Shown piece after piece: positions 1 to 64,000 of a stretch of DNA of 64,000 nucleotides. The notes under the pieces were generated by a model that worked only from the letters and a program-made list of their open reading frames with translations, ran no database searches and was not told where the DNA came from. The position numbers were made by a program, and so were the translations under genes. Numbering within the stretch: the stretch's first letter is position 1; each line of letters begins with the position of its first letter. The DNA is from Streptomyces sp. NBC_01465 (GTDB lineage Bacteria > Actinomycetota > Actinomycetes > Streptomycetales > Streptomycetaceae), in NCBI RefSeq assembly GCF_036227325.1, contig NZ_CP109467.1, positions 5,518,001-5,582,000 of the forward strand. Reading direction: 5' to 3'.

Positions 1-10
1 GAGCGAGGCC

Positions 11-907
11 ATGGACCTCAGCGGCGGACCCGGCCCCTCGGACGGTCAGGGCCCCGCCGACGCCCCGCGCAGCCTGTGGGGTGACGCGTGGCGCGACCTG
101 CGGCGCAGCCCGGTCTTCATCATCTCCGCGCTCGTCATCCTCTTCCTCGTGATCATCTCGATCTGGCCCTCGCTCATCGCGAGCGGCAACCCGCTGAAGG
201 CCGACCTCTCCAAGGCCCAGCAGGGGTCGTCACCCGGCCATCCCTTCGGGTACGACACCCAGGGGCGCGACGTCTACACACGGGTCGTCTACGGCGCGCG
301 GGCCTCCATCACCGTCGGCGTGTGCGCCACCCTCGGTGTCGCGCTCCTGGGCAGCCTCCTCGGCGGTCTGGCCGGGTTCTTCGGCGGGTTCTGGGACGCG
401 ATCCTCTCCCGTGTCGCGGACATCTTCTTCGCCATCCCCGTGGTGCTCGGCGGTCTGGTGCTCCTCTCGGTCGTCACGAGCAGCACGGTCTGGCCGGTGG
501 TCGGCTTCATGGTGCTGCTGGGCTGGCCGCAGATCTCCCGTATCGCCCGCGGTTCGGTGATCACCGTCAAGCAGAACGACTTCGTGCAGGCGGCGCGGGC
601 GCTCGGCGCCAGCAACTCGCGGATGATGCTGCGTCACGTGGCCCCCAACGCCATCGCGCCGGTCATCGTGGTCGCCACCATCGCCCTGGGTACGTTCATC
701 TCCCTCGAGGCGACGCTGTCGTACCTCGGCGTCGGTCTGAAGCCTCCGACCGTGAGCTGGGGCATCGACATCTCGGCGGCGTCGCAGAACGTCCGCAACG
801 CCCCGCACATGCTGCTCTATCCGGCTGGTGCCCTGGCCCTCACCGTGCTCGCGTTCATCATGCTCGGCGACGCGGTGCGCGACGCCCTCGACCCCAAACT
901 GAGGTAG
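11..907 (+). CDS. bldKC: Oligopeptide ABC transporter permease, DppC/OppC type (probable BldKC)
   Basis: Inner-membrane subunit of a peptide importer, 298 aa. It has one N-terminal membrane segment (about residues 35-55), a large extracytoplasmic loop and then the binding-protein-dependent transport domain. The EAA loop reads AARALGASNSRMMLRHVAPN (about 195-214) and contacts the ATPases. The C-terminus (GDAVRDALDPKLR) is typical of DppC. The ATG has a purine-rich GAGCGAGG immediately upstream, so the gene is probably complete although the rest of its operon lies left of the window. Two ATPase genes follow at 6 bp and with an overlap. The BldK assignment rests on remembered S. coelicolor gene order (bldK, then a second importer, then mshB) and on loop similarity, not on a search. 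Confidence 0.9.
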   Translation: MDLSGGPGPSDGQGPADAPRSLWGDAWRDLRRSPVFIISALVILFLVIISIWPSLIASGNPLKADLSKAQQGSSPGHPFGYDTQGRDVYTRVVYGARASITVGVCATLGVALLGSLLGGLAGFFGGFWDAILSRVADIFFAIPVVLGGLVLLSVVTSSTVWPVVGFMVLLGWPQISRIARGSVITVKQNDFVQAARALGASNSRMMLRHVAPNAIAPVIVVATIALGTFISLEATLSYLGVGLKPPTVSWGIDISAASQNVRNAPHMLLYPAGALALTVLAFIMLGDAVRDALDPKLR

Positions 908-912
908 CGCCC

Positions 913-1890
913 ATGTCGTTGCTCGAAGTGCGCGATCTGCACGTGGAGTTCCACACCCGCGACGGTGTGGCCAAGGCGGTCAACGGGGTCAACTACTCGG
1001 TGGCCGAGGGCGAGACGCTCGCCGTGCTCGGTGAGTCGGGGTCCGGGAAGTCGGTGACCGCGCAGGCGGTCATGGGCATTCTCGACATGCCGCCCGGCAA
1101 GATCAGCAGTGGCGAGATCATCTTCAAGGACCGCGATCTGCTGAAGCTCAAGGAGGAGGAGCGGCGGAAGGTCCGCGGCCAGGAGATGGCCATGATCTTC
1201 CAGGACGCGCTGTCCTCGCTCAATCCCGTACTGAGCGTGGGCGAGCAGATCGGTGAACTGTTCGTCGTCCACAAGGGGTTGTCCCGCAAGGACGCCAAGG
1301 CCAAGGCCGTCGAGCTGATGGACCGGGTACGCATTCCGGCCGCCAAGGAGCGCGTCGGGCAGTATCCGCACCAGTTCTCCGGCGGTATGCGCCAGCGCAT
1401 CATGATCGCGATGGCGCTCGCCCTGGAGCCCTCGCTGATCATCGCCGACGAGCCGACCACCGCGCTCGACGTGACGGTGCAGGCGCAGGTGATGGATCTG
1501 CTCGCGGAGCTGCAGCGCGAGCTCAACATGGGGCTCATCCTGATCACCCACGACCTCGGGGTCGTCGCGGACGTCGCCGACAAGATCGCGGTGATGTACG
1601 CGGGGCGGATCGTCGAGACGGCGCCGGTGCACGAGATCTACAAGGCTCCGGCCCACCCGTACACCAAGGGTCTGCTCAACTCGATCCCGCGTCTGGACCA
1701 GAAGGGCCAGGAGCTGTACGCGATCAAGGGCCTGCCGCCGAACCTGCTGCACATCCCGCCGGGCTGTGCCTTCAACCCCCGCTGCCCGATGGCGCAGGAC
1801 GTGTGCCGCAGCGACGTACCCCCGCTGGCCAAGGTGTCCGAGACCCGCCAGAGCGCCTGCCACTTCTGGAAGGAGACGCTCGATGCCTGA
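913..1890 (+). CDS. bldKD: Oligopeptide ABC transporter ATPase, DppD/OppD type (probable BldKD)
   Basis: Cytoplasmic ATPase that powers the upstream permease, 325 aa. Walker A is GESGSGKS (about residues 38-45). The signature is FSGGMRQR, Walker B is LIIADEP and the H-loop is ITHDLG. The C-terminal oligopeptide-transporter extension carries four cysteines ([15 protein letters not shown] and a final SACHF), the usual family pattern. The start is the ATG at 913, 6 bp after the permease stop. The long in-frame extension upstream only reads another frame of the permease gene. The stop overlaps the start of the next ATPase by 8 bp, which indicates translational coupling. Gene symbol inferred from synteny. 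Confidence 0.93.
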
Positions 1891-2938
1891 GGCGATCCTG
1901 GAGGTCCGCGACCTCGTCAAGCACTACCCGCTCACCCAGGGGATTCTGTTCAAGAAGCAGGTCGGGGCCGTGAAGGCCGTCGACGGGATCTCCTTCGACC
2001 TCGCGGCCGGCGAGACGCTCGGCATCGTGGGGGAGTCGGGGTGCGGGAAGTCCACCGTCGCCAAGATGCTGGTCAACCTGGAGCGGCCCACCGCCGGGCA
2101 GATCAAGTACAAGGGCGAGGACATCACCACGATGTCCGGGCGAGCGCTGAAGGCCGTACGGCGCAACATCCAGATGGTGTTCCAGGACCCGTACACCTCG
2201 CTGAATCCGCGGATGACGGTCGGCGACATCATCGGGGAGCCGTACGAGATCCACCCCGAGGTGGCGCCCAAGGGCGACCGGCGCAAGAAGGTCCAGGATC
2301 TGCTGGACGTCGTCGGGCTCAACCCGGAGTACATCAACCGCTATCCGCACCAGTTCTCCGGCGGTCAGCGCCAGCGCATCGGCATCGCGCGCGGGCTCGC
2401 GCTGCAGCCCGAGATCATCGTGGCCGACGAGCCGGTCTCGGCGCTGGACGTGTCGGTGCAGGCGCAGGTGGTGAACCTGCTGGACAAGCTGCAGACCGAG
2501 TTCAATCTGAGCTACGTCTTCATCGCGCACGACCTGTCCATCGTGCGGCACATCTCCGACCGCGTCGGGGTGATGTATCTGGGGCGGATGGCGGAGATCG
2601 GGACCGACGAGCAGATCTACGACCACCCGACGCACCCCTACACCCAGGCGCTGCTCTCGGCGGTCCCCGTACCGGACCCCGAGGCGCGGGAGCGCCGCGA
2701 CCGGATCATCCTGGCCGGCGATGTGCCCTCGCCGGCCAACCCGCCGTCCGGCTGCCGCTTCCGCACCCGCTGCTGGAAGGCACAGGAGCGCTGCACGCTG
2801 GAGGTTCCCGAGCTTGCGGTGCCGGCGGTGTTCCGGCTGAAGGACGGGCCGGCGCAGCACGACTCCGCCTGCCACTTCGCGGAGGAGCGGGTCGTGGTGC
2901 CGCCGCCGCCCGACAGCAGCGCCGACTCGGTCGGCTAG
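1883..2938 (+). CDS. bldKE: Oligopeptide ABC transporter ATPase, DppF/OppF type (probable BldKE)
   Basis: Second ATPase of the same importer, 351 aa, which forms a heterodimer with the preceding subunit in this family. It shows Walker A GESGCGKS, signature FSGGQRQR, Walker [13 protein letters not shown] and the H-loop IAHDLS. The DppF C-terminal block follows ([20 protein letters not shown] and SACHF). The chosen ATG (MPEAILEV) lies inside the end of the previous gene. The gene ends at a TAG inside a short tandem repeat of the octamer GGCTAGCC, where it meets the convergent ATPase gene of the second importer 12 bp away. Symbol inferred from remembered synteny. Confidence 0.92.
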
Positions 2939-2957
2939 CCGGCTAGCCGGCTAGTCG
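2932..2957. repeat. Short tandem repeat CGGCTAGC at a convergent gene junction
   Basis: Three near-identical copies of an 8-bp unit (CGGCTAGC, last copy CGGCTAGT) lie back to back. The unit contains the palindrome GGCTAGCC. The stop codon of the plus-strand gene (TAG, 2936-2938) and that of the minus-strand gene (CTA on the plus strand, 2951-2953) both fall inside the array. Slippage here would change the junction without touching either protein. Confidence 0.8.
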
Positions 2958-4069
2958 GTCTCCAGGTCGCGCAGGGCCGGGTCGAGGACGATGTCCTCCG
3001 CCCGGTCCGCCGCGTCTGTGGTGGGGTCCTCGGGGAAGTGGCAGGCCGTGAGGTGGTCGGTGCGGTTGCCGGAGATCCGGACCAGCGGGGGCTCCTCCGT
3101 GGCGCACTTGTCCTGGGCCTTCCAGCAGCGCGTACGGAAGCGGCAGCCCGAGGGCGGGTTGACGGGGGAGGGGACGTCGCCCGCGAGGCGGATGCGTTCG
3201 CGGCGGCCGTCCTCGGGGTCGTCGCTGAGTGCGGCCTCGGGGACCGCGGAGAGCAGGGCGTGGGTGTAGGGGTGGCGGGGCTGGTGGTAGATCGCGTCGC
3301 GGTCGCCGACTTCCACGATCTTGCCGAGGTACATGACGGCCACGCGGTGCGAGAAGTGGCGTACCACCGCCAGGTCGTGGGCGATGAACAGGAACGCGAT
3401 GTTCAGCTCGCGCTGCAGCTCCTGGAGCAGGTTGACCACCTGGGCCTGGATGGAGACGTCCAGGGCCGAGACGGGCTCGTCGGCGATGATGAGCTTGGGT
3501 TCGAGGGCCAACGCCCTTGCCACGCCTACGCGTTGGCGCTGACCGCCGGAGAACTCGTGCGGGAAGCGGTTGTAGTGCTCGGGGTTGAGGCCGACGATCT
3601 CCAGGAGCTCACGGACGCGGGCCTCGCGGCCGCCGGCCGGGTTGATGTTGTTGATCTCCATCGGGCCCGAGATGATCTTGCCGACCGTCTGGCGCGGGTT
3701 GAGCGAGGAGTACGGGTCCTGGAAGATCATCTGGATCTGGGAGCGGATCGGTGCCAGCTCTTTGCGGCCCGCGTGGGTGATGTCCTGACCCCTGTAGGCG
3801 AGCTTGCCGGCCGTCGGCTCCAGCAGGCGGGTCAGCAGCCGGCCCGTGGTCGACTTGCCGCAGCCCGACTCGCCCACCAGGCCGAAGCTCTCGCCCTCGA
3901 AGATGTGCAGGTCGATGCCGTCCACCGCCTGGACCGCGCCCACCCGCCGCTTGATGGGGAAGCCGCCCATGATCGGGAAGTGCTTCGTCAGCCCCTCGGC
4001 GGTGAGCAGGACCTCGCGGGAGGCGGTCGCCTGGTCCCGGGGGGCCGGGATGGTGGCCTCTTGAGCCAT
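2951..4069 (-). CDS. Oligopeptide ABC transporter ATPase, DppF/OppF type (second importer)
   Basis: 372-aa ATPase, last gene of the five-gene minus-strand peptide importer. It has Walker A GESGCGKS (about residue 73), Q-loop FQDPYSSLNPRQ, signature FSGGQRQR, Walker [13 protein letters not shown] and the H-loop IAHDLA. The C-terminal Cys block is [16 protein letters not shown] and ACHF. A low-complexity acidic tail follows. It lies 19 bp downstream of the DppD-type partner. It is clearly paralogous to the ATPase at 1883-2938 but has a longer N-terminus (about 20 extra residues before the ABC domain). Confidence 0.93.
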   Translation of the reverse strand: MAQEATIPAPRDQATASREVLLTAEGLTKHFPIMGGFPIKRRVGAVQAVDGIDLHIFEGESFGLVGESGCGKSTTGRLLTRLLEPTAGKLAYRGQDITHAGRKELAPIRSQIQMIFQDPYSSLNPRQTVGKIISGPMEINNINPAGGREARVRELLEIVGLNPEHYNRFPHEFSGGQRQRVGVARALALEPKLIIADEPVSALDVSIQAQVVNLLQELQRELNIAFLFIAHDLAVVRHFSHRVAVMYLGKIVEVGDRDAIYHQPRHPYTHALLSAVPEAALSDDPEDGRRERIRLAGDVPSPVNPPSGCRFRTRCWKAQDKCATEEPPLVRISGNRTDHLTACHFPEDPTTDAADRAEDIVLDPALRDLETD

Positions 4070-4088
4070 GTCGTGTCGCTCCTAAGAC

Positions 4089-5159
4089 CTAGGCCAGGCC
4101 CAGACGGGGCTTGATCTGTTCGATGAAGACGGACTGCTTCTGGTCGGGGGTGAGGTGGCAGGCGGAACCTCGCCCGGCCGGGATCTCGGGGCGTTCGTTC
4201 TCGCAACGGCCGCCGCCCACCTCGGACTTGAAGGTGCAGCGCGGGTGGAAGGCGCAGCCGGGCGGAGGGGCGAGGAGGCTGGGCGGGGTGCCGGGGATCG
4301 GGGTGAGGGGCTCGTTCACGTCCGAGCTCAGGCGGGGCATGGAGCCCAGCAGGCCCCAGGTGTACGGGTGTTGGGGGGCGCGGAGGACTTCCCGTACGGA
4401 ACCGCGCTCCACCGCACGGCCCGCGTACATCACCAGGAGGTCGTCCGCGACATTGGCGACCACCCCCAGGTCGTGGGTGATCAGGATGATCGCCGAGCCG
4501 AACTCCTGCTGCAGATCGGAGAGCAGGTCGAGGATCTGCGCCTGGACCGTGACGTCCAGGGCGGTCGTCGGCTCGTCCGCGATGAGCAGTTCCGGGTTGC
4601 AGACCAGCGACATCGCGATCATCGCGCGCTGGCGCATTCCGCCGGAGAACTGGTGGGGGTAGTCGTCCGCCCGCAGCCGCGGGTTGGGGATGCCGACCTT
4701 GCCGAGCATCTCCACCGCCCGGTCCCAGGCCTCCTTCTTGGAGACGCCGCGGTGCTTGCGGTACGGCTCGGAGATCTGGCGGCCGATCGTGTAGTACGGC
4801 GAGAGCGCGGTCAGCGAGTCCTGGAAGATCATCGCGACCTTGTTGCCGCGCAGCTTCTCCAGGGTGCGCTCGCCCGCACCGGTCATCTCCTGTCCGTCCA
4901 GGATGATTTCGCCGCGGGTCTCCGTGTGGCGCGGGTCGTGCAGGCCGAGCACGGAGAGGTTGGTGACCGACTTGCCGGATCCCGACTCGCCGACGATGCC
5001 GAGCGTCTTGCCGCGCTCGAGGTCGAAGGAGAGCCCGTCGACGGCCTTGACGGTGCCGTCCTCGGTCGAGAAGCGGACGTACAGATCGCGTACGGAGAGA
5101 AAGGCGGAGCCTGCGCAAGGCGGCGCCGGAGTGCCCTCCGGTTTGGTCAGGGTGGTCAC
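4089..5159 (-). CDS. Oligopeptide ABC transporter ATPase, DppD/OppD type (second importer)
   Basis: 356-aa ATPase. Walker A is GESGSGKS, the Q-loop is [12 protein letters not shown], the signature is FSGGMRQR, Walker B is [12 protein letters not shown] and the H-loop is ITHDLG. The C-terminal tail has the four-cysteine arrangement of this family ([18 protein letters not shown]). It begins with GTG, 12 bp after the permease stop. It pairs with the DppF-type ATPase downstream and with the two permeases upstream in the same operon. Confidence 0.93.
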
Positions 5160-5171
5160 GTGGGCTGGCTC

Positions 5172-6149
5172 CTAGGAAAGGCGTACGCGCGGGTCGATAT
5201 AGGCGTAGGCGGCGTCGACGAGGATGTTGGCGACCACGATCGCCGTACAGCCGATGAGCATCACGCCCATCAGCGTGGGCAGATCGGTCTCGCTCACCGA
5301 GGAGACCGCCAGGCGGCCCAGACCGTGCAGGTTGAAGGTGAACTCGGTGATGATGGCGCCGCCGAAGAGGCTGCCCAGGTCGATGCCGAAGATGGTGACG
5401 ATCGGCGCCAGCGCACCGCGCCAGGCGTACCGGAAGAAGACCGTCGAGCGGGTCATGCCCTTCGCGCGGGCCGTGCGGACGTGCTCCTCCTCCAGCTGCT
5501 CGATCATCTGCGAGCGCGTCATACGGCTGTAGTTGGCGATGAAGATGATGGAGAGCACCAGCCAGGGCAGCAGCATGCCCATGAACCACTTGCCGGGGTT
5601 CTCGGTGAAGGGGTAGTACGCCGGTTCGTCGAGGAGGCCGATCCCGCTGACGAAAAAGGCCAGGGCGAGCGTTCCGACGAAGTAGATCTGCAGCGAGTTG
5701 CCGATCAGGGACAGCGAGCTGAAGACCTTGTCGATGTACGTGCCGCGGCGGGCGGCGGCGATCATGCCGATGCCGACGCCGACGACCAGGAAGACGAACG
5801 CGCCGCCCAGGGTGAGCGAGAGCGTCGTCGGGAAGCGGTCGACGATGGTGCCCCAGACCGGCTGCTGGTTGGAGAAGGAGTAGCCGAGGCAGGGCGCCGG
5901 GCAGTGGCCCACGGAGAAGTCGCGGCCCATGAAGATGCCGGTCATGTAGTGCCAGTACTGGACCGGGATGGGCTGGTCGAGACCCAGGTTCTTGTTGATG
6001 AGGGCGATCGCACCGGGGGTGCAGTTCTTGCCGCAGGACATCAGCGCGGGCTGCGAGGGGATCGCGAAGAACAGGAAGAACGTGATCGCGCTGATCAGCA
6101 GGATGATGACGAGTGCGCCGAGCGAGCGGCGTGCCAGGAATCGAAGCAT
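5172..6149 (-). CDS. Oligopeptide ABC transporter permease, DppB/OppB type
   Basis: 325-aa inner-membrane permease with the DppB layout. There is one N-terminal membrane helix (about residues 10-30), a large extracytoplasmic loop and then five or so helices with the EAA loop (VRTARAKGMTRSTVFFRYAWR). The loop is unusual for DppB in carrying four cysteines in two pairs, C39-x3-C43 and C83-PAP-C87. The same pattern recurs in the DppB-type permease at 62917-63906, which may form disulfides or a metal site outside the membrane. The gene is separated from the upstream lipoprotein gene by a strong hairpin at 6195-6229. Confidence 0.92.
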   Translation of the reverse strand: MLRFLARRSLGALVIILLISAITFFLFFAIPSQPALMSCGKNCTPGAIALINKNLGLDQPIPVQYWHYMTGIFMGRDFSVGHCPAPCLGYSFSNQQPVWGTIVDRFPTTLSLTLGGAFVFLVVGVGIGMIAAARRGTYIDKVFSSLSLIGNSLQIYFVGTLALAFFVSGIGLLDEPAYYPFTENPGKWFMGMLLPWLVLSIIFIANYSRMTRSQMIEQLEEEHVRTARAKGMTRSTVFFRYAWRGALAPIVTIFGIDLGSLFGGAIITEFTFNLHGLGRLAVSSVSETDLPTLMGVMLIGCTAIVVANILVDAAYAYIDPRVRLS

Positions 6150-6194
6150 GGTGTCGCGGTTCTTCCCGTGAAGGCCGGCGGTTCGGAGAGGGGA

Positions 6195-6229
6195 CCGCTG
6201 CCGCCGCCCTGTGCGGGCGGCGGCAGCGG
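6195..6229 (-). terminator. Intra-operon hairpin between binding protein and permease genes
   Basis: A perfect 15-bp GC-only stem (6195-6209 pairing with 6215-6229) with a 5-base loop sits in the 91-bp gap between the binding-protein stop and the permease start. There is no T-run. In ABC operons such hairpins commonly protect the binding-protein mRNA from 3' decay or cause partial termination, giving more binding protein than permease. That role is inferred. Confidence 0.75.
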
Positions 6230-6240
6230 ACGCGGCAGTG

Positions 6241-8019
6241 CTACTTCACGTACACACCGGTCGGGTCGACCGTGCCGTACACGGAGTGGTACTTGACCCC
6301 TCCGACGTTCGAACCCCATACCGAGTACAGCTTGTTGTAGAAGGTCGGAACGCCGGGGACGTCCTCGGTGAAGATCTTGTCCGCGAGCGTCATCCACTCG
6401 GGGGCGGCGGTCTTCACGTCGGGCACTGCGTTGACCCGGTCGATCTCGGAGTTGACCCCCGGGACGTCGATGTGGGCGTAGTTCGAGCCGCCGTCGGCGA
6501 TGATGCGGCCGTCGTACAGCAGCGGCACGACCGTGGAAGCGACCGGCCAGTCGGCGCCCCACGAGGTGCGGTAGATGTCGAACTTGTTGCCCACCTCGGC
6601 GATGGCCGTACGCCAGACGTTGGAGTCGACCTCCTTCTTCTGGACCTTGAAGCCGGCCCGCTCGAGCGCCTGGGTGACGACCACGGAGACCTTCTGCTGG
6701 ACGTCCGTGTTCGGGTAGCCGTAGACGATCTCGGTGTTGAGCTTGCCGGCCTTGGTCAGGATCTCCTTGGCCTTGGCAGGGTCACCCGAGGGGTGCGTCT
6801 TCTTGCCGAACGGGTCCGATGCCTTCCACCCCGCGAGCGAGGGGGAGAGCAGGTTGGTGGCGATGTCACCGCCGGTGGCGCCGCCGTTCTGCTGCAGGAT
6901 CTGGCCGTTGGGCATCGCGTAGGCGAGCGCCTTGCGGACGTTGACGTCCTTCAGCCGCGACATGTTGAAGCTGATGTAGTCGACGTAGGGCTGGATCTCC
7001 ACGAAGCTGCGCGCCTTGGCGGTGGTGTCCGAGAGCACCTTCTGCGTCAGCTCGGGGGCCACCGCGTTCGAGAACGAGATGGCGTTCTTGTCCGCGCCCT
7101 GGTCGGCGAGGAGCCGGCGGGTGGAGTCGTCCAGCTGATGGCCGAAGTCGATGTTGAAGGTGTCGACGTACTGGTGGCGGATCGGGTCCGTCTTCGGGTC
7201 CCAGTTGGGGTTCTTCACCAGCGTCAGCGACCTGCCGACGTTGTACTTGCCGACCTTGTAGGGGCCGGACGAGAAGGGCGCGTTGTCGTACTTCTGCTTG
7301 GTGTCCTTCGACGCCTTCACGGCACCGACGTTGGGCATCGCGACCGCGTACGGGGCGTCCGCGTGCGGCTTCTTGAAGTGGAAGATGACGGTCTTCGCGT
7401 CGGGCGTCGAGAGCACCGAGTCGGGCAGGTGCTTGCCGTCGTACGGACCGTTCGGCAGGGCCTTGCGGAACTCGTTGCCCTCGCCGGAGAGCCACTGCGG
7501 GATGTACAGCGGGCCGTCGGTCTCGAAGGGCGCGTAGAGCCGCTCGATGCCCCAGCGCACGTCCGCCGAGGTGATGTCCGTGCCGTCCTCGAACTTCAGG
7601 CCGTCCTTGAGCGTGTACTTCCAGGTCTTGCCACCGTCGGAGGACGTGCCGGTGTCGGTGGCGAGGTCGCCGACGACCTTGACCGTGCCGTCCTGGGCCA
7701 CCTTGTAGGAGGTGAGGCTGCGGTTGTAGAGCATCTGGACGGTGAGGACGTCGGAGTAGTAGATCTGGCCCGGGTCCAGGTGGTTGAAGGCGTCGCGCTG
7801 GAGAACGGTGATCGCGCCGCCCTTCTTGGCGCCGGGGACCTCGGCGGCGGGACCGGTGGAGTCCGCCGCGGTGCCGAGGGAGTAGTTCTCCGCCTTGTTC
7901 TTGTCCTTGGCCGGGGCCGAGTTGTTGTCGCTGCCCCCGCCTCCGCCTCCGCTGCTGCAGCCGGTGAGCACCAGTGCCCCCGCCGCAAGAGCGACGGCAC
8001 CCAGCCGTACTCTGCTCAT
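6241..8019 (-). CDS. Oligopeptide ABC transporter substrate-binding lipoprotein (SBP family 5)
   Basis: 592-aa extracytoplasmic binding protein that captures peptides for the permease. It starts with a lipoprotein signal peptide (MSRVRLG, hydrophobic core, lipobox LTGC), followed by a Gly/Ser linker. The mature part has the family 5 landmarks GGAITVLQRD, DGKTWKYTLKDGLKFEDGT, SADVRWGIERL and DAKTVIFHFKK. ATG codons in the same frame lie at 8058, 8034 and 8019. I chose 8019 because GAGGA lies 8 nt upstream and the signal peptide is then of normal length. It sits between the two permease genes of the operon. It resembles the lipoprotein at 60222 more than the BldKB sequence I remember. Confidence 0.92.
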   Translation of the reverse strand: MSRVRLGAVALAAGALVLTGCSSGGGGGGSDNNSAPAKDKNKAENYSLGTAADSTGPAAEVPGAKKGGAITVLQRDAFNHLDPGQIYYSDVLTVQMLYNRSLTSYKVAQDGTVKVVGDLATDTGTSSDGGKTWKYTLKDGLKFEDGTDITSADVRWGIERLYAPFETDGPLYIPQWLSGEGNEFRKALPNGPYDGKHLPDSVLSTPDAKTVIFHFKKPHADAPYAVAMPNVGAVKASKDTKQKYDNAPFSSGPYKVGKYNVGRSLTLVKNPNWDPKTDPIRHQYVDTFNIDFGHQLDDSTRRLLADQGADKNAISFSNAVAPELTQKVLSDTTAKARSFVEIQPYVDYISFNMSRLKDVNVRKALAYAMPNGQILQQNGGATGGDIATNLLSPSLAGWKASDPFGKKTHPSGDPAKAKEILTKAGKLNTEIVYGYPNTDVQQKVSVVVTQALERAGFKVQKKEVDSNVWRTAIAEVGNKFDIYRTSWGADWPVASTVVPLLYDGRIIADGGSNYAHIDVPGVNSEIDRVNAVPDVKTAAPEWMTLADKIFTEDVPGVPTFYNKLYSVWGSNVGGVKYHSVYGTVDPTGVYVK

Positions 8020-8115
8020 CACGGTTGTCCTCATGAAATGTTGCACCTGCCTGTCCATCGTTGCCCTGATGTGACGTGCTGATCCGTACTGATCCGTGCG
8101 GTTGGTGCGTGGTGC

Positions 8116-9150
8116 CTAGTGCTTGGTCCTGGGGTCGAACGCGTCCCGGACCGAATCCCCGAGCAGGTTGAACGCGACCACGAAAACGATCATGGCGATG
8201 CCCGGGAAGAACAGATAGGTGAGGTCGCTGACGTAGTACTGGGCGCCGTTGGCGAACATCCGGCCCCAGTCGGGCGTCGGTTCGAGGATGCCGACGCCGA
8301 TGAAGGAGAGACCGGCCTCGATCGTCACGAACGACGGGAGCATCAGCGTCGACTGGATGAGGATCGGCGTCCACAGATTGGGGATCAGCTCCTGGCGGAT
8401 GATCCGCCACGGCGACGCCCCGGTGACCCTGGCCGCCTCGACGAACTCCCGCTCGCGCAGGCTGAGCACCTGTCCGCGCAGCAGGCGGGCCAGGCCCATC
8501 CAGCCGAGGATCCACAGGACCACGATCAGTGTGACCACGCGCAGATAGGTCGGTGTCTCCTTGTCGGGACTCACGAAGAGCGAGTACACGACCGGGGTGA
8601 AGGCCACGAAGGAGAGCTGGGCGGGGAAGGCGAGCAGCAGATCGATGAACCGGCCGAGGAAGTAGTCGGCCCTGCCGCCCAGATAGCCGGCCGTGACGCC
8701 GATCAGGATTCCCGTGCCGACGCAGAGGATCGTGGCCGCGACGGCGATGAGCAGGGAGGTCCGGATTCCGTAGACCAGCTGCATGAACACATCGCGGCCC
8801 AGGGTCGGTTCGATGCCGAACCAGAAATCGCTGTCGATGCCGCCGTTGGCCTTGATCGGATAACCGAACTGATTGAGCAGCCCGGGCTGGTCGAGGCCGT
8901 AGGTGGTGGTCGGATTCTTTCCGTACATCTTCGAGATCAGCGGTGCGCCGAGCGCCACGATGAAGAAGAAAATGACGATGAAGGCGGACGCGACGCCCGT
9001 CCGGTCCCGTTTGAACCGGCGCCACATGATTTGACCCGGAGAGCGCCCTTCCAGTTTTGCCGGACCTTCGCCGGGCCCGCCGGGTGCGAGGCCGGGGTCC
9101 AGAGAAGGGGCGTCAACTCCGGCTGCCGCAGCCTGAGATGGACTCGTCAT
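8116..9150 (-). CDS. Oligopeptide ABC transporter permease, DppC/OppC type
   Basis: 344-aa permease and first gene of the minus-strand importer. It has a cytoplasmic N-terminus of about 40 residues, a first helix (ASAFIVIFFFIVALGAPLI), an extracytoplasmic loop with the family motif GRDVFMQLVYGIRTSL and an EAA loop (FVEAARVTGASPWRIIRQEL). The C-terminus is GDSVRDAFDPRTKH. I took the ATG at 9150 (MTSPSQ), preceded by a G-rich stretch, rather than the in-frame ATG 39 codons further out. The order permease-lipoprotein-permease-ATPase-ATPase differs from the third importer in this window, where the lipoprotein comes first. Confidence 0.92.
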   Translation of the reverse strand: MTSPSQAAAAGVDAPSLDPGLAPGGPGEGPAKLEGRSPGQIMWRRFKRDRTGVASAFIVIFFFIVALGAPLISKMYGKNPTTTYGLDQPGLLNQFGYPIKANGGIDSDFWFGIEPTLGRDVFMQLVYGIRTSLLIAVAATILCVGTGILIGVTAGYLGGRADYFLGRFIDLLLAFPAQLSFVAFTPVVYSLFVSPDKETPTYLRVVTLIVVLWILGWMGLARLLRGQVLSLREREFVEAARVTGASPWRIIRQELIPNLWTPILIQSTLMLPSFVTIEAGLSFIGVGILEPTPDWGRMFANGAQYYVSDLTYLFFPGIAMIVFVVAFNLLGDSVRDAFDPRTKH

Positions 9151-9511
9151 CACTCTGCCCCCGCCGTGTGAACTCGTCTGCAGTCGTCGCAGCTGAGGCG
9201 GACTGTGGCAATGGATATCTACGCGAGTCAAGAGCTTTGCGAGGAAAGGTGTGGGGCTCACGCGCATCTTGAGCGAAGGTTTTGCAGATCGTCCTGATCA
9301 CGTGCTTGACACAGGAACACCGCAGGCGACATCGGATGATTTATGGGGATCAAATTCGTTAACACACAGGCAACTTGACTGTCGCAACTCCGATATACGA
9401 ACGCGTCACTCTGAACAGCGTACGGCCGTGCGGGTGCCGTAGATCGGCCGGGGCGCGCCATGTCGCTCCGGCCGATCGCACGCGTGGTGGTGCGCCCCTT
9501 GTTCAACTGCC
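9151..9511. other. Intergenic region between divergent genes
   Basis: This 361-bp divergent region is AT-richer than its surroundings, especially 9330-9400, as expected for promoters. Hexamers TTGACA (around 9307), TTGACT on the plus strand (around 9375) and TTGACT on the minus strand (around 9230) are present. None has a convincing -10 box at standard spacing, so I call no promoter. No RNA gene or repeat was seen. Confidence 0.5.
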
Positions 9512-10543
9512 GTGCGGCAGTGGATTATCGCGAGCGTGGTACTCACCCGTGGTGCGCGCATCACCGGCGCCGTCGTCTGCGCGCTGCTCGCGCTGATCGC
9601 GGCGTCCTGGATCGCGCGCGACCTCAACACAGCTGACGGGCCGAACCAGTTGTGGAAGTTCTGGGAGTCCGGGTCCTCCGGGGTCGGGCAGATCTTCCTG
9701 GCGACGACGCTGTACGACCTCGTGCTGGTCGTCGTGTACGTCGCCGTGGCGGTCGCCGCCGTCCGCTCACCACTGGCCGCCCAGGCGCTGGTCGCCGCGG
9801 CCGTGATCACCCTGGCGATACGGCTGCCCTCGCTCTGGGTCGCCCGGGCCGGCTGGGCGCGGCCGTGGTCTGTGGACGATCTGCGCGACCGGGCGTTGTG
9901 GAGCGCCCTCGCCGCGTTGGTGGGTGCGCTCGTCCTGCTGATCGTGGCGGCGGCGGGGCGCAGGGGCCTGGCGGGTGAGTACGACGAGGACGACCGTGTG
10001 CCGACGAGGCCGTCGCTGGGCGCCGGAATAACTGCCTTCATTTTCCTGGGAGTTGCCGGGTGTGCGGCGCTGGCCTGGGAGGGCTGGAGTGCGGACCGGG
10101 TGATCGGCGTGAGCTGGAGCGCGTACGGGCATCGCTTCACCGGCGAGTCGGGCATCTACATGCCGCTGCTCGGCGTCCCGGTCGGCTGGCTGAACGTGGC
10201 GCTCGGGGTCCTGGGCCTGGTGGCGGCGATCGCGGCCGTCGTCCGTGCCCACTTCTCACGGCCGCTGGGTCTGGTGGTGGCCCTCGTCCTCGCGGGCATG
10301 GGCGGGCTGTTCCTGTCGGTCGCGCTGCGCGACAAGCTGCTCTCGCGCCTCGGTGATCTCAACACCGAGAGTCAACTGATCGTCCTCACCCAGCTGTTCT
10401 ATCTCCTGGCCGGTGTGGTGGTCCTGCTCGTGCTGGCCCGGCGGGGCGTGCGCGACGAGCCCGGTATCAGGCAGGCCCCGGCGTGGCGGCAGCAGCCCGG
10501 TTTCGGACCGCCGCCGCCCAGCTCGCCGCCGCCGGGCTGGTGA
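9512..10543 (+). CDS. Integral membrane protein, unknown function
   Basis: 343-aa protein with about eight predicted membrane helices spread from residue 15 to 320. The helices are separated by short loops, and the cytoplasmic tail is rich in Pro and Gln (ending QPGFGPPPPSSPPPGW). I do not recognise a family or catalytic motif. The GTG at 9512 gives the longest reading; a GTG eight codons later (9536) is equally possible, and neither has a clear ribosome-binding site. The protein ends 9 bp from the convergent S9 peptidase gene. Codon use is normal for the window. Proline-rich tails of this kind are common in Streptomyces membrane proteins and may be interaction surfaces. Confidence 0.75.
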   Translation: MRQWIIASVVLTRGARITGAVVCALLALIAASWIARDLNTADGPNQLWKFWESGSSGVGQIFLATTLYDLVLVVVYVAVAVAAVRSPLAAQALVAAAVITLAIRLPSLWVARAGWARPWSVDDLRDRALWSALAALVGALVLLIVAAAGRRGLAGEYDEDDRVPTRPSLGAGITAFIFLGVAGCAALAWEGWSADRVIGVSWSAYGHRFTGESGIYMPLLGVPVGWLNVALGVLGLVAAIAAVVRAHFSRPLGLVVALVLAGMGGLFLSVALRDKLLSRLGDLNTESQLIVLTQLFYLLAGVVVLLVLARRGVRDEPGIRQAPAWRQQPGFGPPPPSSPPPGW

Positions 10544-10552
10544 CTGCGGGGT

Positions 10553-12688
10553 CTACGGGGTCATCCCCAACGATCGCTTGAGGAAGTCCACTTGGAGCAG
10601 GAGCAGGTTCTCCGCGACCTGCTCCTGCGGCGTCATATGGGTCACCCCGCTGAGCGGCAGCACCTCGTGCGGACGGCCCGCCGCCAGCAGCGCCGAGGAG
10701 AGCCGCAGAGTGTGGGCGGCGACCACGTTGTCGTCCGCGAGGCCGTGGATGACCATCAACGGGCGTACGGGGTCGGCCGGTTCGGTGAGTCCGTCGTCGG
10801 TGACCAGGGAGTTGGCGGCGTACACGTCGGGCTGCGCGGCCGGGTCGCCGAGGTAGCGCTCGGTGTAGTGGGTGTCGTACAGCCGCCAGTCGGTCACCGG
10901 CGCCCCCGCGATCCCCGCGTGGAAGACGTCGGGGCGGCGCAGCACCGCGAGCGCCGCGAGGTAACCGCCGTACGACCAGCCGCGGATGGCGACCCGGTCG
11001 AGGTCCAGCGGGAAGCCCTGTTCGGCCAGACCGTGCAGGGCGTCGATCTGGTCGTCGAGGGTGAGGACGAAGTTGTCCCTGATCGCCTTCTCCCAGCCGG
11101 GCGAACGCCCGGGCGCACCCCGCCCGTCGGCGACGATCACCGCGAAGCCCTGGTCGGCGAACCACTGCGAGGTGAGGTATGGGTTGTGCGCGGCGACCAC
11201 CCGCTGGCCGTGCGGCCCGCCGTACGGGTCGAGGAGCACCGGAAGCACTCCGTCCGACTCGCGGTGGCCGGTGGGGAGCAGGACGGCGCACGGAATCTTC
11301 CGTGCGCCCCCCTCGACGAGCTGCACCCGGGCGGTGAGCGCCGGCTTCTCGGCATACGAGACGATCGCGGCGACCTCCTTGCCGTCCCGCTCCACCCGGA
11401 CCGCCGCGCCGGGCCGGTCCGTCCGGGCCGAGGAGAGGACCGTGACACCGCCGGAGCGGACCGCGGAGTGGACACCGGCGCCCTGTGAAATCCGTTCCAC
11501 GCCCAGCTCGTTGACCCGGTAGACATGGATCTCACCGGTCTCGGGGGCCTTCGCGTCCTCGCCCGCCGACGCCGAGATCAGGACATCGCCCTGAGAGATG
11601 TCCAGCACGGCCCGTACGTGCAACTGCCCGCCGGTCAGCGCCCGGTCGCCCACCGCGAGGACCCGTGCCCCGCCCTCGTCCGCGATCCGCACGAGCCGTC
11701 CGTCCGGCGCCCAGGCGGGCACCCCGGGGAAGAGATCCAGCCACACCGGGTCCTCGTCCACGTGCACGGTCCGGGTGGCGCCGGACTCCGTGTCGACCGC
11801 CAGATAACGCTGGCTGCGCTGGTCGCGCGCCTGTACGAGCAGCAGCGGCGCGCCGTCCGACGACCAGTGCACGGACGCCAGATACGGGTGGCGGACCCGG
11901 TCCCACACGACCTCGGTGCGGCCGCCGTCGAGCTCCTGCAGGAAGAGCCGCACCTCCGCGTTGGGCGTCCCCGCCGCCGGATAGCCGACCTCGGCGGGCT
12001 CGCGGTCCGGGTGCGCGGGATCGGCGATCCACCACCGCTGTACGGCGCTGTCGTCGGCCCGCGCGACCAGCAGGCGCGCCGAGTCGGGCGCCCACCAGTA
12101 GCCGCGTGAGCGCTGCATCTCCTCGGCCGCGATGAACTCCGCGAGCCCGTACGTCGTATGCGCGTCCTCGGGCTCCGCGAGCGCCCTGTCGTCCCTGCCG
12201 TCCGCGCCGACGACCCGGAGCGCGCCCTGGGTCACGTACGCGACGAGCCTGCCGTCCGGGGAGGGCCGGGGGTCGAGCACCGGCCCGGGGGCGGGGAGTT
12301 CGCGCGTGGCGCCGGTCCGTACCTCCGCCGTGAACAGCCGGCCCGACAGCGCGAAGGCGGCGAGGGAGGCCGCGGCGTCAACCGCGTAACCGACGATGCC
12401 CGCCGAACCCTCCCGGCTGCGCTCGCGGCGCGCCCGCTCCTGCGCGGAGAGCTCCTCGGCCGCGCCGCCGAGGAGTGCCTGCGGGTCGGCGACCAGGCGC
12501 TCGGCGGGCCCTTCGAGGTCGAGCGACCAGAGGGCGCCGGCCCGGTCGGTGCCCGAGGGCGAACGCAGGAACAGGACGTGATTCCCGTCCGGCGACACGG
12601 TGAAAGCGCGCGGGGCGCCGAGGGTGAAGCGCTGGGTCCGTGCGTACTGGCGCGGGAAGGAGAGCTGCTTCGGCGAGTTCGTCGGCAT
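10553..12688 (-). CDS. S9 family serine peptidase (dipeptidyl/oligopeptidase type)
   Basis: 711-aa cytoplasmic prolyl-oligopeptidase-family enzyme with no signal peptide. The N-terminal two thirds resembles the DPP-IV beta-propeller (repeats such as SPDGNHVLFLRS, SPDGRLVAYVTQG and APDGRLVRIAD). The C-terminal alpha/beta-hydrolase domain has the nucleophile motif GWSYGGY (Ser near residue 570), an aspartate in LADDNVV and the histidine in SGVTHMT. It probably trims short peptides. Its position next to two peptide importers suggests processing of imported peptides, which is inference. There is no ribosome-binding site. A TAGGTT -10-like box ends 7 nt before the ATG, so translation may be leaderless. 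Confidence 0.92.
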   Translation of the reverse strand: MPTNSPKQLSFPRQYARTQRFTLGAPRAFTVSPDGNHVLFLRSPSGTDRAGALWSLDLEGPAERLVADPQALLGGAAEELSAQERARRERSREGSAGIVGYAVDAAASLAAFALSGRLFTAEVRTGATRELPAPGPVLDPRPSPDGRLVAYVTQGALRVVGADGRDDRALAEPEDAHTTYGLAEFIAAEEMQRSRGYWWAPDSARLLVARADDSAVQRWWIADPAHPDREPAEVGYPAAGTPNAEVRLFLQELDGGRTEVVWDRVRHPYLASVHWSSDGAPLLLVQARDQRSQRYLAVDTESGATRTVHVDEDPVWLDLFPGVPAWAPDGRLVRIADEGGARVLAVGDRALTGGQLHVRAVLDISQGDVLISASAGEDAKAPETGEIHVYRVNELGVERISQGAGVHSAVRSGGVTVLSSARTDRPGAAVRVERDGKEVAAIVSYAEKPALTARVQLVEGGARKIPCAVLLPTGHRESDGVLPVLLDPYGGPHGQRVVAAHNPYLTSQWFADQGFAVIVADGRGAPGRSPGWEKAIRDNFVLTLDDQIDALHGLAEQGFPLDLDRVAIRGWSYGGYLAALAVLRRPDVFHAGIAGAPVTDWRLYDTHYTERYLGDPAAQPDVYAANSLVTDDGLTEPADPVRPLMVIHGLADDNVVAAHTLRLSSALLAAGRPHEVLPLSGVTHMTPQEQVAENLLLLQVDFLKRSLGMTP

Positions 12689-12698
12689 GGCTCAGAAC

Positions 12699-12801
12699 CT
12701 AGGCCCTATCCGGCGGATCATGCCGCGGTCGCGCCGGTCCGGCACGCAGTGAAAGGCTCAACGCCCGGCAAGAGCGACCTGATCCGCCGGACAGGACCTA
12801 G
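12699..12801. repeat. 103-bp element with 22-bp terminal inverted repeats (MITE-like)
   Basis: The left end (12699-12720, starts CTAGG, ends CCGGCGGATCA) is the reverse complement of the right end (12780-12801, starts TGATCCGCCGG, ends CCTAG) with two mismatches in 22. The 59-bp interior has no ORF. The outer CTAG could be a duplicated target. The left end overlaps the putative -10 box of the S9 peptidase gene. I recall the motif TGATCCGCCGGACAGGACC from other Streptomyces intergenic regions, but this was not checked. Confidence 0.7.
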
Positions 12802-12940
12802 CCCGCATGCGCCCCCCGTGCTGCCGTGCACGGATCAATGCGCTGCCACGGATAGTTATGATCCGTAGCGCTGGGTGGGTATGCAGCTACCGGCTGCAGT
12901 CGTGCTGCCCTTTTTCGACGCGTGGGAGGTGAACCGCCGC

Positions 12941-13135
12941 ATGGCACTCTCGATCTCGGCGGTGGTGCTGCTGGCGATCATCGTCTTCCTGATGGTCAAG
13001 AAGTCCGGACTGAAAGGTGGTCATGCCGTCGTCTGCGTGCTTCTGGGGTTCTATCTGGCCAGCTCCTCCATCGCGCCCACCATCCACACGCTGACCACCA
13101 ACGTGGCCGGGATGATCGGCGGCATCAAGTTCTGA
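12941..13135 (+). CDS. Small conserved membrane protein (64 aa)
   Basis: 64-aa protein with two predicted membrane helices, SISAVVLLAIIVFLMV near the N-terminus and a second around residues 28-45, joined by a short basic loop (KKSGLKGGH). The C-terminus is TNVAGMIGGIKF. The ATG at 12941 is preceded by GGGAGGTG at good spacing, which decides the start over an in-frame ATG 22 codons upstream. I do not recognise its function. Its location just before mshB and the 39-bp gap are compatible with co-transcription, although mshB also has its own promoter-like box. Confidence 0.8.
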   Translation: MALSISAVVLLAIIVFLMVKKSGLKGGHAVVCVLLGFYLASSSIAPTIHTLTTNVAGMIGGIKF

Positions 13136-13174
13136 GGCACCGGTCGGGGCGCGCGGGCTCGTAGGCTGTCGGGT

Positions 13175-14074
13175 ATGACGGACCTTCCCGCCCGTCGTCT
13201 GCTTCTGGTGCACGCGCACCCCGACGACGAGTCGATCAACAACGGCGCCACCATGGCCAAGTACGCCGCCGAAGGCGCACTGGTCACCCTGGTGACCTGC
13301 ACCCTCGGCGAGGAGGGCGAGGTCATCCCGCCCGAACTCGCCCATCTGGCCCCGGACCAGGAGGACTGCCTGGGGCCGCACCGCATCGGTGAACTGGCCG
13401 CCGCGATGAAGGAGCTGGGGGTCACCGACCACCGCTTCCTCGGCGGGCCAGGACGGTTCCGCGACTCCGGGATGATGGGCGTCGAACAGAACCACCGCGA
13501 CGGCGCGTTCTGGAACACGGACGTGGACGAGGCGGCCACGGACCTCGTCGAGGTCGTCCGGTCCGTGCGCCCGCAGGTGCTGGTGACGTACGACCCGGAC
13601 GGCGGCTACGGACACCCCGACCACATCCAGGCCCACCGCGTCGCCATGCGCGCAGCCGACCTGGCGGCCGAGACAGCCTTCCGGCGGGACCTCGGGGAGC
13701 CGCACACGATCTCCAAGATCTACTGGAACCGGGTCCCGCGCCCGGTCGCCGAGGAGGGCTTCGCGCGGCTGCGCGAGGCCGGCACGGAGTTCCCGGGGAT
13801 CGCCGAGATCGGCGATGTACCGGGCGTGGTGGACGACGCGCTGGTCACGGCGGAGATCGACGGGGAGCCGTACCGCGAGCAGAAGACGGCCGCGATGCGC
13901 GCGCACGCCACCCAGGTCGCGGTGGACGGGCCGTTCTTCGCGCTCTCCAACGACCTGGGGCAGCCGCTCTTCGCCCGGGAGTACTACCAGCTGGTGCGCG
14001 GGGCCTCCGGGGCGCCGGAGGGCGAGCGCGAGACGGATCTCTTCGCCGGTGTCGACACAGGAGTGCAGTCGTGA
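13175..14074 (+). CDS. mshB: N-acetyl-1-D-myo-inositol-2-amino-2-deoxy-alpha-D-glucopyranoside deacetylase (mycothiol biosynthesis)
   Basis: 299-aa zinc deacetylase of the LmbE/PIG-L superfamily. It removes the acetyl group from GlcNAc-inositol, the second step of mycothiol synthesis. The N-terminal motif AHPDDES (His and Asp metal and catalytic residues, about residues 14-20) and the distal [13 protein letters not shown] motif (about 146-158) are intact. Length matches MshB. The paralogue Mca (mycothiol S-conjugate amidase) is similar, but the sequence [13 protein letters not shown] segment (here [18 protein letters not shown]) and genomic place favour MshB. TAGGCT lies 7 nt before the ATG with no ribosome-binding site, suggesting a leaderless mRNA. 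The stop overlaps the next gene by 4 bp. Confidence 0.92.
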
Positions 14075-14481
14075 GTACGTCGCAGGGGCCCGGCAGCGGT
14101 CTCGCCGCCCCGCTGAACTTCGGCCGGATCGGCGCCTACTTCGGGCTCGCGGTCCTCGGCGCGCTGACCGGTGTCGCCGGTGCGCTGATCCAACCCGCCT
14201 GGTTCCCCGGCGGATTGATCCTGGCGCTGGCCGCGTCGGCCGGAGTCTTCCTCGGCGGCCGGGTCGCGATGGGCGGCGCGCTCGGCGTCGGGGCGCCCGC
14301 CGCGGGCTGGCTGATCTCCGTCATGTTCCTGACCGCGACCCGTCCCGAGGGCGACTTCGTCTTCGGCGCCGGCACCGGTTCGTATCTCTTCCTGCTCGGA
14401 GGGATGATCGTCGCTGTGATCTGCGCCACGCTCGCCAAGCTGCCGCAGGCGCCCGGAGGTTCTGCCCGACCTGGGAAGTGA
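14071..14481 (+). CDS. DUF6113-like integral membrane protein
   Basis: 136-aa protein with four predicted membrane helices (about residues 18-40, 45-62, 70-92 and 105-125) and short polar ends. The GTG start overlaps the mshB stop (GTGA), so it is translationally coupled to mshB and almost certainly in the same transcript. I know of no biochemical role. The coupling makes a link with mycothiol or envelope physiology possible but unproven. The family name is from memory of Streptomyces annotations. Confidence 0.8.
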
Positions 14482-14655
14482 TGTGGTGCTTCGCCCGGCG
14501 GAACGGACCGCTTCCGGTCGCTTCCCAGGGCAGTCGGAACGGTTCATTCCCATGGGCGGGGGGTGCCGTCCGGCGTCGGCCAGTATGGTGGTGCGCGCCG
14601 CCGAGCCTCCCGCACCTGTAAGAACGGGCGGCGGAGCCAACCGGGAGAACCTGCC

Positions 14656-16620
14656 TTGAGTCGTGAAACTGACAGTTCGTCCACCGGCCCCCAGGGGCGT
14701 GGCGGAGCCGCGTACCCCTCGGGTACGCCGCCGTACGGAACCCGCCAGTCTCCTGAAGACGCCGCGGCTCCGGCTCCTTCGCCCTCGCCGCTGCCGGAAG
14801 AGCCGAAGACCGAGACCACGCTGACGACGCGTATCCGGATCAACATCCCCGGATCGCGGCCGATCCCGCCGGTCGTCATGCGGACGCCCATGAGCGACGT
14901 GGACGGCGGTCCCAGCAGCGAGCGCACGGGCTCCACGCCCCGGCCCGAGGCGGTCGAGGAGCCGGCGCCCGCGCCGGAGCCCGCGCCCGCGGCCGCCGAG
15001 GAGAAGCCGACCAGCGACTGGTTCGCCCCGCGCAAGTCCGGTCCGGCCGCGCCCGCGGCTCCGGCGCCCGCGCCCGCACCTGCTCCGGCCGCGCCCCCGG
15101 CGGGCGTTCCGTACTTCTCGGAGCCCACGGGCAACGGCGGCCGGCCCGCGCCGGGTCCGTCCGGTCCCGGCGGTCCCGCCGGTCCTGGTGGCCCGTCCGC
15201 CGGTCCTGCCGGGCCCACCACCGGCCCCGCCACCGGTGCGGCGCCGATGATGAAGCCGACCGTCGTACGTCCCGACCTGCCGACCCGCCCGGGTCAGGGT
15301 GCGCCTCCCCGGGGTGCCACCCCGCCGCCGCCCGCGCCGCAGATGTCCGACGACACGGCCGTCCTCACTCCGCAGAAGGCCGCCCCCGCCCCCACGGGCA
15401 CGGGATCCCCGGCCGGTCCGCCCGCCGGCGGCAACGTCTCCGGCGACACGCTGACCAGCGGCATCCCGGTCGTCCCCGCGGACCGCCGCTCGCCGTTCCC
15501 GCCCGGCCCCCTCGGCCAGGGCGGCCCCGCCGGTATCGGCGGCCCCGGCGGCCCGCAGGGGCCCCGTCCCACCGGGCCCGACATGACGCCGCGGCTGCCC
15601 GACCCCCCGATGGCACAGAACCAGGCACCCGCGCCGGACGCGGCCCCGGCGGCACCCGCCGCGCCCCGTCCCGCCGCGAAGCCCGCCAAGAAGGGCCGCT
15701 CCAAGCTGGTCCTGCTCGCGGTCGCCGTGGTCGTCGTCGGCGGAATCGCCTATGGCGCGGGCCTGCTGATGAACCACTCCGACGTACCGACCAACACCAC
15801 GGTCCTCGGCGTCGACATCGGCGGCGGAACCCGCGAGGAAGCGGCGAACAAGCTCGACGCCGCCCTCGGCAAGCGCATCAACGACCCGATCCAGCTCACC
15901 GTGGACGGCAAGAAGACGAAGCTCTTCCCGGAGAAGTCCGGCCTGACGCTGGACAGTCAGCAGACCGTCCGCAACGCGGCGGGCAGCGACTACAACCCCG
16001 TCTCCGTCATCGGTTCGCTCTTCGGCCAGGAGCGCGTCGTCGAGCCGGTGATCCAGGTCGACGACGAGAAGCTCTCCGTCGCCCTGAACGATCTGGCGGG
16101 CGTCTCGGGATCCGCCTCCGAGGGCACGATCAAGTTCGTCCCCGGCAAGGCCGTCGCCGTACCCGGCAAGGCGGGCAAGTCGCTCGACGTGAGCCGCTCG
16201 ATGATTTCGGTGCGCGACGCCTACCGCAACCAGGTCGAGACGGGGCAGGCCAACACCGTCGAACTCCCCGTCGCGGCACGCCAGCCCACGATCACCCAGG
16301 CCGAGCTCGACCGGGAGATGAAGGAGTTCGCGGAGCCCGCGATGTCCGGACTGATCAAGATCAAGGCGGGCGGCAAGAGCATCGACTTCGGCCCCGCGCG
16401 CTCCCTGCCGAAGATCCTTTCGGTGACCCCGGCCAACGGAAAGCTCGTCGAGCACTACGACAAGGCCGCCATCGACAAGCTCCTGGAGGGCGTCTTCAAG
16501 GGCGTCATGGTCAACCAGGGCGGTACGAAGCACGAGGTGACGCCGGACGACGTGGCCACGGCCATGAAGAAGGCGCTGCTCGGCACGGACGTGGCCTCCC
16601 GTACGGTCACGATCACCTGA
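14656..16620 (+). CDS. Proline-rich membrane-anchored protein with peptidoglycan-binding-like extracellular domain
   Basis: 654-aa protein. The first 350 residues or so are low-complexity, rich in Pro, Gly and Ala, and presumably cytoplasmic. A single helix follows (SKLVLLAVAVVVVGGIAYGAGLL). The extracellular part of about 270 residues resembles the YoaR/VanW-associated putative peptidoglycan-binding domain (VLGVDIGGGTREEAANKLDAAL, then two beta-rich repeats). The VanW domain itself is absent. I selected TTG at 14656 because GGGAGA lies 8 nt upstream and the known N-terminus SRETDSSS follows. A GC-rich hairpin follows at 16634-16664. The likely role is in cell-wall maintenance. Confidence 0.82.
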   Translation: MSRETDSSSTGPQGRGGAAYPSGTPPYGTRQSPEDAAAPAPSPSPLPEEPKTETTLTTRIRINIPGSRPIPPVVMRTPMSDVDGGPSSERTGSTPRPEAVEEPAPAPEPAPAAAEEKPTSDWFAPRKSGPAAPAAPAPAPAPAPAAPPAGVPYFSEPTGNGGRPAPGPSGPGGPAGPGGPSAGPAGPTTGPATGAAPMMKPTVVRPDLPTRPGQGAPPRGATPPPPAPQMSDDTAVLTPQKAAPAPTGTGSPAGPPAGGNVSGDTLTSGIPVVPADRRSPFPPGPLGQGGPAGIGGPGGPQGPRPTGPDMTPRLPDPPMAQNQAPAPDAAPAAPAAPRPAAKPAKKGRSKLVLLAVAVVVVGGIAYGAGLLMNHSDVPTNTTVLGVDIGGGTREEAANKLDAALGKRINDPIQLTVDGKKTKLFPEKSGLTLDSQQTVRNAAGSDYNPVSVIGSLFGQERVVEPVIQVDDEKLSVALNDLAGVSGSASEGTIKFVPGKAVAVPGKAGKSLDVSRSMISVRDAYRNQVETGQANTVELPVAARQPTITQAELDREMKEFAEPAMSGLIKIKAGGKSIDFGPARSLPKILSVTPANGKLVEHYDKAAIDKLLEGVFKGVMVNQGGTKHEVTPDDVATAMKKALLGTDVASRTVTIT

Positions 16621-16633
16621 CCCCGGGCGACCC

Positions 16634-16664
16634 GAGCCCCCGCGCCCTGACGGTGCGGGGGCTC
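16634..16664 (+). terminator. Hairpin downstream of the peptidoglycan-binding-like gene
   Basis: A perfect 10-bp stem (GAGCCCCCGC with GCGGGGGCTC) and an 11-base loop begin 14 bp after the stop codon. There is no T-run, as usual for Streptomyces terminators. Confidence 0.7.
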
Positions 16665-16679
16665 CGTCATGCGTACGCC

Positions 16680-16693
16680 ATGACATTTGTCAT
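16680..16693. promoter_or_regulatory. Palindrome ATGACA-TT-TGTCAT upstream of the ABC exporter/two-component operon
   Basis: A perfect inverted repeat with 6-bp arms and a 2-bp spacer lies about 60 bp before the ATPase start codon. The operon it precedes encodes a NarL-type response regulator, a class that binds such dyads and often autoregulates. It is therefore a candidate operator for the regulator at 19562. Confidence 0.5.
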
Positions 16694-16753
16694 CGCCGAC
16701 TCACGACAGGCGGCTCTGCCGCGCACCGCCCCCGCTGAGCGAACCTTGTCCCC

Positions 16754-17680
16754 ATGACCACACAACCCGCTCCCACCGCGTCGTCCGTGGTGAGCTTCGA
16801 GAACGTCAACAAGAGCTACGGCACCGTACGCGCCGTGGCCGACCTCTCGCTCACCCTCCACCCGGGCGAGACGGTCGCCCTCCTCGGCCCCAACGGAGCG
16901 GGCAAGTCCACCACCCTCGACCTCCTCCTCGGCCTGCGTCCCGCGGACACCGGCACGGTCACCGTCTTCGGTACGACACCCACCGAGGCCATCGCGGCCG
17001 GACACGTCGGGGCGATGCTGCAGAGCGGCGGCCTGATGGAGGAGGTCACGGTCCGCGAGATCGTCAGACTCGCCTGCGACCTGCACCGCAAACCGCACCC
17101 GGTCGACGAGGTCCTCAGCCGGGCCGGAATCGACCAGATCGCCGACCGCAAGGTCAACAAGCTCTCCGGCGGCCAGGAACAGCGGGTGCGCTTCGCGCTC
17201 GCCACCGCGGGCGACAACGACCTGATCGTCCTCGACGAGCCGACGACCGGCATGGACGTCACCGCCCGCCAGGCCTTCTGGGCCACGATGCGCGAGCAGG
17301 CCGACCGGGGCCGCACGGTCCTCTTCGCCACGCACTACCTGGAGGAGGCCGACGCGATCGCCGACCGCGTGCTGGTGCTCCACAAGGGGCGGCTGCTCGC
17401 CGACGGCACGGCCTCGGAGATCAAGGCGAAGGCGGGGGCGCGCCGTATCGCCTTCGACCTGGAGGGCGTGATCGACGAGCCGGCGCTGCGCGAACTCCCG
17501 TTCCTCACCAGCTTCGACGTGTCGGCCCGTACGGTCCGCATCCAGTCGACGGACGCGGACGCGACCGTCCACGCGATCTACTCGCTCGGCCTCTACCCGC
17601 GCAACCTCGAAGTCGCGGGCCTCGGCCTGGAGCAGGCCTTCGTCGCCATCACCGAGGCCGAGGAGGCCAAAGCAGCATGA
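16754..17680 (+). CDS. ABC exporter ATP-binding protein (DrrA/CcmA-like)
   Basis: 308-aa ATPase. Walker A is GPNGAGKST (about residues 47-55), the signature is LSGGQEQRVRF, Walker B is LIVLDEPTTGMD and the H-loop is FATHYLEEAD. The layout is that of type-2 drug or lipid exporters, with a C-terminal regulatory segment after residue 220. It is the first gene of a four-gene operon in which each junction overlaps by 4 bp: ATPase, permease, sensor kinase, response regulator. That arrangement resembles Bacillus systems in which a DesK/YvfT-type kinase controls its adjacent exporter. The substrate is unknown. Confidence 0.92.
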   Translation: MTTQPAPTASSVVSFENVNKSYGTVRAVADLSLTLHPGETVALLGPNGAGKSTTLDLLLGLRPADTGTVTVFGTTPTEAIAAGHVGAMLQSGGLMEEVTVREIVRLACDLHRKPHPVDEVLSRAGIDQIADRKVNKLSGGQEQRVRFALATAGDNDLIVLDEPTTGMDVTARQAFWATMREQADRGRTVLFATHYLEEADAIADRVLVLHKGRLLADGTASEIKAKAGARRIAFDLEGVIDEPALRELPFLTSFDVSARTVRIQSTDADATVHAIYSLGLYPRNLEVAGLGLEQAFVAITEAEEAKAA

Positions 17681-18417
17681 CCACGCTCATCAGGCTCGAA
17701 ATCACGCGGACCCTGCGGAACAAGAAGTTCATGTTCTTCTCGATCCTCTACCCGTCGATCATCTATCTGTTGTTCTCGGCCTCGAAGACCCCCACGGACA
17801 AGATCCCCGGCACGGATCTGACCTTCCAGAACTTCTACGTCGTCGCGATGGCCTCCTTCGGCGCGCTGACCGCCGTCCTGATGGGCAACAGCGAACGCAT
17901 CGCCAAGGAGCGCGAGAAGGGCTGGGTCCGCCAACTGCGCCTCACCTCGCTGCCCGGCCGCGGCTACGTCCTCGCGAAGATCGCCAGCGCGGCCGTGGTC
18001 ACGCTGCCCTGCATCGTCGTGGTCTTCGTCGTCTCGGCCGTGCTCAAGGACGTGCGCTTCGACGCCTGGCAGTGGGTGGCGCTCACCGGTGCCATCTGGG
18101 CAGGCAGCCTGGTGTTCGCGGCCCTGGGTGTCGCCATCGGCTACATCGCCAGCGGTGACGCGGTCCGCCCGATCACGATGATCATCTACTTCAGTCTCTC
18201 CATGGCCGGCGGTCTCTGGTTCCCGACGGCGACCTGGCCGGACTGGGCGCAGAACATCATCAAGTGGCTTCCCACCCACGCCTACGCGGCCCTCGGCCAG
18301 GCCATCGAAACGGGCAACGCCCCGCACGCCCAGGACGTGGCGATCCTCTTCGCCTACTTCCTGCTCTTCGCGGGCGGCGCCGCCTACCTCTACCGCAAGG
18401 ACACCCTGAAGGCGTGA
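17677..18417 (+). CDS. ABC-2 type exporter permease
   Basis: 246-aa membrane protein with six predicted helices and the ABC-2 pattern: an N-terminal cytoplasmic segment (LIRLEITRTLRNKKFMFF), a first helix around residue 22, and a terminal FAYFLLFAGGAAYLYRKDTLKA. ATG overlaps the ATPase stop as ATGA. It is the membrane partner of the preceding ATPase. Confidence 0.9.
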   Translation: MTTLIRLEITRTLRNKKFMFFSILYPSIIYLLFSASKTPTDKIPGTDLTFQNFYVVAMASFGALTAVLMGNSERIAKEREKGWVRQLRLTSLPGRGYVLAKIASAAVVTLPCIVVVFVVSAVLKDVRFDAWQWVALTGAIWAGSLVFAALGVAIGYIASGDAVRPITMIIYFSLSMAGGLWFPTATWPDWAQNIIKWLPTHAYAALGQAIETGNAPHAQDVAILFAYFLLFAGGAAYLYRKDTLKA

Positions 18418-19565
18418 GCACCGAACGCGAGATCGGGATCGGCCGGACGCCCACGTCCGGCCGGGAGGCCGCGCGCAAGATGCTCTGGATCGGCGTCTGG
18501 CTGATCTTCATGGGCGCGCCCATCAGCAAGCTCCTCGGCGACGACTACACCGGCGCCGAGGAGGTCTTCGGCTGGGCCGGCCTCGTCGTCTTCGTCGCCG
18601 CCTACCTGGTCCTGGTCTTCCGCCAGACCGCCCGGCTGCTCTCCCCGGACCGCGTCTACGGTGCGCTCGCCTTCCTCGGCGCCCTCGCCCTCACGATGTC
18701 GCTCACGCTCGGCTCGGCCTGGCTGGTGCTCTTCGTGTACGTGGCCGTGGGCGCCGGCGCGGTCCTGCCGATCCGTATCGCACGCTGGGCGATCCTCGCC
18801 ACGACAGGGGTGATGGTCCTCGTCTCCCTCCTCGACGACCACCCGGCCAAGGTCGTCACCCCGCTCCTCGTCCCCGCCGTACTGGGCGGCTTCGCGATGA
18901 CGGGGGTGCGCCAACTGGTCCGTACGACGGTGGAGTTGAAGGAAGCGCGCGCCACGGTCGCCCAGCTCGCCGCCAACGAGGAGCGCCTCCGCCTCGCCCG
19001 CGACCTCCACGACCTCCTGGGCCACTCCCTCTCCCTGATCACCCTCAAGTCCGAGCTCGCGGGCCGCATGCTGCCCGACAGCCCCGACCGGGCGGCCCAG
19101 CAGGTGGCCGACATCGAGCGCGTCAGCCGCCAGGCACTGACCGACGTGCGCAGCGCCGTCACCGGCTACCGGCGCCCCACGCTCCCCGGCGAACTGGCGG
19201 GCGCCCGTACGGCATTGGCGGCAGCCGGCATCACCGCGACGGTTCCCGAGGACCCGGGCCCCCTGGACCTCACCGAGGAGCGCGAGGCGGCGCTCGCCTG
19301 GGCGTTGCGCGAGGCCATCACCAACGTCGTACGGCACAGCGGGGCCCGCACCTGCACCGTCACGCTCGCCCCGCGCCAGACGCTGGACGGCCGCCACCTG
19401 GCGCTCTCGGTGCACGACGACGGCCGGGGCGCCGCGCCCGCGGCCTACGGAAACGGCCTCACGGGCCTCACCGAACGCCTCGCCGGGGTCGGCGGCACGC
19501 TGGAGACCGAGGTGTCCCGGGGCTTCACGCTCACGGCCCGTGTCCCCCTAAAATCCGGTTCATGA
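18414..19565 (+). CDS. Two-component sensor histidine kinase (HisKA_3, DesK-like)
   Basis: 383-aa kinase. About five membrane helices occupy residues 20-170 with almost no extracytoplasmic domain, the intramembrane-sensing type. The dimerisation/phosphoacceptor region reads ERLRLARDLHDLLGHSLSLI, with the phosphorylated His in DLHDLLGH. The ATPase domain has the N-box EAITNVVRHSGA and the G-box DDGRG. It starts with GTG overlapping the permease stop and ends overlapping the regulator start, so kinase and regulator should be made together. It probably senses the exporter's substrate or membrane state. Confidence 0.92.
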   Translation: MSTEREIGIGRTPTSGREAARKMLWIGVWLIFMGAPISKLLGDDYTGAEEVFGWAGLVVFVAAYLVLVFRQTARLLSPDRVYGALAFLGALALTMSLTLGSAWLVLFVYVAVGAGAVLPIRIARWAILATTGVMVLVSLLDDHPAKVVTPLLVPAVLGGFAMTGVRQLVRTTVELKEARATVAQLAANEERLRLARDLHDLLGHSLSLITLKSELAGRMLPDSPDRAAQQVADIERVSRQALTDVRSAVTGYRRPTLPGELAGARTALAAAGITATVPEDPGPLDLTEEREAALAWALREAITNVVRHSGARTCTVTLAPRQTLDGRHLALSVHDDGRGAAPAAYGNGLTGLTERLAGVGGTLETEVSRGFTLTARVPLKSGS

Positions 19566-20167
19566 TCAGGCTCCTGCTCGCCGAGGACCAGTCGATGGTC
19601 CGCGAAGCACTCGCGGCCCTGCTGGGTCTGGAACCGGACTTCGAGGTCGTCGCCCAAGTGGCGCGCGGCGACGAGGTCCTGGAGGCGGCGCGCGCCCACG
19701 AGGTGGACGTGGCGCTGCTCGACATCGAGATGCCGGGGATGACGGGCATCGAGGCGGCGGCGCAGCTGCGGCGCGAACTCCCGGAGCTGAAGGTGGTGGT
19801 CCTGACAACGTTCGGGCGGCCCGGGTATCTCCGCAGCGCGATGGAGTCGGGGGCGTCGGCGTTCCTGGTGAAGGACGCACCGGCGGCCCAACTGGCGGCG
19901 GCGGTACGGAAGGTCCTCGCGGGGGAGCGGGTCATCGACCCCACACTCGCGGCGGCGGCCCTGGCGGAGGGCGCGAATCCGCTCACGGATCGCGAGCGGG
20001 ACGTACTGCGTGCGGCGGCGGACGGCTCGACGAACGCGGAACTGGCGGAGGCGCTGCACCTGTCGCAGGGCACGGTCCGCAACTACCTCTCGACGGCCAT
20101 CCAGAAACTGACGGCCCGCAACCGGGCGGAAGCGGTGCGGATCGCCCGCGAGAAGGGCTGGCTTTGA
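19562..20167 (+). CDS. NarL/LuxR-family response regulator
   Basis: 201-aa regulator. The receiver domain has acidic residues in LLAEDQS, the phosphorylated Asp in VALLDIEMPG (about residue 54) and Lys in VKDAPAAQL. The C-terminal LuxR-type helix-turn-helix is LTDRERDVLRAAADGSTNAELAEALHLSQGTVRNYLS. It partners the kinase with a 4-bp overlap. The perfect dyad at 16680 upstream of the operon is a candidate binding site. Confidence 0.93.
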   Translation: MIRLLLAEDQSMVREALAALLGLEPDFEVVAQVARGDEVLEAARAHEVDVALLDIEMPGMTGIEAAAQLRRELPELKVVVLTTFGRPGYLRSAMESGASAFLVKDAPAAQLAAAVRKVLAGERVIDPTLAAAALAEGANPLTDRERDVLRAAADGSTNAELAEALHLSQGTVRNYLSTAIQKLTARNRAEAVRIAREKGWL

Positions 20168-20189
20168 CCTCGGTCTGACCTGCTGATGG

Positions 20190-20444
20190 TTGTTCGTGAT
20201 CATGCACCGCTGTTTGATCTTCCTGCCACGCGTGTGCGCGGACCGTGAACGAACTGGGGCGGGGGACAACCCGCAGGGCCGGCCGCTGTTCGACCAGGTG
20301 ATGTTCCCCGTAGCGCTGACGGTCGCGGGGCCGATCGCCGCCTGGTTCGTCAACCTCCGCCGCTGGGGGCGACGCCACGGCACGACCCTGTGGATGCCGC
20401 ACGGCCCGGTCGGTGGCTACTTCCGCGAGCCGGCCACCGCCTGA
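20190..20444 (+). CDS. Possible small membrane-associated protein (84 aa)
   Basis: An open frame in the 436-bp gap between the response regulator and the FtsX-like permease. It encodes one plausible helix (VMFPVALTVAGPIAAWFV) followed by a basic tail. The start is uncertain: the ATG has no ribosome-binding site, and the first 30 residues are not hydrophobic or conserved-looking. Third-position GC is high only in the second half. I do not recognise it, and it could be chance. Confidence 0.3.
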   Translation: MFVIMHRCLIFLPRVCADRERTGAGDNPQGRPLFDQVMFPVALTVAGPIAAWFVNLRRWGRRHGTTLWMPHGPVGGYFREPATA

Positions 20445-20559
20445 CCCCGTCCGGCCTCGGGTTATCCCCACCCCTGATCCGCCAGCAGCCGCCATGGTCC
20501 GCAATGCCCGTGATCCGTAGCTTCGAGGTATCGGCTCGAAAAGATCGCGGAGGACGGAC

Positions 20560-20607
20560 ATGCGGCTGCACGGCGGCACACAGCAGACGGCAGGGGCAGT
20601 GGCGTGA
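20560..20607 (+). CDS. 15-codon ORF translationally coupled to the FtsX-like permease
   Basis: ATG preceded by GGAGGA at 4 nt spacing starts a 15-residue peptide (MRLHGGTQQTAGAVA). Its TGA overlaps the GTG start of the permease gene (GTGA, 20604-20607). The permease GTG itself has only a weak G-rich upstream sequence, so ribosomes probably arrive by finishing this ORF. It may be a coupling leader or the remnant of a deleted upstream gene. Confidence 0.5.
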   Translation: MRLHGGTQQTAGAVA

Positions 20608-23084
20608 GCTTTGTCCCCAACGGGCTCGCGCGCGCGGCCGTCCGTTTCAAGCCCGCCTCGTTCGCCGGGACCTTCGTCGCGCTGATAATGGCCGCGCTGA
20701 TCGTCTCGGCCTGCGGCATCCTCCTCGAGACCGGCACCCGCGCCTCCGTGCCCGCCGAGCGGTACGCCAACGCGCCGGTCGTGGCGGCCGCGGACCAGTA
20801 CGCCCACCTCGTCACCGGCAGCGGCGACAGCCGCTCCGAGTCGGCGGTCCCGCTGCCGGACACCGCGCGCGTGGACGCCTCGCTGGCCGGCAAGGCGGCC
20901 CACGCCCCCGGCGTCGAAGCCGCCGTGGCCGACTACACCTTTCCCGTACGCCAGGGCGGCTCCGTGCTGACCGGGCACGGGTGGGGGTCGCACGCCTTCA
21001 CCGGCGCCGCGCTCACCTCCGGCGCCGCACCCCGTACCGGCGAGGTCGTCCTCGACGCCTCGGCGAAGGCCCGTGTCGGCGACACCGTCTCGCTCGAAAC
21101 CCCCGCCGGGCGCGCCGACTTCCGCGTCTCCGGGCTCGCGAAGGCCGGGTCGGGCGACGCGGGCGGGCAGCCCACCGGGTGGTTCGCCGACGCCCAGTCC
21201 TCCGCCCTCGCCGGGCATCCCGGGAAGGCCGACGCCATCGCCGTCCTCGCGAAGGACGGGACGGACGCCAACGCCCTCGCCGCCGGCGTCGAGAAGGCGC
21301 TTGCCGGGTCCGGCGCCCAGGTGCACACCGGCGACGACCGCGGCGCCGTCGAGGACCACGGCCTCGCGTACGCCAAGGAGATGCTCACCGGACTCGGCGG
21401 CTCCTTCGGCGGGATCGCCGCCGTGGTCGCCGTCTTCACGGCGTCCGGCACCGTCGCGCTCTCCGTCGCCCAGCGCGCCCGCGAGTTCGCGCTGCTGCGC
21501 GCCGTCGGCGCCACCCCGCGCCAGATCCGCCGCGCGGTCGCCTCCGAGGCGCTGCTCGTCGCGCCGCTCGCCGGGCTGGTCGGCTGTCTGCCCGGGATCG
21601 GGCTCGCGCACTGGTGGTTCGGGCAGTTGAAGGACCGCGGGGCCGTCCCCGACGCCGTCCAGCTGCACGTTTCGTGGATCCCGCTCGTCGCTGCCGTCGG
21701 TACGGGGCTGCTCACCGCGCTCGTCGCCGGCTGGGCGGCCGGGCGCAGGCCCGCGAGGACCAAGCCGGGCCAGGCGCTCGCCGAGGCGTCGGTGGAGCGG
21801 CTGCGGCCGGGCGTGATCCGTACCGTACTGGGCGTGGCAGCCCTCGTCGGCGGGGGTTTCCTCACGGGCCTCGCCGCCCGTTCGGCCGGGGACGACGCGG
21901 CCAACGCGGCCCTCGGCGTCGTCATGCTGTTCATGCTCGCCGTCGCGCTGCTCGGCCCCCTCGTGGCCCGGCTGTGCGTGGCGCTCTTCGGGCTCCCGCT
22001 GCGCGGCCGGGGCGCCGCGGCCACGCTCGCCGCCGACAACTCCCGTACGAACGCCCGCCGTCTGGCCTCCGCGATCACCCCGATCGTGCTGGCCATGGCC
22101 TTCGCCTCGACGCTCGCCTTCATGCACACGAGCGAAAGCCACGTCGCCGCCCGGCAGTTGGCCGCCGGTGTCACGGCGGACCACGTCGTCACGCACCCCG
22201 CCGGGCTCCCCGCCGAAGCCGTCGACCGGGCCGCCCGCGCACCGGGCGTCGAAGCGGCCGTGGGCCTGCTCGACGCGCAGGTGCTCGTGCCCGTCGGCTC
22301 CGGCGGCGACCGCTATCTGCAGGGCTCGGCGACCCAGGGCATCTCGGGATCGGGTGCGCAGCTCGCCAAGGTGCAGGATCTCGACGTACGCAGTGGCAGC
22401 CTGGACCAGGTCGGCCAGGGCCGCATCGCCGTCGACAAGATGCTCGCCGCATCGGCGAAGGTCACCGTCGGCGACAAGCTGCCGATGTACCTTCCGGACG
22501 GCACCAGGACCAGCCCCGAGGTCGTCGCCGTGTACGGCCGCGGGCTCGGCCTCCCGGCCGTGACCATGGACCGCGCCGCCCTGGCCGCCCACGTCACCGC
22601 GCCCTACGACTCCACGCTGCTGGTACGCGGCGGAGACGCCAACTCCCTTGCCCCGCTGGGCAAAGTCACCGACGCGTCCGGCTACGCGCTCGAGAAGAGC
22701 ACCGACGCCGAGCTCAACGCCTGGGCCAACTACACGATGGCCGGGGTCCTGGGCGGCTTCGCCGCGGTCGCCGCCGTCAACACCCTGGTGATGACCGTCT
22801 TCGACCGCCGCCGCGAGCTCTCGATGCTCCGTCTCGTCGGCGCCACCAGGCGTCAGGTGATGGGCATGCTGCGCTGGGAGGGCCTGCTGGTGGCGGTCGC
22901 CGGCGTCGTCCTCGGCACGGCCATCGCCGCGGCCACCCTGGTCCCGATGGTGCGCGGCCTGACGGGCGAGGCTCCGTACGTACCGCCGCTCGTCTACGGT
23001 TCCTTCGCCGCGGCAGCGGTGGGCCTCGCCCTCCTCGCGGTCACCCTCCCGGCGCGCGCGGCGCTCAGGGTCCGGCAGGGCTGA
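20604..23084 (+). CDS. FtsX/MacB-like ABC transporter permease
   Basis: 826-aa permease with two FtsX domains. An N-terminal helix (about residues 18-40) is followed by a large extracytoplasmic region, then three helices (about 265-390), another helix pair near 415-460, a second N-terminal helix (about 490), a second extracytoplasmic region, and a final three-helix FtsX domain ending VTLPARAALRVRQG. Such proteins normally pair with a LolD/MacB-type ATPase encoded next to them. None is adjacent here. The closest ATPase (16754) is of another type. It probably uses ATPase encoded elsewhere. The likely role is export or mechanotransmission at the envelope. Confidence 0.88.
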   Translation: MSFVPNGLARAAVRFKPASFAGTFVALIMAALIVSACGILLETGTRASVPAERYANAPVVAAADQYAHLVTGSGDSRSESAVPLPDTARVDASLAGKAAHAPGVEAAVADYTFPVRQGGSVLTGHGWGSHAFTGAALTSGAAPRTGEVVLDASAKARVGDTVSLETPAGRADFRVSGLAKAGSGDAGGQPTGWFADAQSSALAGHPGKADAIAVLAKDGTDANALAAGVEKALAGSGAQVHTGDDRGAVEDHGLAYAKEMLTGLGGSFGGIAAVVAVFTASGTVALSVAQRAREFALLRAVGATPRQIRRAVASEALLVAPLAGLVGCLPGIGLAHWWFGQLKDRGAVPDAVQLHVSWIPLVAAVGTGLLTALVAGWAAGRRPARTKPGQALAEASVERLRPGVIRTVLGVAALVGGGFLTGLAARSAGDDAANAALGVVMLFMLAVALLGPLVARLCVALFGLPLRGRGAAATLAADNSRTNARRLASAITPIVLAMAFASTLAFMHTSESHVAARQLAAGVTADHVVTHPAGLPAEAVDRAARAPGVEAAVGLLDAQVLVPVGSGGDRYLQGSATQGISGSGAQLAKVQDLDVRSGSLDQVGQGRIAVDKMLAASAKVTVGDKLPMYLPDGTRTSPEVVAVYGRGLGLPAVTMDRAALAAHVTAPYDSTLLVRGGDANSLAPLGKVTDASGYALEKSTDAELNAWANYTMAGVLGGFAAVAAVNTLVMTVFDRRRELSMLRLVGATRRQVMGMLRWEGLLVAVAGVVLGTAIAAATLVPMVRGLTGEAPYVPPLVYGSFAAAAVGLALLAVTLPARAALRVRQG

Positions 23085-23097
23085 CAGCGGCGAGCGG

Positions 23098-23541
23098 TCA
23101 CGGGTGCATCCGCGCGCCCTTGAGCGCCTTGTCCACCGCGTTGCGCGGCCCGTGCACCGCGATCCCCACCAGGTCGAGGTGGTCCCTGCCCACGGCCCGT
23201 ACCGCCGCACGGTTGTCGGCGTCGTGGCCCGTGGCGAACAGGTCCGAGGTGAAGACCGACACCGGGAGCCCGCGGCCGAGGGCCTTGGCGTGCGCGGCGG
23301 TCAGCGTCTCCTTCGAGCCCTCGAAGACCAGGACCGGCTGGCGGAACATCGGAAGGTACGCGGTGTCGTCGGCGTCCGCGTACGGCTCGCCGATCACCTC
23401 GGGGATCACCGTGCCCAGGCCGCTGACCAGGAAGGCGGTGACGTTCAGCCGCTGCCACGTCTCCAGGTCGTCCCGGAGCAGCACGGCGATCTTGGTGTCG
23501 AAACGGACGGGGGCGGAGCCGGTGGCGTTGTCGGTGGTCAT
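23098..23541 (-). CDS. DUF2000 family protein
   Basis: 147-aa cytoplasmic protein. The DUF2000 fold is suggested by TKIAVLLRDDLETWQRLNVTAFLVSGL at the N-terminus, GEPYADADDTAYLPMFRQPVLVFEGS in the middle and VGIAVHGPRNAVDKALKGARMHP at the end. The fold is related to peptidyl-tRNA hydrolase II, but no activity is established. I chose the ATG at 23541 (MTTDNATG), because the upstream extension runs into the divergent regulator gene. It is divergently transcribed from the AraC gene 50 bp away, a pairing that suggests the regulator controls it. Confidence 0.85.
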   Translation of the reverse strand: MTTDNATGSAPVRFDTKIAVLLRDDLETWQRLNVTAFLVSGLGTVIPEVIGEPYADADDTAYLPMFRQPVLVFEGSKETLTAAHAKALGRGLPVSVFTSDLFATGHDADNRAAVRAVGRDHLDLVGIAVHGPRNAVDKALKGARMHP

Positions 23542-23590
23542 GTACTGAGACTGCCGAACGCCCCTTCCCGCCGTCTTGTACGTTCTTTGC

Positions 23591-24475
23591 ATGGTGGCCC
23601 GGCAGGAGATCTCCGCATGGCGCCCCCCGGTCGCGGGTGTCGTCGAGGTCTTCCATGCCCACTTCACCGAGCACGCCTACCCGATGCACGTCCACGACGC
23701 CTGGACCCTGCTGATCGTCGACGACGGGGCCGTCCGCTACGACCTGGACCGCCACGAGCACGGCACCCCCGGCGACACCGTCTCCCTGCTCCCGCCGCAG
23801 GTCCCGCACAACGGCTCGCCCGCGACCCCGGACGGCTTCCGCAAGCGGGTCATCTACCTGGACCTGTCGGTGCTCGGCGCGGACCTCATCGGCCCCGCGG
23901 TCGACGGCCCCGATCTCGTCGATCCCGTACTGCGGCAGCGCATCGCCCAGTTGCACACCGCCCTCGCCGTACGCGGCGACGAGCTGGAGGCGGAGAGCCG
24001 GCTGGCGTTCATCGGGGAGCGGCTGCGCGGGCACCTCAGGACCGGGCTCGCCCCCGCGGCGGATGCGGCGGACCGAGGTGTCGCCCGCCGCCTCCGTGAA
24101 CTCCTCGACGCACGGCTGGTCGACGGGGTCACCCTGGAGGAGGCCGCGCGGACCGTGCACGCCGATCCGACCCATCTCGTACGGGCCTTCAGCGGCGCCT
24201 TCGGGATCGCCCCGCACCAGTACCTGACGTCCCGCCGAGTCGACCGGGCCCGCCGCCTGCTCCTCGACGGGCGGCCCGTGGGGGACGTCGCGGCAGCCAC
24301 CGGCTTCTACGACCAGTCGCACCTGACCCGCCACTTCAAGCGCGTCGTGGGCATCGCCCCCGGCCGCTACGCCCGTACCGGAGCCCGTCAGTTCAGCATG
24401 GCCCGCGCCGACCTGGCCCGGCCCCTGATCACCTCGGCCGTCGCCGGCTCGACCTCCGCCACCACGTCCGCGTAG
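23591..24475 (+). CDS. AraC family transcriptional regulator
   Basis: 294-aa regulator. The N-terminal AraC-type cupin sensor domain (HFTEHAYPMHVHDAWTLLIV, then GDTVSLLPPQVPHNG) is followed by two helix-turn-helix motifs. These are LEEAARTVHADPTHLVRAF and VGDVAAATGFYDQSHLTRHFKRVVGIAPGRY, the second a near-consensus AraC signature. TACGTT ends 6 nt before the ATG at 23591 and there is no ribosome-binding site, so the mRNA is probably leaderless. It likely controls the divergent DUF2000 gene. The last 29 codons overlap the convergent SirB1-like gene by 88 bp. Confidence 0.92.
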   Translation: MVARQEISAWRPPVAGVVEVFHAHFTEHAYPMHVHDAWTLLIVDDGAVRYDLDRHEHGTPGDTVSLLPPQVPHNGSPATPDGFRKRVIYLDLSVLGADLIGPAVDGPDLVDPVLRQRIAQLHTALAVRGDELEAESRLAFIGERLRGHLRTGLAPAADAADRGVARRLRELLDARLVDGVTLEEAARTVHADPTHLVRAFSGAFGIAPHQYLTSRRVDRARRLLLDGRPVGDVAAATGFYDQSHLTRHFKRVVGIAPGRYARTGARQFSMARADLARPLITSAVAGSTSATTSA

Positions 24476-25236
24476 TCCTCCAGCTCCGCCGCCCCGCGCA
24501 GGAAGTCACCGCGCTGGACCAGGAGTTGAGCGTGCTCGTAGCGCAGGCGCGCAGGATGGGACGGCAGCAGCAGGGAGAGCTCCACCGCCCAGAGCTGGAC
24601 GTCCGAGCGCTCGGGTCGGGTCGCCGCCCAGGCACGGATGTTGTTGAGGATGCGCAGGACGATGTCGAGCGGTTCGGCCGGGGCCAGCATCGAGGGCTCC
24701 AGCGGGGCGCCCGTCGCGCCCGCCACCAGCAGGCCCGCGTCCTGGCCGGTCAGCAGCCGCCCGCCGTCGAACGGGTCGACCAGGACCAGATCGTCGGGGG
24801 CGCCGAAGCCGACCACAAAATGACCCGGGAGGGCCACCCCGTACACCGGTGCGCCCGCACGCCGCGCCACCTCGATCCAGACGACGGAGAGCAGGATCGG
24901 CAGTCCCCGGCGGCGGCGCAGCACCTGGTGCAGGAGCGAGGAGCCGAGGCGCTGGTAGTCGCCGGGAGCGCCCCTGAACCCCCCTGCCGTGCCCAGGAGT
25001 TCGCCCAGCGCGACCGCCCAGGAGCGGGCGCCGGAGACCCCGAAGGGCAACAGGCCCGCCAGCCGGTCGAGTTCGATCTGGGCGGCGTCGATGCCCGCCT
25101 GCCCGAAGCCGGGATCGGCCTGGGTTCCGATGAGCAGACAGAGCTGCGCGAGGTCGGGACGCTCCGCACGTGCCTCGTCGGCGAACTCCCGCCGCCAATC
25201 GGCCTGTTCGGGGGTGTCGGGGGATTCCTCGCGCAT
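24388..25236 (-). CDS. SirB1-like transglutaminase-fold/TPR protein
   Basis: 282-aa cytoplasmic protein of the SirB1 type. An N-terminal helical part (QADWRREFADEARAERPDLAQLCLLIG) is followed by the transglutaminase-like core (GLPILLSVVWIEVARRAGAPVYGVALPGHFVVGF) and a C-terminal TPR-like segment (ARLRYEHAQLLVQRGDFLRGAAELEDYADV). The family usually has Cys at the nucleophile position of LPILLSVV-like motifs replaced, and it is so here, making protease activity doubtful. The ATG at 25236 is preceded by GAGG. It overlaps the AraC gene tail to tail and lies 17 bp after the GNAT gene, so the two minus-strand genes form an operon. Confidence 0.85.
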   Translation of the reverse strand: MREESPDTPEQADWRREFADEARAERPDLAQLCLLIGTQADPGFGQAGIDAAQIELDRLAGLLPFGVSGARSWAVALGELLGTAGGFRGAPGDYQRLGSSLLHQVLRRRRGLPILLSVVWIEVARRAGAPVYGVALPGHFVVGFGAPDDLVLVDPFDGGRLLTGQDAGLLVAGATGAPLEPSMLAPAEPLDIVLRILNNIRAWAATRPERSDVQLWAVELSLLLPSHPARLRYEHAQLLVQRGDFLRGAAELEDYADVVAEVEPATAEVIRGRARSARAMLN

Positions 25237-25253
25237 ATCTGCCTCGTACCCGG

Positions 25254-26252
25254 CTAGAGGGACCGGAAGTGGTGGTAGGAGTGGTGGGTCTCGAATCCCA
25301 TGCGGTCGTAGAGGGCACGGGCCCCGCTGTTGTCCTCCTCCACCTGCAGCCACGCCGCCGAGGCGCCCTCCTCCAGGGCGCGCCGGGCGAGCGCCGCCAT
25401 CACGGCGGTCGCAAGACCCTGGCGGCGCGCGGCCGGATCGACCTCGATCGCCATGAACCCGGCCCAGCGGCCGTCGACCACACAACGGCCGATCGCAGCG
25501 GGAGTACCGCCTTCGGCGGCGGGCACGGTGGCGAACCAGGTGGAAGGACCGCTGCCGATCACTTTGAGAACCTCTGGACCCGGAGTCCCGAACCGCTTGT
25601 AGCGCGAGAGCCACGCCTCGTCGACGGCGCGCGAGAGCGCGACCCGTGAGACGTCCGCATCGAGGTCGCCGATCGGCGCGAGCGCGGCGATCCGTACGAG
25701 CGCGCTGACTTCGCTCGACCAGCCGTGCTCCGCGAGCTCGGCGGCGAGGAGCTCCTGGGTGCCCTCGCTGCCCATGGCCAGCTGGATGTACGCGGGCAGG
25801 TCCCGGGCGGCGTACCACTCACGTACGTGACGGAGCGCCTCGGGCAGCGGACGCCCCGGGTCCCCCAGCGGCAGCACGGAGTTCGCACGCCGCGTGAATC
25901 CCGCGGCGGCCCGCAGTTCCCACTCGCCCAGCGGCTCGCTCTCGACCGGCTGCCAGGCGCGCGCCGTCACCCGCGCCAGCTCGGGGAATCCGGCGGAAGG
26001 ACCCCTGCGGCGCGCCGGAGCGGCCGGTACGCTCTTGCCCGCCACCAGCGACGATTCGGAAACCCGGACCGATTCGCCGGACTTGCGTGTGATCGACAGC
26101 ACACCGTCGTTCCAGGATGTGAGAACACCCACCGTGTCGGTGAACTTCTCACCTCCGTCGGGGTTGTCGGTGAACTGCCTGACCGATACGCGTTTTCCCA
26201 CGTCATCAGGTGTAATTCGGACTTCAAGCCGTCCGCCGGTGGTGAATTCCAC
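25254..26252 (-). CDS. GNAT family N-acetyltransferase with N-terminal SH3-like domain
   Basis: 332-aa protein. Residues 1-75 form a small beta-rich domain (VGKRVSVRQF, TDTVGVLTSWNDGVLSITRKSGESVRV) resembling those before some actinobacterial acetyltransferases. The acetyltransferase core is at the C-terminus: GFMAIEVDPAARRQGLATAVMAALARRALEEG holds the acetyl-CoA loop (RRQGLA), and ALYDRMGFETHHSYHHF is the typical final motif. The substrate is unknown. It is first in a two-gene operon with the SirB1-like gene and diverges from fdxA. Confidence 0.9.
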   Translation of the reverse strand: MEFTTGGRLEVRITPDDVGKRVSVRQFTDNPDGGEKFTDTVGVLTSWNDGVLSITRKSGESVRVSESSLVAGKSVPAAPARRRGPSAGFPELARVTARAWQPVESEPLGEWELRAAAGFTRRANSVLPLGDPGRPLPEALRHVREWYAARDLPAYIQLAMGSEGTQELLAAELAEHGWSSEVSALVRIAALAPIGDLDADVSRVALSRAVDEAWLSRYKRFGTPGPEVLKVIGSGPSTWFATVPAAEGGTPAAIGRCVVDGRWAGFMAIEVDPAARRQGLATAVMAALARRALEEGASAAWLQVEEDNSGARALYDRMGFETHHSYHHFRSL

Positions 26253-26365
26253 AGCTCTCTCCGCCCCTCCTGTTCGGATCGTGCCCAGGAACGGAGATAC
26301 TAGGGGCGGGCATCGACGACGCCGCGCTCCCGCGCAGAGCAGCCCTACCGAGGAGGAACGACAGC

Positions 26366-26692
26366 GTGACTTACGTCATCGCGCAGCCTTGTGTCGACGT
26401 CAAGGACAAGGCGTGCATCGAGGAGTGCCCCGTCGACTGCATCTACGAGGGCTCCAGGTCCTTGTACATCCACCCGGACGAATGCGTCGACTGCGGAGCC
26501 TGTGAGCCGGTCTGTCCCGTGGAAGCGATCTTCTACGAGGACGACACCCCGGAGGAGTGGAAGGACTACTACAAGGCGAACGTCGAGTACTTCGACGAGC
26601 TCGGCTCGCCCGGTGGTGCCTCCAAGCTCGGCCTGATCGAGCGCGACCACCCCTTCATCGCAGCGCTGCCGCCGCAGAACCAGCCCGGCTGA
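26366..26692 (+). CDS. fdxA: 7Fe ferredoxin (FdxA type)
   Basis: 108-aa soluble electron carrier with a [3Fe-4S] and a [4Fe-4S] cluster. Cysteines occur as C9, C17 and C21 (CVDV-KDKACIEECPVDC) and as CVDCGACEPVCPVEA, the standard actinobacterial seven-iron pattern. The GTG start has AGGAGG 8-10 nt upstream. A hairpin follows at 26711-26736. It probably supplies electrons to P450s and other oxidoreductases. Its place directly before dapC is conserved in mycobacteria too, by memory. Confidence 0.95.
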   Translation: MTYVIAQPCVDVKDKACIEECPVDCIYEGSRSLYIHPDECVDCGACEPVCPVEAIFYEDDTPEEWKDYYKANVEYFDELGSPGGASKLGLIERDHPFIAALPPQNQPG

Positions 26693-26710
26693 GCTGACAT
26701 CGCCCAGGGT

Positions 26711-26736
26711 CCCGTACGGCTTGCGCGCCGTGCGGG
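26711..26736 (+). terminator. Probable terminator after fdxA
   Basis: A 10-bp stem with one G-T pair (CCCGTACGGC with GCCGTGCGGG) and a 6-base loop starts 18 bp after the fdxA stop and is followed by a T-rich stretch (TGGTGTTTCC). Confidence 0.65.
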
Positions 26737-26778
26737 GCTCTGGTGTTTCCCCGTACGACAGCGAAAGTGAGCACCCCC

Positions 26779-27876
26779 GTGAGCAGCGCAGTCTCCTCGC
26801 GTCTCCCCGTCTTCCCCTGGGACAAGCTCGAGCCGTACAAGGCGACGGCCAAGGCCCACCCGGACGGCATCGTCGACCTGTCGGTCGGCACGCCCGTCGA
26901 CCCGGTCCCCGCCGTCATCCAGAAAGCGCTGATCGCGGCCGCCGACTCGCCGGGCTATCCGACGGTGTGGGGGACCACGGAGCTGCGGGACGCGATCACC
27001 GGCTGGTGCGAGAAGCGGCTGGGCGCGGTCGACGTGCGCCACACGAACGTGCTGCCGATCGTCGGCTCCAAGGAGCTGGTGGCGTGGCTGCCGACGCAAC
27101 TGGGTCTCGGCGCGGGCGACAAGGTGGCCTACCCGCGACTCGCGTACCCGACGTACGAGGTCGGCGCGCGGCTCTGCGGCGCGGAGGCCGTGGTCTACGA
27201 CGACCCGACCGAGCTCGACCCCACCGACCTCAAGCTGCTCTGGCTCAACTCGCCCTCGAATCCGACCGGTCGGGTCCTGTCCAAGGACGAGCTCGTACGG
27301 ATCGTGGCGTGGGCCCGCGAGCACGGCGTCCTCATCGCGAGCGACGAGTGCTACCTGGAGCTGGGCTGGGAGGCCGACCCGGTCTCGGTCCTGCACCCGG
27401 ACGTCTGCGGCGGTACGTACGAGGGCCTGCTCGCCGTTCACTCGCTCTCCAAGCGCTCCAACTTCGCGGGCTACCGGCTGGCGTTCCTGGCCGGTGACGC
27501 GGAGATCGTCGGCGAGCTGCTGCAGATCCGCAAGCACGGCGGCATGATGACCGCCGCCCCCGTACAGGCCGCCGCCGCGGCCGCGCTGAACGACGACGCG
27601 CATGTGCAGGAGCAGCGGGCGCGGTACGCGGCCCGGCGGACCGTGCTGCGTACGGCACTTGAGGCGCACGGCTTCCGCATCGAGCACAGCGAGGCGAGCC
27701 TCTACCTCTGGGCGACGCGCGGCGAGGGCTGCTGGGACACCGTGGCGCACCTCGCGGAGCTGGGCATCCTGGTCGCGCCGGGGGACTTCTACGGCGAGGC
27801 GGGCGCGGAGTTCGTACGGGTGGCGCTGACGGCCACCGACGAGCGCGTGGAGGCCGCGGTGAAGCGGCTGGGCTAG
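26779..27876 (+). CDS. dapC: Succinyldiaminopimelate transaminase
   Basis: 365-aa PLP enzyme of aminotransferase class I. It makes N-succinyl-LL-2,6-diaminopimelate in the succinylase branch of lysine/meso-DAP synthesis. Landmarks are DLSVGTPVDPVP near the N-terminus, LLWLNSPSNPTG (cofactor-binding Asn), ASDECYLELGWE (Asp and Tyr contacting PLP) and HSLSKRSNFAGYRLAF (Schiff-base Lys). Three in-frame GTG codons (26743, 26767 and 26779) are possible. I chose 26779 because it gives the N-terminus SSAVSSRLPVFPWDKL that I remember from Streptomyces DapC. dapE lies 1.8 kb downstream. Confidence 0.92.
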   Translation: MSSAVSSRLPVFPWDKLEPYKATAKAHPDGIVDLSVGTPVDPVPAVIQKALIAAADSPGYPTVWGTTELRDAITGWCEKRLGAVDVRHTNVLPIVGSKELVAWLPTQLGLGAGDKVAYPRLAYPTYEVGARLCGAEAVVYDDPTELDPTDLKLLWLNSPSNPTGRVLSKDELVRIVAWAREHGVLIASDECYLELGWEADPVSVLHPDVCGGTYEGLLAVHSLSKRSNFAGYRLAFLAGDAEIVGELLQIRKHGGMMTAAPVQAAAAAALNDDAHVQEQRARYAARRTVLRTALEAHGFRIEHSEASLYLWATRGEGCWDTVAHLAELGILVAPGDFYGEAGAEFVRVALTATDERVEAAVKRLG

Positions 27877-27915
27877 CGCCCGCCCGCTCTCGTACCCGTA
27901 CACGTACACGGGAAA

Positions 27916-27945
27916 GGGCCCCGGGAGTTCGTGCTCCCGGGGCCC
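27916..27945. terminator. Strong bidirectional terminator
   Basis: A perfect 12-bp stem (GGGCCCCGGGAG with CTCCCGGGGCCC) and a 6-base loop TTCGTG lie between dapC and the convergent secreted-protein gene. Both flanks are purine/pyrimidine-biased (GGGAAA and CTCTCCC), which extends the imperfect stem. Confidence 0.85.
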
Positions 27946-27967
27946 TCTCCCGTACTCAGGGGGCTGT

Positions 27968-28432
27968 TCAGCCGAGCGGCAGGCCCGAGACCGGCAGCGA
28001 GCCCGTGGAGGGCAGACCGCTGACCGGGAGGCCGCCACCGGTGGGCAGGCCGCCGACCGGAAGGCCGCCGTCCGTCGCCGACTTGGTGGTCTCGCCGAGG
28101 ATGTCGGCGGCGCTGCCCGCGGCGTCACCGGCGGCCTTCTGGGCGGCGGGGGTCGCGGTCTTGCCCGCCTTGCCGAGGGTCTTGCCCGCGGTCGGGACGG
28201 CCTTCTTCACGGCCTTGCTGCCGGCGTCGCCCGCCAGCCCGGTGGCCTTCTGGGCGGCACCGTCGACGGTGTCACCGAGGCCGCCGCCGTCCAGGGCGGT
28301 CAGACCGCCCAGGTTCGGGGCCTGCGGAAGGTCCACGGCGCTTGCGGAGCCGGCCGCCGCGACCACGGGGGCTGCGCTCGCCGCGAGGAGCAGTGCGGCA
28401 CGGGCGATCCGACGGGTCAGGGGGAGGGACAT
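27968..28432 (-). CDS. Small secreted Gly/Ala-rich protein
   Basis: 154-aa protein with a clear Sec signal peptide (MSLPLTRRIARAALLLAASAA, cleavage probably after AGSASA). The mature part is low complexity. It has a basic Ala/Gly/Lys stretch and a C-terminal tail built of repeated GLP-x-GG/S units (GLPVGGLPTGGG, VSGLPSTGSLPVSGLPLG). No LPXTG anchor or cysteine was seen. The ATG at 28432 has AAGGAG at 5 nt spacing. Function unknown. Repeated short hydrophobic units suggest a structural or surface role, which is inference. Confidence 0.8.
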   Translation of the reverse strand: MSLPLTRRIARAALLLAASAAPVVAAAGSASAVDLPQAPNLGGLTALDGGGLGDTVDGAAQKATGLAGDAGSKAVKKAVPTAGKTLGKAGKTATPAAQKAAGDAAGSAADILGETTKSATDGGLPVGGLPTGGGLPVSGLPSTGSLPVSGLPLG

Positions 28433-28749
28433 GATGCTCCTTGGTACGGGAGGGAACTGAGGACACTGCGGTTCGTGGCGTCCTGTCGACCGGACGCCAT
28501 GACAACAGCCGGAAGGGCGGGGGAGGTTGCGGTCCGGCAACGTAAAGAGTTTGCAATGCGTCGCATTATCGACCGCGGATAAAAACGGGCAAATGATCCA
28601 CAACGAGGGGTGCTGTCGGACCGTCAGATCCCTTTGCCCGCAAGGGAATTGGCGATTACGGGCGCGGTGTTCCGAGAGCCCTCCGCGGGGCCTTGCGGGC
28701 AGGGCGGGAGTGCCACCGCCGAGTGACGCACCGGATCTCTGACCGAGTG
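28433..28749. other. Intergenic region with a 13-bp palindrome
   Basis: This 317-bp region is the leader and promoter zone of the secreted-protein gene. It includes an AT-richer segment (28540-28620). At 28555-28567 there is a perfect palindrome AATGCG-T-CGCATT, and on the minus strand the hexamers TTGCAA and GATAAT are nearby. It is a candidate operator or promoter, but spacing does not fit a standard sigma-70 site. No ORF with good codon use was seen. Confidence 0.5.
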
Positions 28750-29658
28750 CTATTTCGACAGGGTGAGGCGTACGCCGTCCGACTTCGTGTCCGTCGTGTG
28801 CCAGTCATTCCCCGACTGACCCGCGGTCCACTCCCGCCCGGCGTAGGAGACCCGTTCGATCCGCAGCTCGGACGAGTGAGCCACGGCCCAGTGCGCGAGC
28901 TCCCAGCCGCGCTGCGTCCGCTGCGGACCGCCCGTGGACTCCGTCGACGCCGCCACGACCGTCGAGGCCACCGGGAGGACGAGCACCGGACCGCTGCCCG
29001 CGTCCCGGTTCGTGGGCAGCACGCCGGGCCCGAAGTCCCGGGCCAGCTCGGTCCGTACCTTCGCCGCGTCCCCGGGCGTCGCGCCCTTCGCCGCCGAGCA
29101 GGTCACGGCCGCCTGGGTCCGTCCTGTGAGGGCGGCGGAGAGCAGTGCGGCATCGGGCTCGTGCTTGGCATACGCCTGCGGGAAACCGCTGCGCTGGACG
29201 CGCTGGGCGGCGACGGTCAGGGGGAGGCGCGAGTAGCCGGGGACCTTGGCGAGGTGGTCGTAGAACTTCCCGGCCGCGTACACCGGATCGGTGATCTGCT
29301 TCGCCGTCCCCCAGCCCTGCGAGGGCCGCTGCTGGAAGAGGCCGAGCGAGTCCCGGTCGCCGTGGTTCAGATTGCGCAGCCCCGACTCCTGGAGCGCGGT
29401 GGCGAGCGCGATGGTCACGGCCCGCTCGGGCATCCCGCGGGTGGTGCCGACCGCGGAGATCGTCGCGGCGTTGACCGCCTGCTCCGGACTCATCCGGTAG
29501 CTGTCCCCGTCGGCCGAGGTCACCGTGCAGCGGGGGGCGCCGCCGCCTCCGGTCTCGTACTGCGCGACCAGATAACCGGCGACACCGAGCAGCACGGCGA
29601 CGGCGGCTCCGATACGCAGGAGGCGGCCGCGACGGGGGAGGGAGGCGGTCTTGGACAC
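28750..29658 (-). CDS. Membrane-anchored protein with lysozyme/transglycosylase-like core
   Basis: 302-aa protein with an N-terminal signal anchor (LLRIGAAVAVLLGVAGYLVA). The extracytoplasmic part contains ALATALQESGLRNLNHGDRD followed by SLGLFQQRPSQGWGT. This matches the E-S and S-x-GLFQ spacing of the soluble lytic transglycosylase/lysozyme fold, with a possible catalytic Glu at the ES motif. Streptomyces homologues are often labelled heavy-metal transporters, which nothing here supports. Two GTG starts (29658, 29667) are possible, both without a ribosome-binding site. It is divergent from dapE, 39 bp away. Confidence 0.78.
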   Translation of the reverse strand: MSKTASLPRRGRLLRIGAAVAVLLGVAGYLVAQYETGGGGAPRCTVTSADGDSYRMSPEQAVNAATISAVGTTRGMPERAVTIALATALQESGLRNLNHGDRDSLGLFQQRPSQGWGTAKQITDPVYAAGKFYDHLAKVPGYSRLPLTVAAQRVQRSGFPQAYAKHEPDAALLSAALTGRTQAAVTCSAAKGATPGDAAKVRTELARDFGPGVLPTNRDAGSGPVLVLPVASTVVAASTESTGGPQRTQRGWELAHWAVAHSSELRIERVSYAGREWTAGQSGNDWHTTDTKSDGVRLTLSK

Positions 29659-29697
29659 GCGGACCACCGTACTGGAGCCCGAGATATCGTCGAAGCC

Positions 29698-30777
29698 ATG
29701 ACCGAAACCCCGCTCGACCTCACCCTGGACGCCCCGGCGCTGACCGCCTGGCTCGTCGACTTCCCCTCGGTGAGCGGCACCGAGAAGCCCCTGGCCGACG
29801 CGGTCGAGCAGGCGCTGCGCACCCTCCCGCACCTGACCGTCGACCGGTACGGCAACAACGTCGTGGCCCGTACGAACCTGGGCCGCGCCGAGCGTGTCAT
29901 CCTCGCGGGCCACCTCGACACCGTGCCGATCGCGGACAACGTCCCCTCGCACCTGGACGAGGACGGCATGCTCTGGGGCTGCGGCTCCTGCGACATGAAG
30001 TCGGGCCTGGCGGTCCAGCTGCGTATCGCGGCGACGGTCCCCGAGCCCAACCGCGACCTCACCTTCGTCTTCTACGACAACGAAGAGGTCGCCGCCGACC
30101 TCAACGGCCTGGGCAAGGTCGTCGAGGCACACCCCGACTGGATCAAGGGCGACTTCGCGGTCGTACTCGAATCCTCCGACCTGGAGGTCGAGGGCGGCTG
30201 CCAGGGCACCCTGCGGGTCCTGCTGAAGACCAAGGGCGAGCGCGCGCACTCGGCGCGCGGCTGGATGGGCTCCAACGCGATCCACACCGCGGCACCGATC
30301 CTGGCGAAGCTCGCGTCGTACGAGGCGAGGTGGCCGGTGATCGAGGGCCTGGAGTACCGCGAGGGCCTCAACGCGGTCGGCATCGAGGGCGGCGAGGCGA
30401 AGAACGTCATCCCCGACTCCTGCACGGTCACCGTCAACTTCCGTTACGCACCGGACCGTACCGCCGAGGACGCGCTCGCGCACGTCCGCGAGGTCTTCGC
30501 CGACTGCGACATCGACGAGTTCATCGTCGACGACCACTCGGGCGCCGCCATGCCGGGCCTCACCCAGCCGGCCGCCAAGGCGTTCATCGAAGCGGTCGGC
30601 GGCACCCCGCGCCCCAAGTTCGGCTGGACGGACGTGGCGCGCTTCGGCTCGCTCGGCATCCCGGCCGTGAACTACGGCCCGGGCAACCCGCTGCTCGCCC
30701 ACAAGCGCGACGAGCGGGTCAAGGCGTCGCTGATCGCCGAGTGCGAGACGCGACTCCACGCCTGGCTGACGGCATAA
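29698..30777 (+). CDS. dapE: Succinyl-diaminopimelate desuccinylase
   Basis: 359-aa M20-family zinc hydrolase. It releases succinate from N-succinyl-LL-DAP to give LL-DAP for lysine and peptidoglycan synthesis. The motifs are ILAGHLDTVPI (metal His and Asp), GCGSCDMKSGLAV (bridging Asp) and FYDNEEVAA (catalytic Glu). The dimerisation domain starts near residue 175. TATCGT ends 7 nt before the ATG and no ribosome-binding site is present, so a leaderless transcript is likely. With dapC nearby it forms the actinobacterial succinylase-branch cluster. Confidence 0.93.
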   Translation: MTETPLDLTLDAPALTAWLVDFPSVSGTEKPLADAVEQALRTLPHLTVDRYGNNVVARTNLGRAERVILAGHLDTVPIADNVPSHLDEDGMLWGCGSCDMKSGLAVQLRIAATVPEPNRDLTFVFYDNEEVAADLNGLGKVVEAHPDWIKGDFAVVLESSDLEVEGGCQGTLRVLLKTKGERAHSARGWMGSNAIHTAAPILAKLASYEARWPVIEGLEYREGLNAVGIEGGEAKNVIPDSCTVTVNFRYAPDRTAEDALAHVREVFADCDIDEFIVDDHSGAAMPGLTQPAAKAFIEAVGGTPRPKFGWTDVARFGSLGIPAVNYGPGNPLLAHKRDERVKASLIAECETRLHAWLTA

Positions 30778-30842
30778 GTTTCGCTGTTCGTAACGCCCCT
30801 CCGCCTACGCTGACCTGACACGCACAGCGGAGGGAGCACGAC

Positions 30843-31592
30843 ATGGACAACCCCGAGGGAGCGAAGGCCCTGGACGAGCAGCGGCTCGGCCCGGTGGTAC
30901 GCCGCCGGGAGCAGGTCCAGCCGGGCACGACCGATCAGCGGCTGCTCGACTCCGAGGGCGACTCCGAGTGGGTGCACACCGACCCCTGGAGGGTCATGCG
31001 CATCCAGTCGGAGTTCGTGGAGGGCTTCGGCGCACTGGCCGAACTGCCCAGCGCCATCAGCGTCTTCGGCTCGGCGCGCACGCCCGCGGACTCACCGGAG
31101 TACGAGGCGGGCGTACGCATCGGCCGCGCCCTGGTCGACGCGGGCTTCGCGGTGATCACGGGCGGCGGCCCCGGCGCGATGGAGGCGGCGAACAAGGGGG
31201 CCAGGGAGGCCAAGGGCGTCTCGGTGGGCCTCGGCATCGAGCTCCCCTTCGAGCAGGGGCTGAACCCGCACGTCGACATCGGCGTGAACTTCCGCTACTT
31301 CTTCGTCCGCAAGACGATGTTCGTGAAGTACGCACAGGGCTTCGTGGTCCTGCCGGGCGGCCTCGGCACCCTGGACGAACTCTTCGAGGCCCTGACGCTG
31401 GTCCAGACGAGGAAGGTCACCCGCTTCCCGATCGTGCTGTTCGGCACGGAGTACTGGAGCGGGCTCGTGGACTGGCTCCGGGACACGGTGATCGCCCAGG
31501 GCAAGGCGTCGGAGAAGGACCTGCTGCTGTTCCACGTGACGGACGACGTGGACGAGGCGGTAGCCCTGGTCACGAAGGAAACGTCCAAGTAG
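30843..31592 (+). CDS. LOG family protein (TIGR00730), probable cytokinin riboside monophosphate phosphoribohydrolase
   Basis: 249-aa Rossmann-fold enzyme. It contains SAISVFGSARTPADSPEY at the nucleotide-binding start, TGGGPGAMEAANKGA and the diagnostic PGGLGTLDELFEALTLVQ. LOG enzymes hydrolyse nucleoside 5'-monophosphates to free base and ribose 5-phosphate. The bacterial substrate here is not known. It has an N-terminal extension of about 55 residues compared with short LOG proteins, as in the Rv1205-type orthologue. GGAGGGA precedes the ATG. A long hairpin repeat lies just downstream. Confidence 0.88.
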   Translation: MDNPEGAKALDEQRLGPVVRRREQVQPGTTDQRLLDSEGDSEWVHTDPWRVMRIQSEFVEGFGALAELPSAISVFGSARTPADSPEYEAGVRIGRALVDAGFAVITGGGPGAMEAANKGAREAKGVSVGLGIELPFEQGLNPHVDIGVNFRYFFVRKTMFVKYAQGFVVLPGGLGTLDELFEALTLVQTRKVTRFPIVLFGTEYWSGLVDWLRDTVIAQGKASEKDLLLFHVTDDVDEAVALVTKETSK

Positions 31593-31614
31593 GACGCGCC
31601 GGACGCTACGCCCC

Positions 31615-31663
31615 CCGGCTGTGGGCAGTCGTTCCGCAGGGCGGAACGGGTGGGCACAGCCGG
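31615..31663. repeat. Streptomyces intergenic hairpin repeat (simple copy)
   Basis: A 49-bp inverted repeat: outer arms CCGGCTGTG/CACAGCCGG (9 bp) and inner arms CGTTCCGC/GCGGAACG (8 bp, loop AGG), separated by short asymmetric bulges. A second copy with the same outer sequence but an enlarged loop lies at 40449-40534. It also sits where a terminator for the LOG gene and folP2 would be expected, so it may act as one. Confidence 0.8.
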
Positions 31664-31708
31664 GACGCGGACCGCCGAACCCGCCCCGGGCAGGCGGCCC
31701 CGCTGCGC

Positions 31709-32569
31709 CTACGCGAGCCCGCGCCGGGCAACGGCCGGGGGGCGAAGTCCAGCGATCGACGCCACCATGTCCAGCACCTGCCGCGTCTCGGCGACCTCGT
31801 GCACCCGATACACCTGCGCCCCCAGCCAAGCCGAAACCGCAGTCGTGGCGAGCGTCCCGATGACCCGCTCCTTCACCGGCTTGTCGAGCGTCTCCCCGAC
31901 GAAGTCCTTGTTCGACAGGGACACCAGCACCGGCCACCCCGTCTCCGTCATCTCCCCGAGCCGCCGCGTCGCCTCCAGTGAATGCCGCGTGTTCTTCCCG
32001 AAGTCATGACCGGGGTCGATCATGATCCCGTCCCGCCGCACCCCGAGCTCCACGGCCCGCTCGGCCAGCCCCACGGTGACGCGCAGGATGTCCGCCATCA
32101 CGTCGTCGTACGTCACCCGGTGCGGCCGCGTCCGCGGCTCGGCGCCGCCCGCGTGCGTGCACACCAGACCCGCCCCGAACCGCGCAGCCACCTCGGCCAG
32201 CTTCGGATCGACGCCGCCCCAGGCGTCGTTGAGCACATCGGCGCCCGCCTCGCAGACCGCGGCCCCCACGTCGTGCCGCCAGGTGTCGACGCTGATCACC
32301 ACGTCCGGGTGGCGCCGCCGTACCTCCGCGACGAAGCCGACCGTGCGCCGCGCCTCCTCCTGTGCCGAGACCTCCTCGCCGGGACCGGCCTTGACCCCGC
32401 CGATGTCGATGATCGCAGCCCCCTCCGACACCGCCTGCTCCACGCGGGCGAGCGCGGGCTCGTCGCGGAAGGTGGCTCCCTGGTCGTAGAAGGAGTCCGG
32501 AGTCCGGTTGACGATCGCCATGATCACCGGCTCCTGTGCGCTGAATTCGCGCCGTCCCAACCGCAACAT
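31709..32569 (-). CDS. folP2: Dihydropteroate synthase paralogue (FolP2 type)
   Basis: 286-aa TIM-barrel protein of the DHPS family. The first motif reads VIMAIVNRTPDSFYDQGATF. Here NRTPDSFYD replaces the NVTPDSFSD of canonical FolP1, which is typical of actinobacterial FolP2 (Rv1207 type). Other motifs are GAAIIDIGGVKAGPGEEV, VISVDTWRHDV, VLNDAWGG, IMIDPGHDFGKNTRHS and VLVSLSNKDFVGE. M. leprae FolP2 lacks DHPS activity, so a folate role is doubtful. I chose ATG at 32569 (AAGG upstream) over one at 32590. Neighbours (dapE, LOG, DivIVA-like, tag) match the mycobacterial folP2 locus. Confidence 0.88.
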   Translation of the reverse strand: MLRLGRREFSAQEPVIMAIVNRTPDSFYDQGATFRDEPALARVEQAVSEGAAIIDIGGVKAGPGEEVSAQEEARRTVGFVAEVRRRHPDVVISVDTWRHDVGAAVCEAGADVLNDAWGGVDPKLAEVAARFGAGLVCTHAGGAEPRTRPHRVTYDDVMADILRVTVGLAERAVELGVRRDGIMIDPGHDFGKNTRHSLEATRRLGEMTETGWPVLVSLSNKDFVGETLDKPVKERVIGTLATTAVSAWLGAQVYRVHEVAETRQVLDMVASIAGLRPPAVARRGLA

Positions 32570-32669
32570 TCGCCGTACCTTCCCTCGCATCCGGTCGCCT
32601 GCGACCTTAACTCTCAGCTCCGCATGGCACGATCGGCACCGGACGGTTTCGGATCCCGGGGAGATACGC

Positions 32670-33041
32670 GTGTTCTGGTTCTTGCTGATCGCGATGGTGG
32701 TGGTGGTCGCCGCGGTGACGCTCGCGGTGGTCGGCGGCGGCGACGGCGGAAGTGACGGCGGAGGCGACGGCCATGTGGGCGGCGACGGAACGGTGCTGCC
32801 CGACGTGGCGCCCGAGCGGCTCACCGACCCGCTGCCCGAGCACCGCCCGGTCGGCCGCGCCGACATCGAGGAGCTGCGGCTCCCGATGGAGGTGCGCGGC
32901 TACCGCATGGCCGACGTGGACGACGTACTGAGCAGGCTCGGAGCGGAGCTCGCCGAGCGCGACGCCCGTATCGCCGAGCTGGAGGCGGCCCTCGCGGGGG
33001 CGCGCACGGGCCGGATGTCCCCACAGGAGCCGCAGCAGTGA
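32670..33041 (+). CDS. DivIVA-domain membrane protein
   Basis: 123-aa protein: an N-terminal helix (VFWFLLIAMVVVVAAVTLAVV), a Gly/Asp-rich linker, then a short DivIVA-like segment (LPMEVRGYRMADVDDVLSRLGAELAERDARIAELEAAL) with coiled-coil heptads. It begins with GTG preceded by GGGGAGA. Its stop overlaps the tag start by 4 bp. It corresponds in position and architecture to mycobacterial Rv1209, next to folP2 and tagA. It is probably recruited to the membrane at poles or septa; function unknown. Confidence 0.82.
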   Translation: MFWFLLIAMVVVVAAVTLAVVGGGDGGSDGGGDGHVGGDGTVLPDVAPERLTDPLPEHRPVGRADIEELRLPMEVRGYRMADVDDVLSRLGAELAERDARIAELEAALAGARTGRMSPQEPQQ

Positions 33042-33619
33042 GCGACGCGGTCGCGGGCTCCGACGGGCGGCTGCGCTGCCCCTGGGGGCTGTCCGCAGAG
33101 GACTACGTCGCGTACCACGACACCGAGTGGGGCCGGCCGGTCCACGGCGACGACGCGCTCTTCGAGCGGCTCTGTCTGGAGGCCTTCCAGTCGGGTCTGT
33201 CCTGGATCACGATCCTGCGCCGCCGCGAGGGCTTCCGCAAAGCCTTCGCGGGCTTCGAGATCGCGGCGGTCGCCCGCTTCACCGAGGCGGACGCCGAGCG
33301 CCTGCTCGCCGACCCCGGGATCATCCGCAACCGCGCCAAGATCGCGGCGACCCTCGCCAACGCGAAGGTGCTCGGCGGCTGGGGGAGCGGCGAACTGGAC
33401 GAGCTGATCTGGTCGTACGCACCCGACCAGAGCGCCCGCCCTGCCCCCCGCGCCCTGTCCGACGTACCGGCGATCACGGCCGAGTCCACGGCCCTCGCCA
33501 AGGAGCTGAAGAAGCGCGGCCTGCGCTTCGTGGGGCCGACCACGGCCTACGCCCTGATGCAGGCGTGCGGCCTGGTCGACGACCACCTGGCGGACTGCTT
33601 CGTCCGCGCTTCCCGCTAA
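33038..33619 (+). CDS. tag: DNA-3-methyladenine glycosylase I
   Basis: 193-aa base-excision-repair enzyme that removes 3-methyladenine from alkylated DNA. Motifs are RCPWGLSAEDYVAYHDTEWGRPVHGDDALFERL (catalytic Glu and aromatic pocket), EAFQSGLSWITILRRREGFRKAF and GLRFVGPTTAYALMQACGLVDDH. The zinc-snap ligands are the Cys near the N-terminus and His/Cys in DDHLADCF. The GTG start overlaps the preceding gene (GTGA). It shares a 4-bp stop overlap (CTAA) with the convergent hydratase gene. Confidence 0.95.
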   Translation: MSDAVAGSDGRLRCPWGLSAEDYVAYHDTEWGRPVHGDDALFERLCLEAFQSGLSWITILRRREGFRKAFAGFEIAAVARFTEADAERLLADPGIIRNRAKIAATLANAKVLGGWGSGELDELIWSYAPDQSARPAPRALSDVPAITAESTALAKELKKRGLRFVGPTTAYALMQACGLVDDHLADCFVRASR

Positions 33620-34419
33620 CGCCCCAGGTACTTCGGCTTCTCCTTGTTCACGAAGGCCTGGACGGCGATCGCGTGGTCCTCGGAGGCTCCGGCGATGGTC
33701 TGCAGCTCGTCCTCCCTGTCGAGGGTCTGGCTGAGCGTGTGCCCGGCGCCGTACGCCAGGGACCTCTTGATCGCGGCGTACGCGACCGTCGGGCCCGCGG
33801 CGAGGGCGCGCGCCACGGCGGCCGCCTCGGAGGCGAGGTCGGCCGACGGTACGAGCTTGTTCACGATGCCCAGCTCGTACGCCTCCTGCGCGGTGATCGA
33901 GCGCGGGAAGAGCAGCAGGTCGGCGGCGCGGCTCTGGCCGATCAGGCGCGGCAGCGTCCACGAAACGCCCGAGTCCGCGGTGAGTGCGACACCCGCGAAG
34001 GAGGTCGTGAACTTCGCGGTGTCGGCGACCACCCGGTAGTCGGCGGCGAGCGCGAAACCGAGACCGGCGCCCGCGGCGACGCCGTTGACGCCGGCGACGA
34101 CGGGCTTGGGCATCTGGGTCAGGGCGCGCACGATCGGGTTGTAGTGCTCGCGCACGGTGTTCATGGTCCGCCCGGTCCCGGCCTCGCGGTCGGCGGCGAG
34201 GAGCCCGATGTGCTCCTTGAGGTCCTGGCCTACGCAGAAGGCGCGGTCACCGGCGGAGGTCAGCAGTACGGCCCGTACGGCATCGTCCGAGGCCGCGGCC
34301 TGCACCGCGTCGCGAAGGGCGACCTTCGTCACGATGTTCATCGCGTTCATGGCCTCGGGCCGGTTGATCGTGATCGTCGCGAGTCCGTCCGCCACCTCGT
34401 ACAGCACGGTGTCCGCCAT
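33616..34419 (-). CDS. Enoyl-CoA hydratase/isomerase family protein
   Basis: 267-aa crotonase-fold enzyme, cytoplasmic. The oxyanion-hole segments are LLTSAGDRAFCVGQDLKEH and VVAGVNGVAAGAGLGFALAADYRV. The second catalytic region reads FAGVALTADSGVSWTLPRLIG. It has Asp rather than Glu at the usual second acid, the pattern of PaaG/isomerase-like members, so it may act in phenylacetate or fatty-acid degradation. Exact substrate unknown. It is a single gene with a 298-bp promoter region upstream (34420-34717), shared with DUF3117. Confidence 0.88.
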   Translation of the reverse strand: MADTVLYEVADGLATITINRPEAMNAMNIVTKVALRDAVQAAASDDAVRAVLLTSAGDRAFCVGQDLKEHIGLLAADREAGTGRTMNTVREHYNPIVRALTQMPKPVVAGVNGVAAGAGLGFALAADYRVVADTAKFTTSFAGVALTADSGVSWTLPRLIGQSRAADLLLFPRSITAQEAYELGIVNKLVPSADLASEAAAVARALAAGPTVAYAAIKRSLAYGAGHTLSQTLDREDELQTIAGASEDHAIAVQAFVNKEKPKYLGR

Positions 34420-34717
34420 GGGGCCCCTCCAAAGTTACTGAGTCGTCGTCACTGCTCAGCATGGCGGAGATCATCGACGCTGCGCATGTGACCTGCGTCA
34501 AACAATTACGGCCCTTACATGCGGTCAAGGCGGCGAAGTATCGCAGCAGGATCGCCGAATTGAGTGGTTTTGAGGGAGCGCGTTGCGCAAGCGATGCGGA
34601 CTGATGTTGGTCATCGGGTCCTGCGATGCGGGATAATGGCTTGGAAGCAATGTGTTCGATGCCGGTGACACCTGGGTTGTCGGCTGCGATGAGCTGGTTT
34701 CAGGAAGGGGAAACAGC

Positions 34718-34885
34718 ATGGCGGCCATGAAGCCGCGGACGGGCGACGGCCCGCTCGAGGTGACCAAGGAGGGGCGGGGCATCGTCATGCGCGTTCCGCT
34801 CGAAGGCGGCGGTCGGCTTGTCGTCGAGCTGACTCCGGACGAGGCCGACGCGCTCGGCGACGCGCTGAAGAAGGTCGTCGGCTGA
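34718..34885 (+). CDS. DUF3117 family small protein
   Basis: 55-aa protein (starts MAAMKPRTGDGPLEV, ends DALGDALKKVVG), essentially the whole DUF3117 family, which is restricted to actinobacteria and highly conserved. Function unknown. The ATG at 34718 has AGGAAGGGG at good spacing, so the upstream in-frame ATG is rejected. GATAAT at 34632 with TTGGTC 19 bp before is a possible promoter. A perfect terminator hairpin follows 20 bp downstream. Confidence 0.88.
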   Translation: MAAMKPRTGDGPLEVTKEGRGIVMRVPLEGGGRLVVELTPDEADALGDALKKVVG

Positions 34886-34905
34886 CGTTCCGAAGCCAAA
34901 CTTTT

Positions 34906-34938
34906 CGCTGCCCCCGGCCGAGCTGGCCGGGGGCAGCG
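34906..34938 (+). terminator. Strong terminator after DUF3117
   Basis: A perfect 14-bp stem (34906-34919 with 34925-34938, starts CGCTGCCCCCGG) and a 5-base loop GAGCT, followed by CTGTTTGTTTC. Confidence 0.85.
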
Positions 34939-34989
34939 CTGTTTGTTTCTCATGCCCACCCGCACGTGCAAGCCCACATCGGGCAAACT

Positions 34990-35040
34990 CAAGCCCCTCC
35001 GGCGATTGAGGAGCGGGGTCCGGGGCGGAGCCCCGGGGAC
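34990..35040. repeat. Streptomyces-type intergenic repeat (AGCCCCTCCGGCGATTGAGGAG family)
   Basis: The segment AAGCCCCTCCGGCGATTGAG continues into GAGCGGGGTCCGGGGCGGAGCCCCGG. It contains two dyads: CCCCTCC/GGAGCGGGG around GGCGATTGA, and CCGGGGC-GGA-GCCCCGG. I recall this family as abundant between genes in Streptomyces. It sits at the 3' end of the O-methyltransferase gene and could work as its terminator. Confidence 0.65.
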
Positions 35041-35053
35041 GGGGCCGCACCGC

Positions 35054-35740
35054 TCAGCCCCGTCGGACCGCGCAGAGCAACCCGTCGCCGACCGGCAGCA
35101 GCGAAGGCAACAGCTCCTGGCTCTCGCGGACCGCGCGCAGCAGCTCGCGCAGATGCAGTACCTCCGCCGGCTGATGCGCGGAGTCGACCGTGCGGCCGTC
35201 CGCGAAGACACCCTCGAAGCAGACCAGACCGCCCGGTCGCAGCAGGCGCAACGATTCAGCGAGCACATCCAGCGACTCGAGCCGGTCGCCGTCCACGAAA
35301 ACCAGGTCGTACCCGCCGTCGGCGAGCCGCGGCAGTACGTCCAGCGCCCGCCCCGGGATGAACCGGGCCCGGTTGCCCGCGAAGCCGGCCGCCCGGAACG
35401 CCTGGCGGGCGAAGCCCTGCCGCTCCGGCTCCGGATCCACCGTGGTCAGAACACCGTCGCGCCGCATCCCCTGCAGCAGATAGATCCCCGAGACGCCCGT
35501 CCCCGTGCCGATCTCGGCGACGGACTTCGCCCCCGCCGTCGCGGCCAGCAGTCGCAGCGCGGCGCCGGTTCCCGGTGACACCGAGGGCAGCCCTGAGTCG
35601 CGGGCCCGGTCCCGGGCCCAGCGCAGGGCTTCGTCCTCGGCGACAAAGGCGTCGGCGAACGCCCAGCTCGTCTGCCGGTTGGCGGTAATGGCCCTCTCCT
35701 GTCCCCGTAGTTGACGCAGAGTTGACTGTATCCGCTGCAC
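35054..35740 (-). CDS. SAM-dependent O-methyltransferase (family 3, Rv1220c type)
   Basis: 228-aa cytoplasmic enzyme. The SAM-binding motif I is [18 protein letters not shown], with acidic motif [11 protein letters not shown] and motif post-[14 protein letters not shown], all typical of the COMT-like cation-dependent O-methyltransferases. The substrate is unknown. It is divergent from the sigma-factor gene with 46 bp between starts. This divergent pair is conserved in M. tuberculosis (Rv1220c/sigE), so it may share the sigma-dependent control region. The start is uncertain (GTG at 35740 or an internal CTG). Confidence 0.88.
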
Positions 35741-35742
35741 CC

Positions 35743-35769
35743 GGGAACCCGCAGATGGGACCGGGCGTT
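35743..35769 (+). promoter_or_regulatory. ECF sigma promoter (GGGAAC-N17-CGTT) upstream of the sigma gene
   Basis: GGGAAC at 35743-35748 and CGTT at 35766-35769 are 17 nt apart, matching the consensus of SigE/SigR-class ECF sigma factors. The predicted transcription start (about 35776) is some 11 nt before the ATG of the sigma gene. This supports autoregulation. Confidence 0.75.
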
Positions 35770-35786
35770 ATGAGGGGGCAGGGGGG

Positions 35787-36623
35787 ATGGTCATGAACGA
35801 GGAATCCGGCAATCAGTCTTATCCGGAGCTAACGGGCGAGGTGGCTATGGTAGGGGCTCCACTGGACACCACCAGAGCCGACAGGGGAGGTGCGGCTGCG
35901 CCTGTGGATCGGGGAGGAGTGCTGCGGCGCTTTCTCAGGTCGGCGGGTGAGCCGAAATCCGTGACCAACATTGCTGCCGACAGCTCTGCTACGGCCCAGA
36001 CCGCGACGTTCACCTCGGACGCCGATGCGCAGGCATGGACTCCGCCCACGTGGGAGGAGATCGTCAGCACGCACAGCGGCCGGGTGTACCGCCTCGCCTA
36101 CCGTCTGACCGGCAACCAGCACGACGCCGAGGACCTCACCCAGGAAGTCTTCGTCCGCGTCTTCCGCTCGCTGTCGACGTACACGCCCGGCACGTTCGAG
36201 GGCTGGCTCCACCGCATCACCACGAACCTCTTCCTGGACATGGTCCGCCGCAAGCAGCGCATCCGCTTCGACGCGCTCGGCGACGATGCGGCCGAGCGGC
36301 TGCCCAGCCGCGAGCCGTCCCCGCAGCAGGTGTTCAACGACACCCACTTCGACGCGGACGTGCAGCACGCGCTGGACACGCTGGCCCCGGAGTTCCGTGC
36401 CGCCGTCGTCCTCTGCGACATCGAGGGGCTGAGCTACGAGGAGATCGCGGCCACCCTCGGAGTGAAGCTCGGCACCGTCCGCAGCCGGATCCACCGCGGC
36501 CGCTCACATCTGCGCAAGGCACTGCAGCACCGTTCGCCGGAGGCCCGCCGGGCCGAGCAGCGTGCGCTGGCCGGGGTGACCTCCGGCTCTTCCGGGGTGG
36601 GTGGAGAGGACGGGGCCGCGTGA
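35787..36623 (+). CDS. sigE: ECF RNA polymerase sigma factor (M. tuberculosis SigE orthologue)
   Basis: 278-aa ECF sigma factor. After a divergent N-terminus of about 90 residues, region 2 reads [29 protein letters not shown] and [25 protein letters not shown]. Region 4 reads [44 protein letters not shown]. Both closely match mycobacterial SigE. It should direct an envelope-stress regulon and its own promoter at 35743. Do not confuse it with S. coelicolor SigE (SCO3356). Its stop overlaps the anti-sigma start, so the two are co-translated. Confidence 0.93.
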
Positions 36624-37537
36624 GTGGATCCGGTCCGACCCCTGCCGAGCAGCACCTCGGCGACCGCCTCGCCGCCCTCGTCGACGGTGAGCTGAACCAC
36701 GACGTGCGCGAGCGGGTCCTGTCCCATCTCGCGAGCTGTCCCAAATGCAAGGCCGAGGCCGACGCACAGCGCCGCCTCAAGAGCGTGTTCGCCGAGACCG
36801 CACCGCCACCGCCCTCCGAGGGACTGCTCGCGCGCCTGCAGGGGCTGCCCGGCGGACCCGGAGGTGACGACACGGGGCGCGGCGGATCAGGCCCCTTCGG
36901 CGGGGGAAGATTCGCCGACGGTGTCTACGGACTGACTTCTTCTTCCCGGGGGTTCCCCCCGGACCCCCGTGAGTCCTTTGGTTACGTCCCCGCCAGACCC
37001 CACCCGGCAGCCGCAGCGGGCTTCCCGATCCACCCCGTCGGCCGCCAGGACACCGACCGCTCCTCGTTCTCCTCGCGGCGCAGGTTCGCCTTCGCCGCCG
37101 CCAGTGCGGTCTCGCTGGCCGCGATCGCGCTCGGCGGCGCCATGCCGAACGGAGCGCCCACAGGCGCCACTTCGGCCGGTGCGCAGGGCGGCGGCACCGC
37201 AGCCCCGCAGCAGTCGGGCGGTCAGGCCGTGGTGGGTACGGAAATCCTCCGGCGCCAGGGCGGTGGAGCCGCCTCCGTGCCGACGAGCGAGGAGGAGAGC
37301 CGTCCGCCGGTCACCGCGACGAGTACGTCCTCGGTCGTGGCGCTCTCCGCGCCCGTCGTGTCGACGGGCCCGCTGCGGGCCCCCCTCTCGCATCCGCTCT
37401 CGGCGGCGCTGCTCACCGGTTCCTCGCTGCCGCCCCTGATACCGGCGACCGCATCAACACCCCCCGTGACACCGAGTCCCGGCGTCACTCCGGCAGCCAC
37501 CCAGCTTGCCGGGGCTCCGCAGCTGACCCGGCACTGA
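36620..37537 (+). CDS. rseA: Membrane-bound zinc anti-sigma factor (RseA/ZAS type)
   Basis: 305-aa protein. The N-terminal anti-sigma domain has the ZAS motif H-x3-C-x2-C (HLASCPKC, about residue 35), which binds zinc and holds the sigma factor. A long linker leads to one helix ([21 protein letters not shown], about 155-175) and a 125-residue extracytoplasmic Ser/Thr/Pro-rich tail. It starts with GTG overlapping the sigma stop. It probably releases the sigma factor after envelope stress or oxidation of the zinc site. The tail is much longer than in mycobacterial RseA. HtrA follows, the likely protease partner. Confidence 0.9.
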
Positions 37538-37607
37538 CAACCTGGTTGAATCCCAGCAGGGGTGCCTCCACGGGGCACGCAGGATCTGGGGCGGGTGCGG
37601 GACGAGC

Positions 37608-39101
37608 ATGGACGACGGGAAGCCCACGGGGCCGAAGGCGAAGTGGTGGAGCCGGCCCGAGCACCGGCACGTGCTCGATCCGGCAGGCCCCGTGGCCGAT
37701 GTGCCACCGCAGCCGGCACCGGCCCCGGTGCCGGAGCGCCCCGCACCCGAGGACAGCCCCTCCGGCCGTCCGCAGCCGCTGCACGCACCCGACCCGTACA
37801 GCACACCGCCTTACGGCGGCCCCGGCCCCTGGGCCCCCGCGCCGCCCGTGCAGCGGCCGGTGCCCACCCCCGCGGCGGGCACACCGATCCCGGGGCCCGC
37901 GCCCGAGTTCGTACCTCCGCAGCCGCCTCCCTCGCAGTGGCTGAACTACGACCCCTGGGCCGCCCGGCCCCTGCCCCCGCCGCCCGCGCCGCGCAGACGC
38001 AGGGGCGGGATCGTGTTCGCCGTGCTGCTGGCGCTGGTCACCGGTGTGGTGGGCGGCGGCGTCGGCGCGTACATCGAGCGTAACGACGGGATCGCCCCGG
38101 ACGTGAAGCTCCCGCAGGCGGCCAAGGAGGCCCCGGGCCGGGCACCCGACAGCGTGGCGGGGATCGCCGCCAGCGCGCTGCCCGGTGTGGTCACCCTGCA
38201 TGTGAAGGGGGCCACCGAACAGGGCACCGGCACCGGATTCGTCCTCGACCGCGAGGGTCACATCCTCACCAACAACCATGTGGTGGCGCCCGCCGCCGGG
38301 TCCGGAGAGATCTCCGTCACCTTCAGCGGCGGCGAGGTCGCCCAGGCCAAGGTCGTGGGCAAGGACAGCGGTTACGACCTCGCCGTCGTCCAGGTCACCG
38401 GCGTCTCCGGCCTCAAGCCGCTGCCCCTCGGCAACTCCGACAACGTCCAGGTCGGCGACCCCGTGGTGGCCATCGGCGCCCCCTTCGACCTCTCCAACAC
38501 CGTGACCTCCGGCATCATCAGCGCCAAGGGGCGCCCCATCACGGCGGGCGGCGAGAAGGGCGACGGCAGCGACATCAGCTATGTCGACGCCCTGCAGACC
38601 GACGCCCCCATCAACCCGGGCAACTCGGGCGGCCCGCTGCTCGATTCGCGGGCCCGCGTCATCGGCATCAACAGTGCGATCCGGGCCGCCGACAACGGCT
38701 CGGGGACGACCGGCGCCCAGAGCGGCTCCATCGGCCTCGGTTTCGCGATCCCCGTCAACCAGGGCAAGCGCGTGGCCGAGGAGCTCATCAACACGGGCAG
38801 GGCGACGCACCCCGTGATCGGTGTGACGCTCGACATGCAGTTCACCGGCGACGGCGCACGCGTCGGCGACAAGGCGAAGGACGGCGGCCCGGCGGTGGCC
38901 GCAGGCGGTCCTGGTGCCAAGGCCGGGATCCTGGCGGGCGACATCATCACCGCGGTCGACGGCGCGCGCGTGCACAGCGGTGAGGAGCTCATCGTGAAGA
39001 TCCGTGCGCACCGCCCCGGCGACCGGCTGAAGCTCACCGTGAACCGTTCGGGGCGCGAGACGGCCGTCGTGCTGACCCTCGGCTCGGCGAGCGGCACGTG
39101 A
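37608..39101 (+). CDS. htrA: HtrA-like S1C serine protease with PDZ domain
   Basis: 497-aa membrane-anchored protease and chaperone. A Pro-rich cytoplasmic N-terminus of about 130 residues precedes a helix (GGIVFAVLLALVTGVVGGGVGAYI). The trypsin-like domain has His in ILTNNHVV, Asp in SGYDLAVVQV and Ser in INPGNSGGPLLD. The PDZ domain (about 400-490) has the binding loop VIGVTLD. It should degrade misfolded extracytoplasmic proteins and may process the anti-sigma factor. Gene order sigma, anti-sigma, htrA, tatB equals Rv1221-Rv1224. Confidence 0.93.
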   Translation: MDDGKPTGPKAKWWSRPEHRHVLDPAGPVADVPPQPAPAPVPERPAPEDSPSGRPQPLHAPDPYSTPPYGGPGPWAPAPPVQRPVPTPAAGTPIPGPAPEFVPPQPPPSQWLNYDPWAARPLPPPPAPRRRRGGIVFAVLLALVTGVVGGGVGAYIERNDGIAPDVKLPQAAKEAPGRAPDSVAGIAASALPGVVTLHVKGATEQGTGTGFVLDREGHILTNNHVVAPAAGSGEISVTFSGGEVAQAKVVGKDSGYDLAVVQVTGVSGLKPLPLGNSDNVQVGDPVVAIGAPFDLSNTVTSGIISAKGRPITAGGEKGDGSDISYVDALQTDAPINPGNSGGPLLDSRARVIGINSAIRAADNGSGTTGAQSGSIGLGFAIPVNQGKRVAEELINTGRATHPVIGVTLDMQFTGDGARVGDKAKDGGPAVAAGGPGAKAGILAGDIITAVDGARVHSGEELIVKIRAHRPGDRLKLTVNRSGRETAVVLTLGSASGT

Positions 39102-39215
39102 ACGTCATCTTCTTGGCCATACAGAGGTACCGCCCTGACAGCTTGGCCGGGTACCGTGAACGGAACCCGGACCGGCCCCGACCTTCGGGCCGCGGAGCCA
39201 CGAGGAGCAAGCAAC

Positions 39216-39677
39216 GTGTTCACTGACGTAGGCCCACTTGAAATAGTGACGCTCGTTGTCCTTGCCGTGCTCGTCTTCGGTCCGGAGAAACTGCCGAAGG
39301 TCATCCAGGACGTCACGCGGACGATCCGCAAGATCCGTGAGTTCTCCGACAGCGCGAAGGAAGACATCCGCGCGGAGCTCGGCCCCGAGTTCAAGGACTT
39401 CGAGTTCGAGGACCTCAACCCGAAGAACCTGGTGCGCAAGCACCTGCTCGACGGTGACGACGACGCTCTGGGACTCAAGGAGATCCGCAGCAGCTTCGAC
39501 CTCAAGAAGGAAATCACCGACATCGCGGACACGGTGACCGGCAAGGAGAGCGCCACCAGCTCCGTGGCCTCCACGCCGACCACTTCTGCCAACGGCAGCG
39601 CCACCCCTGACCTGCTGAAGAAGAGCGACAAGCCGGCCGTGGAGGAGCGCCCCCGCTTCGACGACGACGCCACCTGA
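39216..39677 (+). CDS. tatB: Twin-arginine translocase subunit TatB
   Basis: 153-aa Tat export component. One N-terminal membrane helix (GPLEIVTLVVLAVLVFGPEKLP) contains the glutamate near its start and the FGPEKLP hinge. An amphipathic helix (KVIQDVTRTIRKIREFSD) and a charged cytoplasmic tail follow. It binds Tat substrates with TatC. GTG at 39216 preceded by GAGGAG sets the start. The downstream tail is Ser/Thr-rich and probably disordered. It matches Rv1224 in position. Confidence 0.94.
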   Translation: MFTDVGPLEIVTLVVLAVLVFGPEKLPKVIQDVTRTIRKIREFSDSAKEDIRAELGPEFKDFEFEDLNPKNLVRKHLLDGDDDALGLKEIRSSFDLKKEITDIADTVTGKESATSSVASTPTTSANGSATPDLLKKSDKPAVEERPRFDDDAT

Positions 39678-39761
39678 GTATTCTCCATCTGGTCCGGCAG
39701 TCAGGACGCCCGAGGGGGGCGGGCCGCGCCGGACCCGATGGATCGAGGAGGCGGCCAGGCA

Positions 39762-40379
39762 GTGGAGACGACGAGTCAGGCAGGCCCGCGCACGGTTGAC
39801 GATTACCTGCGCGCGCCTTTTCCCTGGTACGGACTGGACGAGGCCTTCACCGGGCCGCGCTGGCTGATGCAGGTCGGCACGGCTGCCGACGGCACGGTGC
39901 AGCACGGTTCCACGGGGCACGGGGACGAGCCCTCGTCCGTACGGACCGCCGACAGCGGCCCGGAGCGCGAGCGCTTCGCCGTCGTGGTGACGGTGGCGTC
40001 CAGCCCGCTGCGGCGCAGCGGCGACGGCACGGGCGTGCTGGAGGCCACCTCGGTCTCCTCGGCGGCCTGGCTGGCCGGTTCGGGGCTGCTCGCCTACACC
40101 TGGCCGGCGCAGATGGACCACACCCTGCGCGACGACTGGCTGGACCAGCAGACGGAGACCGCGTTCGAGCTGGCCGACGACCTCGGCGGGCCCGAGTGGT
40201 CCTCGCTGTCGCTGCCGGTGGACGGCGTCGCGACCCGGTTCGCCTACCGGGAGTCGGAGTTCGGCTGGGTCCTCGCCGGCTCGACGGAGGGCGGGGTCCC
40301 GCTCGGTGCGTACGGTCGCGGCATGTCGGCGTACGGGCTCGGGTTCTCCGTGGTGAAGGACATCAGCGTTTACGCGTAG
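39762..40379 (+). CDS. Conserved hypothetical protein
   Basis: 205-aa soluble protein with no signal peptide or helix. It has recognisable blocks (RTVDDYLRAPFPWYGLDEAFTGPRWL, WPAQMDHTLRDDWLDQQTETAFELADDLGGPEW, YRESEFGWVLAGSTEGGVPLGAYGRGMSAYGL) but no known domain to me. I chose GTG at 39762, with GAGGAGG 10 nt upstream; ATG at 39738 is an alternative. It lies between tatB and the minus-strand mrp gene. It may be co-transcribed with tatB (84-bp gap). A terminator hairpin follows. Confidence 0.78.
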   Translation: METTSQAGPRTVDDYLRAPFPWYGLDEAFTGPRWLMQVGTAADGTVQHGSTGHGDEPSSVRTADSGPERERFAVVVTVASSPLRRSGDGTGVLEATSVSSAAWLAGSGLLAYTWPAQMDHTLRDDWLDQQTETAFELADDLGGPEWSSLSLPVDGVATRFAYRESEFGWVLAGSTEGGVPLGAYGRGMSAYGLGFSVVKDISVYA

Positions 40380-40397
40380 CGCGGCCGGAGCGTTGAA

Positions 40398-40443
40398 CGG
40401 CCCGCACCGTGTGCCCTGAGGTACTAGGGCAAGGTGCGGGCCG
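40398..40443. terminator. Terminator hairpin between the hypothetical gene and mrp
   Basis: Outer 11-bp stem CGGCCCGCACC/GGTGCGGGCCG and inner 5-bp stem GCCCT/AGGGC, loop 8 bases. It separates convergent genes. Confidence 0.75.
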
Positions 40444-40448
40444 GTGGT

Positions 40449-40534
40449 CGGTTGTGCCCACCCTTCCCCAAGCTCTCGGCTCCGCTCGAGCAGGGGAGAC
40501 CCCACTCGCCGTGCGGAACGCCTGCCCACAACCG
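40449..40534. repeat. Nested intergenic repeat: hairpin family copy with a second repeat in its loop
   Basis: The outer sequence CGGTTGTGCCCACCC at one end and TGCGGAACGCCTGCCCACAACCG-type sequence at the other match the repeat at 31615-31663 in reverse orientation. The short loop there is replaced by a 48-base insert (40464-40511). The insert begins TTCCCCAAGCTCTCGGCTCC, itself a motif I remember as a widespread Streptomyces repeat. Both the host repeat and the insert have internal dyads. Confidence 0.7.
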
Positions 40535-40539
40535 TGCAG

Positions 40540-41673
40540 CTAGAACTTGTTGCGCGGCGTGACGCCCAGCGACATTCCCGCCAGGCCCCGCTGACGGCTG
40601 CTCAGCTTGCCCGCGATCGCGCGCAGCGCCGCGCCCGCCGGGGAGTCCGGGTCCGTCAGGACGACCGGCTTGCCCTCGTCGCCGCCCTCGCGCAGCCGCA
40701 GGTCGATCGGGATCGAGCCGAGCACCGGGACCGTGGCGCCCGTCGTCTTCGTCAGACCGTCGGCGACCTTCTGGCCGCCGCCCGTGCCGAAGACGTCGAC
40801 CATCTCGTCGCAGTGCGGGCACGGCATGCCCGACATGTTCTCGACGACGCCCACGATCTTCTGGTGCGTCTGTACGGCGATCGAGCCGGCGCGCTCGGCC
40901 ACCTCGGCCGCCGCCTGCTGAGGCGTCGTCACCACGAGGATCTCGGCGTTCGGGACGAGCTGCGCGACCGAGATCGCGATGTCGCCCGTGCCCGGCGGCA
41001 GGTCGAGCAGCAGGACGTCCAGGTCGCCCCAGTACACGTCCGCCAGGAACTGCTGCAGCGCGCGGTGCAGCATCGGTCCGCGCCACACCACCGGCGAGTT
41101 GCCCGGGGTGAACATCCCGATCGAGATGACCTTCACGCCGTTCGCGGACGGCGGCATGATCATGTTCTCGACCTGGGTGGGCTTGCCGTCCACGCCCAGC
41201 ATGCGCGGCACGCTGTGACCGTAGATGTCCGCGTCCACGACGCCGACCTTCAGCCCGTCGGCGGCCAGCGCGGCCGCCAGGTTCACGGTCACCGAGGACT
41301 TGCCGACACCGCCCTTGCCGGAGGCGACCGCGTACACCCGGGTCAGCGAGCCGGGCTTGGCGAAGGGCACCTCGCGCTCGGCGGTTCCGCCGCGCAGCGA
41401 GGTCGCGAGGTCCTTGCGCTGCTCGTCGCTCATCACGTCGAGTTCGACGGAGACCGAGGTGACGCCCTCGACGCGGGCCACCGCGTCCTTCACATTGCTG
41501 GTGATCGTCTCGCGCATCGGGCAGCCGGAGACGGTCAGGTACACCGTGACAGCGACCGCACCGTCCGCGCCGATGTCGATCGATTTCACCATGCCGAGCT
41601 CGGTGATCGGTCGGTGGATCTCGGGGTCGTTCACTGTCGCCAGTGCCTCAAGCACCGCGTCTTCCGTAGCCAT
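40540..41673 (-). CDS. mrp: Mrp/ApbC-type iron-sulfur carrier ATPase
   Basis: 377-aa P-loop NTPase that binds and transfers [4Fe-4S] clusters. An N-terminal DUF59 (MIP18-like) domain (LEALATVNDPEIHRPITELGMVKSI, and GCPMR) precedes the ATPase. The deviant Walker A is GKGGVGKSS. Other motifs are VVDADIYGHSVPRMLG, LLDLPPGTGDIA and the cluster-binding CPHC (GMPCPHCDEMVDVFG). The C-terminal 25 residues are an actinobacterial extension. TAACAT ends 7 nt before the ATG, suggesting a leaderless mRNA. Corresponds to Rv1229c. Confidence 0.95.
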   Translation of the reverse strand: MATEDAVLEALATVNDPEIHRPITELGMVKSIDIGADGAVAVTVYLTVSGCPMRETITSNVKDAVARVEGVTSVSVELDVMSDEQRKDLATSLRGGTAEREVPFAKPGSLTRVYAVASGKGGVGKSSVTVNLAAALAADGLKVGVVDADIYGHSVPRMLGVDGKPTQVENMIMPPSANGVKVISIGMFTPGNSPVVWRGPMLHRALQQFLADVYWGDLDVLLLDLPPGTGDIAISVAQLVPNAEILVVTTPQQAAAEVAERAGSIAVQTHQKIVGVVENMSGMPCPHCDEMVDVFGTGGGQKVADGLTKTTGATVPVLGSIPIDLRLREGGDEGKPVVLTDPDSPAGAALRAIAGKLSSRQRGLAGMSLGVTPRNKF

Positions 41674-41717
41674 GACCCCGATGTTACGGCGCGCACACCC
41701 ACCTCAGGAAAGGGCGG

Positions 41718-42248
41718 TCAGCGGTCGCCTTCGTCACGTGGCCCCGAGGGCTCGTACGGGAATACGCTGCGCTGCTTGTCCAGCTCCCTGACCAGGTCCT
41801 GGAGTTCGGAACGGATCCAGTCGCGGGTGGCGACCTCGCCCAGACCCATGCGCAGCGAGGCGATCTCCCGGGTCAGATACTCGGTGTCGGCGATCGAGCG
41901 CTCGTTCTGCTTGCGGTCCTGCTCCAGGTTGACGCGGTCGCGGTCGTCCTGGCGGTTCTGCGCGAGGAGGATCAGCGGGGCCGCGTACGACGCCTGCAGC
42001 GACAGCACCAGCGTCAGGAAGATGAAGGGGAACGGGTCGAACCGCCAGGCGTCCGGCGCCAGGGTGTTCCACACCACCCACACCACGATCACCACCGTCA
42101 TCCAGACGATGAAGCGCCCCGTCCCCAGGAAGCGCGCGACCTGCTCCGAGAGCCGCCCGAAGGACTCCGGGTCGTACTCGGGCAGGAACCGCCGCCGTGG
42201 TGCGCGCGGCTGGTCCAGACGGCCCCTGGGGGTCGGCTCAGCGCCCAT
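41718..42248 (-). CDS. DUF1003 membrane protein
   Basis: 176-aa protein with two helices (VWMTVVIVVWVVWNTL and PFIFLTLVLSLQASYAAPLILL) and the DUF1003 core FDPFPFIFLTLVLSLQASYAAPLILLAQNRQ, then a charged coiled-coil C-terminus. ATG at 42248 has GAGG at 6 nt and overlaps the end of the MgtE-N/CBS gene by 11 bp, so they form an operon. Function unknown. The close association with an Mg-transport-like protein and CorA suggests metal or membrane physiology. Confidence 0.88.
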   Translation of the reverse strand: MGAEPTPRGRLDQPRAPRRRFLPEYDPESFGRLSEQVARFLGTGRFIVWMTVVIVVWVVWNTLAPDAWRFDPFPFIFLTLVLSLQASYAAPLILLAQNRQDDRDRVNLEQDRKQNERSIADTEYLTREIASLRMGLGEVATRDWIRSELQDLVRELDKQRSVFPYEPSGPRDEGDR

Positions 42249-43524
42249 CGTGAGCCTCCTCGCCATGGGTGTCGCCGCCGTGGAAGTCCCGCTCGCGCCA
42301 GTCGTCGGGCAGCAGATGGTCGAGTACGTCGTCGACGGTGACGACCCCGAGCAGCGACCCGTTCGCGTCCACGACCGGCGCCGAGACCATGTTGTACGCC
42401 GCGAGATAGCTGGTCAGCGCGGGCAGCGGGGTGTCCGGCGGCAGCGACGGCAGATCGGTGTCCGCGATGGAGCCGACCAGGGTGAACGGCGGGTCGCGCA
42501 GCAGCCGCTGGAAGTGCACGGTGCCCAGGTACTTGCCGGTGGGCGTCTCGTACGGCGGCCGGCAGACGTACACCTGCGCCGCCAGCGACGGCGACAGGTC
42601 CTGCTGGCGCACCCGGGCGAGCGCGTCGGCGACCGTCGCGTCGGGGCGCAGCACGATCGGCTCGGTCGTCATCAGACCGCCCGCGGTCCGCTCCTCGTAG
42701 GAGAGCAGCCGGCGCACGTCGGCGGCGTCGTCGGGCTGCATCAGCGTCAGCAGCCGCTCCTTGTCCTCCTCGGGCAGCTCGCTCAGCAGGTCGGCCGCGT
42801 CGTCCGGGTCCATCGCCTCCAGGACGTCGGCTGCCCGCTCCTCCTTGAGCTTGCCGATGATCTCCACCTGGTCGTCCTCGGGGAGCTCCTCCAGGACGTC
42901 GGCGAGCCGGTCGTCGTCGAGGACCGCGGCCACCTCGGCGCGCCGCTTGGGGGAGAGGTGGTGCAGGACGTTGGCGAGGTCGGCGGGGCGCAGCTGCTCG
43001 TACGTGGCGACCAGCGACTCCGCGCCCTGGCTGTCCTCCTCCAGGGAGAAGCCGGTGACGGCCGACCACTCGACGGTCAGCGTCTCGCCCTTGCGGCGGA
43101 GTGCTCCGCCCTTTCCCTTGCGTACGAAGACCTTGTCGATCTCCCAGTCGCGGCGGGCGGGCAGCTGCTGAATCGATACGTCGAGGACGGTGACCTCCTC
43201 GTCCCCTTCGACCAGCCGCACCCGCCGGTCGAGGAGTTCGCCGAGGACGAGGCGTTCGGTGGGGCGCTGCTCGAAGCGGCGCATGTTCACCACGCCGGTG
43301 GTGATGAGCTGGCCGGTCTCGACGCCCGTCACCCGGGTCAGGGGCAGGAAGATCCGCCGCCGGGTGACCACTTCCACGACCAGGCCCAGCATCCGGGGCG
43401 GGCGGTTGCCGACGCGGAGCATCGCCACGAGGTCGCGGACACGCCCGACCTGATCGCCGTTGGGGTCGAAGACCGCGACGCCGGAGAGGTGGGAGACGAA
43501 GACCCTCGGGGCGCCTGCTGCCAT
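42238..43524 (-). CDS. MgtE N-terminal/CBS domain protein without membrane domain
   Basis: 428-aa cytoplasmic protein. Residues 1-155 form two PRC-barrel-like beta segments (VFVSHLSGVAVFDPNGDQVGRVRDLV). An MgtE-N superhelix follows (ADLANVLHHLSPKRRAEVAAVLDDDRLADVLEELPEDDQVEIIGKL). Then a CBS pair (TTEPIVLRPDATVADALARVR, and LVGSIADTDLPSLPPDTPL...VDANGSLLGVVTVDDVLDHLL). Unlike MgtE it has no channel helices. It is perhaps a magnesium or nucleotide sensor. Translation is coupled to DUF1003. The ATG at 43524 has AAGGAGA. The matching mycobacterial gene is Rv1232c. Confidence 0.88.
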   Translation of the reverse strand: MAAGAPRVFVSHLSGVAVFDPNGDQVGRVRDLVAMLRVGNRPPRMLGLVVEVVTRRRIFLPLTRVTGVETGQLITTGVVNMRRFEQRPTERLVLGELLDRRVRLVEGDEEVTVLDVSIQQLPARRDWEIDKVFVRKGKGGALRRKGETLTVEWSAVTGFSLEEDSQGAESLVATYEQLRPADLANVLHHLSPKRRAEVAAVLDDDRLADVLEELPEDDQVEIIGKLKEERAADVLEAMDPDDAADLLSELPEEDKERLLTLMQPDDAADVRRLLSYEERTAGGLMTTEPIVLRPDATVADALARVRQQDLSPSLAAQVYVCRPPYETPTGKYLGTVHFQRLLRDPPFTLVGSIADTDLPSLPPDTPLPALTSYLAAYNMVSAPVVDANGSLLGVVTVDDVLDHLLPDDWRERDFHGGDTHGEEAHDGR

Positions 43525-43679
43525 GGAGCGCGTCTCCTTCTGCCCAGGTCCGCCGTGCGATTCAGGGTTCAGGCTAGCCCGTGGCGGGCGACGGCGCCTT
43601 TGAGGGGCGTCCGTACGGCTCTCTGGCGATGAACGTAGGCCGCACGGGTACGCTGCGGTCTGCTGTTGAGGACACCCGC

Positions 43680-44441
43680 ATGAGAGGCAGTGCGCCAGTG
43701 GCTGCATTCCCCCACGTCTCCCGAGCCCGTCGAGCCGCGCTCGCCGGGGCGGTGTGCGCCGGTCTGGCCGCATCGCTCACCGCCTGCGGCAGCGAGGACC
43801 CGGACGCCGGGACCAATGGCGTCGGCAAGCTCTCCGCGCAGGAGATCGAGACGAAGGCGCGTACGGCCGTGGACGGCGCGCAGGCGGTACGGCTGTCGGG
43901 GACGCTGGTCAGCAAGGGCGGCTCGTACAAGCTGAACATGAAGCTCAAGGCGGACGGCGGCACCGGCTCCGTCACCTCGAAGAACAGCACCTTCGCCCTG
44001 CTGCGGGTCGGCGACGCGCTCTATGTGAAGGCCGACGCGGGCTTCTGGGACCAGGCGGACGGCAAGAGCGGGGCGACGGCCGCGGACAAGCTCGACTCGA
44101 AGTACGTGAAGGTGCCGCAGGGCGACCCCGCGTACCAGCAGTTCCGCGGCTTCACCGAGATGAGCGCGCTCCTGGACGGGCTGCTGGGACTGCACGGCAC
44201 GCTCAACAAGGGCGACCGGACGACGGTCGGCGGGATCCGGACCGTGCGGATCACCGGCGGCGACTCGGGCGAGGGCGGCACGCTGGACGTCTCGCTGAAG
44301 GGGACCCCGTACCCGCTGCGGTTCGAGCGGGCCGGTGGCGCGGGGGTCCTTCAACTCGCCGACTGGGACAAGGACTTCACGCTGACCGAGCCCGGCAAGG
44401 ACGACACGGTCGACTACGGCCGCCAGCTCCCGAAGACGTGA
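43680..44441 (+). CDS. LppX/LprG-like lipoprotein
   Basis: 253-aa lipoprotein. It has a basic start (SRARRAALAGAVCAGLAASL), lipobox LTAC and a mature beta-rich domain with repeated patterns (VRLSGTLVSKGGSYKLNMKLKADGG, FALLRVGDALYVKADAGFWDQ, LSLKGTPYPLRFE-like). This is the LolA/LppX fold, which binds lipids in mycobacteria. ATG at 43680 is preceded by GAGGA, which decides against the upstream extension. The stop (TGA) abuts the stop of the convergent gene (TGATCA). It is a single-gene unit. Confidence 0.82.
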   Translation: MRGSAPVAAFPHVSRARRAALAGAVCAGLAASLTACGSEDPDAGTNGVGKLSAQEIETKARTAVDGAQAVRLSGTLVSKGGSYKLNMKLKADGGTGSVTSKNSTFALLRVGDALYVKADAGFWDQADGKSGATAADKLDSKYVKVPQGDPAYQQFRGFTEMSALLDGLLGLHGTLNKGDRTTVGGIRTVRITGGDSGEGGTLDVSLKGTPYPLRFERAGGAGVLQLADWDKDFTLTEPGKDDTVDYGRQLPKT

Positions 44442-44948
44442 TCAGCGCTTACGGCGCTTGAAGAGCAGCGAGGGAAGCGCGGCGGGGACGGGCTGCCGTG
44501 TGGTCGCGGAGGTGGCGGCCGGCGCGGTGGCCAGGGACCCCTCGGGCATCTCGGTCCGTACGGCGGTCGGCTCCAGCCGTACGATCCGGCACTCGCGCGC
44601 CCAGCGCTCCACCATCCGCTCGCCGTCGGGGGCGTTGAGCCGCTTGCCCTTGAGCTCGGCGACGGCGGTGTCCCAGGCCTCGCTGCCCGGCGTGACCTCG
44701 GTGACGGCGGCGGTCCAGACGACGAGCCGCCCGCCCTTGTCCTTGCTGCGCACGGTGACCTCGGCGCTCCCGCCGTCCACGAGCCCCTCCAGGGGCTGTT
44801 CGCCGGGACCGTCCCCGAGGAGGAGGGCGGCCCCGTCGAGCCATACGTGCCAGAGCGCGCGGGCCGCCCCGGTGCCCTGCACCCAGATCAGCCCGGACTT
44901 CTTGGTGGCCTCTTCGGCGAGGGCCCGCGTGAGCAGCGACTCGGTCAT
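44442..44948 (-). CDS. Conserved hypothetical protein, possible flavin-reductase/PNPOx-like fold
   Basis: 168-aa soluble protein. The N-terminal half (TESLLTRALAEEATKKSGLIWVQG, LWHVWLDGAALLLGDGPGEQPLEGL, AEVTVRSKDKGGRLVVWTAAVTEV) has the alternating beta pattern of pyridoxamine-oxidase-like proteins, which is a guess. The C-terminus is basic (SLLFKRRKR). TACCCT ends 6 nt before the ATG, suggesting leaderless translation. No partner gene. Confidence 0.75.
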   Translation of the reverse strand: MTESLLTRALAEEATKKSGLIWVQGTGAARALWHVWLDGAALLLGDGPGEQPLEGLVDGGSAEVTVRSKDKGGRLVVWTAAVTEVTPGSEAWDTAVAELKGKRLNAPDGERMVERWARECRIVRLEPTAVRTEMPEGSLATAPAATSATTRQPVPAALPSLLFKRRKR

Positions 44949-44982
44949 GGGGTCAGGGTACGGGCCGCTGCTTCGGGCCTCT

Positions 44983-46098
44983 TCAGAGCCAGCCGTTCCG
45001 CTTCAGCGTGCGGTGGATCGCCAGACAGATGCCGACGATCCCCGCCATCGCCACCGGGTACCCGTACTGCGAGTGCAGCTCCGGCATGTGCTCGAAGTTC
45101 ATCCCGTACACGCCGGTGATCATCGTGGGGACGGCGATGATCGCCGCCCACGCCGTGATCTTCCGCATGTCCTCGTTCTGCGCGACCGTCGCCTGCGCCA
45201 GGTTGGCCTGCAGGATCGAGTTGAGCAGCTCGTCGAAGCCGATCACCTGCTCCTGCACCCGCGCCAGGTGGTCCGCCACGTCACGGAAGTACTTCTGGAT
45301 GTCGGGGTCGATCAGCCGCATCGGCCGCTCGCTGAGCAGCTGCAGCGGCCGCAGCAGCGGTGAGACGGCCCGCTTGAATTCGAGGACCTCGCGCTTGAGC
45401 TGGTAGATACGGCCCGCGTCCGTACCGCGCGAAGTGCCCTTCGCCGGCTCGGAGAAGACATCGATCTCGACCTCGTCGATGTCGTCCTGCACGGCCGACG
45501 CCACCGCCAGATAGCCGTCCACGACCTGGTCGGCGATCGCGTGCAGCACCGCCGAGGGGCCCTTCGCGAGCAGCTCGGGCTCCGACTGCATGCGGTGGCG
45601 CAGCGCCCGCAGCGAGCCCTGGCCGCCGTGCCGGACCGTGATGACGAAGTCCCGGCCGGTGAAGCACATCACCTCGCCGGTCTCGACGACCTCGCTGGTC
45701 GCGGTGAGCTCGGCGTGCTCGACGTAGTGGATGGTCTTGAAGACGGTGAAGAGCGTGTCGTCGTACCGCTCCAGCTTGGGCCGCTGGTGTGCGTGGACCG
45801 CGTCCTCGACGGCCAGCGGGTGGAGCCCGAACTCGGCGGCGATACCGGAGAATTCGGCCTCGGTCGGCTCGTGCAGCCCGATCCAGGTGAAGCCTCCGAC
45901 GTCCCGCACCCGGTGCTGCGCCGCACGCGGTGTGAGGCAGGCGTCGCCGTCGACGCGCACTCCCTCTCGGTAAACAGCACAGTCGACGACCGCGCTGCTG
46001 GCGGAGGGGTCGCGGGTGGAGTCGTAGTTGCTGTACGGGGCGTTGCTCTTGCGCACGGACGGACGGACCGCTGCGCGCAGGTCACGGATCATCGACAT
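44983..46098 (-). CDS. corA: CorA-family magnesium/cobalt transporter
   Basis: 371-aa channel protein. A large cytoplasmic N-terminal domain (GGFTWIGLHEPTEAEFSGIAAEFGLHPLAVEDAVH) and a long helical stalk lead to two C-terminal helices. The hallmark GMN motif (VYGMNFEHMPEL) stands at the end of the first helix. It carries Mg2+, possibly Co2+ or Ni2+. ATG at 46098 has AAGGAG at 7 nt. Upstream is a 411-bp region with repeat structure that could be a regulatory leader. Position equals Rv1239c of mycobacteria. Confidence 0.94.
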   Translation of the reverse strand: MSMIRDLRAAVRPSVRKSNAPYSNYDSTRDPSASSAVVDCAVYREGVRVDGDACLTPRAAQHRVRDVGGFTWIGLHEPTEAEFSGIAAEFGLHPLAVEDAVHAHQRPKLERYDDTLFTVFKTIHYVEHAELTATSEVVETGEVMCFTGRDFVITVRHGGQGSLRALRHRMQSEPELLAKGPSAVLHAIADQVVDGYLAVASAVQDDIDEVEIDVFSEPAKGTSRGTDAGRIYQLKREVLEFKRAVSPLLRPLQLLSERPMRLIDPDIQKYFRDVADHLARVQEQVIGFDELLNSILQANLAQATVAQNEDMRKITAWAAIIAVPTMITGVYGMNFEHMPELHSQYGYPVAMAGIVGICLAIHRTLKRNGWL

Positions 46099-46509
46099 GG
46101 CAGGCTCCTTCACGGAGGGGCCGTCGGCGACGGTGGCACTGCCCGGAATGGGGACGTTTCTGCGTGACGTCCGCAAAGCGGGCGGTACCGCATCATCGCG
46201 GATGGCGGCGTTCGCTACAGACACAGACAAAGCAAGATGAAGTGCTCTTCCGGCGTGCGAAGTGCCCAGTCTCAAAACCGGGAGGGCCGGGGCCCTGATC
46301 TCGGGTCAGAGAGAAAGCAGATGAAGTGCGGAAGAGCGGCATGTACTGCCCGGTCGACTCGGATCTCGATCCATCGCAGTCCCACCTCCTCCGGCCGGTC
46401 CCCCGTAGGGGACGAACGATGCTGCCCTGACCAGCGGCCAAGAGTATCAGCCGACTACAGGGCCAACCCCGCTCTTTGCCCGTTCCATACGCGCTTTATG
46501 CTCGCGACC
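46099..46509. other. 411-bp intergenic region with direct and inverted repeats upstream of corA
   Basis: The motif AAAGCAAGATGAAGTGC (46229-46245) recurs as AAAGCAGATGAAGTGC (46314-46329), 85 bp away. Next to them GCTCTTCCG (46244-46252) and CGGAAGAGC (46329-46337) form a perfect 9-bp inverted repeat. On the minus-strand RNA the motif ACUUCAUCU(U)GCUUU would follow each arm of a stem. This lies 131-239 nt before the corA start. It does not match the M-box riboswitch consensus I know. No good ORF lies here. Confidence 0.55.
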
Positions 46510-47094
46510 ATGGACGAAGTTCTTGCTCTGGTCGAAGCCCGGCTGCGCTCGGCGCTGGGCGAACCGGACGCCCGTGCCGCGGTGACCTTCCTCGGCACCG
46601 ACCGCATCGAGGTCCTCCGGTTCGTCGACGGCGATGTGGTGCGCTACGCCACCCTCGGTATGTCCGCCCAGCCGATGGCGGATCCGACCGCCGCGCTCGC
46701 CGACCCGGTGAAGGGCCCGCGCGCCGAACTGGTCCTCTCGGTGCGGGCCGGTCTCGCAGACACCGACAAGGTGCTCAGGCCGCTCGCCGTACTGGCCGCG
46801 TCCCCGCAGGTCGAGGGCGTGATCGTGGCCCCGGGTGCCTCGCTCGAAGTCGGCGACCCGCTCTGGCCGGGGGCTCCGTTCAGTTCCGTACTCGTGGCGG
46901 AGCCGGGCGGTCTGGTCGAGGACCTCGACCTCGACGACCCGATGGACCCCGTCCACTTCCTGCCGCTCCTGCCGATGACGCCCAACGAGGCGGCGTGGAA
47001 GCGGGTGCACGGCGGCCAGGAGCTCCAGGAGCGCTGGCTGGCACACGGAACGGACCTGCGCGATCCGCTGCGCAGGTCCGTAACTCTCGACTGA
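46510..47094 (+). CDS. Suppressor-of-fused-like protein
   Basis: 194-aa soluble protein resembling the SUFU domain in bacteria (VTFLGTDRIEVLRFVDGDVVRYATLGMSAQPM, ARAELVLSVRAG-like, LPLLPMTPNEAAWKRVHGGQELQERWLAHG). Bacterial members are of unknown function, sometimes linked to toxin-immunity loci. No toxin gene is near. ATG at 46510 has TATGCT ending 7 nt before it, consistent with a leaderless mRNA; an in-frame ATG 4 codons earlier is the alternative. It ends 6 bp before the convergent MFS gene. Confidence 0.82.
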   Translation: MDEVLALVEARLRSALGEPDARAAVTFLGTDRIEVLRFVDGDVVRYATLGMSAQPMADPTAALADPVKGPRAELVLSVRAGLADTDKVLRPLAVLAASPQVEGVIVAPGASLEVGDPLWPGAPFSSVLVAEPGGLVEDLDLDDPMDPVHFLPLLPMTPNEAAWKRVHGGQELQERWLAHGTDLRDPLRRSVTLD

Positions 47095-47100
47095 ATCAAG

Positions 47101-48318
47101 CTAGTTGGCGAAAACGGAGACCCCGTCCTCGGCGGCGTGCGTCTCGGCGAACTCCTCTTCCTCGTGTACGAGGGCCGAGCGCCGCGCCCACACCACACCG
47201 GCCCCGACCACCGCGGCGGCGGCAGCCACCACGAACGGGATGTGGATGTCGGTCCACTCCTCGATGTGCGGCGCCAGGAACGGGGCCGCGGCGGCCGCGA
47301 ACCAGCGGACGAAGTTGTAGCCCGCGCTCGCCACCGGACGGGGCGCGTCCGAGACGCCCAGCGCCAGCTCCGTGTAGACGGTGTTGTTGAGGCCGATGAA
47401 GGCGCCCGAGACGATCGTGGCGACGATGGCGGTCGTGTGGCTGCCGTAGCCGAGCACCACCAGGTCCGCGGCGAGCAGCACCAGTGAGCCGCCGAGCACC
47501 TTCAGCGTGCCGAAGCGCTTCTGCAGGCGGGGTGCGACGAGGACCGAGAAGACGGCGAGCAGCAGGCCCCAGCAGAAGAACACCGCGCCGGACTTGTAGG
47601 GCGTCATGTTCAGCACGAACGGGGTGAAGGCCAGCACGGTGAAGAACGCGTAGTTGTAGAAGAACGCGGAGGCGGCGACCGAGGCGAGCCCGCCGTGGCC
47701 GAGGGCGCGGATCGGGTCGAAGAGCCCGGTCTTCTTCGCGGGCCTGGGCTGTTCCTTGAGGAACGCCGAGATGCAGAGGAAACCGATGGCCATCAGGGCC
47801 GCGGTCCCGAAGAAGGGGTAGCGCCAGCTGGCGTTGCCGAGGGCCGCGCCGAGCAGCGGGCCGCAGGCCATGCCGAGGCCGAGCGCGGACTCGTACAGCA
47901 GGATGGCCGCCGCGCTGCCGCCGGCCGCGGCGCCGACGATGACGGCGAGCGCGGTCGAGACGAAGAGCGCGTTGCCGAGCCCCCAGCCGGCCCGGAAGCC
48001 GACGAGTTCGCCGACCGAGCCCGAGGTGCCGGAGAGCGCGGCGAAGACGACGACCAGCGCGAGCCCGACGAGCAGGGTCTTCTTGCCGCCGATACGGCTG
48101 GAGACGTAGCCGGTGACCAGCATCGCGACCGCGGTGATCAGGAAGTACGAGGTGAACAGGAGCGAGACCTGGCTGGGGGTCGCGTCCAGGCCCTTGGCGA
48201 TGGACGGCAGGATCGGGTCCACCAGGCCGATGCCCATGAAGGCGACGACGGATGCGCCCGCGGTGGCCCAGACGGCCTTCGGCTGCCGCAGGAGGCTTCC
48301 TGGTTCGGCTTCGCTCAT
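47101..48318 (-). CDS. MFS transporter (drug efflux type)
   Basis: 405-aa membrane protein with twelve predicted helices and the MFS motif A-like GYVSSRIGGKKTLLVG (about residues 69-84). The motif-C-like region with Gly repeats (ALGLGMACGPLLGAALG) is typical of antiporter DHA1 efflux pumps. Substrate unknown. ATG at 48318 has GAGG at 6 nt. Two dyads upstream (48346-48362 and 48381-48397) suggest control by a MarR- or TetR-type repressor, but no regulator gene is adjacent. Divergent from the Zn-ribbon protein gene. Confidence 0.9.
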   Translation of the reverse strand: MSEAEPGSLLRQPKAVWATAGASVVAFMGIGLVDPILPSIAKGLDATPSQVSLLFTSYFLITAVAMLVTGYVSSRIGGKKTLLVGLALVVVFAALSGTSGSVGELVGFRAGWGLGNALFVSTALAVIVGAAAGGSAAAILLYESALGLGMACGPLLGAALGNASWRYPFFGTAALMAIGFLCISAFLKEQPRPAKKTGLFDPIRALGHGGLASVAASAFFYNYAFFTVLAFTPFVLNMTPYKSGAVFFCWGLLLAVFSVLVAPRLQKRFGTLKVLGGSLVLLAADLVVLGYGSHTTAIVATIVSGAFIGLNNTVYTELALGVSDAPRPVASAGYNFVRWFAAAAAPFLAPHIEEWTDIHIPFVVAAAAAVVGAGVVWARRSALVHEEEEFAETHAAEDGVSVFAN

Positions 48319-48345
48319 GACTGCCTCGATTCTCTCCCTGAGTGG

Positions 48346-48362
48346 TTGTGTTATACACACAA
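48346..48362 (-). promoter_or_regulatory. Perfect palindrome overlapping the MFS promoter
   Basis: TTGTGT-TATAC-ACACAA, 6-bp arms and 5-bp spacer, 28 bp before the MFS start codon. On the minus strand it contains TATAAC, a plausible -10 box, so a protein bound here would block transcription. Confidence 0.6.
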
Positions 48363-48380
48363 TAAGTGAGCGGAACTAAT

Positions 48381-48397
48381 AGATGCAAGCTACATCT
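48381..48397 (-). promoter_or_regulatory. Second dyad upstream of the MFS gene
   Basis: AGATGCA-AGC-TACATCT, six of seven positions paired, 18 bp upstream of the first palindrome. It lies where a -35 region or second operator would be. Confidence 0.45.
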
Positions 48398-48480
48398 AGT
48401 TTGGGCCGGTCAGAGGCTTCGAAGCCCGGACGGGTGATCGTCCTTGACGCGGCGACGGGCGGGGAGGACCGTTGAGCTCT

Positions 48481-49116
48481 ATGAGGGGCGAACCCAGTTG
48501 CCCGAAGTGTGGTGGCCGGGTCAGGGCGCCCGGTCTCTTTGCCGACTCCTGGCAGTGCGACGTGCACGGTGTCGTGCATCCGCTGCAGCCCGTGATCCCG
48601 CCCAGCGTCGAGGCCCTCGGCGTGGTGGTGCACCGGGCGCAGGTCCCGGTGTGGATGCCCTGGCCCCTGCCCGTCGGATGGATGTTCACCGGAGTGGCGT
48701 GCGCGGGCGACGACCGCAGCGGCGGCCGCGCGACCGCCGTCGCCTGCTCGGGACCCGGACCGCTCGGCGGCATCGGCGAACTGATCCTGGTCGCCGAGGA
48801 GCTGGGCGTCGGACTCGGCGCGCGGTACGCGGGGGTCGAGGGCCCGGACCCCGGCCCGCACATGAAGGTCGACGAACCCCCGCACACCAAGGTCCTCGCC
48901 GCCGGCCGCCCCACCCCGCTCTGGCACGTCAACGCCCCCGCCGACCGCGCGGTCTTCGCGGGCGAGGCGCGCGGGCTCTGGCTCTGGGCGATCGTCTGGC
49001 CGGAGCAGTCGGGGCTGCTGATGTACGAGGAGCTGGTGCTCACCGATCTGCGCGACGCGGGCGGAGAGGTGGACCTGGTGCCGGTCGGGGCGCTCTCGCC
49101 GCGGCTGCTCGCGTAG
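48481..49116 (+). CDS. DUF6758-like protein with N-terminal zinc ribbon
   Basis: 211-aa cytoplasmic protein. The N-terminus has a zinc-ribbon-like CPKCGG and a further Cys/His pair (WQCDVHGVVHPL). The rest is a compact domain with Trp- and Gly-rich segments (VWMPWPLPVGWMFTGVACAGDDRSGG, GLWLWAIVWPEQSGLLMYEELVLTDL). No known activity. GGAGGA stands 12 nt before this ATG and 3 nt before an in-frame TTG at 48472, so the start is ambiguous. It is followed by the PHP gene 58 bp later and is probably in its operon. Confidence 0.8.
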   Translation: MRGEPSCPKCGGRVRAPGLFADSWQCDVHGVVHPLQPVIPPSVEALGVVVHRAQVPVWMPWPLPVGWMFTGVACAGDDRSGGRATAVACSGPGPLGGIGELILVAEELGVGLGARYAGVEGPDPGPHMKVDEPPHTKVLAAGRPTPLWHVNAPADRAVFAGEARGLWLWAIVWPEQSGLLMYEELVLTDLRDAGGEVDLVPVGALSPRLLA

Positions 49117-49174
49117 CCACCCGGGTTACCCTTGACCGTCCCTCTCGCCCCCTTTGCCCCCGGAGTCACGCGTC

Positions 49175-50032
49175 GTGCGCATCGACCTGCACACCCACTC
49201 CCGGGCCTCGGACGGTACGGACACCCCGGCCGAGCTCGTCCGTAACGCGGCCGCCGCCGGACTCGACGTCGTGGCGCTCACCGACCACGACACCACCCGC
49301 GGCCACGCCGAATCGATCGCCGCCCTCCCCGCGGGACTGACGCTCGTCACCGGCGCCGAGATCTCCTGCCGTGTCGACGGCATCGGCATGCACCTCCTCG
49401 CGTACCTCTTCGACCCCGACGAGCCGGAGTTCCTCCGCGAGCGCGAACTGGTCCGCGACGACCGGGTGCCGCGCGCGCAGTCGATGGTCCGCAAGCTCCA
49501 GGAGCTGGGCGTGCCCATCACCTGGGAGCAGGTCGCGCGCATCGCGGGCGACGCCTCGCTCGGCCGCCCGCACATCGCAACTGCCCTGGTGGAGCTGGGA
49601 GTTGTGGACACCGTGTCCGACGCCTTCACCACCGAGTGGCTGGCCGACGGCGGACGTGCGTACGCGGCGAAGCACGAGCTGGACCCCTTCAAAGCGATCC
49701 GCCTGGTCAAGCAGGCGGGTGGCGTCGCGGTCTTCGCGCACCCGCAGGCCGTCAAGCGCGGCAAGGTCGTACCGGAGTCCACGATCGGCGATCTCGCGGC
49801 GCACGGCCTCGACGGCATCGAGGTCGACCACATGGACCACGACGCACCGACCCGCACCCGGCTGCGCTCCCTCGCGGGTGACCTCGGGCTGCTGACCACC
49901 GGGTCCAGCGACTACCACGGCAGCCGCAAGTCCGTGGAGCTCGGGGAGTACACCACCGACCCCGAGGTGTACGGCGAGATCACCCGGCGTGCGACGGGCG
50001 CGTTCCCGGTGCCGGGCGCCGGCGGACGCTGA
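49175..50032 (+). CDS. PHP-domain phosphoesterase (RNase AM/3',5'-nucleoside bisphosphate phosphatase type)
   Basis: 285-aa metal-dependent phosphoesterase. The motifs are RIDLHTHSRASDGTDTPAEL (two His and Asp), ALTDHDTTRG, GAEISC and, distally, TTGSSDYHG. This is the trpH/YciV-like pattern, whose members hydrolyse 3',5'-bisphosphates and 5' ends of RNA. Metal site looks complete. GTG at 49175 with GGAG at 10 nt. It sits between the Zn-ribbon protein and marC, all on one strand with short gaps. Confidence 0.9.
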   Translation: MRIDLHTHSRASDGTDTPAELVRNAAAAGLDVVALTDHDTTRGHAESIAALPAGLTLVTGAEISCRVDGIGMHLLAYLFDPDEPEFLRERELVRDDRVPRAQSMVRKLQELGVPITWEQVARIAGDASLGRPHIATALVELGVVDTVSDAFTTEWLADGGRAYAAKHELDPFKAIRLVKQAGGVAVFAHPQAVKRGKVVPESTIGDLAAHGLDGIEVDHMDHDAPTRTRLRSLAGDLGLLTTGSSDYHGSRKSVELGEYTTDPEVYGEITRRATGAFPVPGAGGR

Positions 50033-50086
50033 CCGCGCTTCTCCTCGTAACCCCCACTTCTCACTCCTCACGTGCAAGGCCTCACT

Positions 50087-50692
50087 GTGTTCGACGCTGC
50101 CGTTTTCGGATCCCTCTTTGTCACGCTTTTTGTGATCATGGACCCCCCTGGGATCACCCCGATCTTCCTCGCCCTCACCGCGGGCCGTCCCGCCAAGGTC
50201 CAGCGCAAGATGGCGCTGCAGGCGGTGATGGTCGCCTTCGGCGTGATCGCCGTCTTCGGCCTGCTCGGCCAGCAGATCCTGGACTATCTGCATGTCTCCG
50301 TCCCCGCGCTGATGATCGCGGGCGGTCTGCTGCTGCTCCTGATCGCGCTCGACCTGCTCACCGGCAAGACGGACGAGCCGACGCAGACCAAGGACGTCAA
50401 CGTCGCGCTCGTACCGCTCGGCATGCCGCTGCTCGCGGGTCCGGGTGCGATCGTCTCGGTCATCCTGGCCGTGCAGCACGCGGACACCGCGGCGCAGCAG
50501 GTCTCGGTCTGGGTGGCGATCCTCGCCATGCACATCGTGCTCTGGCTGACGATGCGCTACTCGCTGCTGATCATCCGTGTGATCAAGGACGGCGGGGTCG
50601 TGCTGGTGACGCGGCTCGCGGGCATGATGCTCTCCGCGATCGCCGTGCAGCAGATCATCAACGGCGTCACCCAGGTCATCCAGAACAGCTGA
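50087..50692 (+). CDS. MarC family integral membrane protein
   Basis: 201-aa membrane protein with six predicted helices and the MarC signature (LFVIMDPPGITPIFLALTAG, and VPLGMPLLAGPGAIVSVIL). MarC proteins are of unknown transport function despite their name. I chose GTG at 50087 (AAGG at 7 nt) rather than GTG at 50072. Followed 28 bp later by a strong bidirectional terminator. Confidence 0.9.
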   Translation: MFDAAVFGSLFVTLFVIMDPPGITPIFLALTAGRPAKVQRKMALQAVMVAFGVIAVFGLLGQQILDYLHVSVPALMIAGGLLLLLIALDLLTGKTDEPTQTKDVNVALVPLGMPLLAGPGAIVSVILAVQHADTAAQQVSVWVAILAMHIVLWLTMRYSLLIIRVIKDGGVVLVTRLAGMMLSAIAVQQIINGVTQVIQNS

Positions 50693-50720
50693 CCTGCCCT
50701 GACCTGTCCTGAAACGCAAG

Positions 50721-50748
50721 GCGCCCCCGTGCATGTGCACGGGGGCGC
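50721..50748. terminator. Strong bidirectional terminator after marC
   Basis: A perfect 12-bp stem GCGCCCCCGTGC/GCACGGGGGCGC, loop ATGT, between convergent genes, with AAG before and CTT after. Confidence 0.88.
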
Positions 50749-50775
50749 TTCGTCATCAGCGACGTACTTAAGGCG

Positions 50776-50928
50776 TTACGAAGCCGGGCTGTCGGCCGGG
50801 CGGATGTAGATGCGCTGGCCGATTGCCGCGGCCTGCTGCACGATCCGGTTGACGGAGGCGGCGTCCACAACGGTGCTGTCCATGGCGGTGCCATCGACGT
50901 CGTTGAGGCGCATGATTTCGAAGCGCAT
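50776..50928 (-). CDS. Conserved 50-aa small protein
   Basis: A 50-residue protein (starts MRFEIMRLNDVDGTAMDS, ends GQRIYIRPADSPAS). High third-position GC and a GGGAGAA box at good spacing before the ATG support it as a gene. I remember near-identical short proteins in Streptomyces annotations. No membrane segment. The pattern VDAASVNRIVQQAAAIGQRIYI suggests one amphipathic helix followed by a strand. Function unknown. It is a single gene between two terminators/promoters. Confidence 0.82.
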   Translation of the reverse strand: MRFEIMRLNDVDGTAMDSTVVDAASVNRIVQQAAAIGQRIYIRPADSPAS

Positions 50929-51189
50929 GGCTTCTCCCTTCGTCCGATCCTCCTGCTGGAGAACTGTGTGTCGTACGGGTATTTACTCTGCTCCCGTGGT
51001 GCGTCTGGGCGGTTGCCCGTCCGTTAAGAGTGGATTGCGTGGCTAGGGTGCCTCACGTTCCATATGGGTCCAACGGCTTGCCTTCCTCAAACATTCCCTA
51101 CGCTAAGGAAAATTTTCGCGAGCCTAATTACTGGCCGGTAGTGCGACAGGTTGTGCCCGCTGCGTGACGCCTAGGACAATGGGCGGCGT

Positions 51190-52086
51190 ATGAATGACGA
51201 CGCAGACATCGGCGCTCACCTGCAGCGCACCAACGACCTCCTCACGCGCATGCTCGCCGAGGTCGCCAAGACCCCGTCCACGCACGCGATCTTCGTGGAC
51301 GCCGGATATGTGTATGCCGCGGGCGGCCTGCTGGTCACCGGGACCGAGGACCGCAGATCCTTCGACCTCGACGCGGAGGGCCTGATCGAGGCCTTCATCG
51401 ACAAGGCGCGGATCATCTTCGCGGACAGCAGGCTGCTGCGGGTGTACTGGTACGACGGCGCCCGGCGTCGCATCCACACCCCCGAGCAGCAGTCCATCGC
51501 CGAGCTCCCCGACGTGAAGGTGCGCCTGGGCAACCTCAACGCCAACAACCAGCAGAAGGGCGTCGACTCCCTGATCCGCACCGATCTGGAGTCCCTCGCC
51601 CGCCACCGCGCCATCTCCGACGCGGCCCTGGTCGGCGGCGACGAGGACCTCGTCTCCGCCGTCGAGGCGGCGCAGGGGTACGGGGCGCGGGTCCACCTCT
51701 GGGGGATCGAGGCCGCGGAGGGCATGCGCAACCAGGCCGAACCGCTGCTCTGGGAGGTCGACAGCCAGCGCACCTTCGACCTGGACTTCTGCAAGCCGTA
51801 CGTGACGCGGCGGCCGGTCACCACGTACGAGCAGGAGTCCACGCCGCTGCCCACCCGCGAGGACATCCGCTTCGTCGGCGCCCAGATCGCCGCGACGTGG
51901 CTCTCGGAGCGGGGGCGCGAGGCGCTGGCCGAGCTGCTGCCCAACCGCCCGTATCTGCCGGGCCCGGTGGACCAGGAGCTCCTGGTCGATGCGGAGCGGC
52001 TGCTCCAGCGGTCGCTCCGCGGGCACGGGGACCTGCGGCGGGCGCTGCGCGACGGCTTCTGGAACCACCTGCAGTCGCAGTACTAG
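51190..52086 (+). CDS. NYN domain (PIN-like) putative RNA-processing nuclease
   Basis: 298-aa soluble protein. The NYN domain (about residues 30-185) has acidic residues in AIFVDAGYVYAAGG, QKGVDSLIRTDLESLA and AALVGGDEDLVSAVEAAQGYGARVHLWG, the PIN-like metal-site pattern. A C-terminal helical part (about 220-298) may be an OST-HTH-like RNA-binding segment. Related eukaryotic and bacterial NYN proteins cut RNA. Promoter-like TTGTGC and GACAAT are 18 bp apart upstream. Its stop codon overlaps that of the convergent hydrolase gene (CTAG). Confidence 0.85.
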   Translation: MNDDADIGAHLQRTNDLLTRMLAEVAKTPSTHAIFVDAGYVYAAGGLLVTGTEDRRSFDLDAEGLIEAFIDKARIIFADSRLLRVYWYDGARRRIHTPEQQSIAELPDVKVRLGNLNANNQQKGVDSLIRTDLESLARHRAISDAALVGGDEDLVSAVEAAQGYGARVHLWGIEAAEGMRNQAEPLLWEVDSQRTFDLDFCKPYVTRRPVTTYEQESTPLPTREDIRFVGAQIAATWLSERGREALAELLPNRPYLPGPVDQELLVDAERLLQRSLRGHGDLRRALRDGFWNHLQSQY

Positions 52087-52934
52087 ACGCCCTCGTACTG
52101 GATGCCCTCCCAGAAGGCGGCGAGCGCGGCCGAGGTCTCGGCGGGCCGGTCGGTGTTGGGGGAGTGCTCGGCGCCCCGGATCACGGTGCGCCGGGCACCG
52201 AGGCGCTCCGCCATCGCGTCGAGGAGCGGCACGGGCCAGGTGTCGTCGCGCTCGCCCGAGACGACGTGGAGCGGGAGGGGCACGGCGGCGAGCTCGTCGG
52301 TGCGGTCCGGTTCGGTGGCCAACTGGCGGCCGGTGGCGATGAGTTGGGCCGGACGGTGGAGCATCCAGCGCCGCCGCATGTCGGTGTCGTCGGACTCCCT
52401 CTCGGCGGGCGGGTCCATGGCACGCATCGCCTCCCAGACCTGCTCCATGCCCATCACCGCGAGCGCGTCGCTGAGCAGCTTGATCTTCTGCTGCTGTTCG
52501 GCGGTGACCTGGGCCGGACCGGAGGACATGAGGGTGAGCGAGGCGAAGGGGGAGGGGTCGAGGAGCACGGCGGCCCGGGCGATCTGGCCGCCGAGGGAGT
52601 GACCGACGAGGTGCACGGGGGTATCGAGGGCGCAGGCCTGGGCGATGACGTCCCTGGCCAACTCGGCCTGCGCGTAAGCCTCTTGGGCGTCGGTCCCCTC
52701 GGACTCGTACTGCCCGCGACCGTCGACGGCAACGGTACGGAACCCGGCACCGGCCAGAGGCTCCAGCATCGCGATGAAGTCCTCCTTGCTGCCGGTGTAC
52801 CCGGGGAGGAGGAGGGCGGTGCCACGGGTGTGCCGGGCGGGGCTGGTGTCCAGGACGGCGAACGGTCCCCGCGAGGTCAGGAGGGGGTAGGCACGGGTGC
52901 GGGCGGGCGGGGCGAAGGTGGGCGGCCGACTCAT
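52083..52934 (-). CDS. Alpha/beta hydrolase
   Basis: 283-aa cytoplasmic hydrolase. The oxyanion segment is ALLLPGYTGSKEDF, the nucleophile elbow GHSLGG (Ser about residue 119), the acid probably in SGERDD and the His in GAEHSPNTDRP. Substrate unknown. TAGCCT ends 6 nt before the ATG and no ribosome-binding site is visible, a leaderless pattern. Confidence 0.88.
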   Translation of the reverse strand: MSRPPTFAPPARTRAYPLLTSRGPFAVLDTSPARHTRGTALLLPGYTGSKEDFIAMLEPLAGAGFRTVAVDGRGQYESEGTDAQEAYAQAELARDVIAQACALDTPVHLVGHSLGGQIARAAVLLDPSPFASLTLMSSGPAQVTAEQQQKIKLLSDALAVMGMEQVWEAMRAMDPPAERESDDTDMRRRWMLHRPAQLIATGRQLATEPDRTDELAAVPLPLHVVSGERDDTWPVPLLDAMAERLGARRTVIRGAEHSPNTDRPAETSAALAAFWEGIQYEGV

Positions 52935-52964
52935 ACGACGAGGCTAACCGGGGTGGGGGAAACG

Positions 52965-53004
52965 CGAAGCGGCCCGGGTCCCCTCGGGGATCCGGGCCGC
53001 TTCG
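52965..53004 (-). terminator. Terminator after the DEAD-box helicase gene
   Basis: A perfect 13-bp outer stem CGAAGCGGCCCGG/CCGGGCCGCTTCG with a further inner stem TCCCC/GGGGA and a 2-base centre. It lies between the helicase stop (minus) and the hydrolase start. Confidence 0.88.
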
Positions 53005-53010
53005 TGCAGG

Positions 53011-54813
53011 TCAGCTCTCGGGCTGCGTGGCCTTCGGGGCTCGCGTCCGGCGCCTACGCGGCTTGGCCTCCGCGTCGGCCTCGGCCGCCTCGGGGGTCGC
53101 CTCCGCCGTCACCTTCGGCTTGGCCGCCGCGCGCTTGCGCTTCGGCTTCGGCTCGGGCTCGACCAGGGGGGCCATCTGGAAGTCCGGCTCGTCGGCGACC
53201 TCGGGCTTCGCGACCCGCGTACGACGCTTCGGCTTGACCTCCGGCTCGGCCTCGACGACCGGCGCCGGCGTCACGACAGCCGCCTCGGCGACCGCGTCCG
53301 CGACAGCGACGCGCGTACGGCGACGGCGCCGCGGCGTGCGCGGCTCCTCCGCAGCGGCCTCTTCGGCGACGGGTGCGGGCGCAGGCGCGGCGACAGCGGT
53401 CTCGGCCGTCTCGCTGCCCAGCGGGGCGCCATTGCGCGTGCGCCGACGCTGCCGCGGCGTACGCGGCGCGCGCTCCTCCCGCTCACGTACCGGAGCGGCC
53501 GCGGCGGGCGCGGACTTGCGTCCACGGCCACCCGTCTCGCCCAGGTCCTCGAGCTCCTCAGCACCCAGACCCGCACGCGTGCGCTCCGCCCGCGGCAGAA
53601 CACCCTTCGTACCGGCCGGAATGCCCAGCAGTTCGTAGAGGTGCTCGGAGGTGGAGTACGTCTCCTCCGGCTCGTCGAACGGCAGGTCCAGCGCCTTGTT
53701 GATCAGCTTCCAGCGCGGGATGTCGTCCCAGTCGACGAGCGTGATCGCCGTACCCGACTTGCCCGCGCGGCCGGTGCGGCCGATGCGGTGCAGGTACGTC
53801 TTCTCGTCCTCGGGGGACTGGTAGTTGATGACGTGCGTCACGTCGTCGACGTCGATACCGCGCGCGGCGACGTCGGTGCAGACCAGCACGTCGATCTTGC
53901 CGTTGCGGAAGGCGCGCAGGGCCTGCTCGCGCGCACCCTGGCCGAGGTCGCCGTGGACGGCGCCCGAGGAGAAGCCACGGGTGGCCAGCTGCTCGGCGAT
54001 GTCCGCGGCGGTCCGCTTCGTACGGCAGAAGATCATCGCGAGCCCGCGGCCGTCGGCCTGCAGGATGCGCGAGACCAGTTCCGGCTTGTCCATCGAGTGG
54101 GCGCGGAAGATGTGCTGCGTGATGTTGGCGACGGTCTGGCCCTCGCCGTCGGGCGAGGTCGCCCGGATGTGCGTCGGCTGCGACATGTAGCGGCGCGCGA
54201 GGCCGATGACCGCACCCGGCATGGTTGCCGAGAAGAGCATCGTCTGGCGGCGCGGCGGCAGCATGTTCATGATGCGCTCGACGTCGGGCAGGAAGCCCAG
54301 GTCCAGCATCTCGTCGGCCTCGTCGAGGACGAGCGCGCGGATGTGACCGAGGTTGAGCTTCTTCTGGCCCGCCAGGTCGAGCAGTCGGCCCGGGGTGCCG
54401 ACGATGATGTCGACGCCCTTCTTCAGGGCCTCGACCTGCGGCTCGTACGCCCGGCCGCCGTAGATCGCGAGAACGCGGACGTTACGGACCTTGCCGGCGG
54501 TCTGCAGGTCGTTGGTGACCTGCTGGCACAGCTCACGGGTGGGGACGACGACGAGCGCCTGCGGGGCGTCGGTCAGCTTCTCCGGCGCGGCACGGCCGGC
54601 CTCGACGTCGGCGGGGACGGTGACGCGCTCGAGCAGCGGCAGACCGAAACCGAGCGTCTTGCCGGTGCCGGTCTTGGCCTGGCCGATGACGTCGGATCCG
54701 GAGAGCGCGACGGGGAGCGTCATCTCCTGGATGGGAAAGGGGGACACAATGCCGACGGCCTCAAGGGCTTCGGCGGTCTCGGGGAGAATCCCGAGGTCTC
54801 GGAACGTAGTCAG
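53011..54813 (-). CDS. DEAD-box ATP-dependent RNA helicase, CTG start
   Basis: 600-aa RNA helicase. The motifs are Q motif (FRDLGI...SPFPIQ), I AKTGTGKT, Ia PTRELCQQ, II VLDEADEMLDLGF, III SATMP, IV MIFCRTK, V VCTDVAARGIDV and VI HRIGRTGRAG. The tail of about 200 residues is basic and Ala/Pro-rich with RRRRRTR-type clusters, probably RNA-binding. An in-frame GTG at 54747 would remove the aromatic part of the Q motif. Upstream to the in-frame TGA there is no ATG, GTG or TTG. CTG at 54813 has AGAGG at 7 nt and gives LTTFRDLGILPET. The leader is long and structured. Confidence 0.9.
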   Translation of the reverse strand: MTTFRDLGILPETAEALEAVGIVSPFPIQEMTLPVALSGSDVIGQAKTGTGKTLGFGLPLLERVTVPADVEAGRAAPEKLTDAPQALVVVPTRELCQQVTNDLQTAGKVRNVRVLAIYGGRAYEPQVEALKKGVDIIVGTPGRLLDLAGQKKLNLGHIRALVLDEADEMLDLGFLPDVERIMNMLPPRRQTMLFSATMPGAVIGLARRYMSQPTHIRATSPDGEGQTVANITQHIFRAHSMDKPELVSRILQADGRGLAMIFCRTKRTAADIAEQLATRGFSSGAVHGDLGQGAREQALRAFRNGKIDVLVCTDVAARGIDVDDVTHVINYQSPEDEKTYLHRIGRTGRAGKSGTAITLVDWDDIPRWKLINKALDLPFDEPEETYSTSEHLYELLGIPAGTKGVLPRAERTRAGLGAEELEDLGETGGRGRKSAPAAAAPVREREERAPRTPRQRRRTRNGAPLGSETAETAVAAPAPAPVAEEAAAEEPRTPRRRRRTRVAVADAVAEAAVVTPAPVVEAEPEVKPKRRTRVAKPEVADEPDFQMAPLVEPEPKPKRKRAAAKPKVTAEATPEAAEADAEAKPRRRRTRAPKATQPES

Positions 54814-55146
54814 GGTGCTGCCTCTTCTGTGAGACGCGGCCCAAGGCGAACGATGGGGGTCGTACCGTGCCGATCAGCGCGGGACCACTGCCTTCGCTCA
54901 AGCGCTCGTGCCGCTGAGGGGGCCCCTCACATCGGAAAAAGTGAGGGCGGTCGGGTGGAGCCGATCGGGCCACCGACCGGGCATCCTCATTCGGATGACC
55001 TGCCAAACGTTCAGAACATTCGACAGGCGCATTACCACTGTACCCCGGAATCGCGCATGTGTGTTGGGTGAATTGAAGTAGAGGCCGTGGTCACAGTGGC
55101 CGACCGACCCCTTACGCAATGCCGCAACCGGGCTATTGTGCGCTCC
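54814..55146. other. Helicase leader and divergent promoter region
   Basis: This 333-bp region holds the 5' leader of the helicase (minus). It has a stem CCCTCAC/GTGAGGG (54924-54930 and 54941-54947) and an overlapping dyad TGAGGGG-G-CCCCTCA (54915-54929), which compete for the same strand. Further out is a hairpin of the type CGGTCGG...CCGACCG (54947-54980). On the plus strand TATTGT at 55134 is a -10 box for the ferritin-like gene. Confidence 0.5.
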
Positions 55147-55893
55147 ATGGAGACGCCTGACAACGCCAAAACCGCCACCGACGAAGCCCCTGCCCCGACC
55201 GGCATCGCAGCCCAGGACTGGGAGACGGCTGGAGCCGATCCCAAGTACCGCGCCGCCGTCGTGGACCTGCTCGGTGCGCTCGCGTACGGGGAGCTGGCGG
55301 CCTTCGAGCGGCTCGCCGAGGACGCCAAGCTCGCGCCGACGCTCGGTGACAAGGCGGCGCTGGCGAAGATGGCCTCGGCCGAGTTCCACCACTTCGAGCG
55401 ACTGGCCGACCGGCTCACCGCGATCGACGCCGACCCGACCGCCTCGATGGACCCCTTCGCCCAGGCCCTGGACGACTTCCACCGCCAGACCGCTCCGTCG
55501 GACTGGCTGGAGGGCCTGGTCAAGGCGTACGTCGGCGACTCGATCGCCAGTGACTTCTACCGCGAGGTCGCGGCCCGCCTGGACACCGACACCCGCCAGC
55601 TGGTGCTCGCGGTCCTCGACGACACGGGCCACGGCAACTTCGCGGTGGAGAAGGTCCGCGCCGCGATCGAGGCCGACCCCCGCGTCGGCGGCCGGCTCGC
55701 GCTCTGGGCCCGACGCCTGATGGGCGAGGCCCTGAGCCAGGCCCAGCGCGTGGTCGCGGACCGCGACGCACTGTCGACGATGCTGGTCGGCGGGGTGGCG
55801 GACGGCTTCGATCTGGCTGAGGTGGGCCGGATGTTCTCGCGCATCACGGAAGCCCACACCAAGCGCATGGCTGCGCTGGGGCTGGCTGCCTAG
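55147..55893 (+). CDS. Ferritin-like fold protein (MiaE-like)
   Basis: 248-aa protein. The first conserved block (AYGELAAFERLAEDAKLAPTLGDKAALAKMASAEFHHFERLADRL) holds the E and E-x-x-H pairs of a diiron four-helix bundle. A second helix pair follows (VKAYVGDSIASDFYREVAARLD, DDTGHGNFAVEKVRAAI). It is related to tRNA hydroxylase MiaE-type and other ferritin-like proteins; activity unproven. Leaderless start: TATTGT ends 7 nt before the ATG. Shares the CTAG stop overlap with the convergent small membrane protein gene. Confidence 0.85.
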   Translation: METPDNAKTATDEAPAPTGIAAQDWETAGADPKYRAAVVDLLGALAYGELAAFERLAEDAKLAPTLGDKAALAKMASAEFHHFERLADRLTAIDADPTASMDPFAQALDDFHRQTAPSDWLEGLVKAYVGDSIASDFYREVAARLDTDTRQLVLAVLDDTGHGNFAVEKVRAAIEADPRVGGRLALWARRLMGEALSQAQRVVADRDALSTMLVGGVADGFDLAEVGRMFSRITEAHTKRMAALGLAA

Positions 55894-56168
55894 GCAGCTG
55901 ATCGGCGGAGGCGGCCCGTCGGGCGTAGCAGCAGGGACAGCAGGACCACGGCCACGACCACCGCTCCGAGCAGGGTCGCCACCACTCCCGCGGCGCTGCT
56001 GGGGCCGATCGTCGAGTGGGTCAGGAAGGCGCCGAACAGGGCGCCGACCGGGCCGGTCACCAGGACCGTACGCCGTGAGGGGAGCCGGTCCGACAGTCGG
56101 TGCGCGGCGGCCCAGGACAGGGCGAATCCCAGGAGAACGGAGCCGAGGGCTTCCCAGAACATGCTCAT
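55890..56168 (-). CDS. Small membrane protein (92 aa)
   Basis: 92-aa protein with three predicted helices (MFWEALGSVLLGFALSWAAA, VLVTGPVGALFGAFLTH, AAGVVATLLGAVVVAVVLLSLLL), Gly-rich like GlsB/YeaQ-type transglycosylase-associated proteins. That family assignment is tentative. ATG preceded by GGGAGGGA. Unlinked single gene; a perfect palindromic terminator of the next gene lies upstream. Confidence 0.78.
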   Translation of the reverse strand: MSMFWEALGSVLLGFALSWAAAHRLSDRLPSRRTVLVTGPVGALFGAFLTHSTIGPSSAAGVVATLLGAVVVAVVLLSLLLRPTGRLRRSAA

Positions 56169-56253
56169 GTGGTCCCTCCCGCGAAGCCTGGCAAATCGGT
56201 CGAGGCGGTACTACCCGCCGCTCGCGGAATGCAACCCTCCCCGTACGCACGAC

Positions 56254-56285
56254 AACGGCCCGGCGGTGATCACCGCCGGGCCGTT
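56254..56285 (-). terminator. 32-bp perfect palindrome after DUF3107 gene
   Basis: The 16-nt arm (AACGGCCCGGCGGTGA) is followed directly by its reverse complement. It would form a long hairpin just downstream of the minus-strand DUF3107 stop, a strong terminator for that strand and for any plus-strand readthrough. Confidence 0.85.
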
Positions 56286-56303
56286 CCGTTGTGCTGAGTG
56301 GCG

Positions 56304-56531
56304 TTACAGGGCGCCGAATCCGACCCGTCGCTGGGCGGGCTCGCCGAGCTCCACGTACGCGATCCGGTCGGCCGGAATCAGGACCTTGCGGCCCTTGTCG
56401 TCCGAGAGGCTGAGCAGCTGTGCCTTGCCGGCCAGCGCCTCCGCTACCGCGCGCTCGACCTCCTCGGCCGACTGCCCGCTCTCCAGAACGATCTCCCGGG
56501 GCGCGTGCTGCACGCCGATCTTGACCTCCAC
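56304..56531 (-). CDS. DUF3107 protein
   Basis: 75-aa protein of the actinobacterial DUF3107 family (MEVKIGVQHAPREIVLESGQ... ending RRVGFGAL). It is cytoplasmic and has no known activity. It lies 134 bp downstream of the TetR gene, the usual arrangement I remember in actinobacteria. Strong downstream hairpin. Confidence 0.88.
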   Translation of the reverse strand: MEVKIGVQHAPREIVLESGQSAEEVERAVAEALAGKAQLLSLSDDKGRKVLIPADRIAYVELGEPAQRRVGFGAL

Positions 56532-56664
56532 GGCTTTGTCCCTCCGACGGTCCTGCGGTGCGCGGCCAGCCGCGCTGTACGGATCACCACATTAGCCCGG
56601 TGAGGGGACGGCCACGGCGCTGGTCGAACACGCCCGCAGCGAACAAGCCCTTCCGGGAGGAAGG

Positions 56665-57306
56665 TCAGTGCCCCTCGGCCCCGTGCAGCGGGAATCCCGC
56701 GATGCCGCGCCAGGCCAGCGAGGTGAGCAGCTGTACGGCGTTGTCGCGCGGGATGGTGGACTCGCTGGAGAGCCAGTAGCGGGCGACCACCTGCGAGACG
56801 CCGCCGAGACCCACCGCGAGGAGCATCGACTCCTCCTTGGAGAGGCCCGTGTCGCCCGCGATGACGTCCGAGATCGCCTCGGCGCACTGCAGCGACACCC
56901 GGTCCACGCGCTCGCGCACGGCGGGCTCGTTCGTCAGGTCGGACTCGAAGACGAGGCGGAAGGCGCCGCCCTCGTCCTGTACGTACGCGAAGTACGCGTC
57001 CATCGTCGCGGCCACGCGCAGCTTGTTGTCCGTGGTCGAGGCCAGCGCCGTGCGGACCGCCTGGAGGAGCGACTCGCAGTGCTGGTCGAGCAGGGCCAGA
57101 TAGAGGTCCAGCTTCCCCGGGAAGTGCTGGTAGAGCACGGGCTTGCTGACGCCGGCCCGTTCGGCGATGTCGTCCATCGCGGCCGCGTGGTACCCCTGCG
57201 CGACAAAAACCTCCTGGGCGGCCCCGAGGAGCTGGTTGCGTCGGGCTCGGCGCGGCAGGCGCGTGCCCCGCGGGCGCGCTGCCTCTGTCTGCTCGATGGC
57301 TGTCAC
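56665..57306 (-). CDS. TetR family transcriptional regulator
   Basis: 213-aa repressor. The N-terminal helix-turn-helix is RNQLLGAAQEVFVAQGYHAAAMDDIAERAGVSKPVLYQHFPGKLDLYLALL. The C-terminal ligand domain contains RLVFESDLTNEPAVRERVDRV. GTG at 57306 has GGGAGG at 4-5 nt and decides the start over an in-frame ATG. Target unknown. It is conserved next to DUF3107 in actinobacteria, so the two may be linked functionally. Confidence 0.9.
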   Translation of the reverse strand: MTAIEQTEAARPRGTRLPRRARRNQLLGAAQEVFVAQGYHAAAMDDIAERAGVSKPVLYQHFPGKLDLYLALLDQHCESLLQAVRTALASTTDNKLRVAATMDAYFAYVQDEGGAFRLVFESDLTNEPAVRERVDRVSLQCAEAISDVIAGDTGLSKEESMLLAVGLGGVSQVVARYWLSSESTIPRDNAVQLLTSLAWRGIAGFPLHGAEGH

Positions 57307-57453
57307 GCCGCCTCCCAATGAATAGCTGTACCAAGCAAAGCTCTGACGTCGCGCCGCCATCGTACTTTTGAGTAACCGTGCTGTGCGCGGTGCGGACGCA
57401 GAATTTCACGGACCGGACAGCCTGTGAAGGTCCCACCGCTGTTCAGCCACACG

Positions 57454-57630
57454 TCAGCTGCGGTAATCGTCCTCGTCGAGCGGGACCACGCGCGTCTGTT
57501 CGGTCGCGTCCGCCTCGTTGACGACGGCCGGATCGATGGAGGTCAGGGGGTCGTCGTCCTGCGGAGTGAGATCGGCCTGCTGTTCGGCGGTGTCCGCAGG
57601 GTCCGCCTCTTCGTAGGGCTCGGTGGGCAT
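57454..57630 (-). CDS. Small acidic hypothetical protein
   Basis: 58-aa, highly acidic (PTEPYEEADPADTAEQQ, ends VVPLDEDDYRS). No structure or family is recognisable. The ATG at 57630 is preceded by a purine-rich GAGGGAAGGCGAG. Third-position GC is high, supporting a gene. Confidence 0.6.
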   Translation of the reverse strand: MPTEPYEEADPADTAEQQADLTPQDDDPLTSIDPAVVNEADATEQTRVVPLDEDDYRS

Positions 57631-57752
57631 GGACTCGCCTTCCCTCGGGAGCACTCTCCCCATCGAGCCTAGGAGCGCCGGTCCCGCGCCGCCAGGCAGC
57701 CTGTGACTGCGAACACACGAACCACTGCGTGATCGTCTCGTAACATCGCCTT

Positions 57753-58709
57753 ATGTCTTCGACCGAGCTGCCGGGAATCGCCACGTCCGTGGCACCCAAG
57801 GTGAGCGCCGTCCGCATCGCCGAGGGGGAGACGCTGCGGACCGTGTCGCTCCCCGGACTGACGCTGAACGTCCGCTCCAGGGCCGGGACGCGGACCGGCC
57901 TGGAGCCCGCACTGTTCGTGCACGGGCTCGGCGGGTCCTCGCAGAACTGGTCGGCGCTGATGCCGCTGGTCGACGATCTCGTCGACGGCGAGGCGCTGGA
58001 CCTGCCCGGATTCGGGGACTCCCCGCCGCCGGACACCGGCGACTACTCGGTCACCGGGCACGCGCGCGCCGTCATCCGCCACCTCGACGCGAGCGGGCGC
58101 GGCCCCGTGCACCTGGTGGGGAACTCGCTCGGCGGGGCGGTCTCGACGCGGGTCGCCGCCGTGCGGCCCGATCTCGTACGGACCCTGACCCTGATCTCGC
58201 CGGCCCTGCCCGAGCTGCGCGCCCAGCGCACCGCGTGGCCGACCGCGCTGGTCGCGGTGCCCGGCGTCGCCGGGATGTTCGCGAAGATGACGAAGGACTG
58301 GACGGCGGAGCAGCGCACCCGCGGAGTGATGGCACTCTGTTACGGGGACCCGGCGCGGGTCTCCGACGAGGGACTGCGCAACGCGGTCGACGAGATGGAG
58401 CGCAGGCTTCAACTCCCGTATTTCTGGGACGCGATGACGCGTTCCGCGCGGGGGATCGTGGATGCGTACACGCTGGGCGGCCAGCACGGACTGTGGCGGC
58501 AGGCGGAGCGGGTGCTGGCGCCGACGCTGCTCGTGTACGGCGGCAGGGACCAGCTCGTCTCGTACCGTATGGCGAGCAGGGCCGCGAAGACGTTCCGGGG
58601 GTCGCGCCTGCTGTCACTGCCCGACGCCGGGCACGTGGCGATGATGGAGTACCCCGAGACGGTCGCGACGGCCTTCCGGGAATTGCTGAACGACTGCAGT
58701 AGGAGCTGA
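57753..58709 (+). CDS. Alpha/beta hydrolase
   Basis: 318-aa hydrolase. The motifs are PALFVHGLGGSSQNW (oxyanion), VHLVGNSLGGAVS (GNSLGG nucleophile elbow), VYGGRDQLV (acid) and PDAGHVAMMEYPE (His). It resembles meta-cleavage and haloperoxidase-like hydrolases; substrate unknown. TAACAT ends 6 nt before the ATG, a leaderless pattern. The DUF3152 gene follows 8 bp later, so they are co-transcribed. Confidence 0.88.
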   Translation: MSSTELPGIATSVAPKVSAVRIAEGETLRTVSLPGLTLNVRSRAGTRTGLEPALFVHGLGGSSQNWSALMPLVDDLVDGEALDLPGFGDSPPPDTGDYSVTGHARAVIRHLDASGRGPVHLVGNSLGGAVSTRVAAVRPDLVRTLTLISPALPELRAQRTAWPTALVAVPGVAGMFAKMTKDWTAEQRTRGVMALCYGDPARVSDEGLRNAVDEMERRLQLPYFWDAMTRSARGIVDAYTLGGQHGLWRQAERVLAPTLLVYGGRDQLVSYRMASRAAKTFRGSRLLSLPDAGHVAMMEYPETVATAFRELLNDCSRS

Positions 58710-58717
58710 TCCCGGGC

Positions 58718-59884
58718 GTGGGACGTCATAGCCGCCGAGGCACCACCGGCACCGCCGACACCGGGCCCATACCCGTCGGCGACAGACCGGCGGTGCAGGC
58801 CGAACCGGGGACCGGCCGTCGCAGGAGGACCGCCGAGGAGACCCACGGTCAGGTGCGCGGGGGGCATCCCGAGCACCGTGAGTGGGGCGCCGCGCCGATG
58901 CCGCAGCGGTACGGCGACTGGCAGGGCGGTCCGGGCGGGCAGCAGTCGCGGCCGCCTCGTGTGCCGGGGCCGCGGCAGGAGTTCGTGCAGGCCTTCGAGG
59001 AGACCGCCGGGGCCGCGTGGACCGCGCCGGAGCGCGAGTTCGAACCGATCGTTCCGCCCGCGGAGCCGGAGACCGCCAAGAGCGGCAAGGGGCGGGCCTT
59101 CACCGGGATCGCCGCCGCCGCGGTGACCACCGTGCTCGCCGTGGTCGTCGCCGGGCAGGTCGCCTCGGGCGGCGGCTCGTCGCACACCGACGCCCAGTCC
59201 TCGGGGACGGGCCGGGGCGACAGTTCCGCGGCCTCGCGCGGGGAGCACCGTTCGACGCCGTCGACGCTGGTCGCTCCCGTCCTCACGTACGACCAGAAGA
59301 TGGCCAAGCAGTACCCGCTGGACGCGAAGCTGACGGCGTCCGGGGAGTTCGCGACGGTGCCGGGGTCGGCGAAGGCGCCGGGGAGCGGGCGAAAGTACCG
59401 CTACCGGATCGATGTCGAGAAGGGGCTCGGGCTCGACGGCGCGCTATTCGCCGATGCCGTCCAGAAGACCCTGAACGACAACCGGAGTTGGGCGCACAAC
59501 GGGGCCAAGACATTTGAGCGGATATCCACGGGCACGCCTGATTTCGTGATCACTCTGGCCAGTCCGGGAACCACTGCGAAATGGTGTCTGAAATCCGGCC
59601 TCGACACGTCCGAGGAGAATGTGTCGTGCGATTCCGCGTCCACCGAGCGCGTCATGATCAATGCGTATCGCTGGGCGCAGGGTTCCGAGACGTACGGCGC
59701 CGACAAAATGTTCATGTACCGGCAAATGCTCATCAATCATGAAGTCGGTCACCGGCTCGGGCACTCGCATGTGACCTGCACCACTCCGGGTGCGCTGGCG
59801 CCCGTGATGCAGCAGCAGACCAAGTCGCTGGACATCAACGGAATCAAGTGCAGGCCCAACCCCTGGGTATATCCGGCCAGTTGA
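58718..59884 (+). CDS. DUF3152 membrane-anchored putative zinc metalloprotease
   Basis: 388-aa protein. A cytoplasmic N-terminus of about 125 residues precedes one helix (FTGIAAAAVTTVLAVVVAGQV). The extracytoplasmic domain has the metalloprotease motif INHEVGHRLGHSHVTC (HExxH with a third His 6 residues later) and cysteines in KWCLKSGLDTSEENVSC and INGIKC that may form disulfides. This matches DUF3152, predicted to be a peptidase. GTG start with AGGAG 12 nt upstream. Base composition drops near its end, around 59510-59900. Confidence 0.88.
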   Translation: MGRHSRRGTTGTADTGPIPVGDRPAVQAEPGTGRRRRTAEETHGQVRGGHPEHREWGAAPMPQRYGDWQGGPGGQQSRPPRVPGPRQEFVQAFEETAGAAWTAPEREFEPIVPPAEPETAKSGKGRAFTGIAAAAVTTVLAVVVAGQVASGGGSSHTDAQSSGTGRGDSSAASRGEHRSTPSTLVAPVLTYDQKMAKQYPLDAKLTASGEFATVPGSAKAPGSGRKYRYRIDVEKGLGLDGALFADAVQKTLNDNRSWAHNGAKTFERISTGTPDFVITLASPGTTAKWCLKSGLDTSEENVSCDSASTERVMINAYRWAQGSETYGADKMFMYRQMLINHEVGHRLGHSHVTCTTPGALAPVMQQQTKSLDINGIKCRPNPWVYPAS

Positions 59885-59905
59885 GGTGAGCTGTCGGGCG
59901 GGCGC

Positions 59906-59937
59906 CCGGATGTGGTTTATGTCTTTTTGACATCCGG
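59906..59937. promoter_or_regulatory. Dyad overlapping the -35 box upstream of the third importer
   Basis: CCGGATGT (59906-59913) and ACATCCGG (59930-59937) are perfect 8-bp arms separated by 16 bp. The second arm overlaps the TTGACA -35 box (59927-59932). A smaller dyad ATGTC-TTTTT-GACAT lies inside. It may be a repressor operator; alternatively it is a terminator for the preceding gene, with the T-run in the loop. Confidence 0.55.
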
Positions 59938-59955
59938 GGTGCCGTCCCCCATATT
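59927..59955 (+). promoter_or_regulatory. Sigma-70-type promoter TTGACA-N17-CATATT
   Basis: A consensus -35 and a four-of-six -10 box at optimal 17-bp spacing. The predicted start, 7-8 nt after the -10 box, falls on the A of the ATG at 59963, so the first ORF would be leaderless. Confidence 0.75.
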
Positions 59956-59962
59956 TCTCCTC

Positions 59963-60058
59963 ATGTCGCACTGCCTCGAGTCCTCCGTGAGCGCCGCCAT
60001 AGAGCTGGCGCTCATCGGCGTGACCGGGCACAGCGTCGCCGACATTCTCTGTCGCTGA
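59963..60058 (+). CDS. Leaderless 31-aa leader peptide upstream of the peptide importer
   Basis: ORF of 31 codons (starts MSHCLESSVSAAIELAL, ends SVADILCR). Of the 30 codons after ATG, 27 end in G or C, though the flanking DNA is AT-richer, so it looks translated. No ribosome-binding site exists, but the promoter above places the transcription start at the ATG. A hairpin begins at the stop codon. It is probably a cis-acting leader peptide for the operon beginning at 60222. Cys30 next to the stop is reminiscent of Cys-responsive actinobacterial leaders, a comparison I make only from memory. Confidence 0.65.
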   Translation: MSHCLESSVSAAIELALIGVTGHSVADILCR

Positions 60059-60087
60059 CGCCCGCCCTGGCGTGCGTCGGCTCTTTT
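60054..60087 (+). terminator. Attenuator-like hairpin overlapping the leader-peptide stop
   Basis: GCTGACGC (60054-60061, includes the stop codon) pairs with GCGTCGGC (60074-60081) with one G-T pair. An inner CGC/GCG extends it, and TCTTTT follows. A second hairpin, CCGCGCC/GGCGCGG (60099-60105 and 60128-60134), lies downstream. A ribosome at the end of the leader ORF would cover the first arm and prevent the hairpin. Confidence 0.6.
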
Positions 60088-60221
60088 GCGTTTCTCTGCC
60101 GCGCCCCCGGGCACAACTCTGCCCGCAGGCGCGGTAATTCTGCTTTCCGGACCCCGGTACCGCTGCCCTGTGTGGACTCTTCCTCCTTGTCTCCGCGGTA
60201 CATCGAGAGGTCTGAATTCCC

Positions 60222-61928
60222 ATGCGCCATCTGTCCCCACGCAGCGTGTCCATAGCCGCGGGTGCGGTGATCCTCGCCCTGGGCGCCGCCGCCTGCGGCC
60301 CCAAGGACGGCTCCTCCACGAGCTCCTCGGCCGACGCCACCCCGCACAAGGGCGGCGCGCTGACCGTCCTGAATGCGAACCCCACGGACAACTTCGACCC
60401 CGCGAGGCTCTACACCTCCGGCGGCGGCAACATCCCCTCGCTGGTCTTCCGTACGCTGACCACCCGCAACCGCGAGGACGGCGCGGCCGGCTCCAAGGTG
60501 GTGCCGGACCTGGCCACCGACACCGGCCGGCCCAACAAGGACGCCACGGTGTGGACGTACACGCTGAAGGACGGGCTGAAGTACGAGGACGGCACCGCGA
60601 TCACGAGCGCCGACATCAAGTACGGCATCGAGCGCTCCTTCGCCGGTGAACTCTCCGGCGGTGCACCGTACTTGAGGGACTGGCTGATCGGCGGAGCCGA
60701 CTACGAGGGCCCGTACAAGGACAAAAAGGGCCTCGCCTCGATCGAGACCCCGGACGCGAAGACCATCGTCTTCCACCTGAACAAGCCCGAGGGCGAGTTC
60801 CCCTACCTCGCCACCCAGACGCAGACGACCCCGGTGCCCCAGGCCAAGGACACCGGCGTCAAGTACGCGAACCACCCGGTCTCCTCGGGCCCGTACAAGG
60901 TCGTCAAGAACGAGAACAACGGCGAGCGCATCACGCTGGAGCGCAACAAGTACTGGTCGAACGACGACGAGCGCAAGGCCTACCCCGACACCATCGACGT
61001 GCGTTCGGGCCTGGACTCGGCCGTCATCAACCAGCGGCTCTCCGCCTCGGCGGGCACCGACTCGGCCGCCGTGACCACCGACACCAACCTCGGCCCGGCC
61101 GAGCTGGCGAAGGTCTCCGGGGACAAGAAGCTCGCCGCCCGCGTGGGCACGGGCCACTTCGGCTACACCAACTACATCGCCTTCAACACCAAGGTGAAGC
61201 CCTTCGACAACCCGAAGGTGCGCCAGGCGATCTCGTACGCAGTCGACCGCAGCTCGGTCGTCAACGCGGCCGGCGGCTCCTCGCTCGCCGAGCCCGCCAC
61301 CACCTTCCTGCCCGGCCAGGCATCCTTCGGCTACAGCGCCTACGACGCCTTCCCCGCCGGTGAATCGGGCAACGCGGCCAAGGCCAAGGAGCTGCTGAAG
61401 GAGGCCGGTTACGCCAAGGGCCTGACCATCACCCTCGCGCACAACAACGAGAAGAACTTCGAGACCAGCCCCGAGATCGCCACCGCGATCCAGGAGGCCC
61501 TCAAGAAGGCCGGCATCACCGTCAAGCTGCAGGGCCTGGAGTCCAACGCCTACAGCGACACCATCTACAGCGTGAAGAGCGAGCCGGGCATGTTCCTCGG
61601 CGGCTGGGGTGCCGACTGGCCCTCCGGCGGTCCCTTCCTCGCCCCGATCTTCGACGGCCGCCAGATCGTCAAGAACGGCTACAACTTCAACGCCTCGCAG
61701 CTCGACGACGCCTCCGTCAACAAGGAGGTCGACGCGATCAACAAGCTGACCGACCTGAACGCCGCCGCCACGCGCTGGGGCGCGCTCGACAAGAAGCTCG
61801 GCGAGCAGGCGCTGACCGTGCCGCTCTTCCACCCGGTCTACAAGCGGCTCTACGGCTCGGCCGTCAAGAACGTCGTGATCAGCGACTGGACCGGTGTGCT
61901 GGACGTCTCGCAGGTCGCGGTCAAGTAA
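60222..61928 (+). CDS. Oligopeptide ABC transporter substrate-binding lipoprotein (SBP family 5, third importer)
   Basis: 568-aa lipoprotein. The signal peptide is RHLSPRSVSIAAGAVILALGA with lipobox AAAC. The mature part starts with a Ser-rich linker and has GGALTVLNANPTDNFDPARLY, KDGLKYEDGTAITSADIKYGIERSF and FDNPKVRQAISYAVDRSSVV. It is closely related to the lipoprotein at 6241. Two bases separate its stop from the next permease. The 5' leader carries the leader ORF and hairpins. Substrate: short peptides most likely; other family-5 ligands cannot be excluded. Confidence 0.92.
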   Translation: MRHLSPRSVSIAAGAVILALGAAACGPKDGSSTSSSADATPHKGGALTVLNANPTDNFDPARLYTSGGGNIPSLVFRTLTTRNREDGAAGSKVVPDLATDTGRPNKDATVWTYTLKDGLKYEDGTAITSADIKYGIERSFAGELSGGAPYLRDWLIGGADYEGPYKDKKGLASIETPDAKTIVFHLNKPEGEFPYLATQTQTTPVPQAKDTGVKYANHPVSSGPYKVVKNENNGERITLERNKYWSNDDERKAYPDTIDVRSGLDSAVINQRLSASAGTDSAAVTTDTNLGPAELAKVSGDKKLAARVGTGHFGYTNYIAFNTKVKPFDNPKVRQAISYAVDRSSVVNAAGGSSLAEPATTFLPGQASFGYSAYDAFPAGESGNAAKAKELLKEAGYAKGLTITLAHNNEKNFETSPEIATAIQEALKKAGITVKLQGLESNAYSDTIYSVKSEPGMFLGGWGADWPSGGPFLAPIFDGRQIVKNGYNFNASQLDDASVNKEVDAINKLTDLNAAATRWGALDKKLGEQALTVPLFHPVYKRLYGSAVKNVVISDWTGVLDVSQVAVK

Positions 61929-61930
61929 CC

Positions 61931-62920
61931 ATGTCCGAAGCCTTGTCGGTCCAGGAGGCGGGGGCGGTCGTCACGGCCGCCCCCGCCTCCGGGGCGTCTC
62001 CGTTCTGGCGGCGGCTGCGCACGCAGCGCGCCGCCCTCGTCGCGGCGGTCGTCGTCGCGCTGCTGGTCCTCGCCGCGCTCGCCGCGCCGCTGCTCACGGC
62101 GCTGGAGGGCCAGGACCCGACCTCGTACCACCCGAAACTCGTCGACTCGGCGACCGGCGGCGTGCCGCTCGGCTCCTTCGGCGGGATCAGCGCCGAGCAC
62201 TGGCTCGGGGTCGAACCGCTCACCGGGCGCGATGTGTTCGCACGCGTCGTGTACGGGGCCAGGGTCTCGCTCGGCGTCGCGCTCGGCGCGACCCTGATCC
62301 AGGTGATCGTCGGGGTCGGGATCGGGCTCACCGCCGGTCTCGGCAACCGTTTCGTCGACCAGGCACTCAGCCGGATCACCGATGTGATGGTGGCCCTGCC
62401 GATCATGGTCACGGCGCTGGCCGCGCTGACCGTGGTGCCCGGGAGTTTCCCGCGTCCCGTGCTGATCGCGCTGGTCATCGGGCTGGTCGGCTGGTCCGGC
62501 ACCTCGAAGATCGTGCGCGCGCAGACGCTCTCGCTGAAGTCCCGCGACTATGTGGCGGCGGCCCGGCTGAGCGGCTGGAGCGGATGGCAGATCGCCCGCA
62601 GGGAACTGCTGCCCGCGCTGGCCGCACCCGTCATCACGTACGCCGTGCTGCTCTTCCCCACCAACATCGTCGTCGAGGCGGCCCTGTCCTTCCTCGGGGT
62701 GGGCATCAAACCGCCGACCCCCTCGTGGGGACAGATGCTCAGCGACGCCGACACCTGGTATCAGGCGGCGCCCACCTATCTGCTCATCCCCGCCGTGCTG
62801 CTGTTCATCACCGTGCTGGCGCTGACCGTGCTGGGCGAGGGCGTACGCACCGCGCTCGACCCGCGGATCGCCTCCCGGCTGCGGATCGGCACCGGCAAGA
62901 AGAAGGAGGCCGGGGCATGA
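61931..62920 (+). CDS. Oligopeptide ABC transporter permease, DppC type (third importer)
   Basis: 329-aa permease. An N-terminal cytoplasmic part of about 30 residues and a helix (LVAAVVVALLVLAALAAPLLTAL) precede the loop GVEPLTGRDVFARVVYGARVSLG and the transport domain with EAA loop YVAAARLSGWSGWQIARREL. The C-terminus is GEGVRTALDPRIASRLRIG. The DppC gene precedes DppB here, the reverse of the usual order. Overlap of 4 bp with the next gene. Confidence 0.92.
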   Translation: MSEALSVQEAGAVVTAAPASGASPFWRRLRTQRAALVAAVVVALLVLAALAAPLLTALEGQDPTSYHPKLVDSATGGVPLGSFGGISAEHWLGVEPLTGRDVFARVVYGARVSLGVALGATLIQVIVGVGIGLTAGLGNRFVDQALSRITDVMVALPIMVTALAALTVVPGSFPRPVLIALVIGLVGWSGTSKIVRAQTLSLKSRDYVAAARLSGWSGWQIARRELLPALAAPVITYAVLLFPTNIVVEAALSFLGVGIKPPTPSWGQMLSDADTWYQAAPTYLLIPAVLLFITVLALTVLGEGVRTALDPRIASRLRIGTGKKKEAGA

Positions 62921-63906
62921 GCCGGTTCCTGCTGCGCAGGGTCGCCGGAGCGCTCTTCGTGCTCTTCGCGCTGAGCGTCATCGTCTACGCGGTCTTCTAC
63001 GTGGCCCCCGGCGACGTCGCCCAGATCGCCTGCGGACCACGCTGCTCGGCCGCCCAGGTGGCCCAGGTGCGCGAGCAACTGCACCTCGGCGACCCGCTGT
63101 ACGTGCAGTACGCGCACTTCGTCCAGGGCATCTTCGTCGGCCGCGACTACTCGGGCGGCACGTCGGTCATCCACTGCGACGCCCCGTGCCTGGGCATCTC
63201 CTACCAAGGAGACCAGCAGGTCACGCAGTTGATCCTCGCCAAGCTCCCGGCCACCGCCTCGCTGGTGGTGGGCGGATTCGTACTGTGGATGCTGCTCGGG
63301 GTCGGCACCGGACTGCTGTCGGTGTGGCGGCGCGGCCGGCTCACCGAGCGGCTGCTGACCGGGCTCACCCTGGCAGGCATGTCCACACCGGTCTTCGTGA
63401 TCGGGCTGCTGCTGATCATCGTGTTCTGCTCGACGCTGCAGTGGCTGCCGTTCCCCCAGTACGTCCCCTTCACCGAGGACCCCGCCGAGTGGGGCTGGAA
63501 CCTGCTGCTGCCGTGGGTCTCGCTGGCGGCGATCTCGGCGGCTCCGTACGCGCGGATGACGCGTGCCGCGATGCTGGAGACGCTGGCCGAGGACCACGTA
63601 CGGACCTTCAGGGCGTACGGGGTCAGTGAGCGCGCCCTGGTCTGGCGGCACGCGCTGCGCGGGGCGCTCGCCCCGTTGATCGCGCTGGCCGCGCTGGACG
63701 TCGGGACGATGTTCGGCGGGGCGGTCCTGACCGAGTCGCTGTTCGGGATTCCGGGGATCGGGCGCCAGATGGTCGAGGCCGTCAGGAACGTCGACCTGCC
63801 GGTCGTGGTGGGGCTGGTGCTCGTCACCGGATTCTTTGTGGTGCTTGCCAATGCCGTCGCGGACGTGGCTCACGCGCTGGCCGACCGACGGGTGGTCCTG
63901 TCATGA
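62917..63906 (+). CDS. Oligopeptide ABC transporter permease, DppB type with Cys-rich loop (third importer)
   Basis: 329-aa permease of DppB type. The first helix is GALFVLFALSVIVYAVFYV, then the extracytoplasmic loop with C39-x3-C43 (CGPRC) and C87-DAP-C91, as in the permease at 5172. The EAA loop is VRTFRAYGVSERALVWRHAL. Overlaps both neighbours by 4 bp. The pattern of four cysteines is a shared trait of these two importers. Confidence 0.92.
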   Translation: MSRFLLRRVAGALFVLFALSVIVYAVFYVAPGDVAQIACGPRCSAAQVAQVREQLHLGDPLYVQYAHFVQGIFVGRDYSGGTSVIHCDAPCLGISYQGDQQVTQLILAKLPATASLVVGGFVLWMLLGVGTGLLSVWRRGRLTERLLTGLTLAGMSTPVFVIGLLLIIVFCSTLQWLPFPQYVPFTEDPAEWGWNLLLPWVSLAAISAAPYARMTRAAMLETLAEDHVRTFRAYGVSERALVWRHALRGALAPLIALAALDVGTMFGGAVLTESLFGIPGIGRQMVEAVRNVDLPVVVGLVLVTGFFVVLANAVADVAHALADRRVVLS

Positions 63907-64000
63907 GTGAGACTCCGCTTCCGCTGGTCGAGGTCGAGGACCTCAGGATCGGCTTCGGTGATGTGCAGGCCGTGGACGGGCTCTCCTTCACGCTGGAGGC
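63903..64000 (+). CDS. Oligopeptide ABC transporter ATPase, partial (third importer)
   Basis: The first 32 codons of an ATPase gene (MSETPLPLVEVEDLRIGFGD, then VQAVDGLSFTLEA), cut by the window end. The VEVEDLRIGFGDVQAVDGLSFTL pattern is the N-terminus of a DppD-type ABC domain. The ATG overlaps the permease stop, so this is the fourth gene of the third importer operon. Confidence 0.85.
   Translation, partial: MSETPLPLVEVEDLRIGFGDVQAVDGLSFTLE

Follow-up and report, generated by a model that had tools for sequence, protein, structure and literature searches.

The window, a 64,000-nt stretch of the Streptomyces sp. NBC_01465 genome, carries near its right end a peptide importer operon preceded by a short leader ORF, with all features discussed here on the forward (+) strand. 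Downstream of the family-5 substrate-binding lipoprotein (60222..61928; PF00496, E 5.7e-77), whose nearest solved chain by sequence is 2wok, the clavulanic acid biosynthesis oligopeptide binding protein 2, lie an OppC-type permease (61931..62920; PF00528, PF12911), a second permease in the OppB position with its start assigned through an ATGA overlap (62917..63906; PF00528, PF19300), and an ATPase of 567 aa containing two ABC domains (63903..64000; PF00005 twice, PF08352), of which only the start lies in the window. The sequence-only reading had placed the leader in front of a peptide importer operon. The lipoprotein gene has its Shine-Dalgarno sequence, CGAGAGG, at 60204..60210. A DUF3152 gene (58718-59884) is located directly upstream on the same strand and stands beside the leader in 89 of the 93 genus loci compared.

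We detected the sigma-70-type promoter TTGACA-N17-CATATT at 59927..59955, with the -35 element TTGACA at 59927-59932, a 17-nt spacer and the -10 element CATATT at 59950-59955, 7 nt upstream of the ATG at 59963. It lies where the earlier reading had put it and was the sole promoter-like site in a scan of 59700-60300, against a mean of 0.1 in shuffled sequences. The ATG opens a 31-aa ORF (59963..60058), presumed to be leaderless, with the translation MSHCLESSVSAAIELALIGVTGHSVADILCR and the C-terminal end VADILCR. As had been claimed, the ORF ends in Cys-Arg-stop and 27 of 30 codons end in G/C (the exceptions are ATA, ATT and TGT), and its conservation supports a coding function. Cys codons are found at positions 4 and 30 only, with no Cys run. 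All 93 genus leaders start with ATG and have a -35-like element 35-37 nt 5' of it (TTGAC proper in 81), and CATATT lies 7 nt 5' of the ATG in 66; this promoter-ATG spacing, conserved over the 93 loci, fits the predicted transcription start on the ATG itself.

The search against NCBIfam gave a single match for the ORF, NF042937, the Ms4533A family Cys-rich leader peptide (42.9 bits, cut-off 31), so the statement that no leader peptide of this sequence had been described does not hold. The family name presumably derives from an M. smegmatis leader of Canestrari et al. (2020). Pfam gave no match for the leader peptide, and Rfam at gathering scores gave no family in the window. Of 61 genomes, 39 gave a peptide match at E<=10, a count that includes the own genome and a weak tail; among the 199 genus genomes, NF042937 was above cut-off in 92, the own genome counted. 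The genus set was built from 95 matches, of which G028 was left out and G145 (23 bits, without a binding protein) was dropped as spurious, giving 94 and then 93 leaders. Distances, hairpins and Shine-Dalgarno sequences were counted over 92 loci (93 minus G103, which has no assigned lipoprotein start), and the alignment A1 comprised 89 loci, with G178, G031 and G035 omitted as their leaders read beyond the usual stop. The leader was additionally detected in 80/80 named Streptomyces loci, the best 80 of 170 from the lipoprotein search (some genomes overlap the genus set), when all reading frames and a wider motif were used; a narrower pattern missed 3/80.

A lipoprotein ortholog follows the leader in 93/93 genus loci (92 whole, G103 partial), with 69-85% identity, the window's own gene excluded. 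The lipoprotein ATG at 60222 is 163 nt past the leader stop, and the corresponding distance is 135-313 nt (median 192) over the 92 loci; the 140 nt given previously is right if counted from the end of the first hairpin and wrong if counted from the stop. In G103 the lipoprotein match spans query residues 151-313 only, with no start found and the leader present, and the gene looks broken or misassembled. We also searched 23 leader-less genomes (20 + 3 from two listings), out of the 104 genus genomes without a leader match. No lipoprotein ortholog was found in these 23; a lipoprotein relative at threshold was present in 22, at <=43% identity, and one had none. Since the ortholog follows all 93 leaders and is found in 0/23 leader-less genomes, the leader and the importer co-occur in this sample. 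The sequence-only reading had proposed looking for a conserved arrangement of ORF, hairpin and binding protein in other Streptomyces; the ORF and its link to the importer are conserved, and the hairpin is present in most loci.

Related leaders precede other genes. In the f6 loci, which we guess to be Mycobacteriaceae, the leader is located 5' of a sulfate ABC transporter substrate-binding protein (TIGR00971 above cut-off in 5/5 tested, the other ten of 15 loci alike by eye), and in 11/11 f3 loci it is followed by a relative of the window lipoprotein with 56-61% identity. In one f20 locus, a sulfatase gene (PF00884) comes after a leader that belongs to the same family and scores below cut-off (E 5.5e-6). 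The window leader shares with its NF042937 relatives the sequence family, the ATG at the expected transcription start, an ABC importer downstream, the VAD[IV] motif and the UGU sensor, whereas the importer is for peptides here and for sulfate in f6.

A second family of attenuator leaders, NF042934 (cis_reg_atten), is represented in the own genome by nine leaders above cut-off (L300-L309). The eight tested all precede sulfur-type genes, whose products are a sulfatase, an enzyme of the PALP family resembling cysteine synthase, a cysteine dioxygenase together with a rhodanese, a nitrite/sulfite reductase, three luciferase-like monooxygenases and, in the last case, a rhodanese. With these nine leaders in the same genome, the window leader belongs to an in-genome set. 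One NF042934 match of the own genome, L305, has no Cys, ends in VSSAY* and lies within about 600 nt of an opposite-strand leader; it is perhaps decayed or no leader. An RRHVD-type pattern was rejected as a leader finder in the own genome, as only one of the ten places that it returned was a leader.

The penultimate codon of the window leader is a Cys codon, UGU (60050..60052), two codons before the stop. The codon at this position is TGT in 93/93 genus leaders, three of which read slightly further before the stop. The count by alignment column was anchored on the last TGT, which places UGU there by construction; the codon listing and the anchoring on the peptide motif are independent of it. 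Anchored on the motif, TGT was found in 80/80 named Streptomyces, 16/16 f6/f20 and 10/10 filter-passing f3 loci, and the one f3 locus of 11 outside the motif filter (L021) has TGT by the other listing. At the other Cys positions of the genus leaders, the TGC:TGT ratio is 56:5 at -6 and 16:0 at +1, and 14 of 103 Cys codons are TGT in the window background (43 high-GC3 ORFs, chosen by length and GC3 and not annotated genes).

The same codon is found in the NF042934 leaders, which likewise carry a Cys near the C-terminus and have a different peptide motif, RRHVDLxRVxSAxC. We sampled 29 class loci, nine own-genome loci and 40 loci chosen among the matches listed, and detected sensor TGT in 77/77 Cys-bearing leaders from 45 genera: at the last profile position TGT stands in 37 of the 38 class and own-genome loci (the one remaining has no Cys) and in 40/40 further loci. 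All eight Cys-bearing NF042934 leaders of the own genome are included in this count. The remaining Cys codons are TGC:TGT 41:4 in the 40-locus set and 54:17 in the 38-locus set, in which the Cys runs of some leaders contain several TGT. Fisher tests for the UGU excess gave about 1e-35 and 1e-42, and the genus count is the better measure, because the rows are related. UGU is the rarer cysteine codon and stands at the presumed sensing position wherever examined. TGT is retained with CGC, TGC or AGC as the next codon and with a different or absent hairpin; as it holds across next codons, hairpins and the flanks of the second family, RNA structure is a poor explanation for UGU. A pattern search found one tRNA-Cys(GCA), which is not a full tRNA count, and two further tRNA-Cys patterns gave no match. 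tRNA-Cys(GCA) reads UGU by wobble and, presumably, more slowly. Cysteine, which the earlier reading had not named as a signal, is the most probable amino acid to be sensed, through the single UGU.

Downstream of the sensor codon, we detected the hairpin that had been described at the stop codon (hairpin 1, 60054..60081), a candidate terminator with the structure GCUGACGC-c-CGC-CCUG-GCG-u-GCGUCGGC and -17.9 kcal/mol, followed by UCUUUUGCGU and a U-rich tail at 60082-60097. It starts 2 nt before the stop codon, within the last codon, and its 5' arm (60054-60061) lies over the last codon and the stop. The described second hairpin (60097..60136) is GC-rich and is followed by AUUCUGCUUU. The scan of 59700-60300 returned terminator-like sites (shuffle mean 0.3) at 60067-60080, the inner part of hairpin 1, and at 59894-59909 and 59936-59948, both upstream of the ORF. 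For the 260-nt leader the predicted folding energy is -117.5 kcal/mol (z -4.6), and 0/200 shuffles equal it. The minimum free energy fold also includes a hairpin at 60148..60214 that partly pairs the lipoprotein Shine-Dalgarno sequence, and a hairpin inside the ORF, AGCGCC..GGCGCU (59990..60012). The mean energy minimum over the 92 loci, about -74 from the stop, is at this intra-ORF hairpin, which may be a pause hairpin for RNA polymerase.

Over the genus loci, the best hairpin around the stop has a mean of -12.6 kcal/mol, where shuffles average -7.8 kcal/mol; in 47 of 92 loci the hairpin is better than all 12 own shuffles. In 76 of 91 hairpin-bearing loci its start lies between 8 and 2 nt upstream of the first post-stop base, -8 being the edge of the search. 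The five core pairs of hairpin 1 hold in 84.2% of cells, against <=47% in slid controls, and its covariation score exceeds all 500 shuffles and the slid controls. Two-sided changes in the core helix were no more frequent than in slid controls (6 cells, against up to 12), and RNAalifold on A1 (89 aligned loci) gave no consensus structure. T is enriched to 0.32-0.33 at +25 to +39 past the stop, against 0.17-0.27 further downstream, and U after the best hairpin is 0.31, against 0.22 in the region. This U-tail is modest: at least 5 U in the 12 nt past the hairpin are found in 33 of 91 loci. GACGC is present at the stop in only 67/93 loci. Nine loci with a TTGCC promoter (G018, G031, G035, G036, G072, G075, G082, G178 and G199) keep the leader and UGU, have different or absent hairpins at the stop, and most of them have a GAAAGG Shine-Dalgarno sequence. 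Evidence for hairpin 1 as a terminator is moderate. The observed arrangement as a whole, namely the promoter, the ATG-initial ORF, the hairpin over the stop and the downstream lipoprotein gene, is confirmed on the sequence level and is mostly conserved in relatives.

We consider it fairly probable that the leader is a cysteine-responsive ribosome-mediated attenuator, in which transcription would stop at hairpin 1 and be relieved by stalling at UGU. Transcription would begin at the A of the ATG, and the ribosome would load at the 5' end. With ample Cys-tRNA, the ribosome would pass the UGU at 60050, reach the stop and depart, and hairpin 1 would then form and halt most transcription before the importer genes. 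With scarce Cys-tRNA, the ribosome would wait with UGU in the A site. A ribosome reaches with its leading edge some 15 nt beyond the P-site codon. The waiting ribosome would cover approximately 60054-60062, including the 5' arm of hairpin 1, allowing read-through into the importer operon. The V-A-D-I codons just 5' of the sensor (60035..60046) would place their residues adjoining the peptidyl-transferase centre, probably aiding the ribosome pause. The sequence itself shows the promoter position, the ORF and its family, the conservation of UGU and VAD, the hairpin at the stop and the importer link; translation, stalling, termination and cysteine as the signal we infer.

Counted against this attenuator are the presence of only two Cys codons, the modest U-tail, the lack of an RNAalifold consensus, the count of two-sided changes, the incomplete conservation of GACGC and the hairpins of the TTGCC subgroup. 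To look for a mutually exclusive antiterminator, we masked the end of the leader and folded 14 loci; the 3' arm of hairpin 1 paired downstream in G003, G085, G175, G108 and others, and such re-pairing was not clear in the window. Hairpin 2 of the window is predicted to form even when a ribosome is stalled in the leader, and could end transcription regardless.

The VAD[IV] residues are conserved as amino acids, with a pN/pS of 0.12 (pS 0.368) against 1.10 at the N-terminus (raw proportions over all pairs), and VAD is present in 16/16 f6/f20 loci, with ten different codon strings, and in 11/11 f3 loci. A pure codon counter would have no need for this conservation. It could be proposed that the leader works chiefly through nascent-chain arrest, with the VAD[IV]xC chain sensing cysteine or Cys-tRNA and the codon count nearly irrelevant, and the pN/pS values and the varied codons suit such a peptide. 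Pure peptide sensing would, however, have no need for UGU over UGC, and silent variation is also low in the core at -20 to -9 (pS 0.194), which coincides with the hairpin inside the ORF, so that the constraint there is partly on the RNA level. We regard arrest as the main principle as unlikely, though it is the strongest of the rival explanations.

Translation attenuation, in which the lipoprotein Shine-Dalgarno sequence is held in a hairpin and freed by a ribosome stalled in the leader, we would place next and likewise doubt. The Shine-Dalgarno sequence is largely paired in the predictions (mean unpaired 0.20 over 92 loci), and papers citing Canestrari 2020 describe, in their excerpted text, cysteine genes of M. 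smegmatis as subject to translation attenuation. Masking the leader end, however, changed its access from 0.201 to 0.177 over 92 loci, with no release; access was more than 0.1 higher in 3/92 loci and more than 0.1 lower in 14/92. The masking result is weak evidence, because the folding of a 200-nt GC-rich RNA is unreliable.

Rho-dependent attenuation, for which the E. coli tna operon is a precedent, appears to us slightly less probable still. Release of the ribosome would expose to Rho a C-rich, G-poor stretch, the start of which a stalled ribosome would hide. The stretch from hairpin 1 to the lipoprotein gene contains C 0.411 and G 0.255, with C > G in 92/92 loci, against C 0.341 and G 0.309 upstream of the leader, and the leader is retained in loci without the hairpin 1 stem. 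The excerpt of Seliverstov 2005 (PMC1262725) also suggests Rho for mycobacterial cys leaders. The C excess is, however, shared by the lipoprotein gene itself, whose first 300 nt contain C 0.416 and G 0.320, and under Rho the well-placed hairpin and the T-rich tail would have no role. A chance ORF in an ordinary 5' UTR, for which one could argue that short ORFs are common in GC-rich DNA, is contradicted by the family match, the pN/pS pattern and the conservation of UGU and the promoter, and is very improbable.

The cysteine-responsive attenuator with a transcription stop at hairpin 1 stays our preferred reading, and importer expression is probably tied to leader translation, as had been proposed from the sequence; we regard the earlier interpretation as right in part. 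Polycysteine leaderless sORF attenuators (Canestrari 2020) are reported to act through a ribosome on the Cys codons, which frees the ribosome-binding site. Such sORFs have a run of Cys codons, which the window leader does not have. Compared with the Ms4533A type, the window leader carries a single Cys at its end where the type has a Cys run, and a hairpin at the stop with no predicted release of the Shine-Dalgarno sequence. The in-genome leader set resembles the M. smegmatis set of regulatory sORFs, for which Canestrari 2020 is cited in the excerpts of PMC9094748, PMC9031893 and PMC13236596. Cysteine attenuation in mycobacteria is proposed in the excerpt of Shell 2015 (PMC4633059). Mycobacterial cys operon leaders also consist of a short ORF ending in Cys before sulfur genes and, according to the excerpt of Seliverstov 2005 (PMC1262725), are without conserved terminators. 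The uORFC-8-2 before cysS of Rhodobacterales is likewise a Cys attenuator with a terminator in the excerpt of PMC8632094 and, unlike the window leader, has two tandem Cys codons with UGC dominant. Table 4 of PMC8079986 lists eight amino-acid attenuator leaders of S. lividans TK24, which are likewise leaderless with a hairpin and a U-rich tail; none of the eight in that table has the window sequence and none is assigned to cysteine. The metL leader in the same table has three Cys among Met and Arg near its end and might be a cysteine leader. Our literature search, mostly of open-access reach, found no paper on this leader, on its place before a peptide importer or on the UGU rule (Canestrari 2020 may mention UGU). 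Most likely the window leader is a cysteine leader that senses through one UGU; it belongs to a known family, and we found no description of such a leader in this setting.

Considering both families jointly, we tentatively suggest, with somewhat less than even confidence, that actinobacterial cysteine leaders are not Cys counters but codon-specific, peptide-assisted arrest sites, with one fixed UGU behind a nascent-chain motif specific to each family, VAD[IV]x or HVDLxRVxSAx. UGU would have been chosen because of the wobble reading by tRNA-Cys(GCA), and the sensor, used by f6 bacteria for sulfate import, would in Streptomyces control a peptide importer, which would then be a sulfur-scavenging system.

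The leader probably lets the cell turn the importer on when cysteine is short, and the importer may take up cysteine- or sulfur-containing peptides. An uncharacterised Streptomyces peptide importer would in this way be linked to cysteine supply, and its substrate could be guessed at in a testable way. As it holds in two families with different motifs, the UGU rule would offer a clean single-codon test of how the shortage of one amino acid is sensed, applicable where one tRNA would have to read both Cys codons.
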